A stretch of 38,764 nt of DNA from a virus. A program made the translations under genes and the position numbers. The DNA is taken from positions 1 through 38,764 of the IMG/VR virus record IMGVR_UViG_3300031239_000006, one strand, 5' to 3'. A model generated the notes under the pieces. The model was given only the letters and a program-made list of their open reading frames with translations. It had not been told where the DNA came from and made no database searches. Positions 1-38,764 of this stretch are shown one piece after another. Numbering within the stretch: the stretch's first letter is position 1; the number at the start of each line of letters is the position of its first letter.

Positions 1-100
1 CGAAACAGCGCAAAACATCGCATAACACATTGTTTTCCAATAAGCCCCGCTCGTTCGGGACGAGGGGGTCGGAGGTTCGAATCCTCTCACTCCGACCAAT
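1..100. repeat. Terminal direct repeat, left copy (contains attP)
   Basis: These 100 bases are identical to the last 100 bases of the window. The repeat has about 49 bases of non-tRNA sequence followed by the 3' part of a tRNA. Its right edge lies two bases after the tRNA CCA, where phage and host sequence would diverge on integration. The simplest reading is a circular element opened at attP and joined by overlap. A true packaged terminal repeat is less likely, because the break falls exactly on the attachment core. Confidence 0.9.
50..98 (+). other. attP: attP core: 3' half of tRNA-Pro(CGG)
   Basis: The sequence folds as a tRNA from anticodon-stem position 28 to the CCA end. The anticodon loop TTCGGGA has anticodon CGG. 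A five-base variable loop follows, then a T arm with loop TTCGAAT, the 3' acceptor strand CACTCCG, discriminator A and CCA. The 5' half of the tRNA is missing, and base 49 (G) mispairs with G65, marking the left edge of host identity. Tyrosine recombinases commonly integrate at tRNA 3' ends and the integrase gene ends 26 bases away, so this is the attachment core. It would rebuild the host tRNA on integration. Confidence 0.88.
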
Positions 101-123
101 CTTTTCAATTACTTGCCTAAACA

Positions 124-1236
124 TCACGCCCTCTTCGGTGTTCTTTTCGGTGTTCTAAACGCCTCGGCGTGGTGGCCGTAAACTCGCTCGATCATCTCCG
201 CTGTTGCCCCTGCAAACCCGGCCACGTCCCATATCGACCAGCCCTCGTGCAGCCGCCAGGTGATCGCCGTGTGTCGCAGGATGTGGGGCGTCACGTCCGG
301 GCCGAGGCCCGCGCGCGCCACGGCGCCACGCCAGGCGCGCTGCATCCGGTCCATGCGGGAGCCGTCCCATGTGACGATATAGAGCCCCGCCGCCGGCATT
401 TGCGACCATCTGGCGAGGTGGGGCGCAAGCGCGGGCGGGATCGCGACGGGCGGGCGTCGCTTGGCCGTCTGGCGCGCGCCGGGCGGGGCGCGGTAGAGCA
501 CGCCGCGGGCGAGGTCGACATGGCCGCCGTCCGTATGCACGCGCCAGCCGAGCCCGAGAATCGCGTCGTGACGCGTCGCCGTGTAGAGCCCGATCAGGAC
601 GAATCGCGCGACGTGCCGGTTGCGCTCGCCGGGCCGGCCCCAGATCGCCAGCCGCTCGCGGCGCGTCGCAATGTCGCAGCAGGGCGCGAATCGCCAGCCG
701 AGCGCCGCCGCGATCAGCCGCGCGGCTTCCCCGCGCTCAAGCCAGCGTTCGCGCGGCGGGGATTTTTCCGGCAGCGCGATGGGGATTTCGCAGGCGATCT
801 TGCGGGATTTGAACGCGTGGCGCAGTGCGGCGCGCAGATCCTCCAGCTCGCGCCGGGCGGCCTGTTCGGCCCCGCGCGCGCGGACATAGGCGGCGCAGCT
901 CGATGGCGTGATTTCGTCGGCGACGGCGGTCTTGAAAAAACTTAGCAGGCGCGCGAGGCGGGCGCCGGTCTCTTTGGGGCGGGCGGTGGCGTTGGCGCGG
1001 TCCTGGGCGTAAAGCGCGATTATGTCCGCGACTCGGACCGCAGCGGGATCACGCGACCCGAAATTCGGGCGGGCGGTTCGCGCAAGGTGGCGTTCGAGGG
1101 CTTCCCGAGCCCCTTCACGATCGCCAGCGCCGCAGCCAGTGCTCGTTCGGCTTCCTCCGTCGCGGATATACCAAACGGCGTCCCCGTCTTTTCTGGCTTT
1201 GAGGTAGAGATGCGGACCTCTGCTTTGTCGCGGCAC
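124..1236 (-). CDS. int: Tyrosine recombinase, phage integrase
   Basis: Site-specific recombinase that would integrate and excise the phage at the tRNA-Pro gene. The protein is 370 aa. The N-terminal ~60 residues look like an arm-binding domain, and the C-terminal catalytic domain carries Arg222 (ATRHDAI), the HxxR box His318/Arg321 (HILRH) and the nucleophile Tyr353 (RVYGHH). The usual LGH box reads FAG, so the second histidine is replaced. I chose the GTG at 1236 because GGAGG stands five bases before it. The frame is open further upstream to 1527, but that part is a shadow of the preceding gene. It overlaps the HTH gene by 217 bases in another frame and ends next to attP. Confidence 0.93.
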   Translation of the reverse strand: MPRQSRGPHLYLKARKDGDAVWYIRDGGSRTSTGCGAGDREGAREALERHLARTARPNFGSRDPAAVRVADIIALYAQDRANATARPKETGARLARLLSFFKTAVADEITPSSCAAYVRARGAEQAARRELEDLRAALRHAFKSRKIACEIPIALPEKSPPRERWLERGEAARLIAAALGWRFAPCCDIATRRERLAIWGRPGERNRHVARFVLIGLYTATRHDAILGLGWRVHTDGGHVDLARGVLYRAPPGARQTAKRRPPVAIPPALAPHLARWSQMPAAGLYIVTWDGSRMDRMQRAWRGAVARAGLGPDVTPHILRHTAITWRLHEGWSIWDVAGFAGATAEMIERVYGHHAEAFRTPKRTPKRA

Positions 1237-1454
1237 TTTTTCCTCCAAGCGGCGATATCGGCCGGCGTCGTCACGGTCAGCCGCCCCAGGCGCTCCGTGG
1301 CGAGATCGCCCCGCGCGGCGGCGGCGCGCAGCGTGGACTCGGTGACAAGATCGCGCAAGAGGGTCCGCGCCGCCTCGGCGAGCGTGAGGGGCGCGTCGGG
1401 CGCGAGCCCGGCGGGGTCTGCGTCCAGCATGGCTGGCGCGGCGCGGCGGGTCAT
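1020..1454 (-). CDS. Excisionase-like HTH protein
   Basis: 144 aa. Residues about 20-72 form a compact winged-helix/MerR-like DNA-binding domain (LTLAEAARTLL, then TLRAAAARGDL, then GRLTVTTPADIAAW), the layout of small excisionase-type proteins. Its start overlaps the stop of the upstream gene (ATGA), so translation is probably coupled. The last ~73 residues are read out of frame over the start of the integrase. Whether that tail is functional or simply read-out to the next stop cannot be told from sequence. A role as directionality factor for the integrase is inferred from position and fold. Confidence 0.7.
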   Translation of the reverse strand: MTRRAAPAMLDADPAGLAPDAPLTLAEAARTLLRDLVTESTLRAAAARGDLATERLGRLTVTTPADIAAWRKKCRDKAEVRISTSKPEKTGTPFGISATEEAERALAAALAIVKGLGKPSNATLREPPARISGRVIPLRSESRT

Positions 1455-1756
1455 TGGGCGCTATCCGTTTCAGCGGGGCCGTCCATCGGTCCCCAAATGT
1501 TGACATTAACCCATTCGACAAACGCAAAGATAAACCGCCGATCGCTCCCTGTCGCTTCGTCGATCATCCGTTCCAGCGGCGTTTTGCCCGGCGCCCAATT
1601 GTTCCCTGTCTCGGCTCGAAACGCCGCAAGGCAATTGTCATCTTGCAGCGCCCATGAAATGCAGCCCAGCCACAGCGGCAACATGTAAGTCGGCGTATCG
1701 GCGGGCAGTAGCGACTCGATCGTCGCTTCCGGCTCTTTGTCGCGCGCGCGGGTCAT
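1451..1756 (-). CDS. Conserved-looking hypothetical phage protein
   Basis: 101 aa, function not recognised. It is acidic and rich in tryptophan (WLGCISWALQDD, EWVNVNIWGP), with no membrane segment or catalytic motif that I can name. The ATG at 1756 has AGGAG ten bases upstream. A GTG at 1795 in the same frame is less well placed. A 13-codon frame ends just before this ATG (TGACATG), so coupling to a leader is possible. The stop overlaps the start of the HTH gene downstream. Confidence 0.65.
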   Translation of the reverse strand: MTRARDKEPEATIESLLPADTPTYMLPLWLGCISWALQDDNCLAAFRAETGNNWAPGKTPLERMIDEATGSDRRFIFAFVEWVNVNIWGPMDGPAETDSAQ

Positions 1757-1816
1757 GTCAGGCGGGCTCCTGCGGGGCGTCGGGCGCGAATTCACGCATG
1801 GCGGCGTCGGAAACAG

Positions 1817-1930
1817 CTAACCGTTGCCCCCCCCCATGACGACGAAAGGAATTTCTCCCGAATCCATCATGCGCTCGCATTCCGCCAACGCTTGAATTTC
1901 GCTCTTCGTAAACTTGTATTGTTCGGTCAT
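1817..1930 (-). CDS. Very small hypothetical protein
   Basis: 37 aa beginning MTEQYKFTKSEIQAL and ending in a GGG tail. It is preceded by an AGGGAA ribosome site, and its ATG overlaps the stop of the membrane micro-protein upstream (ATGA). There is no recognised domain. The tight coupling and non-shadow composition support expression, but function is unknown. Confidence 0.5.
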   Translation of the reverse strand: MTEQYKFTKSEIQALAECERMMDSGEIPFVVMGGGNG

Positions 1931-2028
1931 TTCCCTGTTCCTTCCAAGATCACCCACAGCGCCCCGCACCACGCGGCCATGACGCCGACAATCGCCAGCA
2001 CGGCGAAGAGGCGGGCGCGCTGGGTCAT
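1927..2028 (-). CDS. Single-pass membrane micro-protein
   Basis: 33 aa with one hydrophobic helix (LFAVLAIVGVMAAWCGALWVIL) after a positively charged start (MTQRAR), so N-in orientation is likely. Its ATG overlaps the stop of the ASCH-like gene (CAATGA) and its stop overlaps the next ATG, so it sits in an unbroken chain of coupled genes. Function is unknown. An early-gene membrane modulator is a guess. Confidence 0.5.
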   Translation of the reverse strand: MTQRARLFAVLAIVGVMAAWCGALWVILEGTGK

Positions 2029-2708
2029 TGCGGAGCGCGCCCAACTTCATCGATGTTCGCGTTGACCACGCGGAATGTGCGGACGACGACCCAGGGGTTC
2101 GCGGTCCATGAGCCGGCGCCGTTTATCGATTCCCAAAGCTGCGCAAACCCGCGCTGCGGCCACCGCAAACGTCGCGAACACTGCTCGGCGGTCTCATCGT
2201 AATCGTCCGCGTGTCTTTCGATCGCGGCGACGGCCTTGCTCATGTCGGCAACCCCCTCGGCAATCGCGTCGTCGTAACTGATATCCTGCAACCGTTCGAC
2301 CCGCACGGCGTCGATCAGCAGCGTGAGGCGGCTCGCCCATTGCGGCATGAACATGCCGGGGCGTTTCCTGCCGACGCTTTTGTTGTCGCTCCAATGGGCG
2401 TCCGCGTCGAACAGAATGCTCGTGTCTCTGGGCAGGTCGCGCGGCTTGATCTTGTCGAACGCGGCGTCTTCCGTGCGCCACGATTCGCGCACCCATTCGC
2501 GATCGCCGGGGGCAACTCGCGGCGATTGCACATCCTCGCGCTTAATCATCATCCAATTGCCGATACCCCCAAACGCGGGCGCCCCCTTTTCAAGATCGGC
2601 GATCGTCACCCCTTTGCGCGGCTTCAACACGCGCCGCGTCTGCGTCTTGCGCCCTTCGCGCAACGCCCGCACCATCGGCGCGGAAAACAGGATCGGTCTA
2701 TCGGTCAT
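2025..2708 (-). CDS. ASCH-like phage protein
   Basis: 227 aa. The protein has the pattern of a widespread phage/prophage family: an opening RPILFSAPMVRAL, then KTQTRRVLKP, a GDREWVRESW segment, MPQWASRLTL, RVERLQDIS.DDAIAEG, and a closing LWESINGAGSWTANPW. This pattern resembles ASCH-domain proteins, a PUA-like fold thought to bind RNA or modified nucleotides. The biochemical role is not established. ATG at 2708 has GAGG nine bases upstream. It is part of the leftward operon. Confidence 0.75.
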   Translation of the reverse strand: MTDRPILFSAPMVRALREGRKTQTRRVLKPRKGVTIADLEKGAPAFGGIGNWMMIKREDVQSPRVAPGDREWVRESWRTEDAAFDKIKPRDLPRDTSILFDADAHWSDNKSVGRKRPGMFMPQWASRLTLLIDAVRVERLQDISYDDAIAEGVADMSKAVAAIERHADDYDETAEQCSRRLRWPQRGFAQLWESINGAGSWTANPWVVVRTFRVVNANIDEVGRAPQ

Positions 2709-2916
2709 GGGGCGTGTCCTCTTTTTTAACGGCGTATCCAGCGTTAAAAGGCGCCGTGTCCATGAAATTGAGGCATGGATACACACCGTTTGCGCCAACC
2801 GTGAAAATCGTCCACGACTGCCGCTCGCCGCTCGATTTCGTCCCGCTCTTTTCGGATCGATAGCAACGCCATGCCGCCGGGCATATGTCGTTAGCGCACA
2901 TCTGTATGTCAGGCAT
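2698..2916 (-). CDS. Small cysteine-containing hypothetical protein
   Basis: 72 aa with four cysteines (at CANDIC, WRCY and YPCLNF). It has no CxxC pair pattern that would prove a metal site. The start overlaps the stop of the upstream gene, and its own end overlaps the ASCH-like gene by 11 bases. An AGGGG stands upstream of the ATG. Function is not recognised. Confidence 0.55.
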   Translation of the reverse strand: MPDIQMCANDICPAAWRCYRSEKSGTKSSGERQSWTIFTVGANGVYPCLNFMDTAPFNAGYAVKKEDTPHDR

Positions 2917-3127
2917 CGCCCGCCCCTTTCGCTTCGTTGTTTTCTTCGTCGACGGCGGCGACTGTCGGAGCGCTCTCGATCTGCTGCCGTTCCTCCCGCA
3001 CGCTCGCGGCGGCGATCAGCGCGGCGCGGCAAACGTCGCTCCACATGACCGTTTGATCGGACGAAAGAAGCTCCAGGATTTTCGCTTGCGCAACTTTCAC
3101 CTCTTCGATGCTCGGCTCATATGTCAT
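2909..3127 (-). CDS. Small helical hypothetical protein
   Basis: 72 aa, mostly predicted helix with many charged residues, beginning MTYEPSIEEVKVAQAKIL and ending in an acidic tail. GGAG stands seven bases before an ATGACATATG start region, and the first ATG overlaps the preceding stop. No domain recognised. Confidence 0.55.
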   Translation of the reverse strand: MTYEPSIEEVKVAQAKILELLSSDQTVMWSDVCRAALIAAASVREERQQIESAPTVAAVDEENNEAKGAGDA

Positions 3128-3321
3128 TTCGCCGCTCCGTCGCTCGCGCTCCGAGCTTCATGCACCTTGATGTGGGTCGTGATGAAATCAACGCAGTCCG
3201 TTGCGTTCCCCGCAAACGTAGGGGTCTTTACCACGCCTGGACGATAAACAGTGTTGTCCAGCACCGCGTAGCCGCCGTTCGTGGCGCTGATGATTATCAG
3301 TTCGATGTGTCGGTTGTTCAT
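3124..3321 (-). CDS. Small hypothetical protein
   Basis: 65 aa beginning MNNRHIELIIISATNGGYAV, with a beta-rich first half and a C-terminal helix. I chose the second ATG (3321) because AGGGG lies six bases before it, while the ATG at 3327 directly abuts that site. Its stop overlaps the next gene. Base composition here is less GC-rich than in the neighbours. Function is unknown. Confidence 0.55.
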   Translation of the reverse strand: MNNRHIELIIISATNGGYAVLDNTVYRPGVVKTPTFAGNATDCVDFITTHIKVHEARSASDGAAK

Positions 3322-3330
3322 CGTCATCCC

Positions 3331-3510
3331 CTATTGAAAAAGCCCGAGCCGATAAGCTGCGTCGGCAAGAATGAGCGCCCCGAAAGTCATTGGGAAAAAC
3401 TGCGCCCAAAGAGAACTGAACATCGAATGCGTCTCAATCCGCGCCGCGATAAAAAACAGGTTCAGCGCAGCCGCCGCTTCGGCGTAAGGAATGGCATGCA
3501 CCATCATCAT
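3331..3510 (-). CDS. Small hypothetical protein with hydrophobic segment
   Basis: 59 aa opening with three methionines (ATGATGATG). It begins seven bases after the ParB-like stop and ends ten bases before the next start, filling the gap between them. It has a hydrophobic/aromatic centre (LNLFFIAAR and FPMTFGALILADAAY). The ribosome site is a weak GAGAGAG run. Function unknown. It could be membrane associated. Confidence 0.45.
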   Translation of the reverse strand: MMMVHAIPYAEAAAALNLFFIAARIETHSMFSSLWAQFFPMTFGALILADAAYRLGLFQ

Positions 3511-3517
3511 CTCTCTC

Positions 3518-5680
3518 TCACGCCGCTTGCGCCGGCGCTTGTTTCAGCGTCACCCCGAGATAATGCACGCCGGTTTTTGTGCGGGTTTTTTCGAGCCCGG
3601 CGGCAAAGAGCGCTGCTGAAAACTGCGCTGTGGTCAGCGACGGGTAATCGCGCAATGCGGCCCATGGATCGTAGGCGGCGGCGAGGAGGCTCGCTTTTGT
3701 GCGCGCGCTCTCGTCCATCGTGCATTGTTCGAGCAGCCATTGCGCGACCTGCGCATTTGCGTCTGGCGCGATCATCGTCATCGTAACCAAAGGACCGTCG
3801 CCAAGCGCGCGCATGTGATCGACGTCGGCCGCGATCGCTTCCGCCATCGCCTGGGCCGTGCTGCGCGTGTCCTCATGCGCTTTGGGCGCTGGCTCTGGCG
3901 CAGCGCGCGCGAGAACGTCGGCTATGTCTGGCGGGAGCCATTGCCTGTCTTTCGCCAACGTCGCGGCGCGCTTGGCGAGGTCGGTCTTTTTCAGCTTCGG
4001 CGCATCGCTCGCGGCGGCTTCTCCATCCAGCGCGCGAATCGCTTCGATCGCGGCGTCGCGCGTCGCGGCGAGAAAATATTCGTCGTAGTTGAGCGCGGCG
4101 GCGAGGTCGGCGCGTATACCCGACAGGCGCGCGGCGGTTGCGATCAGGATCAGCGCCGGCTGCATGTCGCTCTTCGACACGTCGATCGCGCGCGCGACCA
4201 GCTCGGCGAAGGCGGTCGTCAAATCGTTGAGCGGCGTCGAGGCGCAGCGCGCGAGCGCTGTTTCGAAGCGCTCGCTCTTGATGCTCTCCAGCAGATCGGA
4301 GCGCGGGCGCTCGCGCCAATAGCCGTTCGGATCGGACAGGCCGATTCCGTCGCGGCCATAAGAGCAGCCGAGCGCGGCGACGGCGAAGGCGAGCGCGAGA
4401 TTGAGATTGCGGCCGGTCACGTCGCGCAGCGCGGCGTTCATCGCCTCGTCCAGCACGCCGCGGAGCGCCTTGCTGGGCTTTTCGGGCGTTGGCGCGGGCG
4501 GCGCTGCGGGGTCGGGTTTGGCGGTCGCGGGAACGGGCGACTCGTCGTCGTCTGCGTCGTCGTCCTGCGCGGCGTCTTCGCTCGGCTGCGCCAGCGGGAC
4601 GGCGCGATCAATAATGATCTTGCCGAGCGAATCGATGTCGACGCGGACGCCGAGCGTTGCGCGCTCCTCGGCAGAAAAGGCGCGCAATAACGCGCGCAAT
4701 TCGATTTCGTCGAGTTCGAAAATAAGAGCGCTTGTTTTGTCGCTAGACAACCCAGGACCGCGCAACGTGCTCGCAATTTCGTCAAAACGTTCGGCGTCGT
4801 CGGCGTAGTCCCCGTCGCGCTCGATCGGGTCCGGATCATCGCCCGTGGTCAACAGCGCCGCGCCCCAGCCCTCGGCCTGCATGATCTTCTCGGCTTCCGC
4901 GAGCAACAGCCTGTCGCAGGTCTGATGCGCGATGCTGGCGTCCAGAAAACGCGCGCCGTCTTCGTCGAAGAGGCTTTCCTCGATCCGCCCGCCGGCGGCG
5001 ATATAAGCGTCGATTCGCGCGGGGTCGGCGCGCAAGAATTTAGCTTCACTGCTGCCGCTCGCCAGCTCGTCCAGGCGCAAGCGGCTGCGGATAAAATAGG
5101 GGCGCTCGATATCGAAATCCGCGGCCTCGTCGAGCAGCGCCTCCTGCGCCGCGATCGTCCCGGTCGTGAACGCTTCGGCGCAGTCGCGGTCGATCTGTCC
5201 CGCGCGCCACAACTCAAGCACGCGCGGCGAGAGACGGCCGAGCGCGAGGCGCTGGCGGACCTGCCTTTCGCTTTGCGCAAAGTCGTGCGCGATCTGCGCC
5301 GTCGTCATGCCGGCGTCGGCGAGCTGGCGGAACGCCTCATATTCGTCGACAGGGTGCAGCGGCTTCTGCGTGATCGACACGGCGAGCGCCGCCTCGCGCG
5401 CTTCGGTCTCCGTGCCGGAAAACACGTCGCAGGTAATCACATTTGGCGCGTCGCCCTGCTCCTCCAGCAGGCGCAGCGCGCGCCAGCGCCGGCCGCCGTC
5501 CAGCACTTCGTAGCCGCTGTCGTCCGGCGATTTGATGACCAGCGGCGGCTGGCGCAGGCCGACCGCGCGGATCGTCGCGGAAAGGGTCGTCACGTCGCTG
5601 GTCGTGTCCTGGCGGGGATTGAGCGGCGACAGACGCGTGATGCGCGACAGCGGGAGATCGATGAGAGTGGCGACGGACAT
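3518..5680 (-). CDS. Large ParB-like protein
   Basis: 720 aa, against about 300 for chromosomal ParB. Residues 5-120 are a ParB N-terminal domain with NPRQ (21-24) and the box II motif GGRRWRAL (62-69), which in the family forms the CTP-binding site. An HTH follows at about 125-175 (MTTAQIAHDFAQSERQVRQRL). Residues ~370-400 are an acidic and proline-rich linker, and the C-terminal ~300 residues are helical and unrecognised. ATG at 5680 has GGAG five bases upstream. No ParA partner is encoded here, so a role in DNA segregation, condensation or transcription is open. Plasmid-type long ParB-like proteins are the closest match. Confidence 0.85.
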   Translation of the reverse strand: MSVATLIDLPLSRITRLSPLNPRQDTTSDVTTLSATIRAVGLRQPPLVIKSPDDSGYEVLDGGRRWRALRLLEEQGDAPNVITCDVFSGTETEAREAALAVSITQKPLHPVDEYEAFRQLADAGMTTAQIAHDFAQSERQVRQRLALGRLSPRVLELWRAGQIDRDCAEAFTTGTIAAQEALLDEAADFDIERPYFIRSRLRLDELASGSSEAKFLRADPARIDAYIAAGGRIEESLFDEDGARFLDASIAHQTCDRLLLAEAEKIMQAEGWGAALLTTGDDPDPIERDGDYADDAERFDEIASTLRGPGLSSDKTSALIFELDEIELRALLRAFSAEERATLGVRVDIDSLGKIIIDRAVPLAQPSEDAAQDDDADDDESPVPATAKPDPAAPPAPTPEKPSKALRGVLDEAMNAALRDVTGRNLNLALAFAVAALGCSYGRDGIGLSDPNGYWRERPRSDLLESIKSERFETALARCASTPLNDLTTAFAELVARAIDVSKSDMQPALILIATAARLSGIRADLAAALNYDEYFLAATRDAAIEAIRALDGEAAASDAPKLKKTDLAKRAATLAKDRQWLPPDIADVLARAAPEPAPKAHEDTRSTAQAMAEAIAADVDHMRALGDGPLVTMTMIAPDANAQVAQWLLEQCTMDESARTKASLLAAAYDPWAALRDYPSLTTAQFSAALFAAGLEKTRTKTGVHYLGVTLKQAPAQAA

Positions 5681-5691
5681 GTTGGCTCCGG

Positions 5692-5994
5692 TCAATGATG
5701 CTCTTGCGGGCGGCGCGCGCCGGGCGGCGCGACGAGATATTCGACGAGCTGGATCAGCCGCGCCGTTCGGTTCTGCGAGATAAACGGCGGGGCCAGCGGC
5801 GAAATGTCGAAAGCGGCGATGCGCGCGATTTCGAGCAAGGCGAGTTCGATGTCGCCGGCGTCGGCCGCGTCGCGCGCGGCCTTGTCGCAGCGATCAAAGA
5901 ACAGCACAGCGTCATTGGCGGCGCGGGCGGTGGCGAGACGACGCTGCTGGATCGCGCGCAGCCGCGGCGGAAAGTCGAGAACGACGCCGGTCAT
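5692..5994 (-). CDS. Hypothetical helical protein
   Basis: 100 aa, alanine- and arginine-rich and mostly helical. It lies between the membrane protein and the ParB-like gene and is coupled to both: its ATG overlaps the upstream stop, and its end lies just past the ParB ribosome site. Function is not recognised. An accessory to either neighbour is possible. Confidence 0.6.
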   Translation of the reverse strand: MTGVVLDFPPRLRAIQQRRLATARAANDAVLFFDRCDKAARDAADAGDIELALLEIARIAAFDISPLAPPFISQNRTARLIQLVEYLVAPPGARRPQEHH

Positions 5995-6815
5995 TGCGCA
6001 GCGTCCGGCTCGGAAACGTCGGGCTGCGTCAGCAGATTCGCGCCGCGCATCTGTCCGACGAGGATCGGCGCGACCGACCATCCGGACATGCCGGCGGTCA
6101 CCGCCCATTTCACGGAGTCTTCGGCGGCTTTGACGGCGTGGAGGCGGCGGCGTTCGAAAGCCTCGTGAACGGCGGCGAAAAATTCGGGAGGCGTAGGCGT
6201 GTCCCAATCGTTCGACATAACCACGCTGTCGAAAATTATGCAGTCGGACGCTGTGCCCCGGACGTTCAAAGCGTTTTTGCCGTTGCGCTGCAAATCAATC
6301 GCGAAAACGCTTTCCTGTGCAGCCTCCGCCGCGTTCTGTGTCCAGTCCGATGTGGCGACGCGATAGCCCCAGCGGATCAGATGGCTGATCGCGAAAGCCC
6401 AGAAGAAAACCACGAAAAAGATCACATGCTTTGGCCATTGCGCCAGCTCGTCGAGCGGCGGCTGCAGGCTGGCGAAGGCGATCGACAGATGATCGGCGGC
6501 GCTGATCGCCTGCGCCATCGCTTCGCCCGGCTCGAGCAGCGTCAGTTGCGGGAAGGTCACAAAGGCGAGGACGAGGGCCGCTGTTCCGATGATGTCGCCG
6601 ACGAGGCGGCGGGACAGGCCGCGCAGCGCGTTGGCGTGGGCGCGGCGGCGGCTGACGGCGGCGCCGGCGAGGCGGGCGATCTCCGGGGCGGGGAAGCGCG
6701 CCCTGTGGAGCGCCAGCGCCACGGCGGCGGGGTCGGAAAGATCGGTCGTCGCCGGGATGGCGTCGGCCATGAGGGCGATGCGGTGGTCGTCGTCGGGTTT
6801 GGGGGGCTGGGTCAT
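5991..6815 (-). CDS. Membrane protein with two helices, first gene of leftward operon
   Basis: 274 aa. Two hydrophobic segments are visible, at about 73-92 (VGDIIGTAALVLAFVTF) and 129-147 (HVIFFVVFFWAFAISHLI), with a ~35-residue loop between them and a long soluble C-terminal half. ATG at 6815 has GAGG five bases upstream and follows the leftward promoter closely. No family recognised. As the first product of the early operon it could act on the cell envelope or in exclusion, but that is inference. Confidence 0.65.
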   Translation of the reverse strand: MTQPPKPDDDHRIALMADAIPATTDLSDPAAVALALHRARFPAPEIARLAGAAVSRRRAHANALRGLSRRLVGDIIGTAALVLAFVTFPQLTLLEPGEAMAQAISAADHLSIAFASLQPPLDELAQWPKHVIFFVVFFWAFAISHLIRWGYRVATSDWTQNAAEAAQESVFAIDLQRNGKNALNVRGTASDCIIFDSVVMSNDWDTPTPPEFFAAVHEAFERRRLHAVKAAEDSVKWAVTAGMSGWSVAPILVGQMRGANLLTQPDVSEPDAAQ

Positions 6816-6844
6816 TGGGGCCTCGTCGGGTGTAGGACGGGGGA

Positions 6845-6873
6845 AGGCTAGATTATGCGTTTCGCATTGTCAA
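6845..6873 (-). promoter_or_regulatory. Leftward early promoter
   Basis: On the minus strand there is a perfect -35 box TTGACA (6873-6868), 17 bases, then TAGCCT (6850-6845) as -10. The -35 box occupies the gap between two operator palindromes, and the downstream one fills the spacer, so bound repressor would block polymerase. The expected start is about 25 bases before the membrane-protein ATG. Confidence 0.75.
6855..6867. promoter_or_regulatory. Operator OL-a
   Basis: Palindrome ATGCGTTTCGCAT: half-sites ATGCG and CGCAT around TTT. It is identical to the site at 6873-6885, with centres 18 bases apart. It lies in the spacer of the leftward promoter. It is the likely binding site of the phage repressor and/or the Cro-like protein, because degenerate copies flank the promoter between those two genes. 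Confidence 0.78.
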
Positions 6874-6885
6874 TGCGTTTCGCAT
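6873..6885. promoter_or_regulatory. Operator OL-b
   Basis: Second perfect copy of ATGCGTTTCGCAT, just upstream of the leftward -35 box and touching it. Two dimers 18 bases apart could contact each other cooperatively, as phage repressors do. Confidence 0.78.
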
Positions 6886-6960
6886 AACCGCTATACGCGC
6901 GCCGGGCGAATTGTTACATTTGCCTCGGCCTTGGCCGGGGCGGCATTGCGGGAGGGCGAA

Positions 6961-7389
6961 ATGGCGACGCAGCTCATTGCGTATGACGACAATGTTATAA
7001 TAACGACAGCCTTAGCGACGATTGCGGGAAAGTCCTATCAGCTCTCCGCCATCCAATCTTTGGAGATTGTTCGCATCGAGAAAAATACAGGGTGTCTGTC
7101 GGCGACGCTGTTTTTGACGGGCGCGGCTTTTGTCGGCGGGGCGTCAATGTTCATGCTCGCCGATTACTCGAAAGCGCATACATTACTAGATATTTCATTG
7201 CTTTCTATTGCATCCGCGACGTTTGGTCTGGCGCTTATCATTGGCAGTATCTTGATAAGCGGCGACAAACCGGATTATGCGATTGTCATTGCATTCATAT
7301 CCGGCGATCGGCTGCAAGTGCGATGCAGAAGCCTTGCTTATGCGGCGTGGCTGAAACAGAATTTTGAAGCGGCTATGCAAACGAAATAG
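6961..7389 (+). CDS. GC-poor membrane protein, DUF6232-like; possible moron
   Basis: 142 aa. It has a short beta-type N-terminal part (GKSYQLSAIQSLEIVRI) resembling DUF6232 proteins, then two hydrophobic segments (about 48-68 and 78-100) and a soluble C-terminal part. A very good ribosome site, GGAGGG, precedes the ATG. The gene runs rightward within the immunity region and converges on the repressor gene. Its base composition is visibly poorer in GC than its neighbours, a sign of separate acquisition. It may be expressed in the lysogen, like rex-type or other morons, but this is inference. Confidence 0.7.
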   Translation: MATQLIAYDDNVIITTALATIAGKSYQLSAIQSLEIVRIEKNTGCLSATLFLTGAAFVGGASMFMLADYSKAHTLLDISLLSIASATFGLALIIGSILISGDKPDYAIVIAFISGDRLQVRCRSLAYAAWLKQNFEAAMQTK

Positions 7390-7403
7390 TTGCATACACA
7401 AGA

Positions 7404-8012
7404 TTAAAGCGAAGGCAATGTCCCTAAATATCGCCATGCCGCTAGCAGTTCCAGATTATCTTCGGCTGGCGCGTTATGCGACTCGACCCGCCATGTCCCA
7501 GCTTTTCTGCCTTCGCGTAATATTTTAATCATCAGCCGGCCGTCTATTGTTTGAACGATTGCGTATTTATCGACAAGCTCGCGCGGCGTTACAGGCTCTC
7601 GATCGTAAAGAACATATTCGCCGTCGAAAAAGCGCGGATACATCGAATCGCCGCGGACCTGTAAAGCGCCGACGTGCGGCCCGCAAGGCATCATGACGCA
7701 GGCGGGCAGCGCATAGGCTTCGACGTCGGACGCCCATTCGACGCGCGCGCCGGCGGCGACGACGCCCAAGAGAGGGACCGACGTTTCCGCCGGAACGGCG
7801 GCGCAAAGATCGCCGTCGCCTGTGCGCAGCCATTCCGCCGAAACGCGGAAAAACGCGGCGTAGCGGTCCAGCGCCCGCACAAAACCGCGCGTTCCGTTTT
7901 CATGGGCGTGATAGGTCGGCTCGGAAACGCCCATCGCCCTGGCGGCCGATGCGGCGTCTTCATAGCCGGCTTTGCGGCGCGCAAGAATCAGCCGTTCATT
8001 GGGCGTTTGCAT
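7404..8012 (-). CDS. CI/LexA-like repressor (XRE HTH + S24 peptidase)
   Basis: 202 aa. An N-terminal XRE-type HTH (residues ~1-65) is followed by a LexA/CI S24 domain. The catalytic Ser123 lies in GDSMYP and the Lys163 in MIKIL. A candidate self-cleavage site AAG-A lies near residue 87. This is the master repressor of lysogeny, expected to be inactivated after DNA damage by RecA-assisted self-cleavage. GGAG stands four bases before the ATG. It is divergent from the Cro-like gene, with two degenerate operators between them. Confidence 0.93.
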   Translation of the reverse strand: MQTPNERLILARRKAGYEDAASAARAMGVSEPTYHAHENGTRGFVRALDRYAAFFRVSAEWLRTGDGDLCAAVPAETSVPLLGVVAAGARVEWASDVEAYALPACVMMPCGPHVGALQVRGDSMYPRFFDGEYVLYDREPVTPRELVDKYAIVQTIDGRLMIKILREGRKAGTWRVESHNAPAEDNLELLAAWRYLGTLPSL

Positions 8013-8060
8013 GTTTCTCCGTCGACAGGTGCAGCAGTCTGATTTTTAACAAATCCGCCT

Positions 8061-8073
8061 ATTCGTTCCGCAT
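8061..8073. promoter_or_regulatory. Operator OR-a (degenerate)
   Basis: ATTCGTTCCGCAT matches the perfect OL palindrome at 11 of 13 positions. It abuts the -35 box of the rightward promoter, with its last T shared. Confidence 0.65.
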
Positions 8074-8100
8074 TGACTTGCGCTATGCGTTTGGTATAGC
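8073..8100 (+). promoter_or_regulatory. Rightward early promoter
   Basis: TTGACT (8073-8078), a 16-base spacer, then TATAGC (8095-8100). The expected start, around 8106-8108, is only a few bases before the ATG of the Cro-like gene at 8110, so the mRNA would be nearly leaderless. Operator copies overlap both boxes. Confidence 0.7.
8085..8097. promoter_or_regulatory. Operator OR-b (degenerate)
   Basis: ATGCGTTTGGTAT matches the OL palindrome at 11 of 13 positions, with one perfect half-site. It runs into the -10 box, so a bound protein would block the rightward promoter. Confidence 0.65.
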
Positions 8101-8109
8101 CTTGCGGTC

Positions 8110-8361
8110 ATGAACAGGATCAAAGCCCTCCGCACCCGTCTCGAATGGCCGCAGTCCGCGCTCGCCGCGTTCCTCGGCCTGGCGCAGCCGGCTGTGACGC
8201 GCATGGAGGCGGGGCAGCCCGAATCCGGGCCGGTGTCCCGTCTCGTCGACGCCCTGACCAGCGCGCTCGATCGCGGCGCGATCGCCAAGGGCGCGACGCC
8301 CGAAGACTGCCTGCGCGCGATCGGCGCGACGCCCCCCGACAAGCGGGAGAACGCCGCGTGA
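8110..8361 (+). CDS. Cro-like small HTH regulator
   Basis: 83 aa with an XRE-type HTH in residues 1-55 (RLEWPQSALAAFLGLAQPAVTRMEAG). It is divergent from the repressor, the usual Cro position. There is no ribosome site in front of its ATG, which fits a leaderless message from the promoter just upstream. It probably represses the repressor gene and tunes both early promoters. Confidence 0.82.
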   Translation: MNRIKALRTRLEWPQSALAAFLGLAQPAVTRMEAGQPESGPVSRLVDALTSALDRGAIAKGATPEDCLRAIGATPPDKRENAA

Positions 8362-8663
8362 CGCAGCATCCTGTTCTCGCCGCCGGCTTCCCCTATCGCT
8401 ATGCCCTTATGTTCGAGTGCATCGCCATGGGCGACACGGGCGGTCACGACTGCGCGGCTCTTCTCCAGCTCGCGCAAGCGGGGCTGATCGATTTCGAGCC
8501 GCGCCTCGCGCATCCCGCATCCGGCGGGCGGTTGAGGTGGGCGGAGCCTGTGTTGACAGAGCGCGGTCGGGCGGCGCGCGACGCTTATCTCGCCGCGCGC
8601 GCCAAAGAGCATCCCTTGCTGCGCACATTGGTTCTGACGCCACGCCGCGGAGCGCCCGCATGA
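8358..8663 (+). CDS. Hypothetical early protein
   Basis: 101 aa, GTG start overlapping the Cro-like stop (GTGA), with GGAG eight bases upstream. It has a helical N-terminal half and a basic C-terminal tail, with a LTERGRAARDAYLAARAKE segment that could be part of a winged helix. No family recognised. It is co-transcribed with the Cro-like gene. Confidence 0.6.
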   Translation: MTQHPVLAAGFPYRYALMFECIAMGDTGGHDCAALLQLAQAGLIDFEPRLAHPASGGRLRWAEPVLTERGRAARDAYLAARAKEHPLLRTLVLTPRRGAPA

Positions 8664-8786
8664 TCTCCTCCTTTCCCCTTTCGCGCCGCCTCGGCGCATT
8701 CCAGCTTCGCGCGGCTTGCCGCCGCGCGGAGGGGCGCTCTCGCGCTCTGCCTCGTCGCCCGGCCATGGGCGTTTCCTGCCTTGACT

Positions 8787-8819
8787 GCCGCCGGCTCCCT
8801 CGGGGTCGGCGGCTTTTTT
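8787..8819 (+). terminator. Intrinsic terminator after the Cro operon
   Basis: GCCGCCG (8787-8793) pairs with CGGCGGC (8807-8813) and is followed directly by six T (8814-8819). The loop is 13 bases. It would stop the short immediate-early transcript unless it is antiterminated. Confidence 0.8.
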
Positions 8820-8920
8820 AGCGGAGCCGATTTCTCGTCTTCCGAACGGGTTGTCCTGCCGTTCGACAGCGCGTCGCCGGGCGCGCGCCGGAAGAAAGCC
8901 CGGGCTTTTGCGTTTTGTGT

Positions 8921-8952
8921 CGCGCCGCCGGCGTTCCCCCGCCGGCGGCGCG
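8921..8952 (+). other. 13-bp perfect inverted repeat
   Basis: CGCGCCGCCGGCG at 8921-8933 and its exact complement at 8940-8952 flank a TTCCCC loop. Very stable as RNA. No T-run follows, so it is not a classical terminator. It lies 60 bases before the next gene, so it may be a leader structure or a protein-binding site. Confidence 0.6.
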
Positions 8953-9012
8953 TGTTTCGCCTTCTCTTTGCGGAACATTGGCGAAGATCAATCGACCACG
9001 AAGGAGAGTTCC

Positions 9013-9390
9013 GTGTCGTCAGCGTATCGTGACGAAATCAGCAGAGCCGGCGACGCCGACGCGCAAGTGCGCGGCTGGACGCGTTTTCTCGAAGGCTCTT
9101 ACGCGCGGCGGCGCGGCGTCGGCCTGAGCGAGGCGCGGCGTCCGCTGGCGCGCGATCTCGGCGTCGCGCCGGGCGCGGTGGAGCGGCTGCGCGCGGGGCG
9201 CGTCAAGGGCGTGCGCGTGCATCTCTATGACCGCGTCCGCGCGCTGTTTCTCGCCGCCGTCCAGGACGAAATCGCCGCGCTCGAACATGCGCGCGATCTC
9301 GCCCGGCAATGCGGCGCGGACCCGCGCGGCGGCGAACTCGGCGCGATCGAGGCGCATCTCGTCGCGGCGCGCGCGCTGCTGGGGGCGTGA
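9013..9390 (+). CDS. Hypothetical protein with HTH-like segment
   Basis: 125 aa starting at GTG with AAGGAG six bases upstream. Residues ~35-62 (LARDLGVAPGAVERLRAGRVK) look like a helix-turn-helix, and the remainder is a long helix with an arginine-rich face. It is the first gene after the hairpin region and could regulate the operon. No family named. Confidence 0.65.
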   Translation: MSSAYRDEISRAGDADAQVRGWTRFLEGSYARRRGVGLSEARRPLARDLGVAPGAVERLRAGRVKGVRVHLYDRVRALFLAAVQDEIAALEHARDLARQCGADPRGGELGAIEAHLVAARALLGA

Positions 9391-9593
9391 TGGACCTGTT
9401 TTCGCGCCAGCGGCCTGCGGAAAAGCCGGCGCCGCCGCGCGCGGATTTGGCGATCTGGGCGGTCCGCGATCTTCGCGGGCCGCGCGCGCATGCGTGTTTT
9501 CGATGCGGGCGGTTCACGCCGCCCGGCGTGCAGAAGCGTGAATGGGGCGGCGTCGTTTTCGCCTGTTCGGATCATATCGGAGAGGTCAAATGA
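9390..9593 (+). CDS. Small zinc-finger-like protein
   Basis: 67 aa. A possible zinc site is formed by CFRCGRF and, about 20 residues later, CSDHIG (CxxC ... CxxH). Its ATG overlaps the upstream stop (TGATG) and its stop overlaps the next ATG. Nucleic-acid binding is plausible but not shown. Confidence 0.6.
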   Translation: MDLFSRQRPAEKPAPPRADLAIWAVRDLRGPRAHACFRCGRFTPPGVQKREWGGVVFACSDHIGEVK

Positions 9594-10123
9594 AAGCGCA
9601 ATTTTACGCGCCGGCGGAAGCCGTCGCGGCGATTCATGCGGCGGCGCGGCGGGAGACCGACGCGATGCGGGACTGCAATTTTTCGCAACACGCCTCGCCG
9701 CAGCGGGCGCAGGTTCTGGCGTTTGGCGTGTTGCGGCGGCTCTATCCCGGCGCGGCGTCGCAATCCATCGCGCGCGGGCTCGGCTGCGTCGGGCGCGAGG
9801 CGGTCTCCATTCGCGGGCGGCTCTATACGGCGCGGCAAAATGCGCGCGAGGCAAAAGAGGCGGGGCGCGCCTTCTGGTGGTCTCCGGAGCTTGAGCGCCG
9901 GCTCGTCGCCGCCGCGTCGCGCCTGCCGGCCGTGTGGATCGATCCTTTTCCGGAGCGCGATTTCGTCCGGCCCGGCCATGTGCGCCTGGCGGAAACCGCG
10001 CCCAAGGCCGATCTCGTGTGGCGGCGCGAATTTCATTGGGTTCGCCCGCATGTGATCGAGCTGTTCGACATGCCGCGGCCGGGCTGTTCGGCGCTGGATC
10101 AGCGACGCGCGGGGGTTGCGTGA
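9590..10123 (+). CDS. Hypothetical protein with HTH-like region
   Basis: 177 aa, ATG overlapping the previous stop. Residues ~40-80 (AFGVLRRLYPGAASQSIARGLGCVGREAVSIRGRLYTARQ) look like a DNA-binding helix-turn-helix of the kind seen in sigma-like or GcrA-like regulators, but no clear family match. The C-terminal half has many aromatic and charged residues. It lies in the replication operon. Confidence 0.55.
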   Translation: MKAQFYAPAEAVAAIHAAARRETDAMRDCNFSQHASPQRAQVLAFGVLRRLYPGAASQSIARGLGCVGREAVSIRGRLYTARQNAREAKEAGRAFWWSPELERRLVAAASRLPAVWIDPFPERDFVRPGHVRLAETAPKADLVWRREFHWVRPHVIELFDMPRPGCSALDQRRAGVA

Positions 10124-10935
10124 AAGCCCCGTCCGGACATACCGCCGTTCGCGCGCAAAAGCGGCCGCGCGGGCAGCGCGACGCGGCGCTTCCGTGGCAG
10201 ACGCATGAGCTGTTCCCGACGCCGCCCTGGGCGACGCGGGCGCTGTTCGAGAATGTGTTTCCGGCGATGGGCTTGCCGGCCGTCGATCGCTCGCGCGCGA
10301 TATGGGAGCCCTGCGCCGGGCTGCGGCATATGGCGGATGTCTGCGAAGAATATGCGCGGGTCGTCATCGCCTCTGATGTCTGCGTTTACGACGAAACGCT
10401 CGATGTGCGGATGTTCGATTTCGTCGGCGGGCCCGTCCAGCAGGCCCCGGGGATCGATGCGGGGTGGATTATCACCAATCCGCCGTTCGGGCTCGCCGCC
10501 GATATTTTCGAGCGCGCGCGCTGCCTCCTATCGGGGGAGCCGCATGGCGGCATCGCGCTGCTGCTGCGCCTGTCGTGGCTCGAGGGCGCGGATCGTTTCG
10601 AGCGCATTTTCAGCCGCGCGCCGCCGACGGTCTTTGCGCCTTTCGCCGAGCGTGTGCCGATGTGCGAGGGCGGTTATGACCCCGCCGGATCGACGGCGAC
10701 GGCCTATGCGTGGTTCGTCTGGCGGATCGAGGACGGGCTCGTCGCGCGGACGCCGAACAGCCTTCCGTTTTTTCCGACCTTCGTCATTCCGCCCGGCCGG
10801 CGTGAGGCGTTGACCCGCGCCAGCGACCGGCGGCTCGCCGCGCGCCATGTGCCGGGCTGGGTCGCGCCCTCGACGCTCAAGGCGTCCGGCAAGGATCAGG
10901 ACTGGCTCGATCTCGTGGGGGGCAAGCTGTCGTGA
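10120..10935 (+). CDS. DNA methyltransferase-like protein
   Basis: 271 aa, GTG start overlapping the preceding stop. A class I methyltransferase fold is suggested by EPCAG at 64-68 (S-adenosylmethionine site, motif I), ASDV at about 84-87 (motif II) and the motif IV NPPFG at 120-124, which in N6-adenine and related enzymes is the catalytic (N/D)PP(Y/F). It could modify phage DNA against host restriction. A role on RNA or protein is not excluded, because this short type has no target domain I can recognise. Confidence 0.78.
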   Translation: MKAPSGHTAVRAQKRPRGQRDAALPWQTHELFPTPPWATRALFENVFPAMGLPAVDRSRAIWEPCAGLRHMADVCEEYARVVIASDVCVYDETLDVRMFDFVGGPVQQAPGIDAGWIITNPPFGLAADIFERARCLLSGEPHGGIALLLRLSWLEGADRFERIFSRAPPTVFAPFAERVPMCEGGYDPAGSTATAYAWFVWRIEDGLVARTPNSLPFFPTFVIPPGRREALTRASDRRLAARHVPGWVAPSTLKASGKDQDWLDLVGGKLS

Positions 10936-11942
10936 GCATTGGCGCTGTCAATTGGGCGATCGAGAGCGACGATCTGTCGCCGAATGCGAAGCTCGTCCTG
11001 ATCCTGCTGGCGAATTACGCCGATGAATTCGGCGAATCCTATCCGTCGCAGGAAATTCTGGCGCAGCGCACGAAACAGTCGACCGATTCCGTCCAGCGGC
11101 GCATCGCCGATCTGATCGCGGCGGGGCTGCTATTCAAGATCGCGCGTTCGGGCGCGGACGGGCGGCGGATGCACAACCGATACGTGGTTTTGCACGACGA
11201 AAAGGCGCGGCTGCATGCGGTCTCGCTCGGCTGGACGCCGCCGGCGTCTAGCGCGGCCGATCGTTCTTTAAACCGAATGGAAGAGGGCGAAACGGGCCTC
11301 CATGCCGCAGATTGCGGCATGGACCATGCCGCAAATGGAACGGAACCATGCCGCAACCAGAACGAAACCATGCCGCACTGTTGCGGTGTAACACATCAAC
11401 TAACCATCAATAACACTTCCCCCCTACCCCCCAAGGGGGTTTTGGGAGAGGGGGACGCTTCGCGTGGTCAAGGGAAGAAAACGCCGTCCGATCTGGCGAA
11501 CGAGGCGTGGGAGGCTCTCCGGAAGGTCTGGCCGTGGAACGCGACAGAGCTTCCCGAAGCGGCGCGGACCGTTTTCCTGCGATTGACCGACGACGAGCGC
11601 CGGCAGGCGATCGACTGCGCGCCGCGCTACATCGCCGAATGCCGGCGCGGCGACCGCAAGATCGCTCATGCGAAGTCGTGGCTCGCCGGCAAGGGCTGGC
11701 AGGTGTTCGAGGGGCGTTCGGCCGAAAGCGCGGCGGCGCTCGCCGGCGCGGCGTTTTTCGTGCTCCGCGATTCCCGGCAGGCGGCGGCGTGGATGCGCTA
11801 CGAGGCCGCGGTGCATGGCAAGCCGCTGCTGAAATTCATTCCGACGAAGCGCGGCGAGGGCTGTTATCGGCCCTCCGAATGGCCGCCGCCCATTCCCGAA
11901 GAGCTGCGCGGCAAGGGCGATGCGCCCGGCACCGCGGCGTGA
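10932..11942 (+). CDS. Lambda-O-like replication initiator with internal origin
   Basis: 336 aa, GTG start overlapping the previous stop. Residues ~5-95 are a winged-helix domain of the HTH_36/phage replication protein type (LSPNAKLVLILLANYADE, QRTKQSTDSVQRRIADL). Residues ~120-165 are a low-complexity linker whose DNA holds four iterons and an AT-rich patch. The C-terminal half is a separate domain, perhaps for recruiting the helicase. No helicase or loader gene is seen, so the phage would use host DnaB. The layout closely follows lambda O. Confidence 0.82.
   Translation: MSIGAVNWAIESDDLSPNAKLVLILLANYADEFGESYPSQEILAQRTKQSTDSVQRRIADLIAAGLLFKIARSGADGRRMHNRYVVLHDEKARLHAVSLGWTPPASSAADRSLNRMEEGETGLHAADCGMDHAANGTEPCRNQNETMPHCCGVTHQLTINNTSPLPPKGVLGEGDASRGQGKKTPSDLANEAWEALRKVWPWNATELPEAARTVFLRLTDDERRQAIDCAPRYIAECRRGDRKIAHAKSWLAGKGWQVFEGRSAESAAALAGAAFFVLRDSRQAAAWMRYEAAVHGKPLLKFIPTKRGEGCYRPSEWPPPIPEELRGKGDAPGTAA
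11300..11377 (+). repeat. Four iterons: probable replication origin
   Basis: CCATGCCGCA occurs at 11300-11309, 11324-11333, 11346-11355 and 11368-11377. The last three are exactly 22 bases apart (two helix turns) and the first is 24 away. An inverted copy at 11313-11322 makes a 10-bp palindrome with the first repeat. An AT-rich stretch follows at about 11388-11420. Iterons inside the initiator gene followed by AT-rich DNA is the known design of the lambda origin. Confidence 0.82.
11388..11420. other. AT-rich stretch next to the iterons
   Basis: Clearly poorer in GC than the surrounding DNA, with runs such as AACTAACCATCAATAACAC. Immediately downstream of the iterons, it is the likely duplex-unwinding element. 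A C-run/G-run hairpin (about 11420-11440) lies just beyond. Confidence 0.6.
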
Positions 11943-11988
11943 GGCGTGAGGCGTTGGCGTTCGGCGGGAATGGGCGATGGGGCGGGCG

Positions 11989-12570
11989 ATGGCGAAACGC
12001 TGGTATGTGATCGAGACGGTCGATCGTCGCGACGAGGATGCGACGCTGCGGCTGTGTGCGGCGGGGTTCGAGGCGTGGCGGCCGGTCGATGTCGTGCGTT
12101 CGCCGCGCCGGCCGGTTGGGCGGCGGGCGGCGGCGACGCGCGGCGAGCCGCGAATCGAGCGCAAGATTTCGCGCTTTGGGCGATTCGTTTTCCTGCGCGT
12201 CGATCTGAACGCCTGCGTACGCTCGGCGGTGCTGTCGGTTGCGTCGGTGCGGCGGTTTCTGTGTTTTGCCGGGACGGACGATCCGGCGAGCGTGCCGGAC
12301 GATCTGATCGCGTATTACCGCGAGCATGTTCCCGTGCGCTGGCCGTCGCTGGTTGTTTATCAGGTCGGGCAAGTGGTTGAATTTACGGGCGGTCCTTTCG
12401 AGGGCCGCGCGGCGCGGGTGAAGCGGGTTGACGAGCGGGGAATTTTGAGCGTAGAACTCGACGTGTTAGGTCGCGCTACACCAATCGTCGTCGAAGTAGC
12501 GCATGTGCGTCCGTCCGAGTTGTTGAAGGCCAAGCCTCCGCCGGGACGCGCATTCGAAGAAGTCGCCTGA
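11989..12570 (+). CDS. NusG-like transcription factor
   Basis: 193 aa. It begins KRWYVIETV like a NusG N-terminal (NGN) domain, with GRFVFLRVDLN in the middle, and ends with a KOW domain (QVVEFTGGPFEGRAARVKRV, residues ~125-175). NusG-family proteins bind the RNA polymerase clamp and change pausing and termination; specialised members such as RfaH and LoaP antiterminate long operons. Lying between replication genes and a ~25-kb structural operon, it is probably the late antiterminator. ATG at 11989 fits the NusG start best. A strong RNA hairpin lies just downstream. Confidence 0.85.
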   Translation: MAKRWYVIETVDRRDEDATLRLCAAGFEAWRPVDVVRSPRRPVGRRAAATRGEPRIERKISRFGRFVFLRVDLNACVRSAVLSVASVRRFLCFAGTDDPASVPDDLIAYYREHVPVRWPSLVVYQVGQVVEFTGGPFEGRAARVKRVDERGILSVELDVLGRATPIVVEVAHVRPSELLKAKPPPGRAFEEVA

Positions 12571-12614
12571 GCCCAATGGGTCAGGCGCAAAGTGCGAAGC
12601 AATGGCGCATTCAA

Positions 12615-12641
12615 CCCCGGAAGCCGAGAGGCTTGCCGGGG
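12615..12641 (+). promoter_or_regulatory. RNA hairpin with GAGA tetraloop
   Basis: CCCCGG + AAGCC pair with GGCTT + CCGGGG around a GAGA loop (a GNRA-type tetraloop), giving 11 base pairs with one bulged G at 12635. It is 45 bases after the NusG-like gene. It is followed by no T-run, so it is not a terminator. It is a candidate recognition or loading site in the late leader RNA. Confidence 0.65.
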
Positions 12642-12686
12642 ATTTCCCTATGGGGTCTGGCCGGTAGGCAGGACAGGCGGGCAGGC

Positions 12687-13043
12687 ATGGCGCGGGCTCC
12701 AGCAGGGCTGTCTCGATCGCGTGCGGGCGTCGGCGTTGGCGCGCCGGCGTCGGCGGCGCAGGGCGCGAGCGACGATTACGAGGCGCGGCGGCGGGCGGCC
12801 TTCGACTGGCGGCGCTGGTATGGGACGGCGCGATGGCGCGCGGTGCGGGCGGAGCAGCTCGCGCAGGAGCCGTTGTGCCGCATGTGCGCCGCGGACGGCG
12901 AGGTTCGGGCGGCGACGGTGTGCGACCATGTCGAGCCGCATCGCGGCGATGAAGCGAAGTTCTGGAATGGGCCGTTCCAGTCGCTTTGCGCGTTCCACCA
13001 CAACCGCGACAAGCAAAGCGCAGAACGAGCCGCCGGCCGCTGA
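12687..13043 (+). CDS. HNH endonuclease, terminase partner
   Basis: 118 aa from the ATG at 12687. The HNH core is CRMC, then CDHVEPHRGD, FWNGPFQSLCAFHHN: the metal-binding cysteines, the catalytic His of DHV, and the final His-His-Asn. In HK97-like phages an HNH protein next to the terminase takes part in packaging and cos cleavage. The frame is open to an earlier ATG at 12576, but that part has no ribosome site and overlaps the hairpin, so I prefer the shorter form. Confidence 0.88.
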   Translation: MARAPAGLSRSRAGVGVGAPASAAQGASDDYEARRRAAFDWRRWYGTARWRAVRAEQLAQEPLCRMCAADGEVRAATVCDHVEPHRGDEAKFWNGPFQSLCAFHHNRDKQSAERAAGR

Positions 13044-13170
13044 TCACCGCCGGCAAGTAATGGCAAGGGGGGGGGAGGGCAAAACCCAAAGCCACCCCCG
13101 CCGCGACCGGTCTTCCAGTCAAGCGCGGAATTCCGCGAAATTGTTGGAATGTTTTTTTTATGGTGGTGCG
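13044..13170. other. Gap before terminase; possible cos region
   Basis: 127 bases without a gene. It holds a nine-base G run (about 13065-13073), a C-rich stretch around 13090-13100, and an inverted GCGGAATTCCGC at about 13129-13140. In HNH/P27 terminase phages the cohesive end site often lies here, but no cut site can be read directly. Confidence 0.35.
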
Positions 13171-13785
13171 ATGCGGGGACGGCGCAGAGACAGCGCGGAT
13201 GCGCAGGCGGCCAAAGGCGATCCGCGCAAGCGGGGCGCCAAGGTCACGCGCGCCCGCGCCGACAAGCTGGCCGCGTTGCTCGCCGCGCCGCAGGAGTCGT
13301 CCGACCCGCTGGCCCCGCCGGCGCTGCTGACCGACCCGCGCTGCGCGCATGCGCTGGCGGTGTGGCGCGAATACGCCCCGCGCCTGGCGCGAAACAATCT
13401 GCTCGTCGAGCTGGACCGTCTGACCTTCGCGATGTTCTGCGTCTATTACGGCGAGTTCATCGAAGCGACCCAAGACATCCGCGACAAGGGCAAATATTTC
13501 CTGGTCAAAATGACCTTCAGCGAAGACACCATGCCGCGCGCCAATCCGAGCGTCGCCATTCGCGACAAGGCGTGGGCCGTCGTCATGGAAATGTCCAAAC
13601 GCTTCGGCCTCACGCCGCTCGATCGCTATTCGCTCACCGCGCAGCAAGCGAGCGCTCTCGGCAATGGCGGCGGCCTGTTCGATCATGCGCAGAAGCCGGC
13701 GGCCGAATCGCCCGCTGCGGCGCCCGATGATCTCGTCGGCTCGCTGGGCAGTTTCGATTCTCCGCCTCCCCGCACGCTGCAATAA
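13171..13785 (+). CDS. terS: Terminase small subunit, P27 family
   Basis: 204 aa. The basic N-terminus (MRGRRRDSADAQAAKGDPRKRG) followed by LTDPRCAHALAVWREYAPRL, NNLLVELDRLTFAMFCVYYGEF and NPSVAIRDKAWAVVMEMSKRFGLTPLDR is the standard P27-type pattern. It recognises the packaging site and brings DNA to the large subunit. It lies between the HNH and large terminase genes. The ribosome site is weak (GGTGG). Confidence 0.9.
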   Translation: MRGRRRDSADAQAAKGDPRKRGAKVTRARADKLAALLAAPQESSDPLAPPALLTDPRCAHALAVWREYAPRLARNNLLVELDRLTFAMFCVYYGEFIEATQDIRDKGKYFLVKMTFSEDTMPRANPSVAIRDKAWAVVMEMSKRFGLTPLDRYSLTAQQASALGNGGGLFDHAQKPAAESPAAAPDDLVGSLGSFDSPPPRTLQ

Positions 13786-13826
13786 ACAGCCCGGCGGCAT
13801 GACCCAATCCCTGCCGGGAGGTTGAG

Positions 13827-13874
13827 CCGCCCCGCGCGTTCTCGGTTTCTCAGGCGGAGAAACGCGCGGGGCGG
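13827..13874 (+). other. 14-bp perfect inverted repeat between terminase genes
   Basis: CCGCCCCGCGCGTT (13827-13840) and its exact complement (13861-13874) enclose a 20-base loop. The stem can extend inward with CTC/GAG past a bulged A. It is 35 bases before the large terminase gene. No T-run follows. It may be an attenuator, an RNA-processing site or part of the packaging site. Confidence 0.6.
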
Positions 13875-13909
13875 TCTTCCCCGCCTTCGTCCCCCAACCC
13901 CCGCCCCGC

Positions 13910-15679
13910 ATGCCCCAAGCGTCCGCGTGCGCCGCTCTCCCCGCGCGGCCCGCGCCGCCGCCGGCGGAGCCGGCCTGTATCGTCGAAGCGACCGCGCTCG
14001 GCTGGTCCTGGCCGAGCATCGCCTGGCGGCGCAGCGCGGCCGTCGCCGGCGCGTGGTATGATTCCGCCAAGGCCGACGCCGTCGTCGCGCTCTGGCCGCA
14101 GGTCTTCCGCCTCACCGAAGACCGCTTCGCCGGCCAGCCGTTCCACCTGTCGCTGTGGCAGGAAATCGTCGTCCGCCTGCTCATCGGCTGGAAAGTTCCG
14201 GTCGAAATCACGGATCCGCAAACCCGCGGCGCGCGCATCGAACAGGTCCGCCTGTTCCGCCGCCTGCTGCTCTGGGTGCCCCGCAAAAACGGCAAAAGCG
14301 AATTTCTCGCCGCCCTCGCGCTGCTGTTCTACGCGCTCGAGGGCGTCGTCGGCGGACAGGGCCTCGTCTTCGCCCGCGATGAAAAACAGGCGAAGATCGT
14401 TCTCGACAAAATGAAAGCGATCGTCGCGCAGGATGCGCGGCTGCTCGCCTCGATCCATCTTCTCGCCAAGGCGCTGTGGATTCCGCAAAAGCGCGCGGGC
14501 TTCCGCCTGCTGTCCGGCAAGCCGGAAGGCAAACACGGCCTCTCGCCGACCGTCAGCGTCGGCGACGAAATGCACGAATGGGAGACGCTCGAACTCGCGA
14601 CGACGATCCGCCAGGGCATGGGCGCCCGGCTCCAGCCGATCGAGCTGTTCGCCAGCACGGCGGGCCTCAAAAGCGCGCAGGTCGGCTATCAGCTCTTCGA
14701 CGAATCGCAAAAGCTGCTGACCGGACCGATCGAGCCGCCGCAGGATGGCGAAGACGACGGCCGCGGCCTTTATGATCCGACATCGCTCGTCGTGCTCTTC
14801 GCCGCCGACGAAGACGATGATTGGCAAAGCGAAGAAGTGTGGCGCAAGGCCAACCCCAATCTCGGCCTGTCGCCGACGCTCGAATTTCTGCGCCGCGAGG
14901 CGCGCCTCGCCAAAAACAACCCGCGCGCCGAAAGCCATTTCCGCCGCTATCACCTCAACCAGTGGGTGGAGTCGGTCACGAAATGGCTGCCCATGAAAAA
15001 ATGGGACGCCTGCCCGCCGGACAAAAACGCCTGGCGCGAGATGGCGCAGCAGATGCGCGGCAAGCGCTGCTTCGGCGGTTTCGACGTGTCGTCGACTGTC
15101 GACATAACGGCGCTGATCTGGTGGTTTGTTCCCGAACAGGACGGCGGCCCCGTGCGGCTCGTGTGCCGCTTCTGGGTTCCCGAAGAAAACATCCAAAAAC
15201 GCGCCGCCGTCGATCGCGCGCCCTATGATCGCTGGCGCGACATGGGCGCGCTCGAAACGACGCCCGGCGATTATGTCGATCAAGCCTATCTGCTGGCCGC
15301 GCTCGAAGACGGCTTGCAACAGTTCGATGTGCAGTCGATCGGCTTCGACCCGTGGAACGCAACAAAGCTGATCACGGATGCGCAAGCGAACGGCGCCGCG
15401 CCGGAACGTTTCATAAAAGTCCGGCAGGGCATTCCCTCGCTCGGCGAAGCGACCAAAGATCTGGAGCGCCTCGTCTTCGCCGGCCTGCTCGATCACGGCG
15501 GCCATCCGGTCCTGCGCTGGATGGCGCAAAACGCCCTCGTGCGCTTCGACCGCAACATGAATTTCGCGCCCGACAAATCGCGCAGCCGCGAAAAAATCGA
15601 CGGAATCGTCGCCGCCGTCATCGCCGATGCGGTGGCGCTGCAAGGCGTCGAGCCCGCCGGCATGGGCGTCATTCTCTAA
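13910..15679 (+). CDS. terL: Terminase large subunit
   Basis: 589 aa. The ATP-driven packaging motor and nuclease. Walker A is VPRKNGKS (123-130) and Walker B is TVSVGDE (214-220). The RNase-H-like nuclease begins at FDVSSTVDIT with Asp392 and Asp398 as likely metal ligands, and a second acidic motif lies in GFDPWN. Terminase_1 (HK97/lambdoid) type. The ATG at 13910 has no clear ribosome site, and the first ~20 residues are alanine/proline-rich, so the true start is uncertain. Confidence 0.93.
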   Translation: MPQASACAALPARPAPPPAEPACIVEATALGWSWPSIAWRRSAAVAGAWYDSAKADAVVALWPQVFRLTEDRFAGQPFHLSLWQEIVVRLLIGWKVPVEITDPQTRGARIEQVRLFRRLLLWVPRKNGKSEFLAALALLFYALEGVVGGQGLVFARDEKQAKIVLDKMKAIVAQDARLLASIHLLAKALWIPQKRAGFRLLSGKPEGKHGLSPTVSVGDEMHEWETLELATTIRQGMGARLQPIELFASTAGLKSAQVGYQLFDESQKLLTGPIEPPQDGEDDGRGLYDPTSLVVLFAADEDDDWQSEEVWRKANPNLGLSPTLEFLRREARLAKNNPRAESHFRRYHLNQWVESVTKWLPMKKWDACPPDKNAWREMAQQMRGKRCFGGFDVSSTVDITALIWWFVPEQDGGPVRLVCRFWVPEENIQKRAAVDRAPYDRWRDMGALETTPGDYVDQAYLLAALEDGLQQFDVQSIGFDPWNATKLITDAQANGAAPERFIKVRQGIPSLGEATKDLERLVFAGLLDHGGHPVLRWMAQNALVRFDRNMNFAPDKSRSREKIDGIVAAVIADAVALQGVEPAGMGVIL

Positions 15680-15698
15680 CCTGCGAGCATCTGCCGGC

Positions 15699-17066
15699 AT
15701 GGGCAAAAAGCGCGACGCCGCACAGGCGATCAAACGCGAGCGCGACTCCTTGCGCGCGCAAATCGCCAAAATGCAGGAAGAGGCGGCGGTCGTCACCAAC
15801 AGCGGCGCGACGGCGACTTTTCCGCTGTCGGACCCCAACGCCTACGCCAATCTGTTTGGCCCGGTAGCGCCCGGCGTCACGCCGCAAACTGCGCTTACCT
15901 ATGGCCCGGTCTATCGCTGCGCGTTTCTGATTTCGGGCGCGATCAGCATGCTCGATTTTAGAAGCTACGACGACGCCGGAAACCCCGACGAGCGAATCGA
16001 TACGACGAGCGCGCAAGCGCGGCTGATCGGCAGAAGGCCCAACCCGCGTTATTCGCTGACAGGCTTCTGGCGTTCGGTCGTGACCGACATGCTGCTCAAC
16101 GGCAACGGGATCGTGTGGATCGAGCGCGATCGCGGCGGCAATCCGCTCAATCTCTGGTGGGTTCCCTGGGGCCGATGCGGCGTCCGGTTCCAGAAAATGC
16201 CGTGGGGGTCAGTCGACCTTGTTTATTCGCTGACGATGGACAGCGGCGAAATGGTCGTCGCGCATCAGGACGACGTCATGCACTTCGGCGGCTCGCCGTT
16301 GTGGAACCTGTTTTTCTACGAATCGCCGATCTCGGCTTACGCGCTTTCCATCGGCATTGGCCTCGCGGCCGATAAATACGCCAAGTCCTATTTCGACAAC
16401 GGCATGTCGATGGATTCGGTCATCACTTACCCGACCGGCAAGACGCCCGACCAGGCGCAGGAAATTCGCGCGCGGCTCAACGCATATTTCGGCGGCGCCA
16501 ACCGCTTTTCCGGGCCGCTTGTTCTCGATGGCGGCGCAAAGTTCGAAGCGTTGCGCATCAATGCGCAGGATGCGCAGCTTCTCGACACGCGACGCATGCA
16601 GGTCTCGGATATCGGCATGATTTTCGGCGTGCCGGATCATTTGCTCAACCAGTCCAGCAAATCGACGAGTTTCGGCAAGGGCCTCGAAGAGCTGACGCAA
16701 GCCTTTCTCGATTTCACTTGCGGGCCGCATCTGAAAACGATCGAGGACGAGGTCAATTACAAGCTCTACGGCAACGGCCCCCGCATCGCGCGGTTCGACC
16801 GCGACAGTTTCGTGCGCGGCGATCTCAAGTCGCGCGCCGAAGCGCTGCAAGTGCTGCTCGGCGGCGCGCAGGGCCCCGGTTCCATCAGCCAGAACGAAAG
16901 CCGCGCGCGCCTCGGCGTGCCCAAAAAGCGCGGCGATCAATACGAAGAAATTCTCGGCTGGGGAACGCCGCAAAGCGCCGCGTCGTCGGCCGTTCCGCAA
17001 TCTCTGGAAGAGCAGCCCGCGCCGGAGCCGGCGCAGCCTGCCAAAGCTCGCAGGGTCAAAAAATGA
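15699..17066 (+). CDS. Portal protein, HK97 family
   Basis: 455 aa. It forms the dodecameric ring through which DNA enters and leaves the head. Family features are TALTYGPVYRCAFLISGAIS, DMLLNGNGIVWIERDRGG, VMHFGG, the IFGVPDHLLN segment and the ELTQAFLDFTCGPHLKTIEDEVN helix. I chose the ATG at 15699; the open frame upstream is a shadow of the terminase. The C-terminal ~40 residues are a proline/alanine-rich tail. The stop overlaps the protease start (ATGA). Confidence 0.93.
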   Translation: MGKKRDAAQAIKRERDSLRAQIAKMQEEAAVVTNSGATATFPLSDPNAYANLFGPVAPGVTPQTALTYGPVYRCAFLISGAISMLDFRSYDDAGNPDERIDTTSAQARLIGRRPNPRYSLTGFWRSVVTDMLLNGNGIVWIERDRGGNPLNLWWVPWGRCGVRFQKMPWGSVDLVYSLTMDSGEMVVAHQDDVMHFGGSPLWNLFFYESPISAYALSIGIGLAADKYAKSYFDNGMSMDSVITYPTGKTPDQAQEIRARLNAYFGGANRFSGPLVLDGGAKFEALRINAQDAQLLDTRRMQVSDIGMIFGVPDHLLNQSSKSTSFGKGLEELTQAFLDFTCGPHLKTIEDEVNYKLYGNGPRIARFDRDSFVRGDLKSRAEALQVLLGGAQGPGSISQNESRARLGVPKKRGDQYEEILGWGTPQSAASSAVPQSLEEQPAPEPAQPAKARRVKK

Positions 17067-17848
17067 ACCGAACCATGCGCCTTATCGCGCTCAACAAGGC
17101 TGCGCGTCCGCCCAAATTTGTCGCCAATTTCGACCCCGATTTCGACGGGGACGACGACAGCTCCCCTGCCTTCGATCCGGATCAGGACGGCGAAGAGGCG
17201 ACGCTGTTTTTCTACGACGTGATCGGCGGCTGGGATCAGCCGACGACGGAGCAGATCGTGCGCGGCGTGCGCGCGCTAAAGGCGTCGACGATTCATCTGC
17301 GCATCAATTCGCCCGGCGGCATTGTGGTCGAATCGACCGCGATCAAGACCGCGCTCGAACAGCATCCCGCGCGCGTTATCGCGCATGTCGACGGCGTCGC
17401 TGCCTCAGCCGCGTCGACGCTCATGCTCGCCGCCGACGAAATCGAAATCGCGCCCGGCGGCTTCGTCATGATCCACAACGCCGAAACGGTCGCGTGGGGC
17501 AACAAGACGACGATGGCGCAGGCCGTCGACATGCTCGGCAAAATCGACGCGTCCATCGTGTCGCAATATGCGGCGCGCACGGGCCTCGCGCCCGACGCCA
17601 TCGCCGGCATGATGGACGCGGAAACATGGATGACGGCGCAGGAAGCCGTCGACATGAAATTCGCCGACCGCATCGCGCAGAAGTCGCCGCAGGCGAGCAA
17701 TCTGCGCCGCTTCGACCTTTCCGCTTACGACCGCACGCCCGCGGCGCTTCTCGCGCCGCCTCCGCCCGCCGAAGACCCGGCGCTTGCGGCGCTGCGTCAA
17801 CAGCAGGCTCAAAACGAGCGGCGGCTGCGCCTGCTCGCGATCGCCTGA
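17063..17848 (+). CDS. Head maturation protease, ClpP-like
   Basis: 261 aa. A serine protease that trims the capsid protein and scaffold during assembly. The ClpP-type catalytic Ser115 is in DGVAASAAS and His138 in FVMIHNA. The substrate-binding INSPGG is at 81-86. An aspartate/glycine-rich N-terminal insert (~21-45) is unusual. The start overlaps the portal stop. Confidence 0.92.
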   Translation: MNRTMRLIALNKAARPPKFVANFDPDFDGDDDSSPAFDPDQDGEEATLFFYDVIGGWDQPTTEQIVRGVRALKASTIHLRINSPGGIVVESTAIKTALEQHPARVIAHVDGVAASAASTLMLAADEIEIAPGGFVMIHNAETVAWGNKTTMAQAVDMLGKIDASIVSQYAARTGLAPDAIAGMMDAETWMTAQEAVDMKFADRIAQKSPQASNLRRFDLSAYDRTPAALLAPPPPAEDPALAALRQQQAQNERRLRLLAIA

Positions 17849-17896
17849 CACCCTTTCCGGGGATAGCCCGGAACATGCCCAACCAAGGAGACAATC

Positions 17897-19171
17897 ATGG
17901 GCTATCTGCAGGAGCTTCGCGAAAAGCGCGAAGCAAAGGTGAAAGAGATTACCGATCTTCACAAGTCCGGCGCGAGCGGCTGGACCGACGAGCATCAAAC
18001 GAAGTTCGACGCGCTGGAGGGCGAAATCGCCAATTTCAGCCGTCAGATCGCCAACGCCGAACGCATGCTCGTGTTCGATAACCCCAGCGAGCGCGACGCG
18101 ATCGTTCTGTCCAACGAGAACGGCAAAAGCGTCGACGAAAACACGGCGTTCGTCGCCAAGCATCGCGGCGCGATGAACAGCTTCTTCAAGGGCGGCGCCA
18201 ACGCGCTGAATGAAGAACAGCGCGGTCTGCTGACGCCGACCGACATGGCCGATCGCGCCGGCGCGGGCCGCCGCGCGTGGAACGTGGCGGAAGGCACGAC
18301 CGGCGGCGTGATGGTGCCGACCGTCGTCATGCCCTACGCTCTCGAAAAGCTCAAAGCGTTTGGCGGCATGCGCGAAGCGGCGTCGGAAATCGCGACCGCC
18401 GCGGGAAATCCGCTGTCCTGGGCGACTTATGACGACACGGCCGCCGAAGGCGAGCTGGTCGCCGAAGGCGTCACAGCGTCCAACGACGACATCACTTTCG
18501 GGTCGGTCGGGATCAATGCCTGGAAGTTTTCGTCGAAGATCATCCCGGTCTCGCTCGAAATCATTCAGGACTCGATCGTCAATGTCGAGCAGCTCGTGAC
18601 CGACGCTATTCTGAAGCGCATCGCGCGCGGTCAGAATCGCCAGTTCACGACCGGCACGGGGATGAGCGCGCCCAAGGGCGTCGTTACGGCCTGCGCGTCC
18701 GGCGAAGTCGGCGCGACCGGCTCCACAACGTCGGTTTTCTATGATAACCTCGTCAATCTGATGCACTCGGTCGACCCGGCTTACCGCGCCGACCCTTCCG
18801 CGCGCTGGATGTTCAACGACAACACGCTGAAGATCATCAAGAAGCTCAAGGATACGGTGGGCCGTCCGCTGTGGCTGCCGGCGCTCTCTGGTTCGTTCGA
18901 CGGCGGCGAGGGCCCTGCGACGATCCTGGGCTATCCCTATATCATCAACCAGCACATGCCCGACATGGCGGCCAACGCCAAGTCGATCGTCTTCGGCGCT
19001 TTCGCAAAATATCTGATCCGCGACGTGATGGCTATGCAGGTCTTCCGCTTCACGGACAGCGTTTATGTGACCAAGGGCCAGATCGGCTTTCTGGCCTGGG
19101 CTCGCGCCGATGGCAACATGATCGACGCATCCAATACGTCGATCAAATATTACCAGAATTCGGCGACCTGA
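17897..19171 (+). CDS. Major capsid protein, HK97 fold
   Basis: 424 aa. The first ~110 residues are a helical/coiled-coil delta domain (LQELREKREAKVKEI, FDALEGEIANFSRQIANAERML), expected to be removed by the protease. The rest has the HK97 pattern GGVMVPT, KFSSKIIPVSLEIIQDS, GYPYIINQHMP and VFGAFAKYLIRD. It has the strongest ribosome site in the cluster (AGGAG, six-base spacing). A small TTCCGG/CCGGAA hairpin lies in the 48-base leader (17855-17873). Confidence 0.95.
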   Translation: MGYLQELREKREAKVKEITDLHKSGASGWTDEHQTKFDALEGEIANFSRQIANAERMLVFDNPSERDAIVLSNENGKSVDENTAFVAKHRGAMNSFFKGGANALNEEQRGLLTPTDMADRAGAGRRAWNVAEGTTGGVMVPTVVMPYALEKLKAFGGMREAASEIATAAGNPLSWATYDDTAAEGELVAEGVTASNDDITFGSVGINAWKFSSKIIPVSLEIIQDSIVNVEQLVTDAILKRIARGQNRQFTTGTGMSAPKGVVTACASGEVGATGSTTSVFYDNLVNLMHSVDPAYRADPSARWMFNDNTLKIIKKLKDTVGRPLWLPALSGSFDGGEGPATILGYPYIINQHMPDMAANAKSIVFGAFAKYLIRDVMAMQVFRFTDSVYVTKGQIGFLAWARADGNMIDASNTSIKYYQNSAT

Positions 19172-19184
19172 TCCGCGCGCGTTG

Positions 19185-19211
19185 CGGGCCGCCGCCTTGC
19201 GTGGCGGCCCG
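19185..19211 (+). other. GC hairpin after the capsid gene
   Basis: CGGGCCGCC pairs with GGCGGCCCG (9 bp) around a nine-base loop, 13 bases after the capsid stop. No T-run follows. It is likely an mRNA stabiliser or partial attenuator that keeps capsid expression above that of downstream genes. Confidence 0.55.
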
Positions 19212-19238
19212 GCTGCTCTTGCCTGGAGGCTCATTCGC

Positions 19239-19673
19239 ATGAAAGTCATGATGACGGACCCGATCGCGGGCCACGATTTTTCGTTCGCAGCGGGGGAGAT
19301 CGTCGATCTCGCAGAACAATATGGCGATCGGGCGCAGGAAATCGGCGCCGCGTGGAAATCGCGCGGTCTGTGTGTCGATGCGCCGTCCGACGCCGTCGCC
19401 GCGCAGCAGATCGCCAGCCTTTCCGACGCCGTCGAAAATCTGACGCGGGAACGCCTGGCGCTGCAAAGGGAAATCGACAGGTTGCGCGGCGATGTCGCCG
19501 AGCAAAAGTCATTGGCCAAAACGGCCAAAGCGGAAGCCGCCCGCGCGACAAGCGATCTCAACGCCGCGCGCGAATCGGTGGCGGCTCTCGAAAAAGACTT
19601 GCGCGACGCGCGCGTCGCCAATCCCGCGACGCCGCCGGCCGCCGACCCGCTTATCCCCGAGCGCGGCGTTTAA
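19239..19673 (+). CDS. Coiled-coil protein after capsid
   Basis: 144 aa. The N-terminal ~45 residues are compact (GEIVDLAEQYGDRAQEIGAAWKSRG). Residues ~55-130 are a long predicted coiled coil (LSDAVENLTRERLALQREIDRL and onward). GGAGG lies nine bases before the ATG. Its position between capsid and connector suggests a head-completion or assembly role, but no family is recognised. Confidence 0.7.
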   Translation: MKVMMTDPIAGHDFSFAAGEIVDLAEQYGDRAQEIGAAWKSRGLCVDAPSDAVAAQQIASLSDAVENLTRERLALQREIDRLRGDVAEQKSLAKTAKAEAARATSDLNAARESVAALEKDLRDARVANPATPPAADPLIPERGV

Positions 19674-19676
19674 GCC

Positions 19677-20276
19677 ATGGCCTATCGCGAGTCCTGGTCG
19701 CTGATCACGCCGCCGTCCGCAACGCCGGCGCTCGATCTTGCGGCCGTCAAGGCGCATATCCGCGTCGATGCGGATGTGACGGACTATGACGGCGGCCTCG
19801 CGATCTATATCGCCGCCGCGCAGGCGGCCGTCGAGCAACGGCTCGGCTGCGCGCTGCTCCAGCAGGTTTGGCAGGCGGGATTCCCGGGTCTCGACCCGGA
19901 CAATCGACTGACCCTTGCGCGCGGGCCAAACCTCGCCGTGCAAAGCGTCGCCGCGCTCGTCGGCGGCGCCTATCAGACGCTCGATCCGAGCCTCTATGCG
20001 GTTCGCCCGCTCGCGGGCCGCAATGTGGTCGCCATCGTCAAGCCGTCGACGCAGGCGACGCCCTGGCCCGTCGCCGATGTCGACCCCGCCGCATGGATCG
20101 TGACGGCGCAAGTCGGCTGGGCCAATGCGGCGGCGATCCCCGCGCCGATCATCGCGGCGATGTTGCTGATTGTCGGCGACCTGTTCGACAATCGCAGCGC
20201 CAAAGTGCAGGCGAACATCGTCGAAAACCCGACCGTCGACGCGTTGCTGTCGACCTATCGCACCATGAGCCTTTGA
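19677..20276 (+). CDS. Head-tail connector (gp6/phiE125 gp8-like)
   Basis: 199 aa. It opens with the family pattern PALDLAAVKAHIRVD..VTDYDGGLAIYIAAAQAAVEQRLG and ends in a helical PAPIIAAMLLIVGDLFDNR, typical of HK97 gp6-like connectors that sit under the portal. It starts four bases after the previous stop. Its stop overlaps the head-closure start (TTTGATG). Confidence 0.88.
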   Translation: MAYRESWSLITPPSATPALDLAAVKAHIRVDADVTDYDGGLAIYIAAAQAAVEQRLGCALLQQVWQAGFPGLDPDNRLTLARGPNLAVQSVAALVGGAYQTLDPSLYAVRPLAGRNVVAIVKPSTQATPWPVADVDPAAWIVTAQVGWANAAAIPAPIIAAMLLIVGDLFDNRSAKVQANIVENPTVDALLSTYRTMSL

Positions 20277-20638
20277 TGCGCTTCGGGCCGAACAGCGGGA
20301 TAATCACCATCCTGCGCCGCGCCGCGCTCGCCAATAATGCGGGCGGCGTCGCGCGCGGCGATTTCGCCATCGCCTTCACGACCTTCGCCGACTGGCGCTA
20401 TCAAAGCGCCCGCGAGCTCGTCGAAGCCGGCGTCGCGCAAGATGAAACAAACCTCGTGATGCGCGTGAATGACACAATGCGTAATCGCGGCATCACCGCC
20501 GCGGATCGCCTCGCGATCGGCGATTACACCAATTTCGGCACGCTCGCCGGCGTGCTGACCTATGACATTCGCAACGTCGCCCCGCGCGATCGCGTGCAAG
20601 GATCGATCACGATGGTTGTCGTGCGGCGGTTGTCGTGA
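20276..20638 (+). CDS. Head closure / head-tail joining protein
   Basis: 120 aa, beta-rich (FAIAFTTFADWRYQSARELVEAG, GVLTYDIRNVAPRDRVQG), with the size and features of the SPP1 gp16-like head-tail joining family. It plugs the portal after packaging and joins the tail. Coupled to the connector by overlap. Confidence 0.8.
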   Translation: MRFGPNSGIITILRRAALANNAGGVARGDFAIAFTTFADWRYQSARELVEAGVAQDETNLVMRVNDTMRNRGITAADRLAIGDYTNFGTLAGVLTYDIRNVAPRDRVQGSITMVVVRRLS

Positions 20639-20653
20639 AATGAAAGGCTGCAG

Positions 20654-21073
20654 ATGATCGCCGTGCATGTCTTCAAGACCGCGCTGATCAATTTGCTTCA
20701 GGCAGACGCCGCCGTCGTGGCTTTGGCGAGCAATCGCATTTACGACGAAGCGCCCGAAGATCAGCGGGGCGTCGCCGATGTCGCTTCGCCATATGCTTAT
20801 CTTGGCCCCATTCACGCGACGCGCCTCGAATCGGACGGCGTGCCGGGTTGGACGTTGCGCCTCCGCCTGTATGCGGCGTCAACAAGTTTTGGGCGCAGCG
20901 AAGCATGGTCGCTTATGGACGCGATCTGCGCGGCGATCGACGGCAAGATTCTGATTTTGCCGGCGCCTTATGTCCATGCGCAGCAATCCTATGTAGCGAG
21001 CGGCGGCGACGTGATCGACGCGCTCAACCCCAAGCTCGTTTATGTCGATCTATCGGCCATCGTGGCCGGCTGA
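20654..21073 (+). CDS. Tail completion protein, DUF3168
   Basis: 139 aa. DUF3168 features: FKTALINLLQADAAVVALASNRIYDEAPE, the SPYAYLGPI strand, LRLRLYAAST.FGRSEAWSLMDAICAAI. The family caps the end of long tails. AAAGG is placed six bases before the ATG. Position after head closure fits. Confidence 0.87.
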   Translation: MIAVHVFKTALINLLQADAAVVALASNRIYDEAPEDQRGVADVASPYAYLGPIHATRLESDGVPGWTLRLRLYAASTSFGRSEAWSLMDAICAAIDGKILILPAPYVHAQQSYVASGGDVIDALNPKLVYVDLSAIVAG

Positions 21074-21084
21074 AGGAGAGCATC

Positions 21085-21540
21085 ATGACGACCGCATACC
21101 CGAACCTTTCGCGCGGGACGCAGCTTCAAATCCTGCTTGGCGATGGCGCAACGCCGACAGAAAATTTCACCCAGCTTATCACCGCGACAACGCAAAAATT
21201 CTCGCGTTCGATCGAAACCGAAAAGCATGGCGAGATCGACGCCAATGCGCCGACCAATCTGCCGGGTCGTTTTTCCGTCGCTAAAATGCAGTCGTCTGAT
21301 TTGAGCATCGCCGGCCGCTGCGATTTCAAGACATTCGAGACGCTGGAATCGTGGCTGGACGGCAATCCGCATAATGTCAAAGTGTCGCGGCTCGGGACGG
21401 GAGCGAACGGCGGCGGCGTCCACCCGATTCCGGTTGTTCTTACCAAGCTCGATTTGGACAAAGCCGACAACGGAACCGTGACGTTTTCTGCGGCGTTCGA
21501 CGGCCAAGGCGCATTGCCGATCTTCACGGCCAACGCCTAA
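21085..21540 (+). CDS. Major tail tube protein
   Basis: 151 aa, beta-rich, with a pattern seen in GTA/HK97-type tail tubes: FTQLITATTQKFSRSIETEKHG, SIAGRCDFKTFETLESWLDG, ADNGTVTFSAAFDGQG. It polymerises around the tape measure. AAGGAG precedes the ATG by seven bases. It is followed directly by the tail chaperone pair, the standard order. Confidence 0.86.
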   Translation: MTTAYPNLSRGTQLQILLGDGATPTENFTQLITATTQKFSRSIETEKHGEIDANAPTNLPGRFSVAKMQSSDLSIAGRCDFKTFETLESWLDGNPHNVKVSRLGTGANGGGVHPIPVVLTKLDLDKADNGTVTFSAAFDGQGALPIFTANA

Positions 21541-21551
21541 TGGAGCGCGTC

Positions 21552-21950
21552 ATGACGATTTCCAAAACGACGGCGCACCACGCCGTCTTCGCCGGCAAGC
21601 GCCGCCGTTTCTGCCTGCGTCTGGGCGAAATCGCGGAGTTGGAACAGCTTTGCGGCGCCGGCGTCGGGCTGATCACCAAACGCCTTGCCCGCGGCGAATT
21701 CAAAAATGCGGATGTTCGGGAATCGATCCGTCTCGGGCTTGTCGGCGGCGAAAATGACGATCTGTCGCCGGGCCTGGTCGATGCGATGGTGGAGCGTTAT
21801 GTCGACGGTCGACCGGTTTTGGAAAATCTGCATCTCGCGCAATCGATCATCGCGGCGCTGATGGACGGTGTTGAAGAATCGGCACGGCAAATGCCGGGAA
21901 AAAGCGAGGAGGAGAGGAGCGACTTCCGGGAGACCTCTCCTCCTTTGTAA
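21552..21950 (+). CDS. Tail assembly chaperone, short form (GTA gp10-like)
   Basis: 132 aa. The central part (AGKRRRFCLRLGEIAELEQLCGAGVGLITKRLARGEF) matches the gene-transfer-agent tail chaperone type (Phage_TAC_11-like). It coats the tape measure during tail assembly. ATG at 21552 has GGAG six bases upstream; an ATG at 21540 in frame is less well placed. Near its end there is a GGGAAAA slip site followed by a hairpin, so a minority of ribosomes should continue in the -1 frame. Confidence 0.87.
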   Translation: MTISKTTAHHAVFAGKRRRFCLRLGEIAELEQLCGAGVGLITKRLARGEFKNADVRESIRLGLVGGENDDLSPGLVDAMVERYVDGRPVLENLHLAQSIIAALMDGVEESARQMPGKSEEERSDFRETSPPL

Positions 21951-22126
21951 AAGCAGGCGCTGTTCTCGGATTGAGCCCGACCGACGTGCGGCGCATGACA
22001 TTTCCCGATTTCGTCGCCTGTCTTTGCGCCGTCAGCGCCAAATATGGATCGGTCAAAGACGCAAGCGACGCCCCCGACGAAAAGAAATATTTCGCGGCGC
22101 TTCTGGCTCTTCGAGAAAGCCAATAA
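21552..22126 (+). CDS. Tail assembly chaperone, -1 frameshift fusion (G-T type)
   Basis: Predicted product: 117 codons to base 21902, then -1, re-reading base 21902 and running to the TAA at 22124-22126, 191 aa in total. The -1 frame has no stop from the slip site on. It encodes a well-formed domain (AGAVLGLSPTDVRRMTFPDFVACLCAVSAKYG) that resembles the second GTA tail chaperone. This extension has no good start of its own. The stop overlaps the next ATG (TAATG). This follows the lambda G/G-T scheme, in which the fusion binds tube subunits. Confidence 0.8.
21896..21943 (+). promoter_or_regulatory. Programmed -1 ribosomal frameshift signal
   Basis: Slip heptamer G-GGA-AAA at 21896-21902 is in register with the zero frame. 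A five-base spacer follows, then a perfect 10-bp stem, GGAGGAGAGG (21908-21917) with CCTCTCCTCC (21934-21943). The stem's 5' arm also resembles a Shine-Dalgarno sequence, which in bacteria can itself stimulate shifting. The lambda site is GGGAAAG. Confidence 0.84.
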
Positions 22127-22764
22127 TGGCGTTGAATTTTCGCTTTCCCGTAGTGTCCGAGCGCGTCGTGTTCGGATCGGGGAACATCTTTTCGCCAGAA
22201 GCGCAAGCGCGCGCTTTCGCAGCGCTCGCGTCGAAAGATATCAAGCGAATCGACGACGCCAACGCCGTTATTGTCGGACGACCGCTCGCGCGTAAATTGT
22301 TTGTTGACGACAAGCCGACGACAGATCTGTATATCGCCAAATCGACAAGTGTCATCATTGCGCGTTGGAGCATCGGCGTCGAAGCCGTGCGTTACATTTG
22401 GAATTTGCTGCACGGCGCGGGGCCGTTCAAATCGGGCGCTTATCGCGCGTCGGCGCGGATGTATGCCGATGGCGTGCAGATCGACAATCCTGATGACGCG
22501 GTCGGCGCGCGCGAAGTTCTGTTCGTTCCGCTTGTTCCTTATGCGCGCAAGATCGAACGCGGCCTCGCCGGTTATGCGCCCGGCAAGGTTTATGAAGCCG
22601 TCGCCGCGCAGGCAAAATCCAAATTTTCGCGCGCCGCCCGCATTAAATTTACCTATGCGGAGCCCGAAGGCTCGGCGCCGTCGTTCGACCCGCGCCGCGG
22701 CGGGCGGCGCAGCGCGGCGGCGCAAAACCGTCGCCAGCCGGCAATTCTTGTCTTTCTCGGGTGA
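22126..22764 (+). CDS. Putative tail/neck protein (HK97 gp10-like)
   Basis: 212 aa, start overlapping the chaperone stop. The central part, FKSGAYRASARMYADGVQ, and later EVLFVPLVPYARKIERG, recalls HK97 gp10-type minor tail proteins (a TGxLRxS... PYAxxxExG pattern). The C-terminus is basic. Such proteins are usually found before the tail tube, so placement between the chaperone and tape measure is unusual and the call is tentative. Confidence 0.5.
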   Translation: MALNFRFPVVSERVVFGSGNIFSPEAQARAFAALASKDIKRIDDANAVIVGRPLARKLFVDDKPTTDLYIAKSTSVIIARWSIGVEAVRYIWNLLHGAGPFKSGAYRASARMYADGVQIDNPDDAVGAREVLFVPLVPYARKIERGLAGYAPGKVYEAVAAQAKSKFSRAARIKFTYAEPEGSAPSFDPRRGGRRSAAAQNRRQPAILVFLG

Positions 22765-22767
22765 ATC

Positions 22768-25002
22768 ATGGATGAGCTGAGACAAGAAGCTTCCTATGTC
22801 ATGACGACAGAGGGCGTGGACGAAGCTGCGTCCAAGCTCGATGATCTCGCGTCCGCCAATGAACGCGCCGCCGATCAGGCCGGCGTGTTGTCGCGACAGA
22901 CTGTTCTGCAAGAGCAGTCGATTACGCGCGTCGCCGCAAAACTCGAGGCGTATACGCGCGCGCAAGACCCGCTGTCGCGCGCCCTGGCGCAGGTGGAGCG
23001 CGGCGAGCGCCTTGTCGAGGCGGCGCGATCGCGCGGCGTCGATGTCAGCGCGAGAACGTTGACGGCGCTGGAGGCGGCGCGCGAAAAACATCGATCGCTT
23101 GCCGAAGCCGAACAGGAATCGGCGAAGAAGCTGGACGAGGCCAGCAGCGGCGTCGGGGCCTTCCGCAGCCAGCTCGATCGGATCAGCTCGTTTCTGTGGC
23201 AGAACACGTCGCTGTCGGGGCCGGCAATTGATCGCGTCATCAATCCGATCAAGGGCCTGTCGGGGGCGATTGGCGTCATTCCGACGATCGCGGGCGCGAC
23301 GGCCGCCGCGGTTGGCGCGATGTTTGCCATTATCGGCGATCGCGCGCAAGAAGCGCTTGCAAAGCTTGGAGAAGTCCAGAAACAGACAGGCGTCGGCGCG
23401 ACGGCGCTGGAAGGCGGCAAGATTGTCGGCTCCCGCGTCGGGCTGGATTTGGATAGCTCGATAGCCGCATTTCAAAATGCGTCCCGGCAATTTGAACAGT
23501 TCAAGCGCAACGCCGGCGAGGTAAAGGACGTTATCGAAAAAATCGATGAAGCGTTTTTGAAAGTCGCCGATAAAGCCAAATCGTCCGGCGAGTTCATCGA
23601 GATTGTCGGAAGGAAAATTCGAGAACTGCCGCGAGAAGAAGGTATCGATCTCGCGAAAGCGCTTTATGGAAGCGACGCTGGCGAAAAGCTCTATGAGCCT
23701 ATTGTCCAGGGCCAGCTCGAAATGAAAAAGCTTGGCGAAACTGCCTCGGCCGCTGGCGTCGCGCTCAATGATGGGGTCGTCAAACAGGCGGAAGAAGCTC
23801 AAAGGAAAATTGACGAAGCCGCGGCGACGGCCAACGGGAAGTTTCTCGCGGCGCTGCAATCTCTGGCCCCGCCTGTCGCCGCGCTGAAAACAGAATTCTA
23901 CGGCGTCATCGGGGCGATCGCCGACGCAACGGCGAAGGCTGTGGCGTTTGTAACCCAGCTTCATAACGGCGTTCAAGAATTGCGCGACCTGACGCGCGCC
24001 AGAAACGATGTTGGAGGCGGAAAGCCATTTAGCGAGGTATTCGCTCCATACCGACGCGCCATTGTTGGCGATGAAGTCCAAGGGCCGAAACAGCAGCGGG
24101 ACGCCGGCATTTCTCGCGCGCGTTATGTGGCGCGCGACGCCGAAGAATCAGGCGGGGGGCGAAAATCTGCGGCCAAATCGCCGCGCGCGCAAACCGACGA
24201 AGTCGAGCGCTTCACGCAGTCGCTGCAAAAGCAGACCGCTGCTCTTGAGGGCGAGGCCGCGGCGATCGGCAAGAGCGACGCCGAGCGCGAAAGGTCGATA
24301 GACCTTTCCAAAGCGGCGGAAATCGCCAAAGAGGCTGCGGCCAATGGCTCGCGCAAGAGCGCGGAGCTGACGGATGTTGAGCGCCAGAAAATCGAAGGTC
24401 TCGCGCAAGCCCATGTCGATCTGAAAAAGCGGATCGACGATGCGGCCAAGGCCAAAGAAGCGGAGCATCAGGCCGAGTCGTTTTTTGCGACCGAAGCCTA
24501 TGACGTCGTCGACGGCGTCATCACCAAGCATGAGAAGCTGAAAAACGTCCTGGCCGATGTCGCCAAGGCGTTCGAACAGGCGGCGCTCAAGTCGCTTCTG
24601 CTCGGCGAGGGCCCGCTCGCGGGCGTGCTGGGCACGGGAAGCAATGGTCCGCTTGCCGGCGGCGTGTTCGGGTCGCTCTTCAGCTCTGGCGGCGGATCGG
24701 GCGGCGGTGGCGGCGGTTTGCTGTCCGGCATCGCGAATGCTTTGCCAAAATTCGCCGATGGCGGCGGCGTCGGCGCGGTCGTTCATGAAGGCGAAGTAAT
24801 CCTGAATCAGGCGCAGCAGCGCAATGTCGCGGGCGGCCTGCAAAGCGGGCCGCCGAACATCACGGTCCACAATTACGCCGGCGCGCGCGTCGCGACGCAG
24901 ATCACGCCCGAAGGCGTTGCGGTCATGATCCGCAGCGCGATCGCGGAAAATAATTCGGCGATCCCGGGCATGCTTTCCGATCATGCCAATCGGCAATGGT
25001 GA
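22768..25002 (+). CDS. Tail tape measure protein
   Basis: 744 aa. It sets tail length and passes into the host envelope at injection. Long helical and coiled-coil stretches (residues 1-110, 190-330, 420-600), a hydrophobic patch at about 160-190 (AIGVIPTIAGATAAAVGAMFAIIG), and a glycine-rich segment near 640-655 (SSGGGSGGGGGGLL). At about 0.15 nm per residue this predicts a tail near 110 nm. It contains no visible lytic domain. Confidence 0.9.
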   Translation: MDELRQEASYVMTTEGVDEAASKLDDLASANERAADQAGVLSRQTVLQEQSITRVAAKLEAYTRAQDPLSRALAQVERGERLVEAARSRGVDVSARTLTALEAAREKHRSLAEAEQESAKKLDEASSGVGAFRSQLDRISSFLWQNTSLSGPAIDRVINPIKGLSGAIGVIPTIAGATAAAVGAMFAIIGDRAQEALAKLGEVQKQTGVGATALEGGKIVGSRVGLDLDSSIAAFQNASRQFEQFKRNAGEVKDVIEKIDEAFLKVADKAKSSGEFIEIVGRKIRELPREEGIDLAKALYGSDAGEKLYEPIVQGQLEMKKLGETASAAGVALNDGVVKQAEEAQRKIDEAAATANGKFLAALQSLAPPVAALKTEFYGVIGAIADATAKAVAFVTQLHNGVQELRDLTRARNDVGGGKPFSEVFAPYRRAIVGDEVQGPKQQRDAGISRARYVARDAEESGGGRKSAAKSPRAQTDEVERFTQSLQKQTAALEGEAAAIGKSDAERERSIDLSKAAEIAKEAAANGSRKSAELTDVERQKIEGLAQAHVDLKKRIDDAAKAKEAEHQAESFFATEAYDVVDGVITKHEKLKNVLADVAKAFEQAALKSLLLGEGPLAGVLGTGSNGPLAGGVFGSLFSSGGGSGGGGGGLLSGIANALPKFADGGGVGAVVHEGEVILNQAQQRNVAGGLQSGPPNITVHNYAGARVATQITPEGVAVMIRSAIAENNSAIPGMLSDHANRQW

Positions 25003-25727
25003 CGATGCTCGATCCGTCGATTCCTTCCTGGCCGCGCTTTCTCTCGCCGGAAAGCGTCGCGCCGCTCGCGCCCATGGCGCCGATCATTGTCGGCCCGCAA
25101 CCGCTGTCGGGCACGCCGCAAACGACGCAAGGCGACACGGGCTATCTGCGGCTCCAGCTCGTCAATCTCGCGCTCTATGACGCGCAGACGCTCGGCGCGC
25201 CCAATCGTCGCCGAGCCTTTCGCGCGCTGTGGTTTACGACGCTGGCGCAGGGTCTGCCGATCTATATGCCCTTTTACGAATGGTGGCGCGGCCCGCGCTT
25301 GCGCGTCGGCCTGCCGCCCTTCGGGTCGGCCGTGCCCTTGTCGGATGGCGCGACGTTGTCCGATACGACAGACTTCGCGCAAAGCGCCGGCGACGCCATT
25401 CTCACGGCCGATGCGGCGCTGCGCGCGACGACCATTGTCGTGACCATGACAAGCGCCGCGGTTCCGCAGGCCGACGATCCAATCACGATCGGCGATCGCG
25501 CCTATATCATCACGGGCGCGACGCCCGACCCGACCATCGCCGGGCAATGGAGCTTTACGATCTGGCCGCCGCTGCGCGCCGCCGCGAGCGCCGGCGATGC
25601 GGTGGAAGTCGCAGAACCGTTTTGTCGCATGGTGCTCGATCCGAAAGACCGGCAGCAGGCGCCGGTGTTTCAGGGCGGGCGCGTCGCATCGATCACATTG
25701 ACCTTCAACGAGGCCAATTTCGCATGA
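24996..25727 (+). CDS. Distal tail protein-like
   Basis: 243 aa, beta-rich. The N-terminus (YLRLQLVNLALYDAQTLGAPNRRRAFRALWFTTLAQG) and C-terminus (PVFQGGRVASITLTFNEANF) suit a distal-tail protein that caps the tube at the tip. The assignment rests mainly on order: it follows the tape measure and overlaps its end. The ATG at 25005 is an alternative start. Family not named with certainty. Confidence 0.6.
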   Translation: MVTMLDPSIPSWPRFLSPESVAPLAPMAPIIVGPQPLSGTPQTTQGDTGYLRLQLVNLALYDAQTLGAPNRRRAFRALWFTTLAQGLPIYMPFYEWWRGPRLRVGLPPFGSAVPLSDGATLSDTTDFAQSAGDAILTADAALRATTIVVTMTSAAVPQADDPITIGDRAYIITGATPDPTIAGQWSFTIWPPLRAAASAGDAVEVAEPFCRMVLDPKDRQQAPVFQGGRVASITLTFNEANFA

Positions 25728-26317
25728 GCGCTTTTGCCGCGGCCGTCGAGGCGATGCTCAAGGGCGATACCGTGCGTTATTGCTACGGCGTCACCTTTCA
25801 ATTCGCGTCGGGCGCAATGAGCGTCTGGCAGGGCTTCGGCGAGCTGGACGCGACGCCGTTCGGCGGACCGCTGTTCTCCGGCGTCGGCAATATGGGTTCG
25901 ATCGGATCGGTCGAGATCGGCACGTCGGCGCAGACGCAGAGCGTGACCTTCCAGCTCTCCGGAGTCGACCCCAAATATTCGGCCTATGCGCGCAATCAGG
26001 CGACGGAAATCAAGGGACGGCGGGCGCTGCTCTATTTGCTGTTTTTCACGGGCTCCGGGCCCGACGCCGGCGCGTCGCTTCTGGATTGCCGGCTGCGCCG
26101 CACGTTGCGCATGGACAAGATCACCGGCGAAATTCAGGCCAACCAGGCCGGATTGCAGATGGTCAATACGCTCGTCTGCGAACCCATTCTCGCGACAAAG
26201 AGCCGCGCGCCTTACGCCATGCTGTCCGACTCGGATCAGCGCGCGCGCCATCCCGGCGACAGGGCCTGCGAATTCATGTGCTCCCTGACGGGGAGCGAAA
26301 CGATCGTGTGGAACTGA
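25724..26317 (+). CDS. Tail tip protein, unnamed
   Basis: 197 aa, ATG overlapping the previous stop (ATGA). Beta-rich (YGVTFQFASGAMSVWQGFGELDAT, SVEIGTSAQTQSVTFQLSGVDPKYSAYARNQATEIKG). Two cysteines cluster in the tail (RACEFMCS). The gene holds the place of the second tail-tip gene in GTA-like tails. Exact function not recognised. Confidence 0.6.
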   Translation: MSAFAAAVEAMLKGDTVRYCYGVTFQFASGAMSVWQGFGELDATPFGGPLFSGVGNMGSIGSVEIGTSAQTQSVTFQLSGVDPKYSAYARNQATEIKGRRALLYLLFFTGSGPDAGASLLDCRLRRTLRMDKITGEIQANQAGLQMVNTLVCEPILATKSRAPYAMLSDSDQRARHPGDRACEFMCSLTGSETIVWN

Positions 26318-26703
26318 TGAGCGAGATCGTCGCTTTCTTCCGCGCGTTTCCGCATACGCGCGAGACGGTGTGCAGCGAACCGGTCGTCGCCTGGCTCGCG
26401 TCGCGCGGCGTGATCGAGGCCGCCGATCTGCCGGCGCAGACGCAGCGCGATCTGTGGCGGCGCGTGCAGGAGCGCCGCCTGACGCTGCGGCAGGCCGTGC
26501 GCTTGTGCGCCTCGCGGCTGGATATGACGCTGCATGAAGCCGGCTGCGCCGCGCCCGGCGAAGCGGTTGTCATGCGCAGCAAAGGCGGCGCGGCGGCGCT
26601 CGGCGTGTTTCTCGGCGATGAGCTGTGCATCGCCTCGTCATTCGGACAGGTCGTCATTGTGGCCGCAGATATCGCGGTTGTGTTTCGCAAACGGGCGGGC
26701 TGA
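26317..26703 (+). CDS. DUF6950-like tail tip protein
   Basis: 128 aa, start overlapping the previous stop. The end of the protein (PGEAVVMRSKGGAAALGVFLGDELCIAS) resembles DUF6950 and the NlpC/P60 peptidases that fill this slot in related phages. I do not see the NDC-type catalytic cysteine motif of those peptidases, so it is probably structural, or a peptidase relative that lost activity. Confidence 0.6.
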   Translation: MSEIVAFFRAFPHTRETVCSEPVVAWLASRGVIEAADLPAQTQRDLWRRVQERRLTLRQAVRLCASRLDMTLHEAGCAAPGEAVVMRSKGGAAALGVFLGDELCIASSFGQVVIVAADIAVVFRKRAG

Positions 26704-28646
26704 TGGGCAAGGTTCTCAACTTTGCGATCGGCGCCGTCGAAATCGTCGCCGGCCTCGCGCTCGCGCCGTTTAGCGGAGGGCTCAGCATGGCGCTGATCGG
26801 CCTCGGCGTCACGACGCTGGCCTATGGCGCGGAAAAGCTTCTGACGAGCGGAGCCAACAAGTCGCGGCCCAATTATCAGCTCCCGCCATCGCCGGTGTCC
26901 TATCAACCGCAGGCGCAGCCCCTCACCTATCGTTTTTACAGCTACGGCAAGCAGCGCCTCGGCGGGAATTTCATTTTTCGCGCATCCCCCAGCGGCACGA
27001 CGCTGCTTTATGCGCATGTGATCAACTGCCGGCCGATCGACGGCATAGAAGCCTATTTCATCGACGACGAATTGCTGTCCTTGTCGAGCGGGCCGTTTGC
27101 ATCGATCTCATGGAGTTCGGGCGTTCAATGGCCGAACACAGGGATGAAATACGGGGCTTATATCGCAAACGTTTATTACAAGGGCCAGTGGATTCAGATT
27201 TCTGTCGGCAGCGGTCCTTATTGCTATCTCGAGTTCAAAAACGCGACCGAAGCGGGCGCGGTCTCGGAAATTCTGTCCTATTACGCGCCGGCGCTATGGG
27301 ACAGTTCGCATCTCGCAAAGGGCCTTGCGGTCGTCTATTCGTCCTATCAGGTCGTCGATATCAATTCGCGACTTGCGCGTTATCCAAACGGCCTTCCCGT
27401 CCCGTCCAATGTCGCGCGGACCGCGCTCGTCTATGACCCGCGCGACGAAACGCAAAGCTTTCTGGACCCGTCGACGGGGCTCTATTCGATCTTCAATCCG
27501 ACATGGAAATACACGCCCAACGGCGCGCTGCATTTGGCGGATTACATCACTTTCCCCGATGGAATGGGCCTCACCTACGACGATGTGAATTGGGATAGCG
27601 TCAAGCAGGCGGCGAGCGATTGCGAGCGCAGCGTGCCTGTCTATGGCGGCGGGACGGGCCAGTTCGCGCAATGCCATCTGACATGGACGACGGAGCAGGA
27701 ACCTCGCGACGTCATCGGCAAGATCGAAGCCGCGATCGACGGCGAAATGTATGAAAACGAATATGGCAAGGCGACGATCTGGGTCTCGCAATGGATCGAG
27801 CCGACCGTCACACTGACCGACGCCGATCTCTGCGCGCCCATATCGTGGGACGAGCTGAATGGCGTGATGGCCGAGAAAAATCTCGTCATTCCGTCCTATG
27901 TCGAGCCCCGCGCAAAATTCGTCCGCAATTCCTCTCTCGTCGTGACCGACGCAGCGTCGATCGCCGTGACCGGCGAGCTGCGCGGCACGGCGGATTACGA
28001 AGCCGTCCAAGACTTCAACCAGGCGTTCCGCAACACGACGCGCGCGTTGCGCCGCAAGAATACGCCGCTGCGGCTTACATGCGGCGGCGGGCCGCGCATG
28101 CTGCTCGCCGATGGCCAGCGCGTTGTGCGCATCACGTCGCGTCTGCTCGGAATCGACGGCGTGTTTCGCGTCATCAGTCTGGGTGCGCGCGATCTCGCCA
28201 ATATCAGCGGCACGTTCCATTTGCTGACGCGGGACATGTTCGAGGATGTTGTCCCGCCCTTCGATCCGCTCAACCCGACGCTGCCGGGCACGCTCGCCGC
28301 GGCCTATACGCCGCAGACGCCCAATGCGCCGACGCTGTCTTCCGCTTCCGCCGATGGCGGCGCGCAAATCACGGCGCAGGTCGCAGCGCCCACATCGCCG
28401 CCTGATCCAACCGCGCGCGCCGTGTTCCGCTCGCGCGCCGTCGATCCCTCGACGCATGCGCCGCTCGGCTCTGGCGATTGGACGATCTGGGTCGATTATC
28501 TCGGTCAATATGAGGCCGCATCGCCGCTGATTACCGGCGTCGCCGGCACGCCGCAGGCGTTCGAAGTCGATGCCTGGTTCATTTCGATCAACGGCCAGCC
28601 GAGCGCTTTCTCGTCGTCGTCGTTTATCACCCTAACGTCCTTCTAA
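26703..28646 (+). CDS. Tail tip hub (J-like) protein
   Basis: 647 aa, overlapping start. A hydrophobic N-terminal segment (FAIGAVEIVAGLALAPFSGGLSMALIGLGVTTLAYG) is common in lambda J/GTA gp15-type hubs. The middle region includes HVINCRPIDGIEAYFIDDELL and ADYITFPDGMGL. The end resembles a fibronectin-like beta domain with a VDPSTHAPLGSGDWTIWVDY stretch. It closes the tail and presents the receptor-binding proteins. Confidence 0.82.
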   Translation: MGKVLNFAIGAVEIVAGLALAPFSGGLSMALIGLGVTTLAYGAEKLLTSGANKSRPNYQLPPSPVSYQPQAQPLTYRFYSYGKQRLGGNFIFRASPSGTTLLYAHVINCRPIDGIEAYFIDDELLSLSSGPFASISWSSGVQWPNTGMKYGAYIANVYYKGQWIQISVGSGPYCYLEFKNATEAGAVSEILSYYAPALWDSSHLAKGLAVVYSSYQVVDINSRLARYPNGLPVPSNVARTALVYDPRDETQSFLDPSTGLYSIFNPTWKYTPNGALHLADYITFPDGMGLTYDDVNWDSVKQAASDCERSVPVYGGGTGQFAQCHLTWTTEQEPRDVIGKIEAAIDGEMYENEYGKATIWVSQWIEPTVTLTDADLCAPISWDELNGVMAEKNLVIPSYVEPRAKFVRNSSLVVTDAASIAVTGELRGTADYEAVQDFNQAFRNTTRALRRKNTPLRLTCGGGPRMLLADGQRVVRITSRLLGIDGVFRVISLGARDLANISGTFHLLTRDMFEDVVPPFDPLNPTLPGTLAAAYTPQTPNAPTLSSASADGGAQITAQVAAPTSPPDPTARAVFRSRAVDPSTHAPLGSGDWTIWVDYLGQYEAASPLITGVAGTPQAFEVDAWFISINGQPSAFSSSSFITLTSF

Positions 28647-28655
28647 GAGGCCGCT

Positions 28656-31241
28656 ATGATGCTCTTCCTTCGCGCGCTGTTTGCGCTCGGCGCTTGCCTG
28701 TCGTTTGCGTTCGGCGCCGCTGCGCAGACGCCTGCGCCCGGCTCCGCCAATATGATCTGGCGCGATTACGCCGTCGCGGGCGTCGCGACGAGCGGGCTTT
28801 ACAATCCGCACAAAGCCGATATTCGCACCTGGGGGAGCCAAGTCGAAACCGGTCTTTCTGCGCTTGCGGCGGGGCAGGCCGGCGGCGCTTATGCGTTCGA
28901 CACGCGCGCCGATCTCAACGCCTTTCTGTCCCCCGGCCCGTGGTCGATGGCGTCGGTTTTCGCCGATGGAACGCCGGCCAATAACGGGATTTACTACAAG
29001 ATCGGCGCAGCCGGGTCGGGCTCCTGGTCGCGTCTGTCCGGGTTTATTTACGGCCTGCAGCCGACCTTCTCCGTCGGCGCGGTCACGTCGGTTTCCTGTT
29101 CCACGGCGCCGGCCGTGTCGATCGGCGGAACAAGCGCCGCGGTCATTCTCAATTTCAATATTCCTGTGTGCGGGGGCGCGGGGGGCGTCGACGCCGCAAC
29201 GCTGGTTGGCGGACCGATCCCTTCGGGCATTGCGGCGACGACCCAGAGCGCGACGGACAATTCGAACAAGCTCGCGACGACGGCTTTCGTCCAAAGCGCC
29301 ATCAACCCGACGCATATCCCTTATCAAAATCCGCTGCCCAACAGCGCGCCCACGACGCTCGCGGACGCCATGTATCATTGGCAGCGCGTGAGCGTGAAAG
29401 AGTTCGGCCCGGTGCGGGCCAAGGGCGATGTCCTGCCGCTGCACAGTCTGTCCTATGCGTCTGGAAGCACGCTTGTTTGCGACAGCATCGACGCGCCCTT
29501 CACGATGGCGGATGTCGGCAAGCAGGTGCGGCTCGATCGGTTCGGCCCCGGCGGGACGCGCGTCTTCACGACATGGGCGAGCTATGTGTCGCCGAGCTGC
29601 ATGAATGCAGCGACAGCGACAAGCGTCCCGACGCCCAATAGCCAGACGGCCTATGCGTCGACGACGGCGAACAACATCGCCGCCGGCTTCGCGACATGGA
29701 CCGTCGCGGCGTCGCTTCCTTTCGCGCCCGGACAGACCGTGACGGCCTATTGCGGCACGCCGGCCAGTTACAGCTATCTCGAATATGGCGTTGTCCAGAG
29801 CTATTCAGGCGCGAGCCTGACGGTCAACGTCACCAACCCCGGCGCCTGGGCGTCTTCGCCGATCTCCTGCAGCGCATGGAGCATCGTCATTCTTCCGGGG
29901 TGGGGTCTCTACGGGACAGACGATTGCGCGGCGCTGAGCAATGCTGCAATCACGACGGCGTCGAGCGGAATCACGCTCGTCTTTCCGCGCGACACGGGAG
30001 ATTATTTTACGAGCTGCACGGTCGATTTTGCGCCGACGCTTAATCGCCAGAACGTCATCGCCAATACGTTCGGCGATCAATATGACCATCTTTACGCGCC
30101 GTCGCTTTCCTTCACGGTGGAAAGCCCCGGCCGCGCGACAATTATCGCGCTCGGATCGCTTTCCGGCGATGTGGTCGCGCTGCCTTACGCTGCCGTTGTC
30201 GACCCGACAAAGAACAACCCGGCGTCGTGGAAAGCGGTCATCAATGATCTTGGGATCGACGGAAGCGATGTCGCGACAAATTGTCTGCACATCTATTCGA
30301 TGCGCGAAATGCGGATCGACGGCGCGACGATTTCAAACTGCTTCATGGGCGTCGACAATGACGGCGTCTATGGCGGCCAGCGCATCACCTCGACAGGCTT
30401 TTACGGCAATACGATTGCTATCGGCGGAACGGCGACGGGCGACTCGGAGATCGACCACAACACAATATTTGTTTACTCGAACCGCGTCGGGTCCGGTCCT
30501 GTCTATGGAATATTGCCAACCGGCTGGTCTGGAGACACGCGCATAATCGGAAATGTCTTTTCCTCGAATAGAAACTCGCCTTTCTCGCGTGAAACAGCGC
30601 GTTTCGCGATTTGGATCGAAGGCGCCGCAGATCCGAGCAAGACAGCGCGCGACTACGCGATAATCGGCAATGAAGGCATGGGAGACGACGCGTTTCTCTA
30701 TTGCAACGGAGCGCCGTCGAATTCGAACGCCGCAAAAATCAAGCTGATCGCGAACCACAATATCCCCGATGATATCGGTTACTTCAGCGGCACATTCGCG
30801 CAGCTTCATTATTGCGACGATGTCGATTTTGTCGCCAATGACATGGGAATGGAGCAAGGCGCGGCGACGTCTAATTTCTCGCTCGTCATTTACAACAGCA
30901 GGCGCTGGTCGGTTATCGGCGGAACGATTGCGAACTCCCTGGCCCCGGCGATCTATGTGAACAACGGCGATCAGGGCTTTATCGGCGGGGGTCTGCGGCT
31001 TGTCGATGTCGCGAAATATTCGACAAGCGTCCCGCTCATTCAATTCGTCGGCGTCACGCGCACCATCGTCAACGGCGTCAACGCGGTCCAAAATTACGCG
31101 GGCTATGGAACCACTTTTGTGACAGACGACGCGGCGTCCAGCAACAACGGCGCGAGCGCAAACAGCTTCCTGACGCCGGCGTCGACCTACACGAAATACG
31201 ACGCGCACGGCACCAACGATCATCTCGGAACATTGAACTGA
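28656..31241 (+). CDS. Tailspike-like beta-helix protein with signal peptide
   Basis: 861 aa. The N-terminus is a typical Sec signal: a short charged start, a hydrophobic core (LFALGACLSFAFG) and AAAQ as cleavage site. Residues ~30-140 resemble the particle-binding part of tail fibres (WGSQVETGL, ADLNAFLSPGPWSMASVF). From about residue 413 (GTDDCAALSNAAI) it looks like a right-handed beta-helix with recurring G/N-rich turns, as in polysaccharide-degrading tailspikes. No catalytic residues can be assigned. GAGG precedes the ATG. A signal peptide on a tail protein is odd. Confidence 0.78.
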   Translation: MMLFLRALFALGACLSFAFGAAAQTPAPGSANMIWRDYAVAGVATSGLYNPHKADIRTWGSQVETGLSALAAGQAGGAYAFDTRADLNAFLSPGPWSMASVFADGTPANNGIYYKIGAAGSGSWSRLSGFIYGLQPTFSVGAVTSVSCSTAPAVSIGGTSAAVILNFNIPVCGGAGGVDAATLVGGPIPSGIAATTQSATDNSNKLATTAFVQSAINPTHIPYQNPLPNSAPTTLADAMYHWQRVSVKEFGPVRAKGDVLPLHSLSYASGSTLVCDSIDAPFTMADVGKQVRLDRFGPGGTRVFTTWASYVSPSCMNAATATSVPTPNSQTAYASTTANNIAAGFATWTVAASLPFAPGQTVTAYCGTPASYSYLEYGVVQSYSGASLTVNVTNPGAWASSPISCSAWSIVILPGWGLYGTDDCAALSNAAITTASSGITLVFPRDTGDYFTSCTVDFAPTLNRQNVIANTFGDQYDHLYAPSLSFTVESPGRATIIALGSLSGDVVALPYAAVVDPTKNNPASWKAVINDLGIDGSDVATNCLHIYSMREMRIDGATISNCFMGVDNDGVYGGQRITSTGFYGNTIAIGGTATGDSEIDHNTIFVYSNRVGSGPVYGILPTGWSGDTRIIGNVFSSNRNSPFSRETARFAIWIEGAADPSKTARDYAIIGNEGMGDDAFLYCNGAPSNSNAAKIKLIANHNIPDDIGYFSGTFAQLHYCDDVDFVANDMGMEQGAATSNFSLVIYNSRRWSVIGGTIANSLAPAIYVNNGDQGFIGGGLRLVDVAKYSTSVPLIQFVGVTRTIVNGVNAVQNYAGYGTTFVTDDAASSNNGASANSFLTPASTYTKYDAHGTNDHLGTLN

Positions 31242-31250
31242 GGGCTGCAC

Positions 31251-31532
31251 ATGAAAGCGATGTCTTTTTTTCTGATCCTCGCGCTCTCGTCGCCTGCCTC
31301 GGCGCAGACGACGCCGAGCGACGACGATGTGCGCAACGCGGCGGCGCTGTGTGGCGGCCATCTCAAATGGAACGGGCCCGGCCGCCCGGCGACATATGAG
31401 TCCGGGTTCGAGCAATGCGACGCAATCGTCGCCGAAAATCAGCGTCGGCTCGCAAACGCCATCGCTGCGCAAGCGGCGGCCTCCGCCGCCGCGATCAGTG
31501 ATCTGGCGCGCCTGCTCGCGGCGCCGAAATAA
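31251..31532 (+). CDS. Small exported protein
   Basis: 93 aa with a Sec signal peptide (MKAMSFFLILALSSPASAQ). The mature part has two cysteines (LCGG and EQCDA) that could form a disulfide, then an alanine-rich helix. Located between two tail-fibre genes. Function unknown; a periplasmic partner for the fibres or an exclusion factor are possibilities. Confidence 0.6.
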   Translation: MKAMSFFLILALSSPASAQTTPSDDDVRNAAALCGGHLKWNGPGRPATYESGFEQCDAIVAENQRRLANAIAAQAAASAAAISDLARLLAAPK

Positions 31533-31544
31533 GAGGGGAGTCCC

Positions 31545-32348
31545 ATGAGCAATTCGGTCACACTTCCCGATGGAACGGTTGTCCCGGTGCAAGAGCCGGC
31601 GGGATACGCGCCGCTCGTCGCCGTTGTGGCGCTTGGCGCGTCGGGCGGCGGCGGCGCGGTCACAGTCGCCGATGGCGCGAATGTCGCGCAGGGAACGACG
31701 ACAGACGCCGCATGGAGCGGAACAGGCGCGGGAACGCTTGTCGCGCTGCTCAAAGCGATCTTCGGCGCGTTCGCGTCGCTCGTCACGACAAGCGCCGGCA
31801 AGGCCGCGCGCGTCGTTCTCGTCGATCCGACGACGGGTAACGGCTCGCTCGTGCAGGCGTTCCACAACGCAGACAATCAGGCGCTCGGCGCGACCTCCTA
31901 CGGCCTGATGACCGGCGGCGTTGACCAGCTCCTCAACGGCGCGGGGAATCTCGATCGCAAGCGCGCTGTTTCCGGCGACGCGATGGCGGCGACGGGCCTC
32001 GCGGCCGAAGCGCCCATGCTGTGGAATGGCTCGAGCTACGATCGCGCGCCCGGCGACAAGACGAGCGGCATGTGGGTCAACATTAAAAACGCTTCTGCGT
32101 TGTCTGTGTCGGACCCGCAGAACGCAGCGTTTCAAGGCGCCGTCGCGATGACGGTCGGCACGACCTACACGGCACAGCGCTCTGTTGGCGTGCTTTGCAC
32201 GGTCGCGGGCAATGTCGCGATGACGCTGGTCGACGCATCGACGATCACGCTGCCGGTCTATGTCGGCTGGCAAACCTTTCCCTTTGCGGCGACGGCGATC
32301 AATTCGTCGGGCACGACCGCGACGGCCACTTATTACAACCTCAAGTGA
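31545..32348 (+). CDS. Putative tail fibre / receptor-binding protein
   Basis: 267 aa, low in charge and rich in Gly, Ala, Thr and Ser. It begins SNSVTLPDGTVVPVQ, and the second half has regular beta-type strands (VAMTVGTTYTAQRSVGVLCTVAGNVAMTLVDASTITLPVYVG). No signal peptide, unlike its neighbours. GAGGGG precedes the ATG. Position and composition suggest a virion surface or fibre protein. Confidence 0.6.
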   Translation: MSNSVTLPDGTVVPVQEPAGYAPLVAVVALGASGGGGAVTVADGANVAQGTTTDAAWSGTGAGTLVALLKAIFGAFASLVTTSAGKAARVVLVDPTTGNGSLVQAFHNADNQALGATSYGLMTGGVDQLLNGAGNLDRKRAVSGDAMAATGLAAEAPMLWNGSSYDRAPGDKTSGMWVNIKNASALSVSDPQNAAFQGAVAMTVGTTYTAQRSVGVLCTVAGNVAMTLVDASTITLPVYVGWQTFPFAATAINSSGTTATATYYNLK

Positions 32349-32355
32349 GGCGCAC

Positions 32356-33846
32356 ATGATCGCTCGTTTTCTCGCGCTGTTCCTCGCGCTCTTTCTTGCT
32401 GCGCCCGACGCGCGCGCGGTGCCGCCGAGCACGTCGCCGCCCGTGACGCCGACGCAGACGATCGGATCGAAACTCCGCACGCTGTCCGCGGCCGCCGCGC
32501 TCGGCACGCGGCTCACCAACACGCCCTGGACCGCCTATTCGGCGTGGGCGCAGAGCACGGCCTATGCGCAGGGCCAGGTCGTGACAAACAATGGCATGGC
32601 GTGGGTCGCGGCGGTCGCCGGGACGAGCGCGGCGAGCGGCTCCGGCCCCACGACGATCTCCAACCTCGCGACAACCGACGGCACGGTCTATTGGCAGCCG
32701 CTCGGCAAATCCGTCGCCATCGCGAGCACCAACGATTCGAAGTCTCCGACGATCACGGTCTCGACCACAGACCCGGCGCTCGGCAATGTGTGGGATTTGC
32801 ACACGACGACGCAGTTCCAGTCGCTCGCGCGGATCTATGGCGGCTACTACGACGCAACGCAGACGAACTGGATCAAGCCGAAAACTTTCGGGTCGCCGAC
32901 GCAATGCGGCTCGGCGGTCTCGCTGGCGTTCTACAGCGACGACGTGAAAGTCGCGATTCAGGTCTCTCCGCAAAACCCGGTGATGACGCTCTATATCGAC
33001 GATCGCTACGCGGCGACGGTCCTCTACAACGGGTCGTCGTCGCAATATGTAAAAATCGACTGGTCCACGATCAGCGCCGCCGCGCCCCACAAATATGAAA
33101 TGTTCCCGTTCTCGCGCTACGCGTGGGCCACCAACTGGGGGAACATCGAAACGACTGCGGCGGGGTCTATCTGGGCGCCGCCCGCGGAAAACGACGTGCG
33201 CGTCGTGTTTGTCGGCGACTCCTACAGCGCCGGCTCAAACATCTCGCCATGGGTTCCCGGCGTCGGCTTCGCGCAGTCGATCGGCGTGAAGCTCGGCTGG
33301 CGCGATGTGTGGGACATGTCGATCGCCGGCACGGGTTATCTCAACCCCGCCGGAACGAACACGACCTTTCGCCAGCGTCTGAGCGATGTCACCGCCGCCG
33401 CGCCCGATGTCGTGATCCTGATGCTGTCCGGCAACGATGGCCATTGGAACAACGCCAGCTACACCACCTCGGCGGTGGCGACGGAGGCGGCGCTGACCTG
33501 GACGCAAATCCGCGCCGCGCTGCCCAATGCGATCATCATCCAGCTCGGCGTGGTCTACAGCGAGGCCCACGCCGCGAGCGACAACCGCCCGATGGAAGTC
33601 GCGGTCGCCGCCAGCGCCGCGACCTATGCGGCGTCGGACGGGAAGTTTTTCTTCATTCCCGGCCTCACCAACACGAACCCGATCATGACGTCGACCTATG
33701 ACACGTCGCGCCCGAACACCTCGGCGAACAGTTCGGCGCTGTATCTGGGCTCGGACAGCACGCATCCGAACGAGTTCGCGCGCGACGCGATCACGTCTCG
33801 ACTTGCGCGCGAGATCGCAGCGCGCGTGGTGCGCGTGTTGCCGTGA
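32356..33846 (+). CDS. SGNH/GDSL esterase of the tail module, with signal peptide
   Basis: 496 aa. After a Sec-type signal (MIARFLALFLALFLAAPDARA) comes a ~220-residue beta-rich part (a WTAYSAWAQSTAYAQGQVV repeat-like segment), then an SGNH hydrolase: Ser289 in VGDSYSAG, Asn360 in LSGNDG, and the Asp467/His470 pair in SDSTHP. These enzymes remove acyl groups from surface polysaccharides. It would modify host O-antigen or capsule at adsorption. GAGG five bases before the ATG. Confidence 0.85.
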   Translation: MIARFLALFLALFLAAPDARAVPPSTSPPVTPTQTIGSKLRTLSAAAALGTRLTNTPWTAYSAWAQSTAYAQGQVVTNNGMAWVAAVAGTSAASGSGPTTISNLATTDGTVYWQPLGKSVAIASTNDSKSPTITVSTTDPALGNVWDLHTTTQFQSLARIYGGYYDATQTNWIKPKTFGSPTQCGSAVSLAFYSDDVKVAIQVSPQNPVMTLYIDDRYAATVLYNGSSSQYVKIDWSTISAAAPHKYEMFPFSRYAWATNWGNIETTAAGSIWAPPAENDVRVVFVGDSYSAGSNISPWVPGVGFAQSIGVKLGWRDVWDMSIAGTGYLNPAGTNTTFRQRLSDVTAAAPDVVILMLSGNDGHWNNASYTTSAVATEAALTWTQIRAALPNAIIIQLGVVYSEAHAASDNRPMEVAVAASAATYAASDGKFFFIPGLTNTNPIMTSTYDTSRPNTSANSSALYLGSDSTHPNEFARDAITSRLAREIAARVVRVLP

Positions 33847-33929
33847 CGCTGTTTCGCGCGCGCCTCGCGCTGTGCGTCGCGGCGATCGTGCTGCGGTGTT
33901 TTCGCGAGGGCGTCGCGCGCAAATTGTGA
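33843..33929 (+). CDS. Micro-protein with hydrophobic helix
   Basis: 28 aa, GTG start overlapping the esterase stop (GTGA). A short hydrophobic run (LALCVAAIVL) is flanked by arginines. It is too short for any family. Translational coupling gives some support. Confidence 0.35.
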   Translation: MTLFRARLALCVAAIVLRCFREGVARKL

Positions 33930-33938
33930 GGTGAAACC

Positions 33939-34034
33939 ATGTGGCATTTCGACACGACGCAACTTCTCGCGCCGCTCTGCGGAATCATGGCGCTCGTGCT
34001 CGGCGCGATCGAGCAGTTTCGCAAAGAGGCGTAA
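33939..34034 (+). CDS. Single-pass membrane micro-protein before endolysin
   Basis: 31 aa with one membrane helix (LLAPLCGIMALVLGAI) and a charged tail (EQFRKEA). It has a good GAGGTG ribosome site. Lying just before the endolysin it may be a small holin or pinholin-like protein, but short one-helix proteins cannot be assigned by sequence alone. Confidence 0.5.
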   Translation: MWHFDTTQLLAPLCGIMALVLGAIEQFRKEA

Positions 34035-34051
34035 ATTCGAAAGGAAGCATC

Positions 34052-34516
34052 ATGCAGGAAAGCTTTCCCGAAGCGCTCGTTTTCACGCTGCAATATGAAG
34101 GCGGTTATGTCGACAATCCGCGTGACCCCGGCGGCCCGACAAATCTCGGCATCACCATTGCGACTCTGTCGCATGAGCTGGGGCATCAGGCGACGCGGGC
34201 CGATGTGCGCAACCTGACGAAGGCTCAGGCCAGCGCGATCTACCGCAAGAAATATTGGAACGCGATCGGCGCGGATGGCCTGCCCAAGGGCGTCGACCTG
34301 ATCGCGTTCGATATCGCCGTCAACATGGGCGTCGGGCGCGCGCTGCAATTCCTGACGATCACGGGCAATCAGCAGCCCGTCGCGCGCATCGCGCGGCTGG
34401 ACGATTTGCGTCTCGGATATTGGCGGCATCTGTCCTTCTTCGCCACCTTCTGGCGCGGCTGGAAAGCGCGCGAGACGGCGTGCAAAGCGGCGGCGCTCAA
34501 GCTCGCGGGAGGCTGA
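34052..34516 (+). CDS. Endolysin, glycoside hydrolase family 108
   Basis: 154 aa. Family signature YEGGYVDNPRDPGGPTNLGIT at the N-terminus, with Glu16 as catalytic acid, then YRKKYWNAIGADGLPKGVDLIAFDIAVNMG. It cuts peptidoglycan glycan strands. The C-terminal half (ARIARLDDLRLGYWRHLSFFATFWRGWKAR) is typical of the group. No signal peptide or SAR helix is present, so a holin is needed for release. AAGGAA precedes the ATG. Confidence 0.92.
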   Translation: MQESFPEALVFTLQYEGGYVDNPRDPGGPTNLGITIATLSHELGHQATRADVRNLTKAQASAIYRKKYWNAIGADGLPKGVDLIAFDIAVNMGVGRALQFLTITGNQQPVARIARLDDLRLGYWRHLSFFATFWRGWKARETACKAAALKLAGG

Positions 34517-34517
34517 C

Positions 34518-34616
34518 ATGCTGCGCGAATTTGTTCGATGGCTGGTCATCAAATTTCTGCGCTTCGCGTTCCGAGTCGAGTGGGGCCGCAACGACGATAC
34601 TGAAAACGGAGGCTGA
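34518..34616 (+). CDS. Amphipathic micro-protein
   Basis: 32 aa. A basic, hydrophobic helix (MLREFVRWLVIKFLRFAFRVEW) then an acidic tail. GGAGG lies five bases before the ATG. It could lie on the inner membrane. Role in lysis is possible but unproven. Confidence 0.4.
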   Translation: MLREFVRWLVIKFLRFAFRVEWGRNDDTENGG

Positions 34617-34617
34617 A

Positions 34618-34812
34618 ATGTTCTTTTCAATCCTCTCCGCAATCGCTGTGGCGAATGGCGTCCTATTGATCGTCGTCGGCGTCTTCTGGGCCGGCGTCGT
34701 GCTGTGGATCGGCTCGATCACGACGCCGGAATTCTGGAGAAATCTCTCGCTTTCCGTCGTGGCAATCCTCTTAGGCGCCGCGCTCGTCAAACTGTTTCTC
34801 ATGGGAGGCTGA
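34618..34812 (+). CDS. Two-helix membrane protein, holin candidate
   Basis: 64 aa with two membrane helices (about 4-32 and 43-60) and a short polar loop (TTPEFWRN). Ribosome site GGAGG. Size and topology suit a class II-type holin, and it lies just after the endolysin. The next gene is a second candidate. Confidence 0.55.
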   Translation: MFFSILSAIAVANGVLLIVVGVFWAGVVLWIGSITTPEFWRNLSLSVVAILLGAALVKLFLMGG

Positions 34813-34813
34813 C

Positions 34814-34978
34814 ATGGACGGACAACTCGGAAAACTTGTCGCGGTAGTCGTGCTGCTCTACGCGGTCGCGGTGTCTTTCGGCATTGGCGCCGACGCGCAC
34901 GATTGGGCGCTCGGCGCAAACTTTTTTGTTGGTGTCGTCGGCGCGACGGGCGCGGCGCTCGTCGCCCTCGCGTTCTGA
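34814..34978 (+). CDS. Two-helix membrane micro-protein, holin or antiholin candidate
   Basis: 54 aa, two hydrophobic segments (LVAVVVLLYAVAVSFG and FFVGVVGATGAALVALAF) separated by ADAHDWALGA. It begins just past the previous stop. Two adjacent two-helix proteins suggest a holin/antiholin pair, but this is inference from position. Confidence 0.5.
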   Translation: MDGQLGKLVAVVVLLYAVAVSFGIGADAHDWALGANFFVGVVGATGAALVALAF

Positions 34979-34985
34979 GGCTGCA

Positions 34986-35123
34986 ATGACCGGCCCCGCA
35001 CTTCTCACCCACGCCGGGCGCGTCCTCGCGGCCATCGCCCTGTTCCTCGCCGTGTTCGCGCTCTCTGGCTGCGCCGGCGTCGAACTCGCGCGTTGCGCGG
35101 CCTTCGCGTCGCGCTGCAACTGA
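34986..35123 (+). CDS. Small lipoprotein, possible outer-membrane spanin
   Basis: 45 aa. The signal peptide ends in a clear lipobox (ALSGC), leaving a mature part of about 18 residues with three cysteines. Rz1-type outer spanins are small lipoproteins in lysis cassettes, though usually proline-rich, which this is not. No inner spanin is obvious beside it. Confidence 0.5.
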   Translation: MTGPALLTHAGRVLAAIALFLAVFALSGCAGVELARCAAFASRCN

Positions 35124-35154
35124 TCCTCATTTTAAGGAAAACTGGAGAACGAAA

Positions 35155-35424
35155 ATGAGTGAAGTCAAAAAGAAAATGCGCGCAAAAGTTTGCGTTGGGT
35201 CCGCCATTCCTTACGAATCGCCGCAAGGGAAAATGCTTGTTCTCAAGCTGTTTGGCGTGGCCAAAAATGACGGCTACCCGGCGGACGGGAGCGACGAAAA
35301 CAATTCCTTCGCGCGATGGAGCCCGAGCATCTCAGTCGACATGCTTATCGCAAATCCGGCACTCGTCGACGCGTTCGAGCCGGGCGATACGTTTTACATC
35401 GACTTTATCCCCGCGCCTAAATGA
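35155..35424 (+). CDS. Conserved phage hypothetical protein
   Basis: 89 aa. The pattern KKKMRAKVCVGSAIPY, then ENNSFARWSPSISVDMLIANPALVDAFEPGDTFYIDFIPA, is that of a widespread small phage family of unknown function (SKYTPSG.. ITNPAA..F..G..Y..DF type). GGAGAACGAAA before the ATG is a strong ribosome site. Less GC-rich than the neighbours. Confidence 0.7.
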   Translation: MSEVKKKMRAKVCVGSAIPYESPQGKMLVLKLFGVAKNDGYPADGSDENNSFARWSPSISVDMLIANPALVDAFEPGDTFYIDFIPAPK

Positions 35425-35479
35425 CGCGCTGCGACTGATCCGCGTCGGGCGGTCTCCCGATATCCCTGAAAGGAAGAAC

Positions 35480-35806
35480 ATGTCCAAAGACGAAGCTGCG
35501 ATCGAGGCCGAAATTCAGGCCAAGGGACTGGACGCCCCGCGCCTCACGCCCGCACACATCGACGAGCAAATTGTCGGCGAAGCCTATCACGTTTTTCCCG
35601 GAACGACTCTGACGGTGTGCGCTCTGACGCTGCGCAACGGGTTCCACGTCACCGGCGAGAGCGCCGCCGCCAGCCCGGAAAATTTCGACGCCGAACTCGG
35701 CCGAAAAATCGCTCGAGACAATGCCCGCAACAAGATTTGGGCGTTCGAGGGCTACGCGCTGCGCAATGCGCTCTGCGGTCGCGCGCCGTTGAACATCGGC
35801 TTCTGA
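35480..35806 (+). CDS. Gp49-like (N4/Sf6) phage protein
   Basis: 108 aa. The conserved core IVGEAYHVFPGTTLTVCALTLRNGFHVTGESA, then GRKIARDNARNKIWAFEGYALR, belongs to the N4-gp49/Sf6-gp66-type family, common in phages near the lysis or tail genes and without a proven function. AAAGGAAG lies before the ATG. Confidence 0.82.
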   Translation: MSKDEAAIEAEIQAKGLDAPRLTPAHIDEQIVGEAYHVFPGTTLTVCALTLRNGFHVTGESAAASPENFDAELGRKIARDNARNKIWAFEGYALRNALCGRAPLNIGF

Positions 35807-35850
35807 CTGAATCCGCGCCGGGCGGCTTCCCGGTAAATTGGAGCATCATC

Positions 35851-36066
35851 ATGAAGTCCATCACGATCAATTGGAAAACATCCGCCGCTGGCGCGGTCTC
35901 CCTGCTAACCGGCGTCGCTGGCCTGATTCAGCTTCTGTCGTCCGGCGCGCCGCTGGCGCAAATCATTTCGAGCCCGGCGGCGGCGGAAATCATCACGGGC
36001 GTTGGCTTGATCTTCGCCAAAGACGGCAACGTGACCGGCGGCACCGTCGTTCAGCCGAGCGCCTGA
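35851..36066 (+). CDS. Small hydrophobic protein, holin-like
   Basis: 71 aa. After a basic start (MKSITINWKTS) there is a hydrophobic segment (AAGAVSLLTGVAGLIQLL) and a weaker second one (IITGVGLIFA). Such proteins in lysis regions are often annotated as holin-like. GGAG precedes the ATG. Confidence 0.55.
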   Translation: MKSITINWKTSAAGAVSLLTGVAGLIQLLSSGAPLAQIISSPAAAEIITGVGLIFAKDGNVTGGTVVQPSA

Positions 36067-36067
36067 C

Positions 36068-36589
36068 GTGCTCTCGGCGGCCGACGTTTCCAACATCGAG
36101 GCCGGCGCGAAAATCGCCGCTGGCCTCAATTGGACGGCGCTTGGCGGCGCCTTCCAGCAGCAGCGCCTCGCCGATCTCGCGGAAATCACCGTCGAAGATG
36201 CGTTGACGGTCGCCGCGCCGTGGCTCCCGCAAGCGGGCGTTGCAAAATTCATCCTCCATCTCGCTTATTCGATGGTCTTCAGCGTCGCCGGCGGCGTCTC
36301 TTCAACGCGCACGTTTCGCCTTGACGATCTTCTCAAAGGGCTTGCCGCCGCCGATGGCGTCGATTGGCGCGGCTTCCTTGCTGCGCTCAAAGGCGACAAC
36401 GCAATCATTGTCGCGGCGGACACGGCGGAGATCGTCGCCAAGCTCGCCGCGCCATTCTTTCCGCCTGCGGCCATCGCTGGCGGCGTCTTTGGCGCTCTTG
36501 CCGAGGTGGGAAAATTCACGCATCCGACCAATGCGGAGCGTGTGCCGGGATATCATTGGGATGTCTGGCGCGGTTGGATCAGAAATTGA
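36068..36589 (+). CDS. Hypothetical protein
   Basis: 173 aa, GTG start one base after the preceding stop. The protein is helical, with PWLPQAGVAKFILHLAYSMVFSV and PFFPPAAIAGGVFGALAEVG as hydrophobic parts and a polar C-terminus ending GYHWDVWRGWIRN. Not recognised. Similar proteins are seen near lysis genes of alphaproteobacterial prophages. Confidence 0.6.
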   Translation: MLSAADVSNIEAGAKIAAGLNWTALGGAFQQQRLADLAEITVEDALTVAAPWLPQAGVAKFILHLAYSMVFSVAGGVSSTRTFRLDDLLKGLAAADGVDWRGFLAALKGDNAIIVAADTAEIVAKLAAPFFPPAAIAGGVFGALAEVGKFTHPTNAERVPGYHWDVWRGWIRN

Positions 36590-36600
36590 AAGGACTGAAC

Positions 36601-36918
36601 ATGAATCGCATCGCTCTTATTCTCGCTTTTTCCATCGCGCTCGCTGGCTGTTCGCAGGTCACGACCGGCGTTACCAACGCGCGCAACTGGCTAGCGGACC
36701 CGAAGACAACCGCTGCTGTCCAGACCCTCAAAGCGGGCGCTATGGCGTTCGTCTGCACCGTGCAGGGCAACATTGCACTCGCCGCCAATATCGAAGCCGC
36801 GGTCAACGCCGGTCAGGCGCTCCAGCGCGACACGCACACGGCGCTTGTCGTCTCGACGCTGGTCTGCGACGCGCTCGGCGGAAATGTCACCGGGACAGCC
36901 GTCGTCCCCGCCTCGTAA
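36601..36918 (+). CDS. Lipoprotein
   Basis: 105 aa. Signal peptide MNRIALILAFSIALAGC with lipobox LAGC. The mature part is helical and alanine-rich with two more cysteines (FVCTV, LVCDA). It is too long for a typical Rz1 but could serve as an outer-membrane lysis or superinfection-exclusion factor. AAAGGA is upstream of the ATG. Confidence 0.65.
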   Translation: MNRIALILAFSIALAGCSQVTTGVTNARNWLADPKTTAAVQTLKAGAMAFVCTVQGNIALAANIEAAVNAGQALQRDTHTALVVSTLVCDALGGNVTGTAVVPAS

Positions 36919-36948
36919 CGCCAGCCGCAACGCGAGACGGGAGGGGTA

Positions 36949-37224
36949 ATGCCGGACATGGATTGCTACCGCGATATCGGAGCGCTCGGGGCGCGCATGG
37001 ACGAGATCGAAAAGGCGCGCACGGTGCGCGACGCCGGCATGGAAGCGCGGTTCGAAGCGCGCTTTGAGGCCATTGAGAAAAAGCTCGACGGCCTGACGAC
37101 CGAGCGCAACATGCTGACGGGCGTCATCTGGGCGTTCCGCATCCTGTTCTGGGGCGGAGGCTCGCTGGCAGTCTACGTCATGACGAACGGCGTGCCGTCT
37201 TGGATCAAGCGCGTGCTGCAATAG
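36949..37224 (+). CDS. Membrane-anchored coiled-coil protein (XhlA-like)
   Basis: 91 aa. A charged coiled-coil N-terminal half (ARFEARFEAIEKKLDGLTTERNM) leads into one membrane helix (MLTGVIWAFRILFWGGGSLAVYV) and a short basic tail. This is the layout of XhlA-type lysis accessory proteins. GGAGGGG is just before the ATG. It is the last gene of the rightward operon. Confidence 0.65.
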   Translation: MPDMDCYRDIGALGARMDEIEKARTVRDAGMEARFEARFEAIEKKLDGLTTERNMLTGVIWAFRILFWGGGSLAVYVMTNGVPSWIKRVLQ

Positions 37225-37250
37225 GACGATCTGGAATCATCTGTGGAAAG

Positions 37251-37281
37251 GCCCCGCTGGCGATGGCTGGCGGGGCTTTTT
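37251..37281 (+). terminator. Terminator of the late operon
   Basis: GCCCCGC (37251-37257) pairs with GCGGGGC (37270-37276) and five T follow (37277-37281). It lies 27 bases after the last rightward gene. On the other strand only CCTTTCC follows the stem, so it is a weaker stop for the leftward operon. Confidence 0.83.
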
Positions 37282-37306
37282 GCGTTTTAAGGAGCCGGCG
37301 CGCTCA

Positions 37307-37546
37307 CTACGAATCGGGCGTAAAAATCACGGCGCCGTCCAGCCGAGCCGCCGCGCGGGAAATCTCTGCGCCGCGCTTTTCGCACAGGCGCCGCAAGTCG
37401 TCGTCGACGCCATCAGGAATGGCCCCTGCGTCAGACGCCCATCGCCGCATCGTGCGGTCGGACACCTCAAGCGCGCGGGCCAATTCGGATTGCCAGCGGG
37501 CGCCGTAAAGCGCCTCGCCGACATGGCGAAGAAGCTCATGCGTCAT
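37307..37546 (-). CDS. Small HTH DNA-binding protein
   Basis: 79 aa. Residues ~15-45 (ARWQSELARALEVSDRTMRRWASDAG) are a clear helix-turn-helix. GAGG stands seven bases before the ATG, and the start overlaps the end of the upstream gene by 11 bases. As the only regulator in this short operon it could bind the palindrome over the operon promoter, but no direct link is seen. Confidence 0.72.
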   Translation of the reverse strand: MTHELLRHVGEALYGARWQSELARALEVSDRTMRRWASDAGAIPDGVDDDLRRLCEKRGAEISRAAARLDGAVIFTPDS

Positions 37547-37838
37547 AAGCGCGCCTCAGAATGGCTGCGGCCTCGGCGCTGAATGCGGGGGCCGGAGACG
37601 CTGTGCGCGCCCACGCCTCATATGCTTTTCGCAGCCCTTTGCTGGCGTCCCGAAGCTCGCGGGCGTGCGCCCATGCGTGAGACGACCCCGCGGATTGGGC
37701 ACAAAGAGCGGCCGCATTCGCTTCCCGTTCCATGCCCCGAAGCGCTTGCCTGACGCGCGTCGCTGCGTCTTTAACCGCTTGCGGCATCGCATGAAGATGC
37801 GGGGCGCAAGCCGCGCCGAAAAAATTGTCCTGGGGCAT
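37536..37838 (-). CDS. Hypothetical helical protein
   Basis: 100 aa, alanine/arginine-rich helices (AVKDAATRVRQALRGMEREANAAAL, HARELRDASKGLRKAYEAWAR). I chose the ATG at 37838, five bases after GGAGG; an in-frame GTG at 37844 falls inside that site. No family recognised. Confidence 0.6.
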   Translation of the reverse strand: MPQDNFFGAACAPHLHAMPQAVKDAATRVRQALRGMEREANAAALCAQSAGSSHAWAHARELRDASKGLRKAYEAWARTASPAPAFSAEAAAILRRAYDA

Positions 37839-37840
37839 GT

Positions 37841-38212
37841 TCACCTCCCATCGTCGGCGAGCTGAGCGCGCTCATCGTCGCTCAGCTCATCGGCGAGGAA
37901 ATCGCCAATGAGCGGCGCGGCGGAATAGCGGTCCGGCGTGAAATCGCAGACAAGCCAGCGCCCGTCCGAAAGCGGCTCCGGGCCGTCGACAGCGGCGCTG
38001 ATCATGCGCGCGGACACGCCGCCGCCGATCCACGCGCAAGCGCAATCCAGCGCTTTCGAAAGCGGCCCAAGGAGGCCCGGCTCATGCCGCATCCTGATCT
38101 GTGCGACCGAATCTCCCGGCGCGGTTGCGTGGGCGATCATCGAATAAGTGCGCGTGACTTCGTCGCCGGGCTCGGTCTGAAAAATCGCGATTGTGAGGTA
38201 GCTGTCGATCAT
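37841..38212 (-). CDS. Hypothetical protein, first gene of accessory operon
   Basis: 123 aa, from the ATG at 38212 with GGAGG ten bases upstream. Beta strands near the start (SYLTIAIFQTEPGDEV, YSMIAHATAPGDSVAQIRM) and an acidic end (DELSDDERAQLADDGR). Not recognised. It lies right after the accessory promoter. Confidence 0.6.
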   Translation of the reverse strand: MIDSYLTIAIFQTEPGDEVTRTYSMIAHATAPGDSVAQIRMRHEPGLLGPLSKALDCACAWIGGGVSARMISAAVDGPEPLSDGRWLVCDFTPDRYSAAPLIGDFLADELSDDERAQLADDGR

Positions 38213-38263
38213 TGCTTTCGGGCCTCCTGCCCAATATCGGCGGGGCCAGCCCCCGTCCGTCAT

Positions 38264-38279
38264 GTCCTATAATTAGGAC
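38264..38279. promoter_or_regulatory. 16-bp palindromic operator
   Basis: GTCCTATAATTAGGAC: GTCCTA and TAGGAC around TAAT. It overlaps the -10 box of the accessory promoter, so a bound dimer would block transcription. The sequence differs from the OL/OR operators, so a different regulator is expected. Confidence 0.72.
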
Positions 38280-38298
38280 GTAGCGCGGCGCATGTCAA
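38270..38298 (-). promoter_or_regulatory. Promoter of the accessory operon
   Basis: On the minus strand: TTGACA (38298-38293), 17-base spacer, TAATTA (38275-38270). The start would be near 38263, giving a ~50-base leader to the first gene. The -10 box is covered by a perfect palindrome. Confidence 0.75.
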
Positions 38299-38308
38299 GC
38301 GCGATTTT

Positions 38309-38596
38309 TCATCGCCTCATCGCGTTGCAAGCGGCCCACTCCAGCCGGTCTTTCGCCAGCGCCTCGGCGTCGGTCTGCCACTGCATATTCTCCGGCGCAT
38401 CCGCCCCGCCAGCGCACAGCGACTCGATATGATCGACGCGCCAGCCGGCGCAGGCCCCGGTGACGCGCCCTGTCGCCGGGCAAGGATGAGCCCGCACAAA
38501 CGCCCGCCGCGCAGCGCTGGACCGCCGCCGCCGCGCAAAGGCGGGGGAGGCGACGGCGGAAAAGAGCCCGGCAAGAAAAGCGCGACGATCCATCAT
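38309..38596 (-). CDS. Exported HNH-type nuclease-like protein
   Basis: 95 aa. It starts MMDRRAFLAGLFSAVASPAFA: an RRxFL motif followed by a hydrophobic stretch and AFA, which fits a Tat (or Sec) signal peptide. The mature part has an HNH-like core (CPATGRVTGACAGWRVDHIESLCAGGADAPENMQWQ) with the DHI and N residues in place. ATG at 38596 has GAGG six bases upstream. It lies next to attP and may be a lysogenic-conversion gene. Cleavage activity is inferred. Confidence 0.68.
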   Translation of the reverse strand: MMDRRAFLAGLFSAVASPAFARRRRSSAARRAFVRAHPCPATGRVTGACAGWRVDHIESLCAGGADAPENMQWQTDAEALAKDRLEWAACNAMRR

Positions 38597-38664
38597 GCCG
38601 CACCTCATATCACGGTGCGCAAACGGTGCTCTAACGTCCGAACAAATCCCGAATAAACCAACAC

Positions 38665-38764
38665 CGAAACAGCGCAAAACATCGCATAACACATTGTTTT
38701 CCAATAAGCCCCGCTCGTTCGGGACGAGGGGGTCGGAGGTTCGAATCCTCTCACTCCGACCAAT
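38665..38764. repeat. Terminal direct repeat, right copy
   Basis: Exact copy of bases 1-100, ending two bases after the tRNA CCA. See the left copy. Together they show that the two ends of the window join into a circle through attP. Confidence 0.9.

Follow-up and report, generated by a model that had tools for sequence, protein, structure and literature searches.

The window, which is the whole virus contig IMGVR_UViG_3300031239_000006 (38,764 bases), very probably carries a theta-type phage replication origin at positions 11299-11420, within the gene of its own initiator. The anatomy of the iterons, their conservation, and their recurrence at the same place and pitch in related genes are best read in this way. 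A preliminary description made from the DNA letters had proposed a replication origin inside the initiator gene, and this is now supported by conserved iterons, constraint on silent sites, and coupling between the iterons and the recognition helix of the initiator.

The initiator gene and its repeat array

The features of the region are listed by position, strand, and nature.

10932-11942, + strand: replication initiator gene, 336 aa, GTG start (open reading frame; HTH_36 and PHROG matches)
10974-11132, + strand: winged-helix (wH) DNA-binding domain, aa 15-67 (Pfam; model pLDDT 90-98)
11250-11459, + strand: disordered linker, aa 107-176, housing the predicted origin (pLDDT <50 in the model)
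11299-11323, no strand: perfect palindrome of 25 bases (11-bp arms, 3-nt centre), made of iteron 1 and the inverted copy
11300-11309, + strand: iteron 1, exact CCATGCCGCA, left arm of the palindrome
11313-11322, − strand: inverted CCATGCCGCA copy, right arm of the palindrome
11324-11333, + strand: iteron 2, exact CCATGCCGCA
11346-11355, + strand: iteron 3, exact CCATGCCGCA
11368-11377, + strand: iteron 4, exact CCATGCCGCA
11382-11389, − strand: inverted half-site TGCGGTGT, beyond the last iteron and kept in relatives
11389-11418, no strand: AT-rich stretch with AACC element, 30% GC, candidate unwinding element
11484-11921, + strand: C-terminal domain, kept in L116, L308, and L309, folded in the model

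The initiator protein matched HTH_36 in Pfam (PF13730, E=7e-16), and its PHROG matches were replication initiation protein and O-like families. With its N-terminal HTH_36 domain and PHROG replication-initiation matches, it belongs with the HTH_36 phage initiators (PF13730, phrog_270/1032). A structure model gave a confident N-terminal wH domain, whose recognition helix is TKQSTDSVQRRIADL, a disordered linker exactly over the putative origin, and a folded C-terminal domain, which is presumed to contact the helicase or a helicase loader. The HTH_36 match and the low pLDDT of the linker agree with the initial proposal that the repeats lie in the linker-coding part of a winged-helix replication protein. 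A PDB sequence search with the initiator gave no match to solved structures; the nearest solved folds included the initiator/Rep entries 4pql, 4pt7, and 5kbj and the DnaD structure 2v79, with weak similarity (E about 2e-3 to 1e-2). Used on its own as a query, the window protein had no relative in protein scans of genome_contigs and IMG/VR; the relatives described below came from alignment A1 and from DNA-pattern scans.

Exact copies of CCATGCCGCA were counted over the whole record. There are five, all within 78 bases (11300-11377), consistent with the four direct copies and one inverted copy originally noticed. The direct copies, on the + strand, follow one another at a pitch of 24, 22, and 22 bases, so the exact 22-base pitch claimed for three copies fits iterons 2-4, the first step being 24. 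Their start frames are 2, 2, 0, and 1. As all three reading frames are used, the array is not explained by a peptide repeat. In addition, none of 100 synonymous-codon shuffles of the initiator gene reached the observed repeat score. An Rfam search of 10900-12000 returned no RNA family.

The AT-rich stretch that had been reported after the repeats was also borne out: 11389-11418 has 30% GC in a genome of 64% GC, a value as low being found in 0.12% of the record's 30-base windows. This stretch holds one exact AACCATCA at 11402-11409, with degenerate neighbours. Just past the AACC element, at 11419-11454, a C-tract followed by G-tracts could fold into a GC-rich hairpin. Similar C/G tracts occur in L308, L116, and L141 and are not general; a conserved hairpin at this position was rejected, since in most homologues the inverted repeats here do not exceed in length those found elsewhere.

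The initiator gene and the genes downstream of it lie on the + strand, beyond an S24-type repressor gene on the − strand. Downstream are a NusG-like gene, an HNH gene, and terminase genes, and an integrase gene marks the phage as temperate. The NusG-like protein (11977-12570, + strand), encoded directly after the initiator gene, has PF02357 and KOW matches and falls in a PHROG transcription antiterminator family; it is a phage-encoded factor of the NusG/RfaH type that perhaps controls late transcription.

Silent-site conservation in full-length homologues

Scanning IMG/VR for CCATGCCGCA pairs near AACC gave L308, whose gene is also that of L311, and L309: two distinct homologues over the full length, with 47% and 46% identity to the window protein, respectively. 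Both retain the leading inverted pair, the inverted half-site after the last iteron, and the AACC element; the leading pair is also present in L116. Each has three direct iterons 22 bases apart, one unit of which carries a single base change, and two near-exact AACC(N)TCA copies after the last iteron, compared with one exact copy in the window. In the leading palindrome of L308, both arms are altered and the palindrome is preserved. A CCATGCCGCA pair was also seen outside any initiator-like gene in two loci (L306:10263-10340 and L307:6533-6610), in neither of which a wH domain was detected.

The preliminary description had called for an alignment of homologous initiator genes, and in this alignment the iterons and their spacing persist and silent sites are extra-conserved. 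Among identical residues, 33 of 40 in the origin segment also had identical codons, compared with 111 of 218 for the folded domains, N- and C-terminal (Fisher P=2e-4); the two comparisons behind these counts have the window sequence in common. The opposite outcome, amino acids retained with repeat spacing lost, was not seen in the homologues. This pattern indicates that DNA rather than protein sequence is conserved in the putative origin segment. Together with the use of all three frames, the silent-site excess also bears out the suggestion that a DNA function overrides the protein sequence here.

Iterons change with the recognition helix

More distant relatives share the wH domain only. L117 (prophage gene L106), L118, L119, L120, L152, and the plasmid gene L167 have this domain in common with the window (44-52%) and C-termini unrelated to that of the window, and keep the window iteron at 22-23 bases, in L152 in the form CCGTGCCGCA. 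The expectation that the iterons persist while the linker varies thus held in distant homologues, in which the iteron is kept while the peptide and the whole C-terminal domain change. Conversely, L116 shares both domains with the window (50% and 34%), and its recognition helix reads DVIAKR versus DSVQRR; in place of CCATGCCGCA it carries GGTTAACCCGC units in both orientations. Other relatives with different recognition helices likewise have different iterons, at the same place and the same pitch (21-23 bp).

This relationship was quantified with 58 distinct wH domains that have at least three iterons. Iteron similarity rose from 2.0 where recognition-helix identity was below 30% to 10.6 where it was above 80%, and the two measures were correlated (Mantel r=0.44, P=0.0005; 0.31 with the rest of the domain removed). 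The rest of the wH domain also correlates with iteron similarity (0.46), which leaves direct reading only partly separated from shared ancestry. Taken as sequence comparisons, these results indicate that the iterons follow the DNA-binding domain and are coupled to its recognition helix.

The layout across the family

The window, whose iterons follow the wH domain within the linker at a pitch of 24, 22, and 22, conforms to the pattern of the HTH_36 family. A simple detector found a chain of at least three units in the linker of 25 of 45 distinct homologues identified by protein, and on visual inspection several more of the 45 had units that were split or inverted. Among the 51 loci of a second set, 39 had at least three units, and 103 of 114 steps measured 21-23 bases. 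Spacing differs in one clade: L121, L123, and L126 have three direct units spaced 57 and 24-25 bases, not 22, with inverted copies between the direct units in L121, and the direct units of L140, of the same clade, are spaced 33 and 57 bases. In L122 and L153 (from 2701 in each), the reading frame ends right after the wH domain, and the iteron array and AACC repeats then stand in non-coding DNA.

A DNA-pattern scan of a bacterial genome collection gave 12 loci. Only L106 of Bradyrhizobium had an off-frame 22/23/22 array in an initiator gene, and the remaining arrays inspected were ordinary in-frame repeats. We found no description in the open-access literature, which is weak evidence, of the extent of this layout in HTH_36 phage initiators.

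A common AACC element beside differing iterons

Many homologues carry tandem AACC(N)TCA past the last iteron, with a period of about 11 bases. In the linkers of 45 homologues this motif occurred 53 times, versus 18 in synonymous shuffles, and elsewhere in those genes it occurred once. IMG/VR was also scanned, blind to protein, for triplets of AACCATCA, which gave at least 80 loci. Among the matches listed, a wH initiator domain lay within 700 bases upstream of the triplet in 58 of 80; the corresponding counts were 2 of 231 for non-overlapping control regions and 0 of 14 for loci with the reversed motif. In all 51 distinct loci among the matches listed, the domain and the AACC element were on the same strand. 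The AACC copies occupied more than one frame in 47 of these 51, and the period was mostly 10-13 bases and most often 11; having been chosen by the AACC motif, the 51 loci give no measure of its frequency among all initiators.

The iterons ahead of the element vary from clade to clade, and the AACC element is common to initiators with differing iterons. It is absent from lambda-type O, and we found no published description of it in the open-access literature, itself weak evidence. It is conceivable, somewhat short of an even chance, that the AACC/AT-rich element is an unwinding or helicase-loading site. Equally tentatively, AACC(N)TCA could be a constant second module of phage origins that stays while the iterons diverge with the recognition helix of each initiator, and that serves in unwinding or helicase loading. 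Something shared by all these phages, such as the host helicase machinery or a conserved part of the initiator, might recognise the motif in single- or double-stranded form, a suggestion we make with similar reserve. Bacterial origins contain a DnaA-trio element, and the AACC module can be likened to it, with some hesitation, as a possible phage counterpart.

Proposed mechanism and alternative explanations

In the mechanism we propose, the wH domain would bind each CCATGCCGCA iteron, and the 22-bp pitch, equal to two helical turns, would place the bound protomers on one face of the DNA. By analogy with pSK41 and lambda, the nucleoprotein complex would then strain and melt the adjoining AT-rich AACC-repeat element. 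The C-terminal domain would recruit the host replicative helicase, directly or via a loader; none of the window proteins scanned proved to be a separate helicase loader of the P or DnaC kind. Being disordered and sequence-tolerant, the linker that spans the putative origin can carry a DNA signal. The GC-skew check that had been suggested for the region lent the origin reading no support, as the skew does not switch at 11.3 kb, and the single exact copy in the window's AACC element also counts against that reading. As the contig is possibly incomplete, a second origin may lie elsewhere.

The repeats could instead be an operator, with no origin involved, and the initiator would use them to regulate either its own transcription or that of the downstream operon. 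Bound to sites within the gene that encodes it, a DNA-binding protein could act as a roadblock, the palindrome at 11299-11323 is strong, and autoregulation could coexist with origin function. However, the sites lie about 370 bases into the gene and are commonly followed by the AACC/AT-rich element, the repeats change with the recognition helix while place and pitch stay constant, and the arrangement matches that of lambda ori, where origin function is proven (PMC7466680). We consider an operator without an origin very unlikely. Slightly less likely still is a partition (centromere-like) site for the ParB-like protein of the phage, even though centromeres typically contain repeats or palindromes and the window does encode a protein with a ParB domain, because the iterons vary with the recognition helix of the very initiator whose gene holds them, such arrays recur across the initiator family on many unrelated contigs, and no CCATGCCGCA copy lies near the ParB gene. 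The protein in question (3518-5695, − strand) has 725 aa with ParB N-terminal and HTH domains, and its C-terminal stretch shows weak likeness to the ends of phage helicases/primases.

A repetitive peptide in the low-complexity linker might also have given rise to the array as a by-product: the linker is disordered in the model and in-frame CCATGCCGCA arrays do exist in other genes. This explanation has almost no probability left: the frame and silent-site data refute it, as copies occupy all three frames in the window and in relatives, no synonymous shuffle reproduced the array, and silent sites are extra-conserved. An origin within the initiator gene remains by far the preferred reading.

Comparison with known systems

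Location of an origin within an initiator gene is already known from lambda, pSK41, and repC. The array had been called lambda-type, which holds for the way of working, with the iterons placed centrally in the gene of the initiator, but not for the family, as the window initiator is an HTH_36 protein without a PF04492 match, whereas lambda O matches PF04492 (Phage_rep_O; phrog_277). The lambda O protein binds four iterons in the central part of its own gene, beside an AT-rich tract needed for unwinding (PMC7466680). Using record DE3 (L169) as the lambda O comparison sequence, we located these four iterons at nt 348-435 of the gene, compared with 368-446 in the window, with an AT-rich tract following in both. 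The lambda iteron is an 18-bp dyad at a pitch of 20-24 bp, and that of the window has a 10-bp core at 22-24 bp. Unlike lambda, the window has a leading palindrome and no P-like gene after the initiator. Both proteins match phrog_391, phrog_345, and phrog_678, over partly different regions, and a direct profile comparison (hhalign, A3 versus lambda O) detected no similarity.

The pSK41-type RepA_N initiators are DnaD-like in both terminal domains. Their N-terminal domain recognises four Rep boxes in the centre of rep, and the linker that these encode is dispensable (PMC5703833). The N-terminal domain, the central sites, and the linker-encoding DNA resemble those of the window, but pSK41 is a plasmid, not a phage, and the window initiator has no RepA_N Pfam match and weak fold similarity. 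In repABC replicons, oriV lies inside the repC coding sequence in an A+T-rich region, where silent changes abolish replication (PMC3155836). Unlike the window, repC contains no iterons, and the window initiator matched RP-C in Pfam below threshold (E=0.098).

Two further parallels are L106/L052, an HTH_36 initiator from a prophage of Bradyrhizobium sp. MOS002, and L167, a gene on a Tardiphaga sp. 709 plasmid, both with CCATGCCGCA at 22-23 bp in the linker, an inverted half, and AACC, but with an unrelated C-terminal domain. On the Tardiphaga plasmid (NZ_CP135530), this HTH initiator with its CCATGCCGCA putative origin lies 3.3 kb from the plasmid's repC; it is possibly a prophage remnant or a second replicon.

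Implications

That one AACC(N)TCA element is shared by phages whose iterons are unrelated suggests that they have a step of opening or loading in common. The coupling of iterons to recognition helices supplies dozens of natural protein-DNA pairs from which a recognition code could be learned. Because the layout recurs over many phage initiators with different iterons, the origins of such phages could be located from sequence alone.

Follow-up and report, generated by a model that had tools for sequence, protein, structure and literature searches.

The window (the whole stretch of DNA analysed, 38,764 nucleotides, positions 1 to 38,764 of IMG/VR virus record IMGVR_UViG_3300031239_000006) contains two overlapping open reading frames (ORFs), the second in the -1 frame, placed between the gene for the major tail protein and the likely tape measure gene. 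We consider it very probable that they are joined by programmed -1 ribosomal frameshifting in a two-domain tail assembly chaperone gene similar to G/GT of phage lambda. This was also the main reading of a preliminary description made from the letters alone, and the comparison with relatives argues strongly for it. The heptamer GGGAAAA reads CC_G GGA AAA in the frame of the ATG at 21540, which is the correct X_XXY_YYZ register, and lies inside the ORF overlap. The -1 frame has no stop from 21875 until its TAA at 22124-22126, and a slip at the heptamer would yield a fusion of 195 aa. The features first claimed for this site, namely the heptamer in the right register, a 5-base spacer, a perfect 10-bp stem and a stop-free -1 frame, all hold at the positions listed in Table 1. 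The codons concerned had been given as 117-119; the site was right and the numbering was not, the slip codons being 119-121 when counted from ATG 21540 and 115-117 when counted from ATG 21552.

Table 1. Features of the putative tail assembly chaperone region of the window
Feature	Position	Strand	Basis
Frame-0 ORF, tail assembly chaperone N domain (TAC-N, gpG-like), 136 aa + stop	21540..21950	+	PF11836, phrog_8985, AlphaFold2/Foldseek
Slippery heptamer G_GGA_AAA	21896..21902	+	sequence; in-register heptamers in relatives
Spacer AGCGA	21903..21907	+	sequence
Stem-loop, candidate 3' stimulator; arms 21908-21917 / 21934-21943, 16-nt loop	21908..21943	+	sequence, folding, stem counts
Frame-0 stop TAA	21948..21950	+	sequence
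-1 frame extension, TAC-C (T-like) domain, 74 aa + stop	21902..22126	+	leave-one-out profile, predicted helices
Next gene, 212 aa, phrog_16336 (E 1.9e-16)	22126..22764	+	neighbour, outside frameshift signal
Large ORF, 744 aa, likely tape measure gene	22768..25002	+	size, place, relatives

The frame-0 product belongs to a recognised chaperone family. PF11836 (Phage_TAC_11, GTA-gp10) matches residues 12-110 of the 136-aa ORF with an E-value of 6.8e-19 and passes the curated cut-off (68.2 bits against 27.8), and phrog_8985 matches the same ORF (E 2.4e-24). The AlphaFold2 model of this domain (pLDDT 86) retrieved viral proteins in Foldseek, several of them named tail assembly chaperones, and weakly the GT protein of phage N15 (E 0.16). 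Among solved structures a convincing relative was found for neither the N nor the C domain.

The -1 segment was less easily placed. No match was obtained in a Pfam search or by tblastn of the domain against the phage collection, the PHROG match was weak (E 0.037), and a single-protein genome scan found none; profiles were needed. A profile built from the -1 domains of 46 relatives, with the window left out, matches the segment with an E-value of 9.5e-10, the best among 832 stop-to-stop frames of the window (runner-up E 0.14). Four helices are predicted for it (residues 12-21, 26-31, 34-48 and 60-73; pLDDT 83), and searching the PDB with this model gave nothing meaningful. The window domain did not reach the curated cut-off of PF09550 (Phage_TAC_6), the second chaperone of gene transfer agents (GTAs), and the C-domain profile itself resembles PF09550 weakly (hhalign probability 7.8, E 0.0044; reversed control E 0.1). 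The only ATG, GTG or TTG codons of the -1 frame 3' of the heptamer are TTG 21971, GTG 21986 and ATG 21995, none of them before codon 24 of the 74-codon segment and all past the first predicted helix. The well-formed second domain with no start of its own, as it had been called, is borne out both by the leave-one-out profile and by first possible starts that fall inside the domain.

Relatives were collected from phage records, 80 viral contigs (the best 80 of 390) and 13 genome contigs, giving 97 loci with a usable frame-0 stop, which were reduced to 55 representatives less than 80% identical. The frame of the second domain is -1 in 48 of these, 0 in one and +1 in none; six gave no match. This count used a profile (A2) of five sequences, window included, and since four of the representatives (L003, L004, L007 and L009) are in it or nearly so, 44 of the 48 are independent. 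One of the six unmatched loci (L095) has by eye a -1 ORF with AAAAAAA; in the frames of the other five no -1 domain is visible. Three of those (L039, L082 and L087) stand, as judged by eye, beside an apparent prohead protease, and no second domain was seen in the remaining two (L006 and L045). PF11836-type genes lying directly 5' of an apparent prohead protease, with no second domain, were likewise seen at L105, L109 and L110 and represent a different gene order. The single frame-0 case is Rhizobium phage RHph_X2_26 (L005:2453-3025), which carries both chaperone domains in one ORF. As the domains are in frame and there is no slip heptamer, this phage may make only the fusion.

In the overlap of 47 of the 48 relatives with a -1 domain an in-register heptamer is present, the other two registers giving 9 and 5, for a set (GGGAAAN, AAAAAAN and GGGGGA[AG]) that was fixed after the relatives' data had been viewed, with GGGGGA[AG] added at that point. 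Shuffling of codons gave an expectation of 4.2 ± 1.9 and a maximum of 11 in 500 shuffles. With the general set X_XXY_YYZ, Y being A or T, the numbers are 35 of 48 in register against 8 and 8, and the heptamers are nearly absent from the gene bodies of the relatives. The first in-register heptamer of each locus is GGGAAAA in 18, GGGGGAG in 10, AAAAAAA in 8, GGGGGAA in 4, GGGAAAG and GGGAAAC in 3 each, and AAAAAAG in 1. The case named in advance as damaging to the frameshift reading, a heptamer lost while the second frame stays open, was looked for and occurs once in the 48, at L031, where GGAAAAG still stands in register. The candidate site and its -1 ORF are, by these counts, conserved in the relatives beyond chance. 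According to the text available to us, GGGGGAA is found across the 'fivetwo' sites that PRFect describes in SEA-PHAGES genomes, with G:U re-pairing as the explanation (PMC10885494).

The 10-bp stem behind the heptamer is formed by Watson-Crick pairs throughout and is extended to 11 bp by A21907-T21944. A stem of this length at this position is unusual against dinucleotide shuffles (p = 0.007), while the folding energy of the hairpin is unremarkable (z = -1.47, with 12 of 200 shuffles folding at least as well), and 10-bp stems occur elsewhere in the window too (16 overlapping hits against 5.25 expected). Among the 47 relatives, perfect stems whose 5' arm begins a short way past the heptamer number 28 at 6 bp or more (7.2 expected), 14 at 7 bp or more (2.2) and 3 at 10 bp or more (0.04). 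Stems of at least 7 bp were found with 11 of 25 GGGAAA, 2 of 13 GGGGGA and 1 of 9 AAAAAA heptamers. Folding energy over the 47, a weak test, gave a mean z of -1.24 compared with -0.76 in a control region taken from these genes (p = 0.034). An Rfam search of 21700-22300 returned no match.

The slip, its rate, the pausing, the fusion protein and the chaperone roles we infer as follows. The majority of ribosomes would translate the frame-0 ORF to its end and release TAC-N. Some ribosomes, a minority, would slip back by one base while GGA occupies the P site and AAA the A site, so that tRNA-Gly pairs anew with GGG and tRNA-Lys with AAA. The hairpin, which begins after the 5-nt spacer, should cause a ribosomal pause and more frequent slipping. 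Slipped ribosomes would bypass the frame-0 stop and end at 22124, producing the TAC-NC fusion. If lambda is a guide, the tape measure protein would be covered by many TAC-N and few TAC-NC molecules, with the C domain bringing in the major tail protein.

Translation of the second domain as a separate protein, by internal initiation or re-initiation, is very unlikely for the window, even though it is how GTA-type loci are arranged and several phage records list the -1 ORF as a hypothetical gene in its own right. A search for GTA-type gp10 in 61 genomes of one family gave a match in 44, one per genome, and 30 of these, less one duplicate and with three from another search added, make up 32 GTA-type loci (L102-L103, L111 and L116-L145). 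They were called GTA-type from the single copy per genome, the gene content and the gene order of RcGTA, without reference to a named record. In 31 of the 32 the second domain forms an ORF of its own, which has a start codon close to the first stop, and none of the 31 has an in-register slip heptamer; the three second domains that were scanned are all PF09550. In the window, however, the first possible starts fall inside the conserved domain, and all 48 out-of-frame phage or prophage representatives use the -1 frame, whereas the GTA-type second domains are scattered over the -1 (19), +1 (11) and 0 (1) frames, as is expected if the constraint on frame acts only in the phages. Some genomes, among them those reached through L089, L100 and L101, hold both kinds, prophage copies with the heptamer and a -1 ORF and GTA-type copies without. 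In one GTA-type locus (L144:1833 onward) the second chaperone ORF continues in frame into the apparent next tail gene, which is a fusion or else an error in the sequence.

The two tail chaperones of RcGTA (chaperone 1, g10, pfam11836, and chaperone 2, the PF09550 gene after it) share with the window the PF11836 N domain and the place of the second domain, and GTA-type loci differ from it in the separate ORF and the missing heptamer. It may be, with the chances perhaps slightly against it, that the frameshifted fusion is the phage state of the PF11836 family and that the line leading to Rhodobacterales-type GTAs replaced it with two free-standing genes. If this is true, a covalent N-C fusion in fixed ratio would be dispensable when a particle makes one fixed short tail. 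The contrast between phages and GTAs makes the need for the fusion in tail assembly testable. The available part of PMC11409702 names RcGTA g10 as tail chaperone 1 and notes pfam11836 in Rhizobium phage 16-3, and the word frameshift is absent from that part.

Returning to the ribosomal frameshift preferred here, the fusion could also be made by ordinary translation of mRNAs whose length had been altered by transcriptional slippage on the GGGAAAAA run. We regard this as still less probable than separate initiation: the run is partly homopolymeric, with five A, but this is short beside the bacterial cases in the relevant passages of PMC5009743, which are on runs of 9 A or T, and slippage of the RNA would not need X_XXY_YYZ, whereas strong selection acts on the register (47 against 9 and 5). 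That one ancestral gene was split by an indel or by a mistake in the assembly is the least probable reading of all, since, although RHph_X2_26 encodes the two domains in frame in one ORF, the out-of-frame layout with its heptamer recurs in 47 of 48 divergent representatives and a second IMG/VR contig, perhaps not an independent one, is identical over 4408 bp.

One part of the preliminary description found no support, namely that the 5' arm of the stem also works as a Shine-Dalgarno-like stimulator. Known Shine-Dalgarno stimulators of frameshifting sit upstream, and while the heptamer occupies the P and A sites, the anti-Shine-Dalgarno of the ribosome has only upstream mRNA to pair with. The arm is at least 6 nt downstream and is itself paired, and nothing suitable lies upstream: the best match of the window at -24 to -9 is only -2.5 kcal/mol, compared with -11.1 downstream at +10 (47 sites scanned), and a Shine-Dalgarno-like sequence shortly upstream of the heptamer, as in dnaX-type stimulated -1 frameshifting, was not found in the window. 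The relatives have a modest upstream peak at about -15 (mean -4.9 kcal/mol, with 13 of 47 reaching -6 or lower); this peak falls on codons for acidic residues, and the window lacks it. A Shine-Dalgarno role of the arm was therefore rejected, the strong matches being downstream, where pairing is impossible while the heptamer is decoded; because of this, the resemblance is most simply a by-product of the purine-rich arm. As far as its available text goes, PRFect likewise scores a ribosome-binding site upstream of the P-site (PMC10885494).

The -1 frameshift of tail chaperones has long been known in other tailed phages and its mechanism is textbook. Xu, Hendrix and Duda reportedly described in 2004 a conserved tail-gene frameshift of dsDNA phages. 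The slippery heptamer of lambda G/GT is GGGAAAG. As in lambda, the site of the window falls between the major tail protein and tape measure genes, with a short N product and a longer N-C fusion; unlike lambda, the N domain is of the PF11836 family and its sequence does not identify it as gpG, there is a long perfect stem downstream, and an extra gene follows. The mechanism in lambda is described in passages of PMC5009743. The Vandenendeviridae phage Adele, according to the portion of PMC12846349 at hand, has the same -1 frame TAC-N/TAC-NC design, missed by routine annotation, but with another slippery sequence (GTTTTT) and in another phage family.

Judged from these comparisons, the signal is real, well conserved and of a known kind, and the public annotation of the family often misses it. 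The PF11836 gene is often annotated 'tail tube protein', and its -1 extension is either entered as a hypothetical gene of its own or left out. None of seven annotated phage records with an out-of-frame extension (L003, L004, L007, L008, L146, L147 and L148) joins both ORFs; in these records the extension is a separate hypothetical gene, often truncated, or is omitted. Corrected annotation would recover the chaperone fusion in many alphaproteobacterial phages. A search of the open-licence literature did not find frameshifting described for PF11836 by that name. Nevertheless, some members may already have been noted, because PMC8601537, in the part available, implies a tail chaperone frameshift in most of its Rhodobacter capsulatus phages.

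The large ORF further downstream gave no match in a Pfam search, and its assignment as the tape measure gene follows from its size, its place and the annotated tape measure gene that relatives have downstream of the chaperone region. Between it and the chaperone lies the 212-aa gene, for which a direct protein search of the phage collection gave no match. Because its ATG and the stop of the -1 frame overlap, coupling of its translation to the slipped ribosomes is conceivable.
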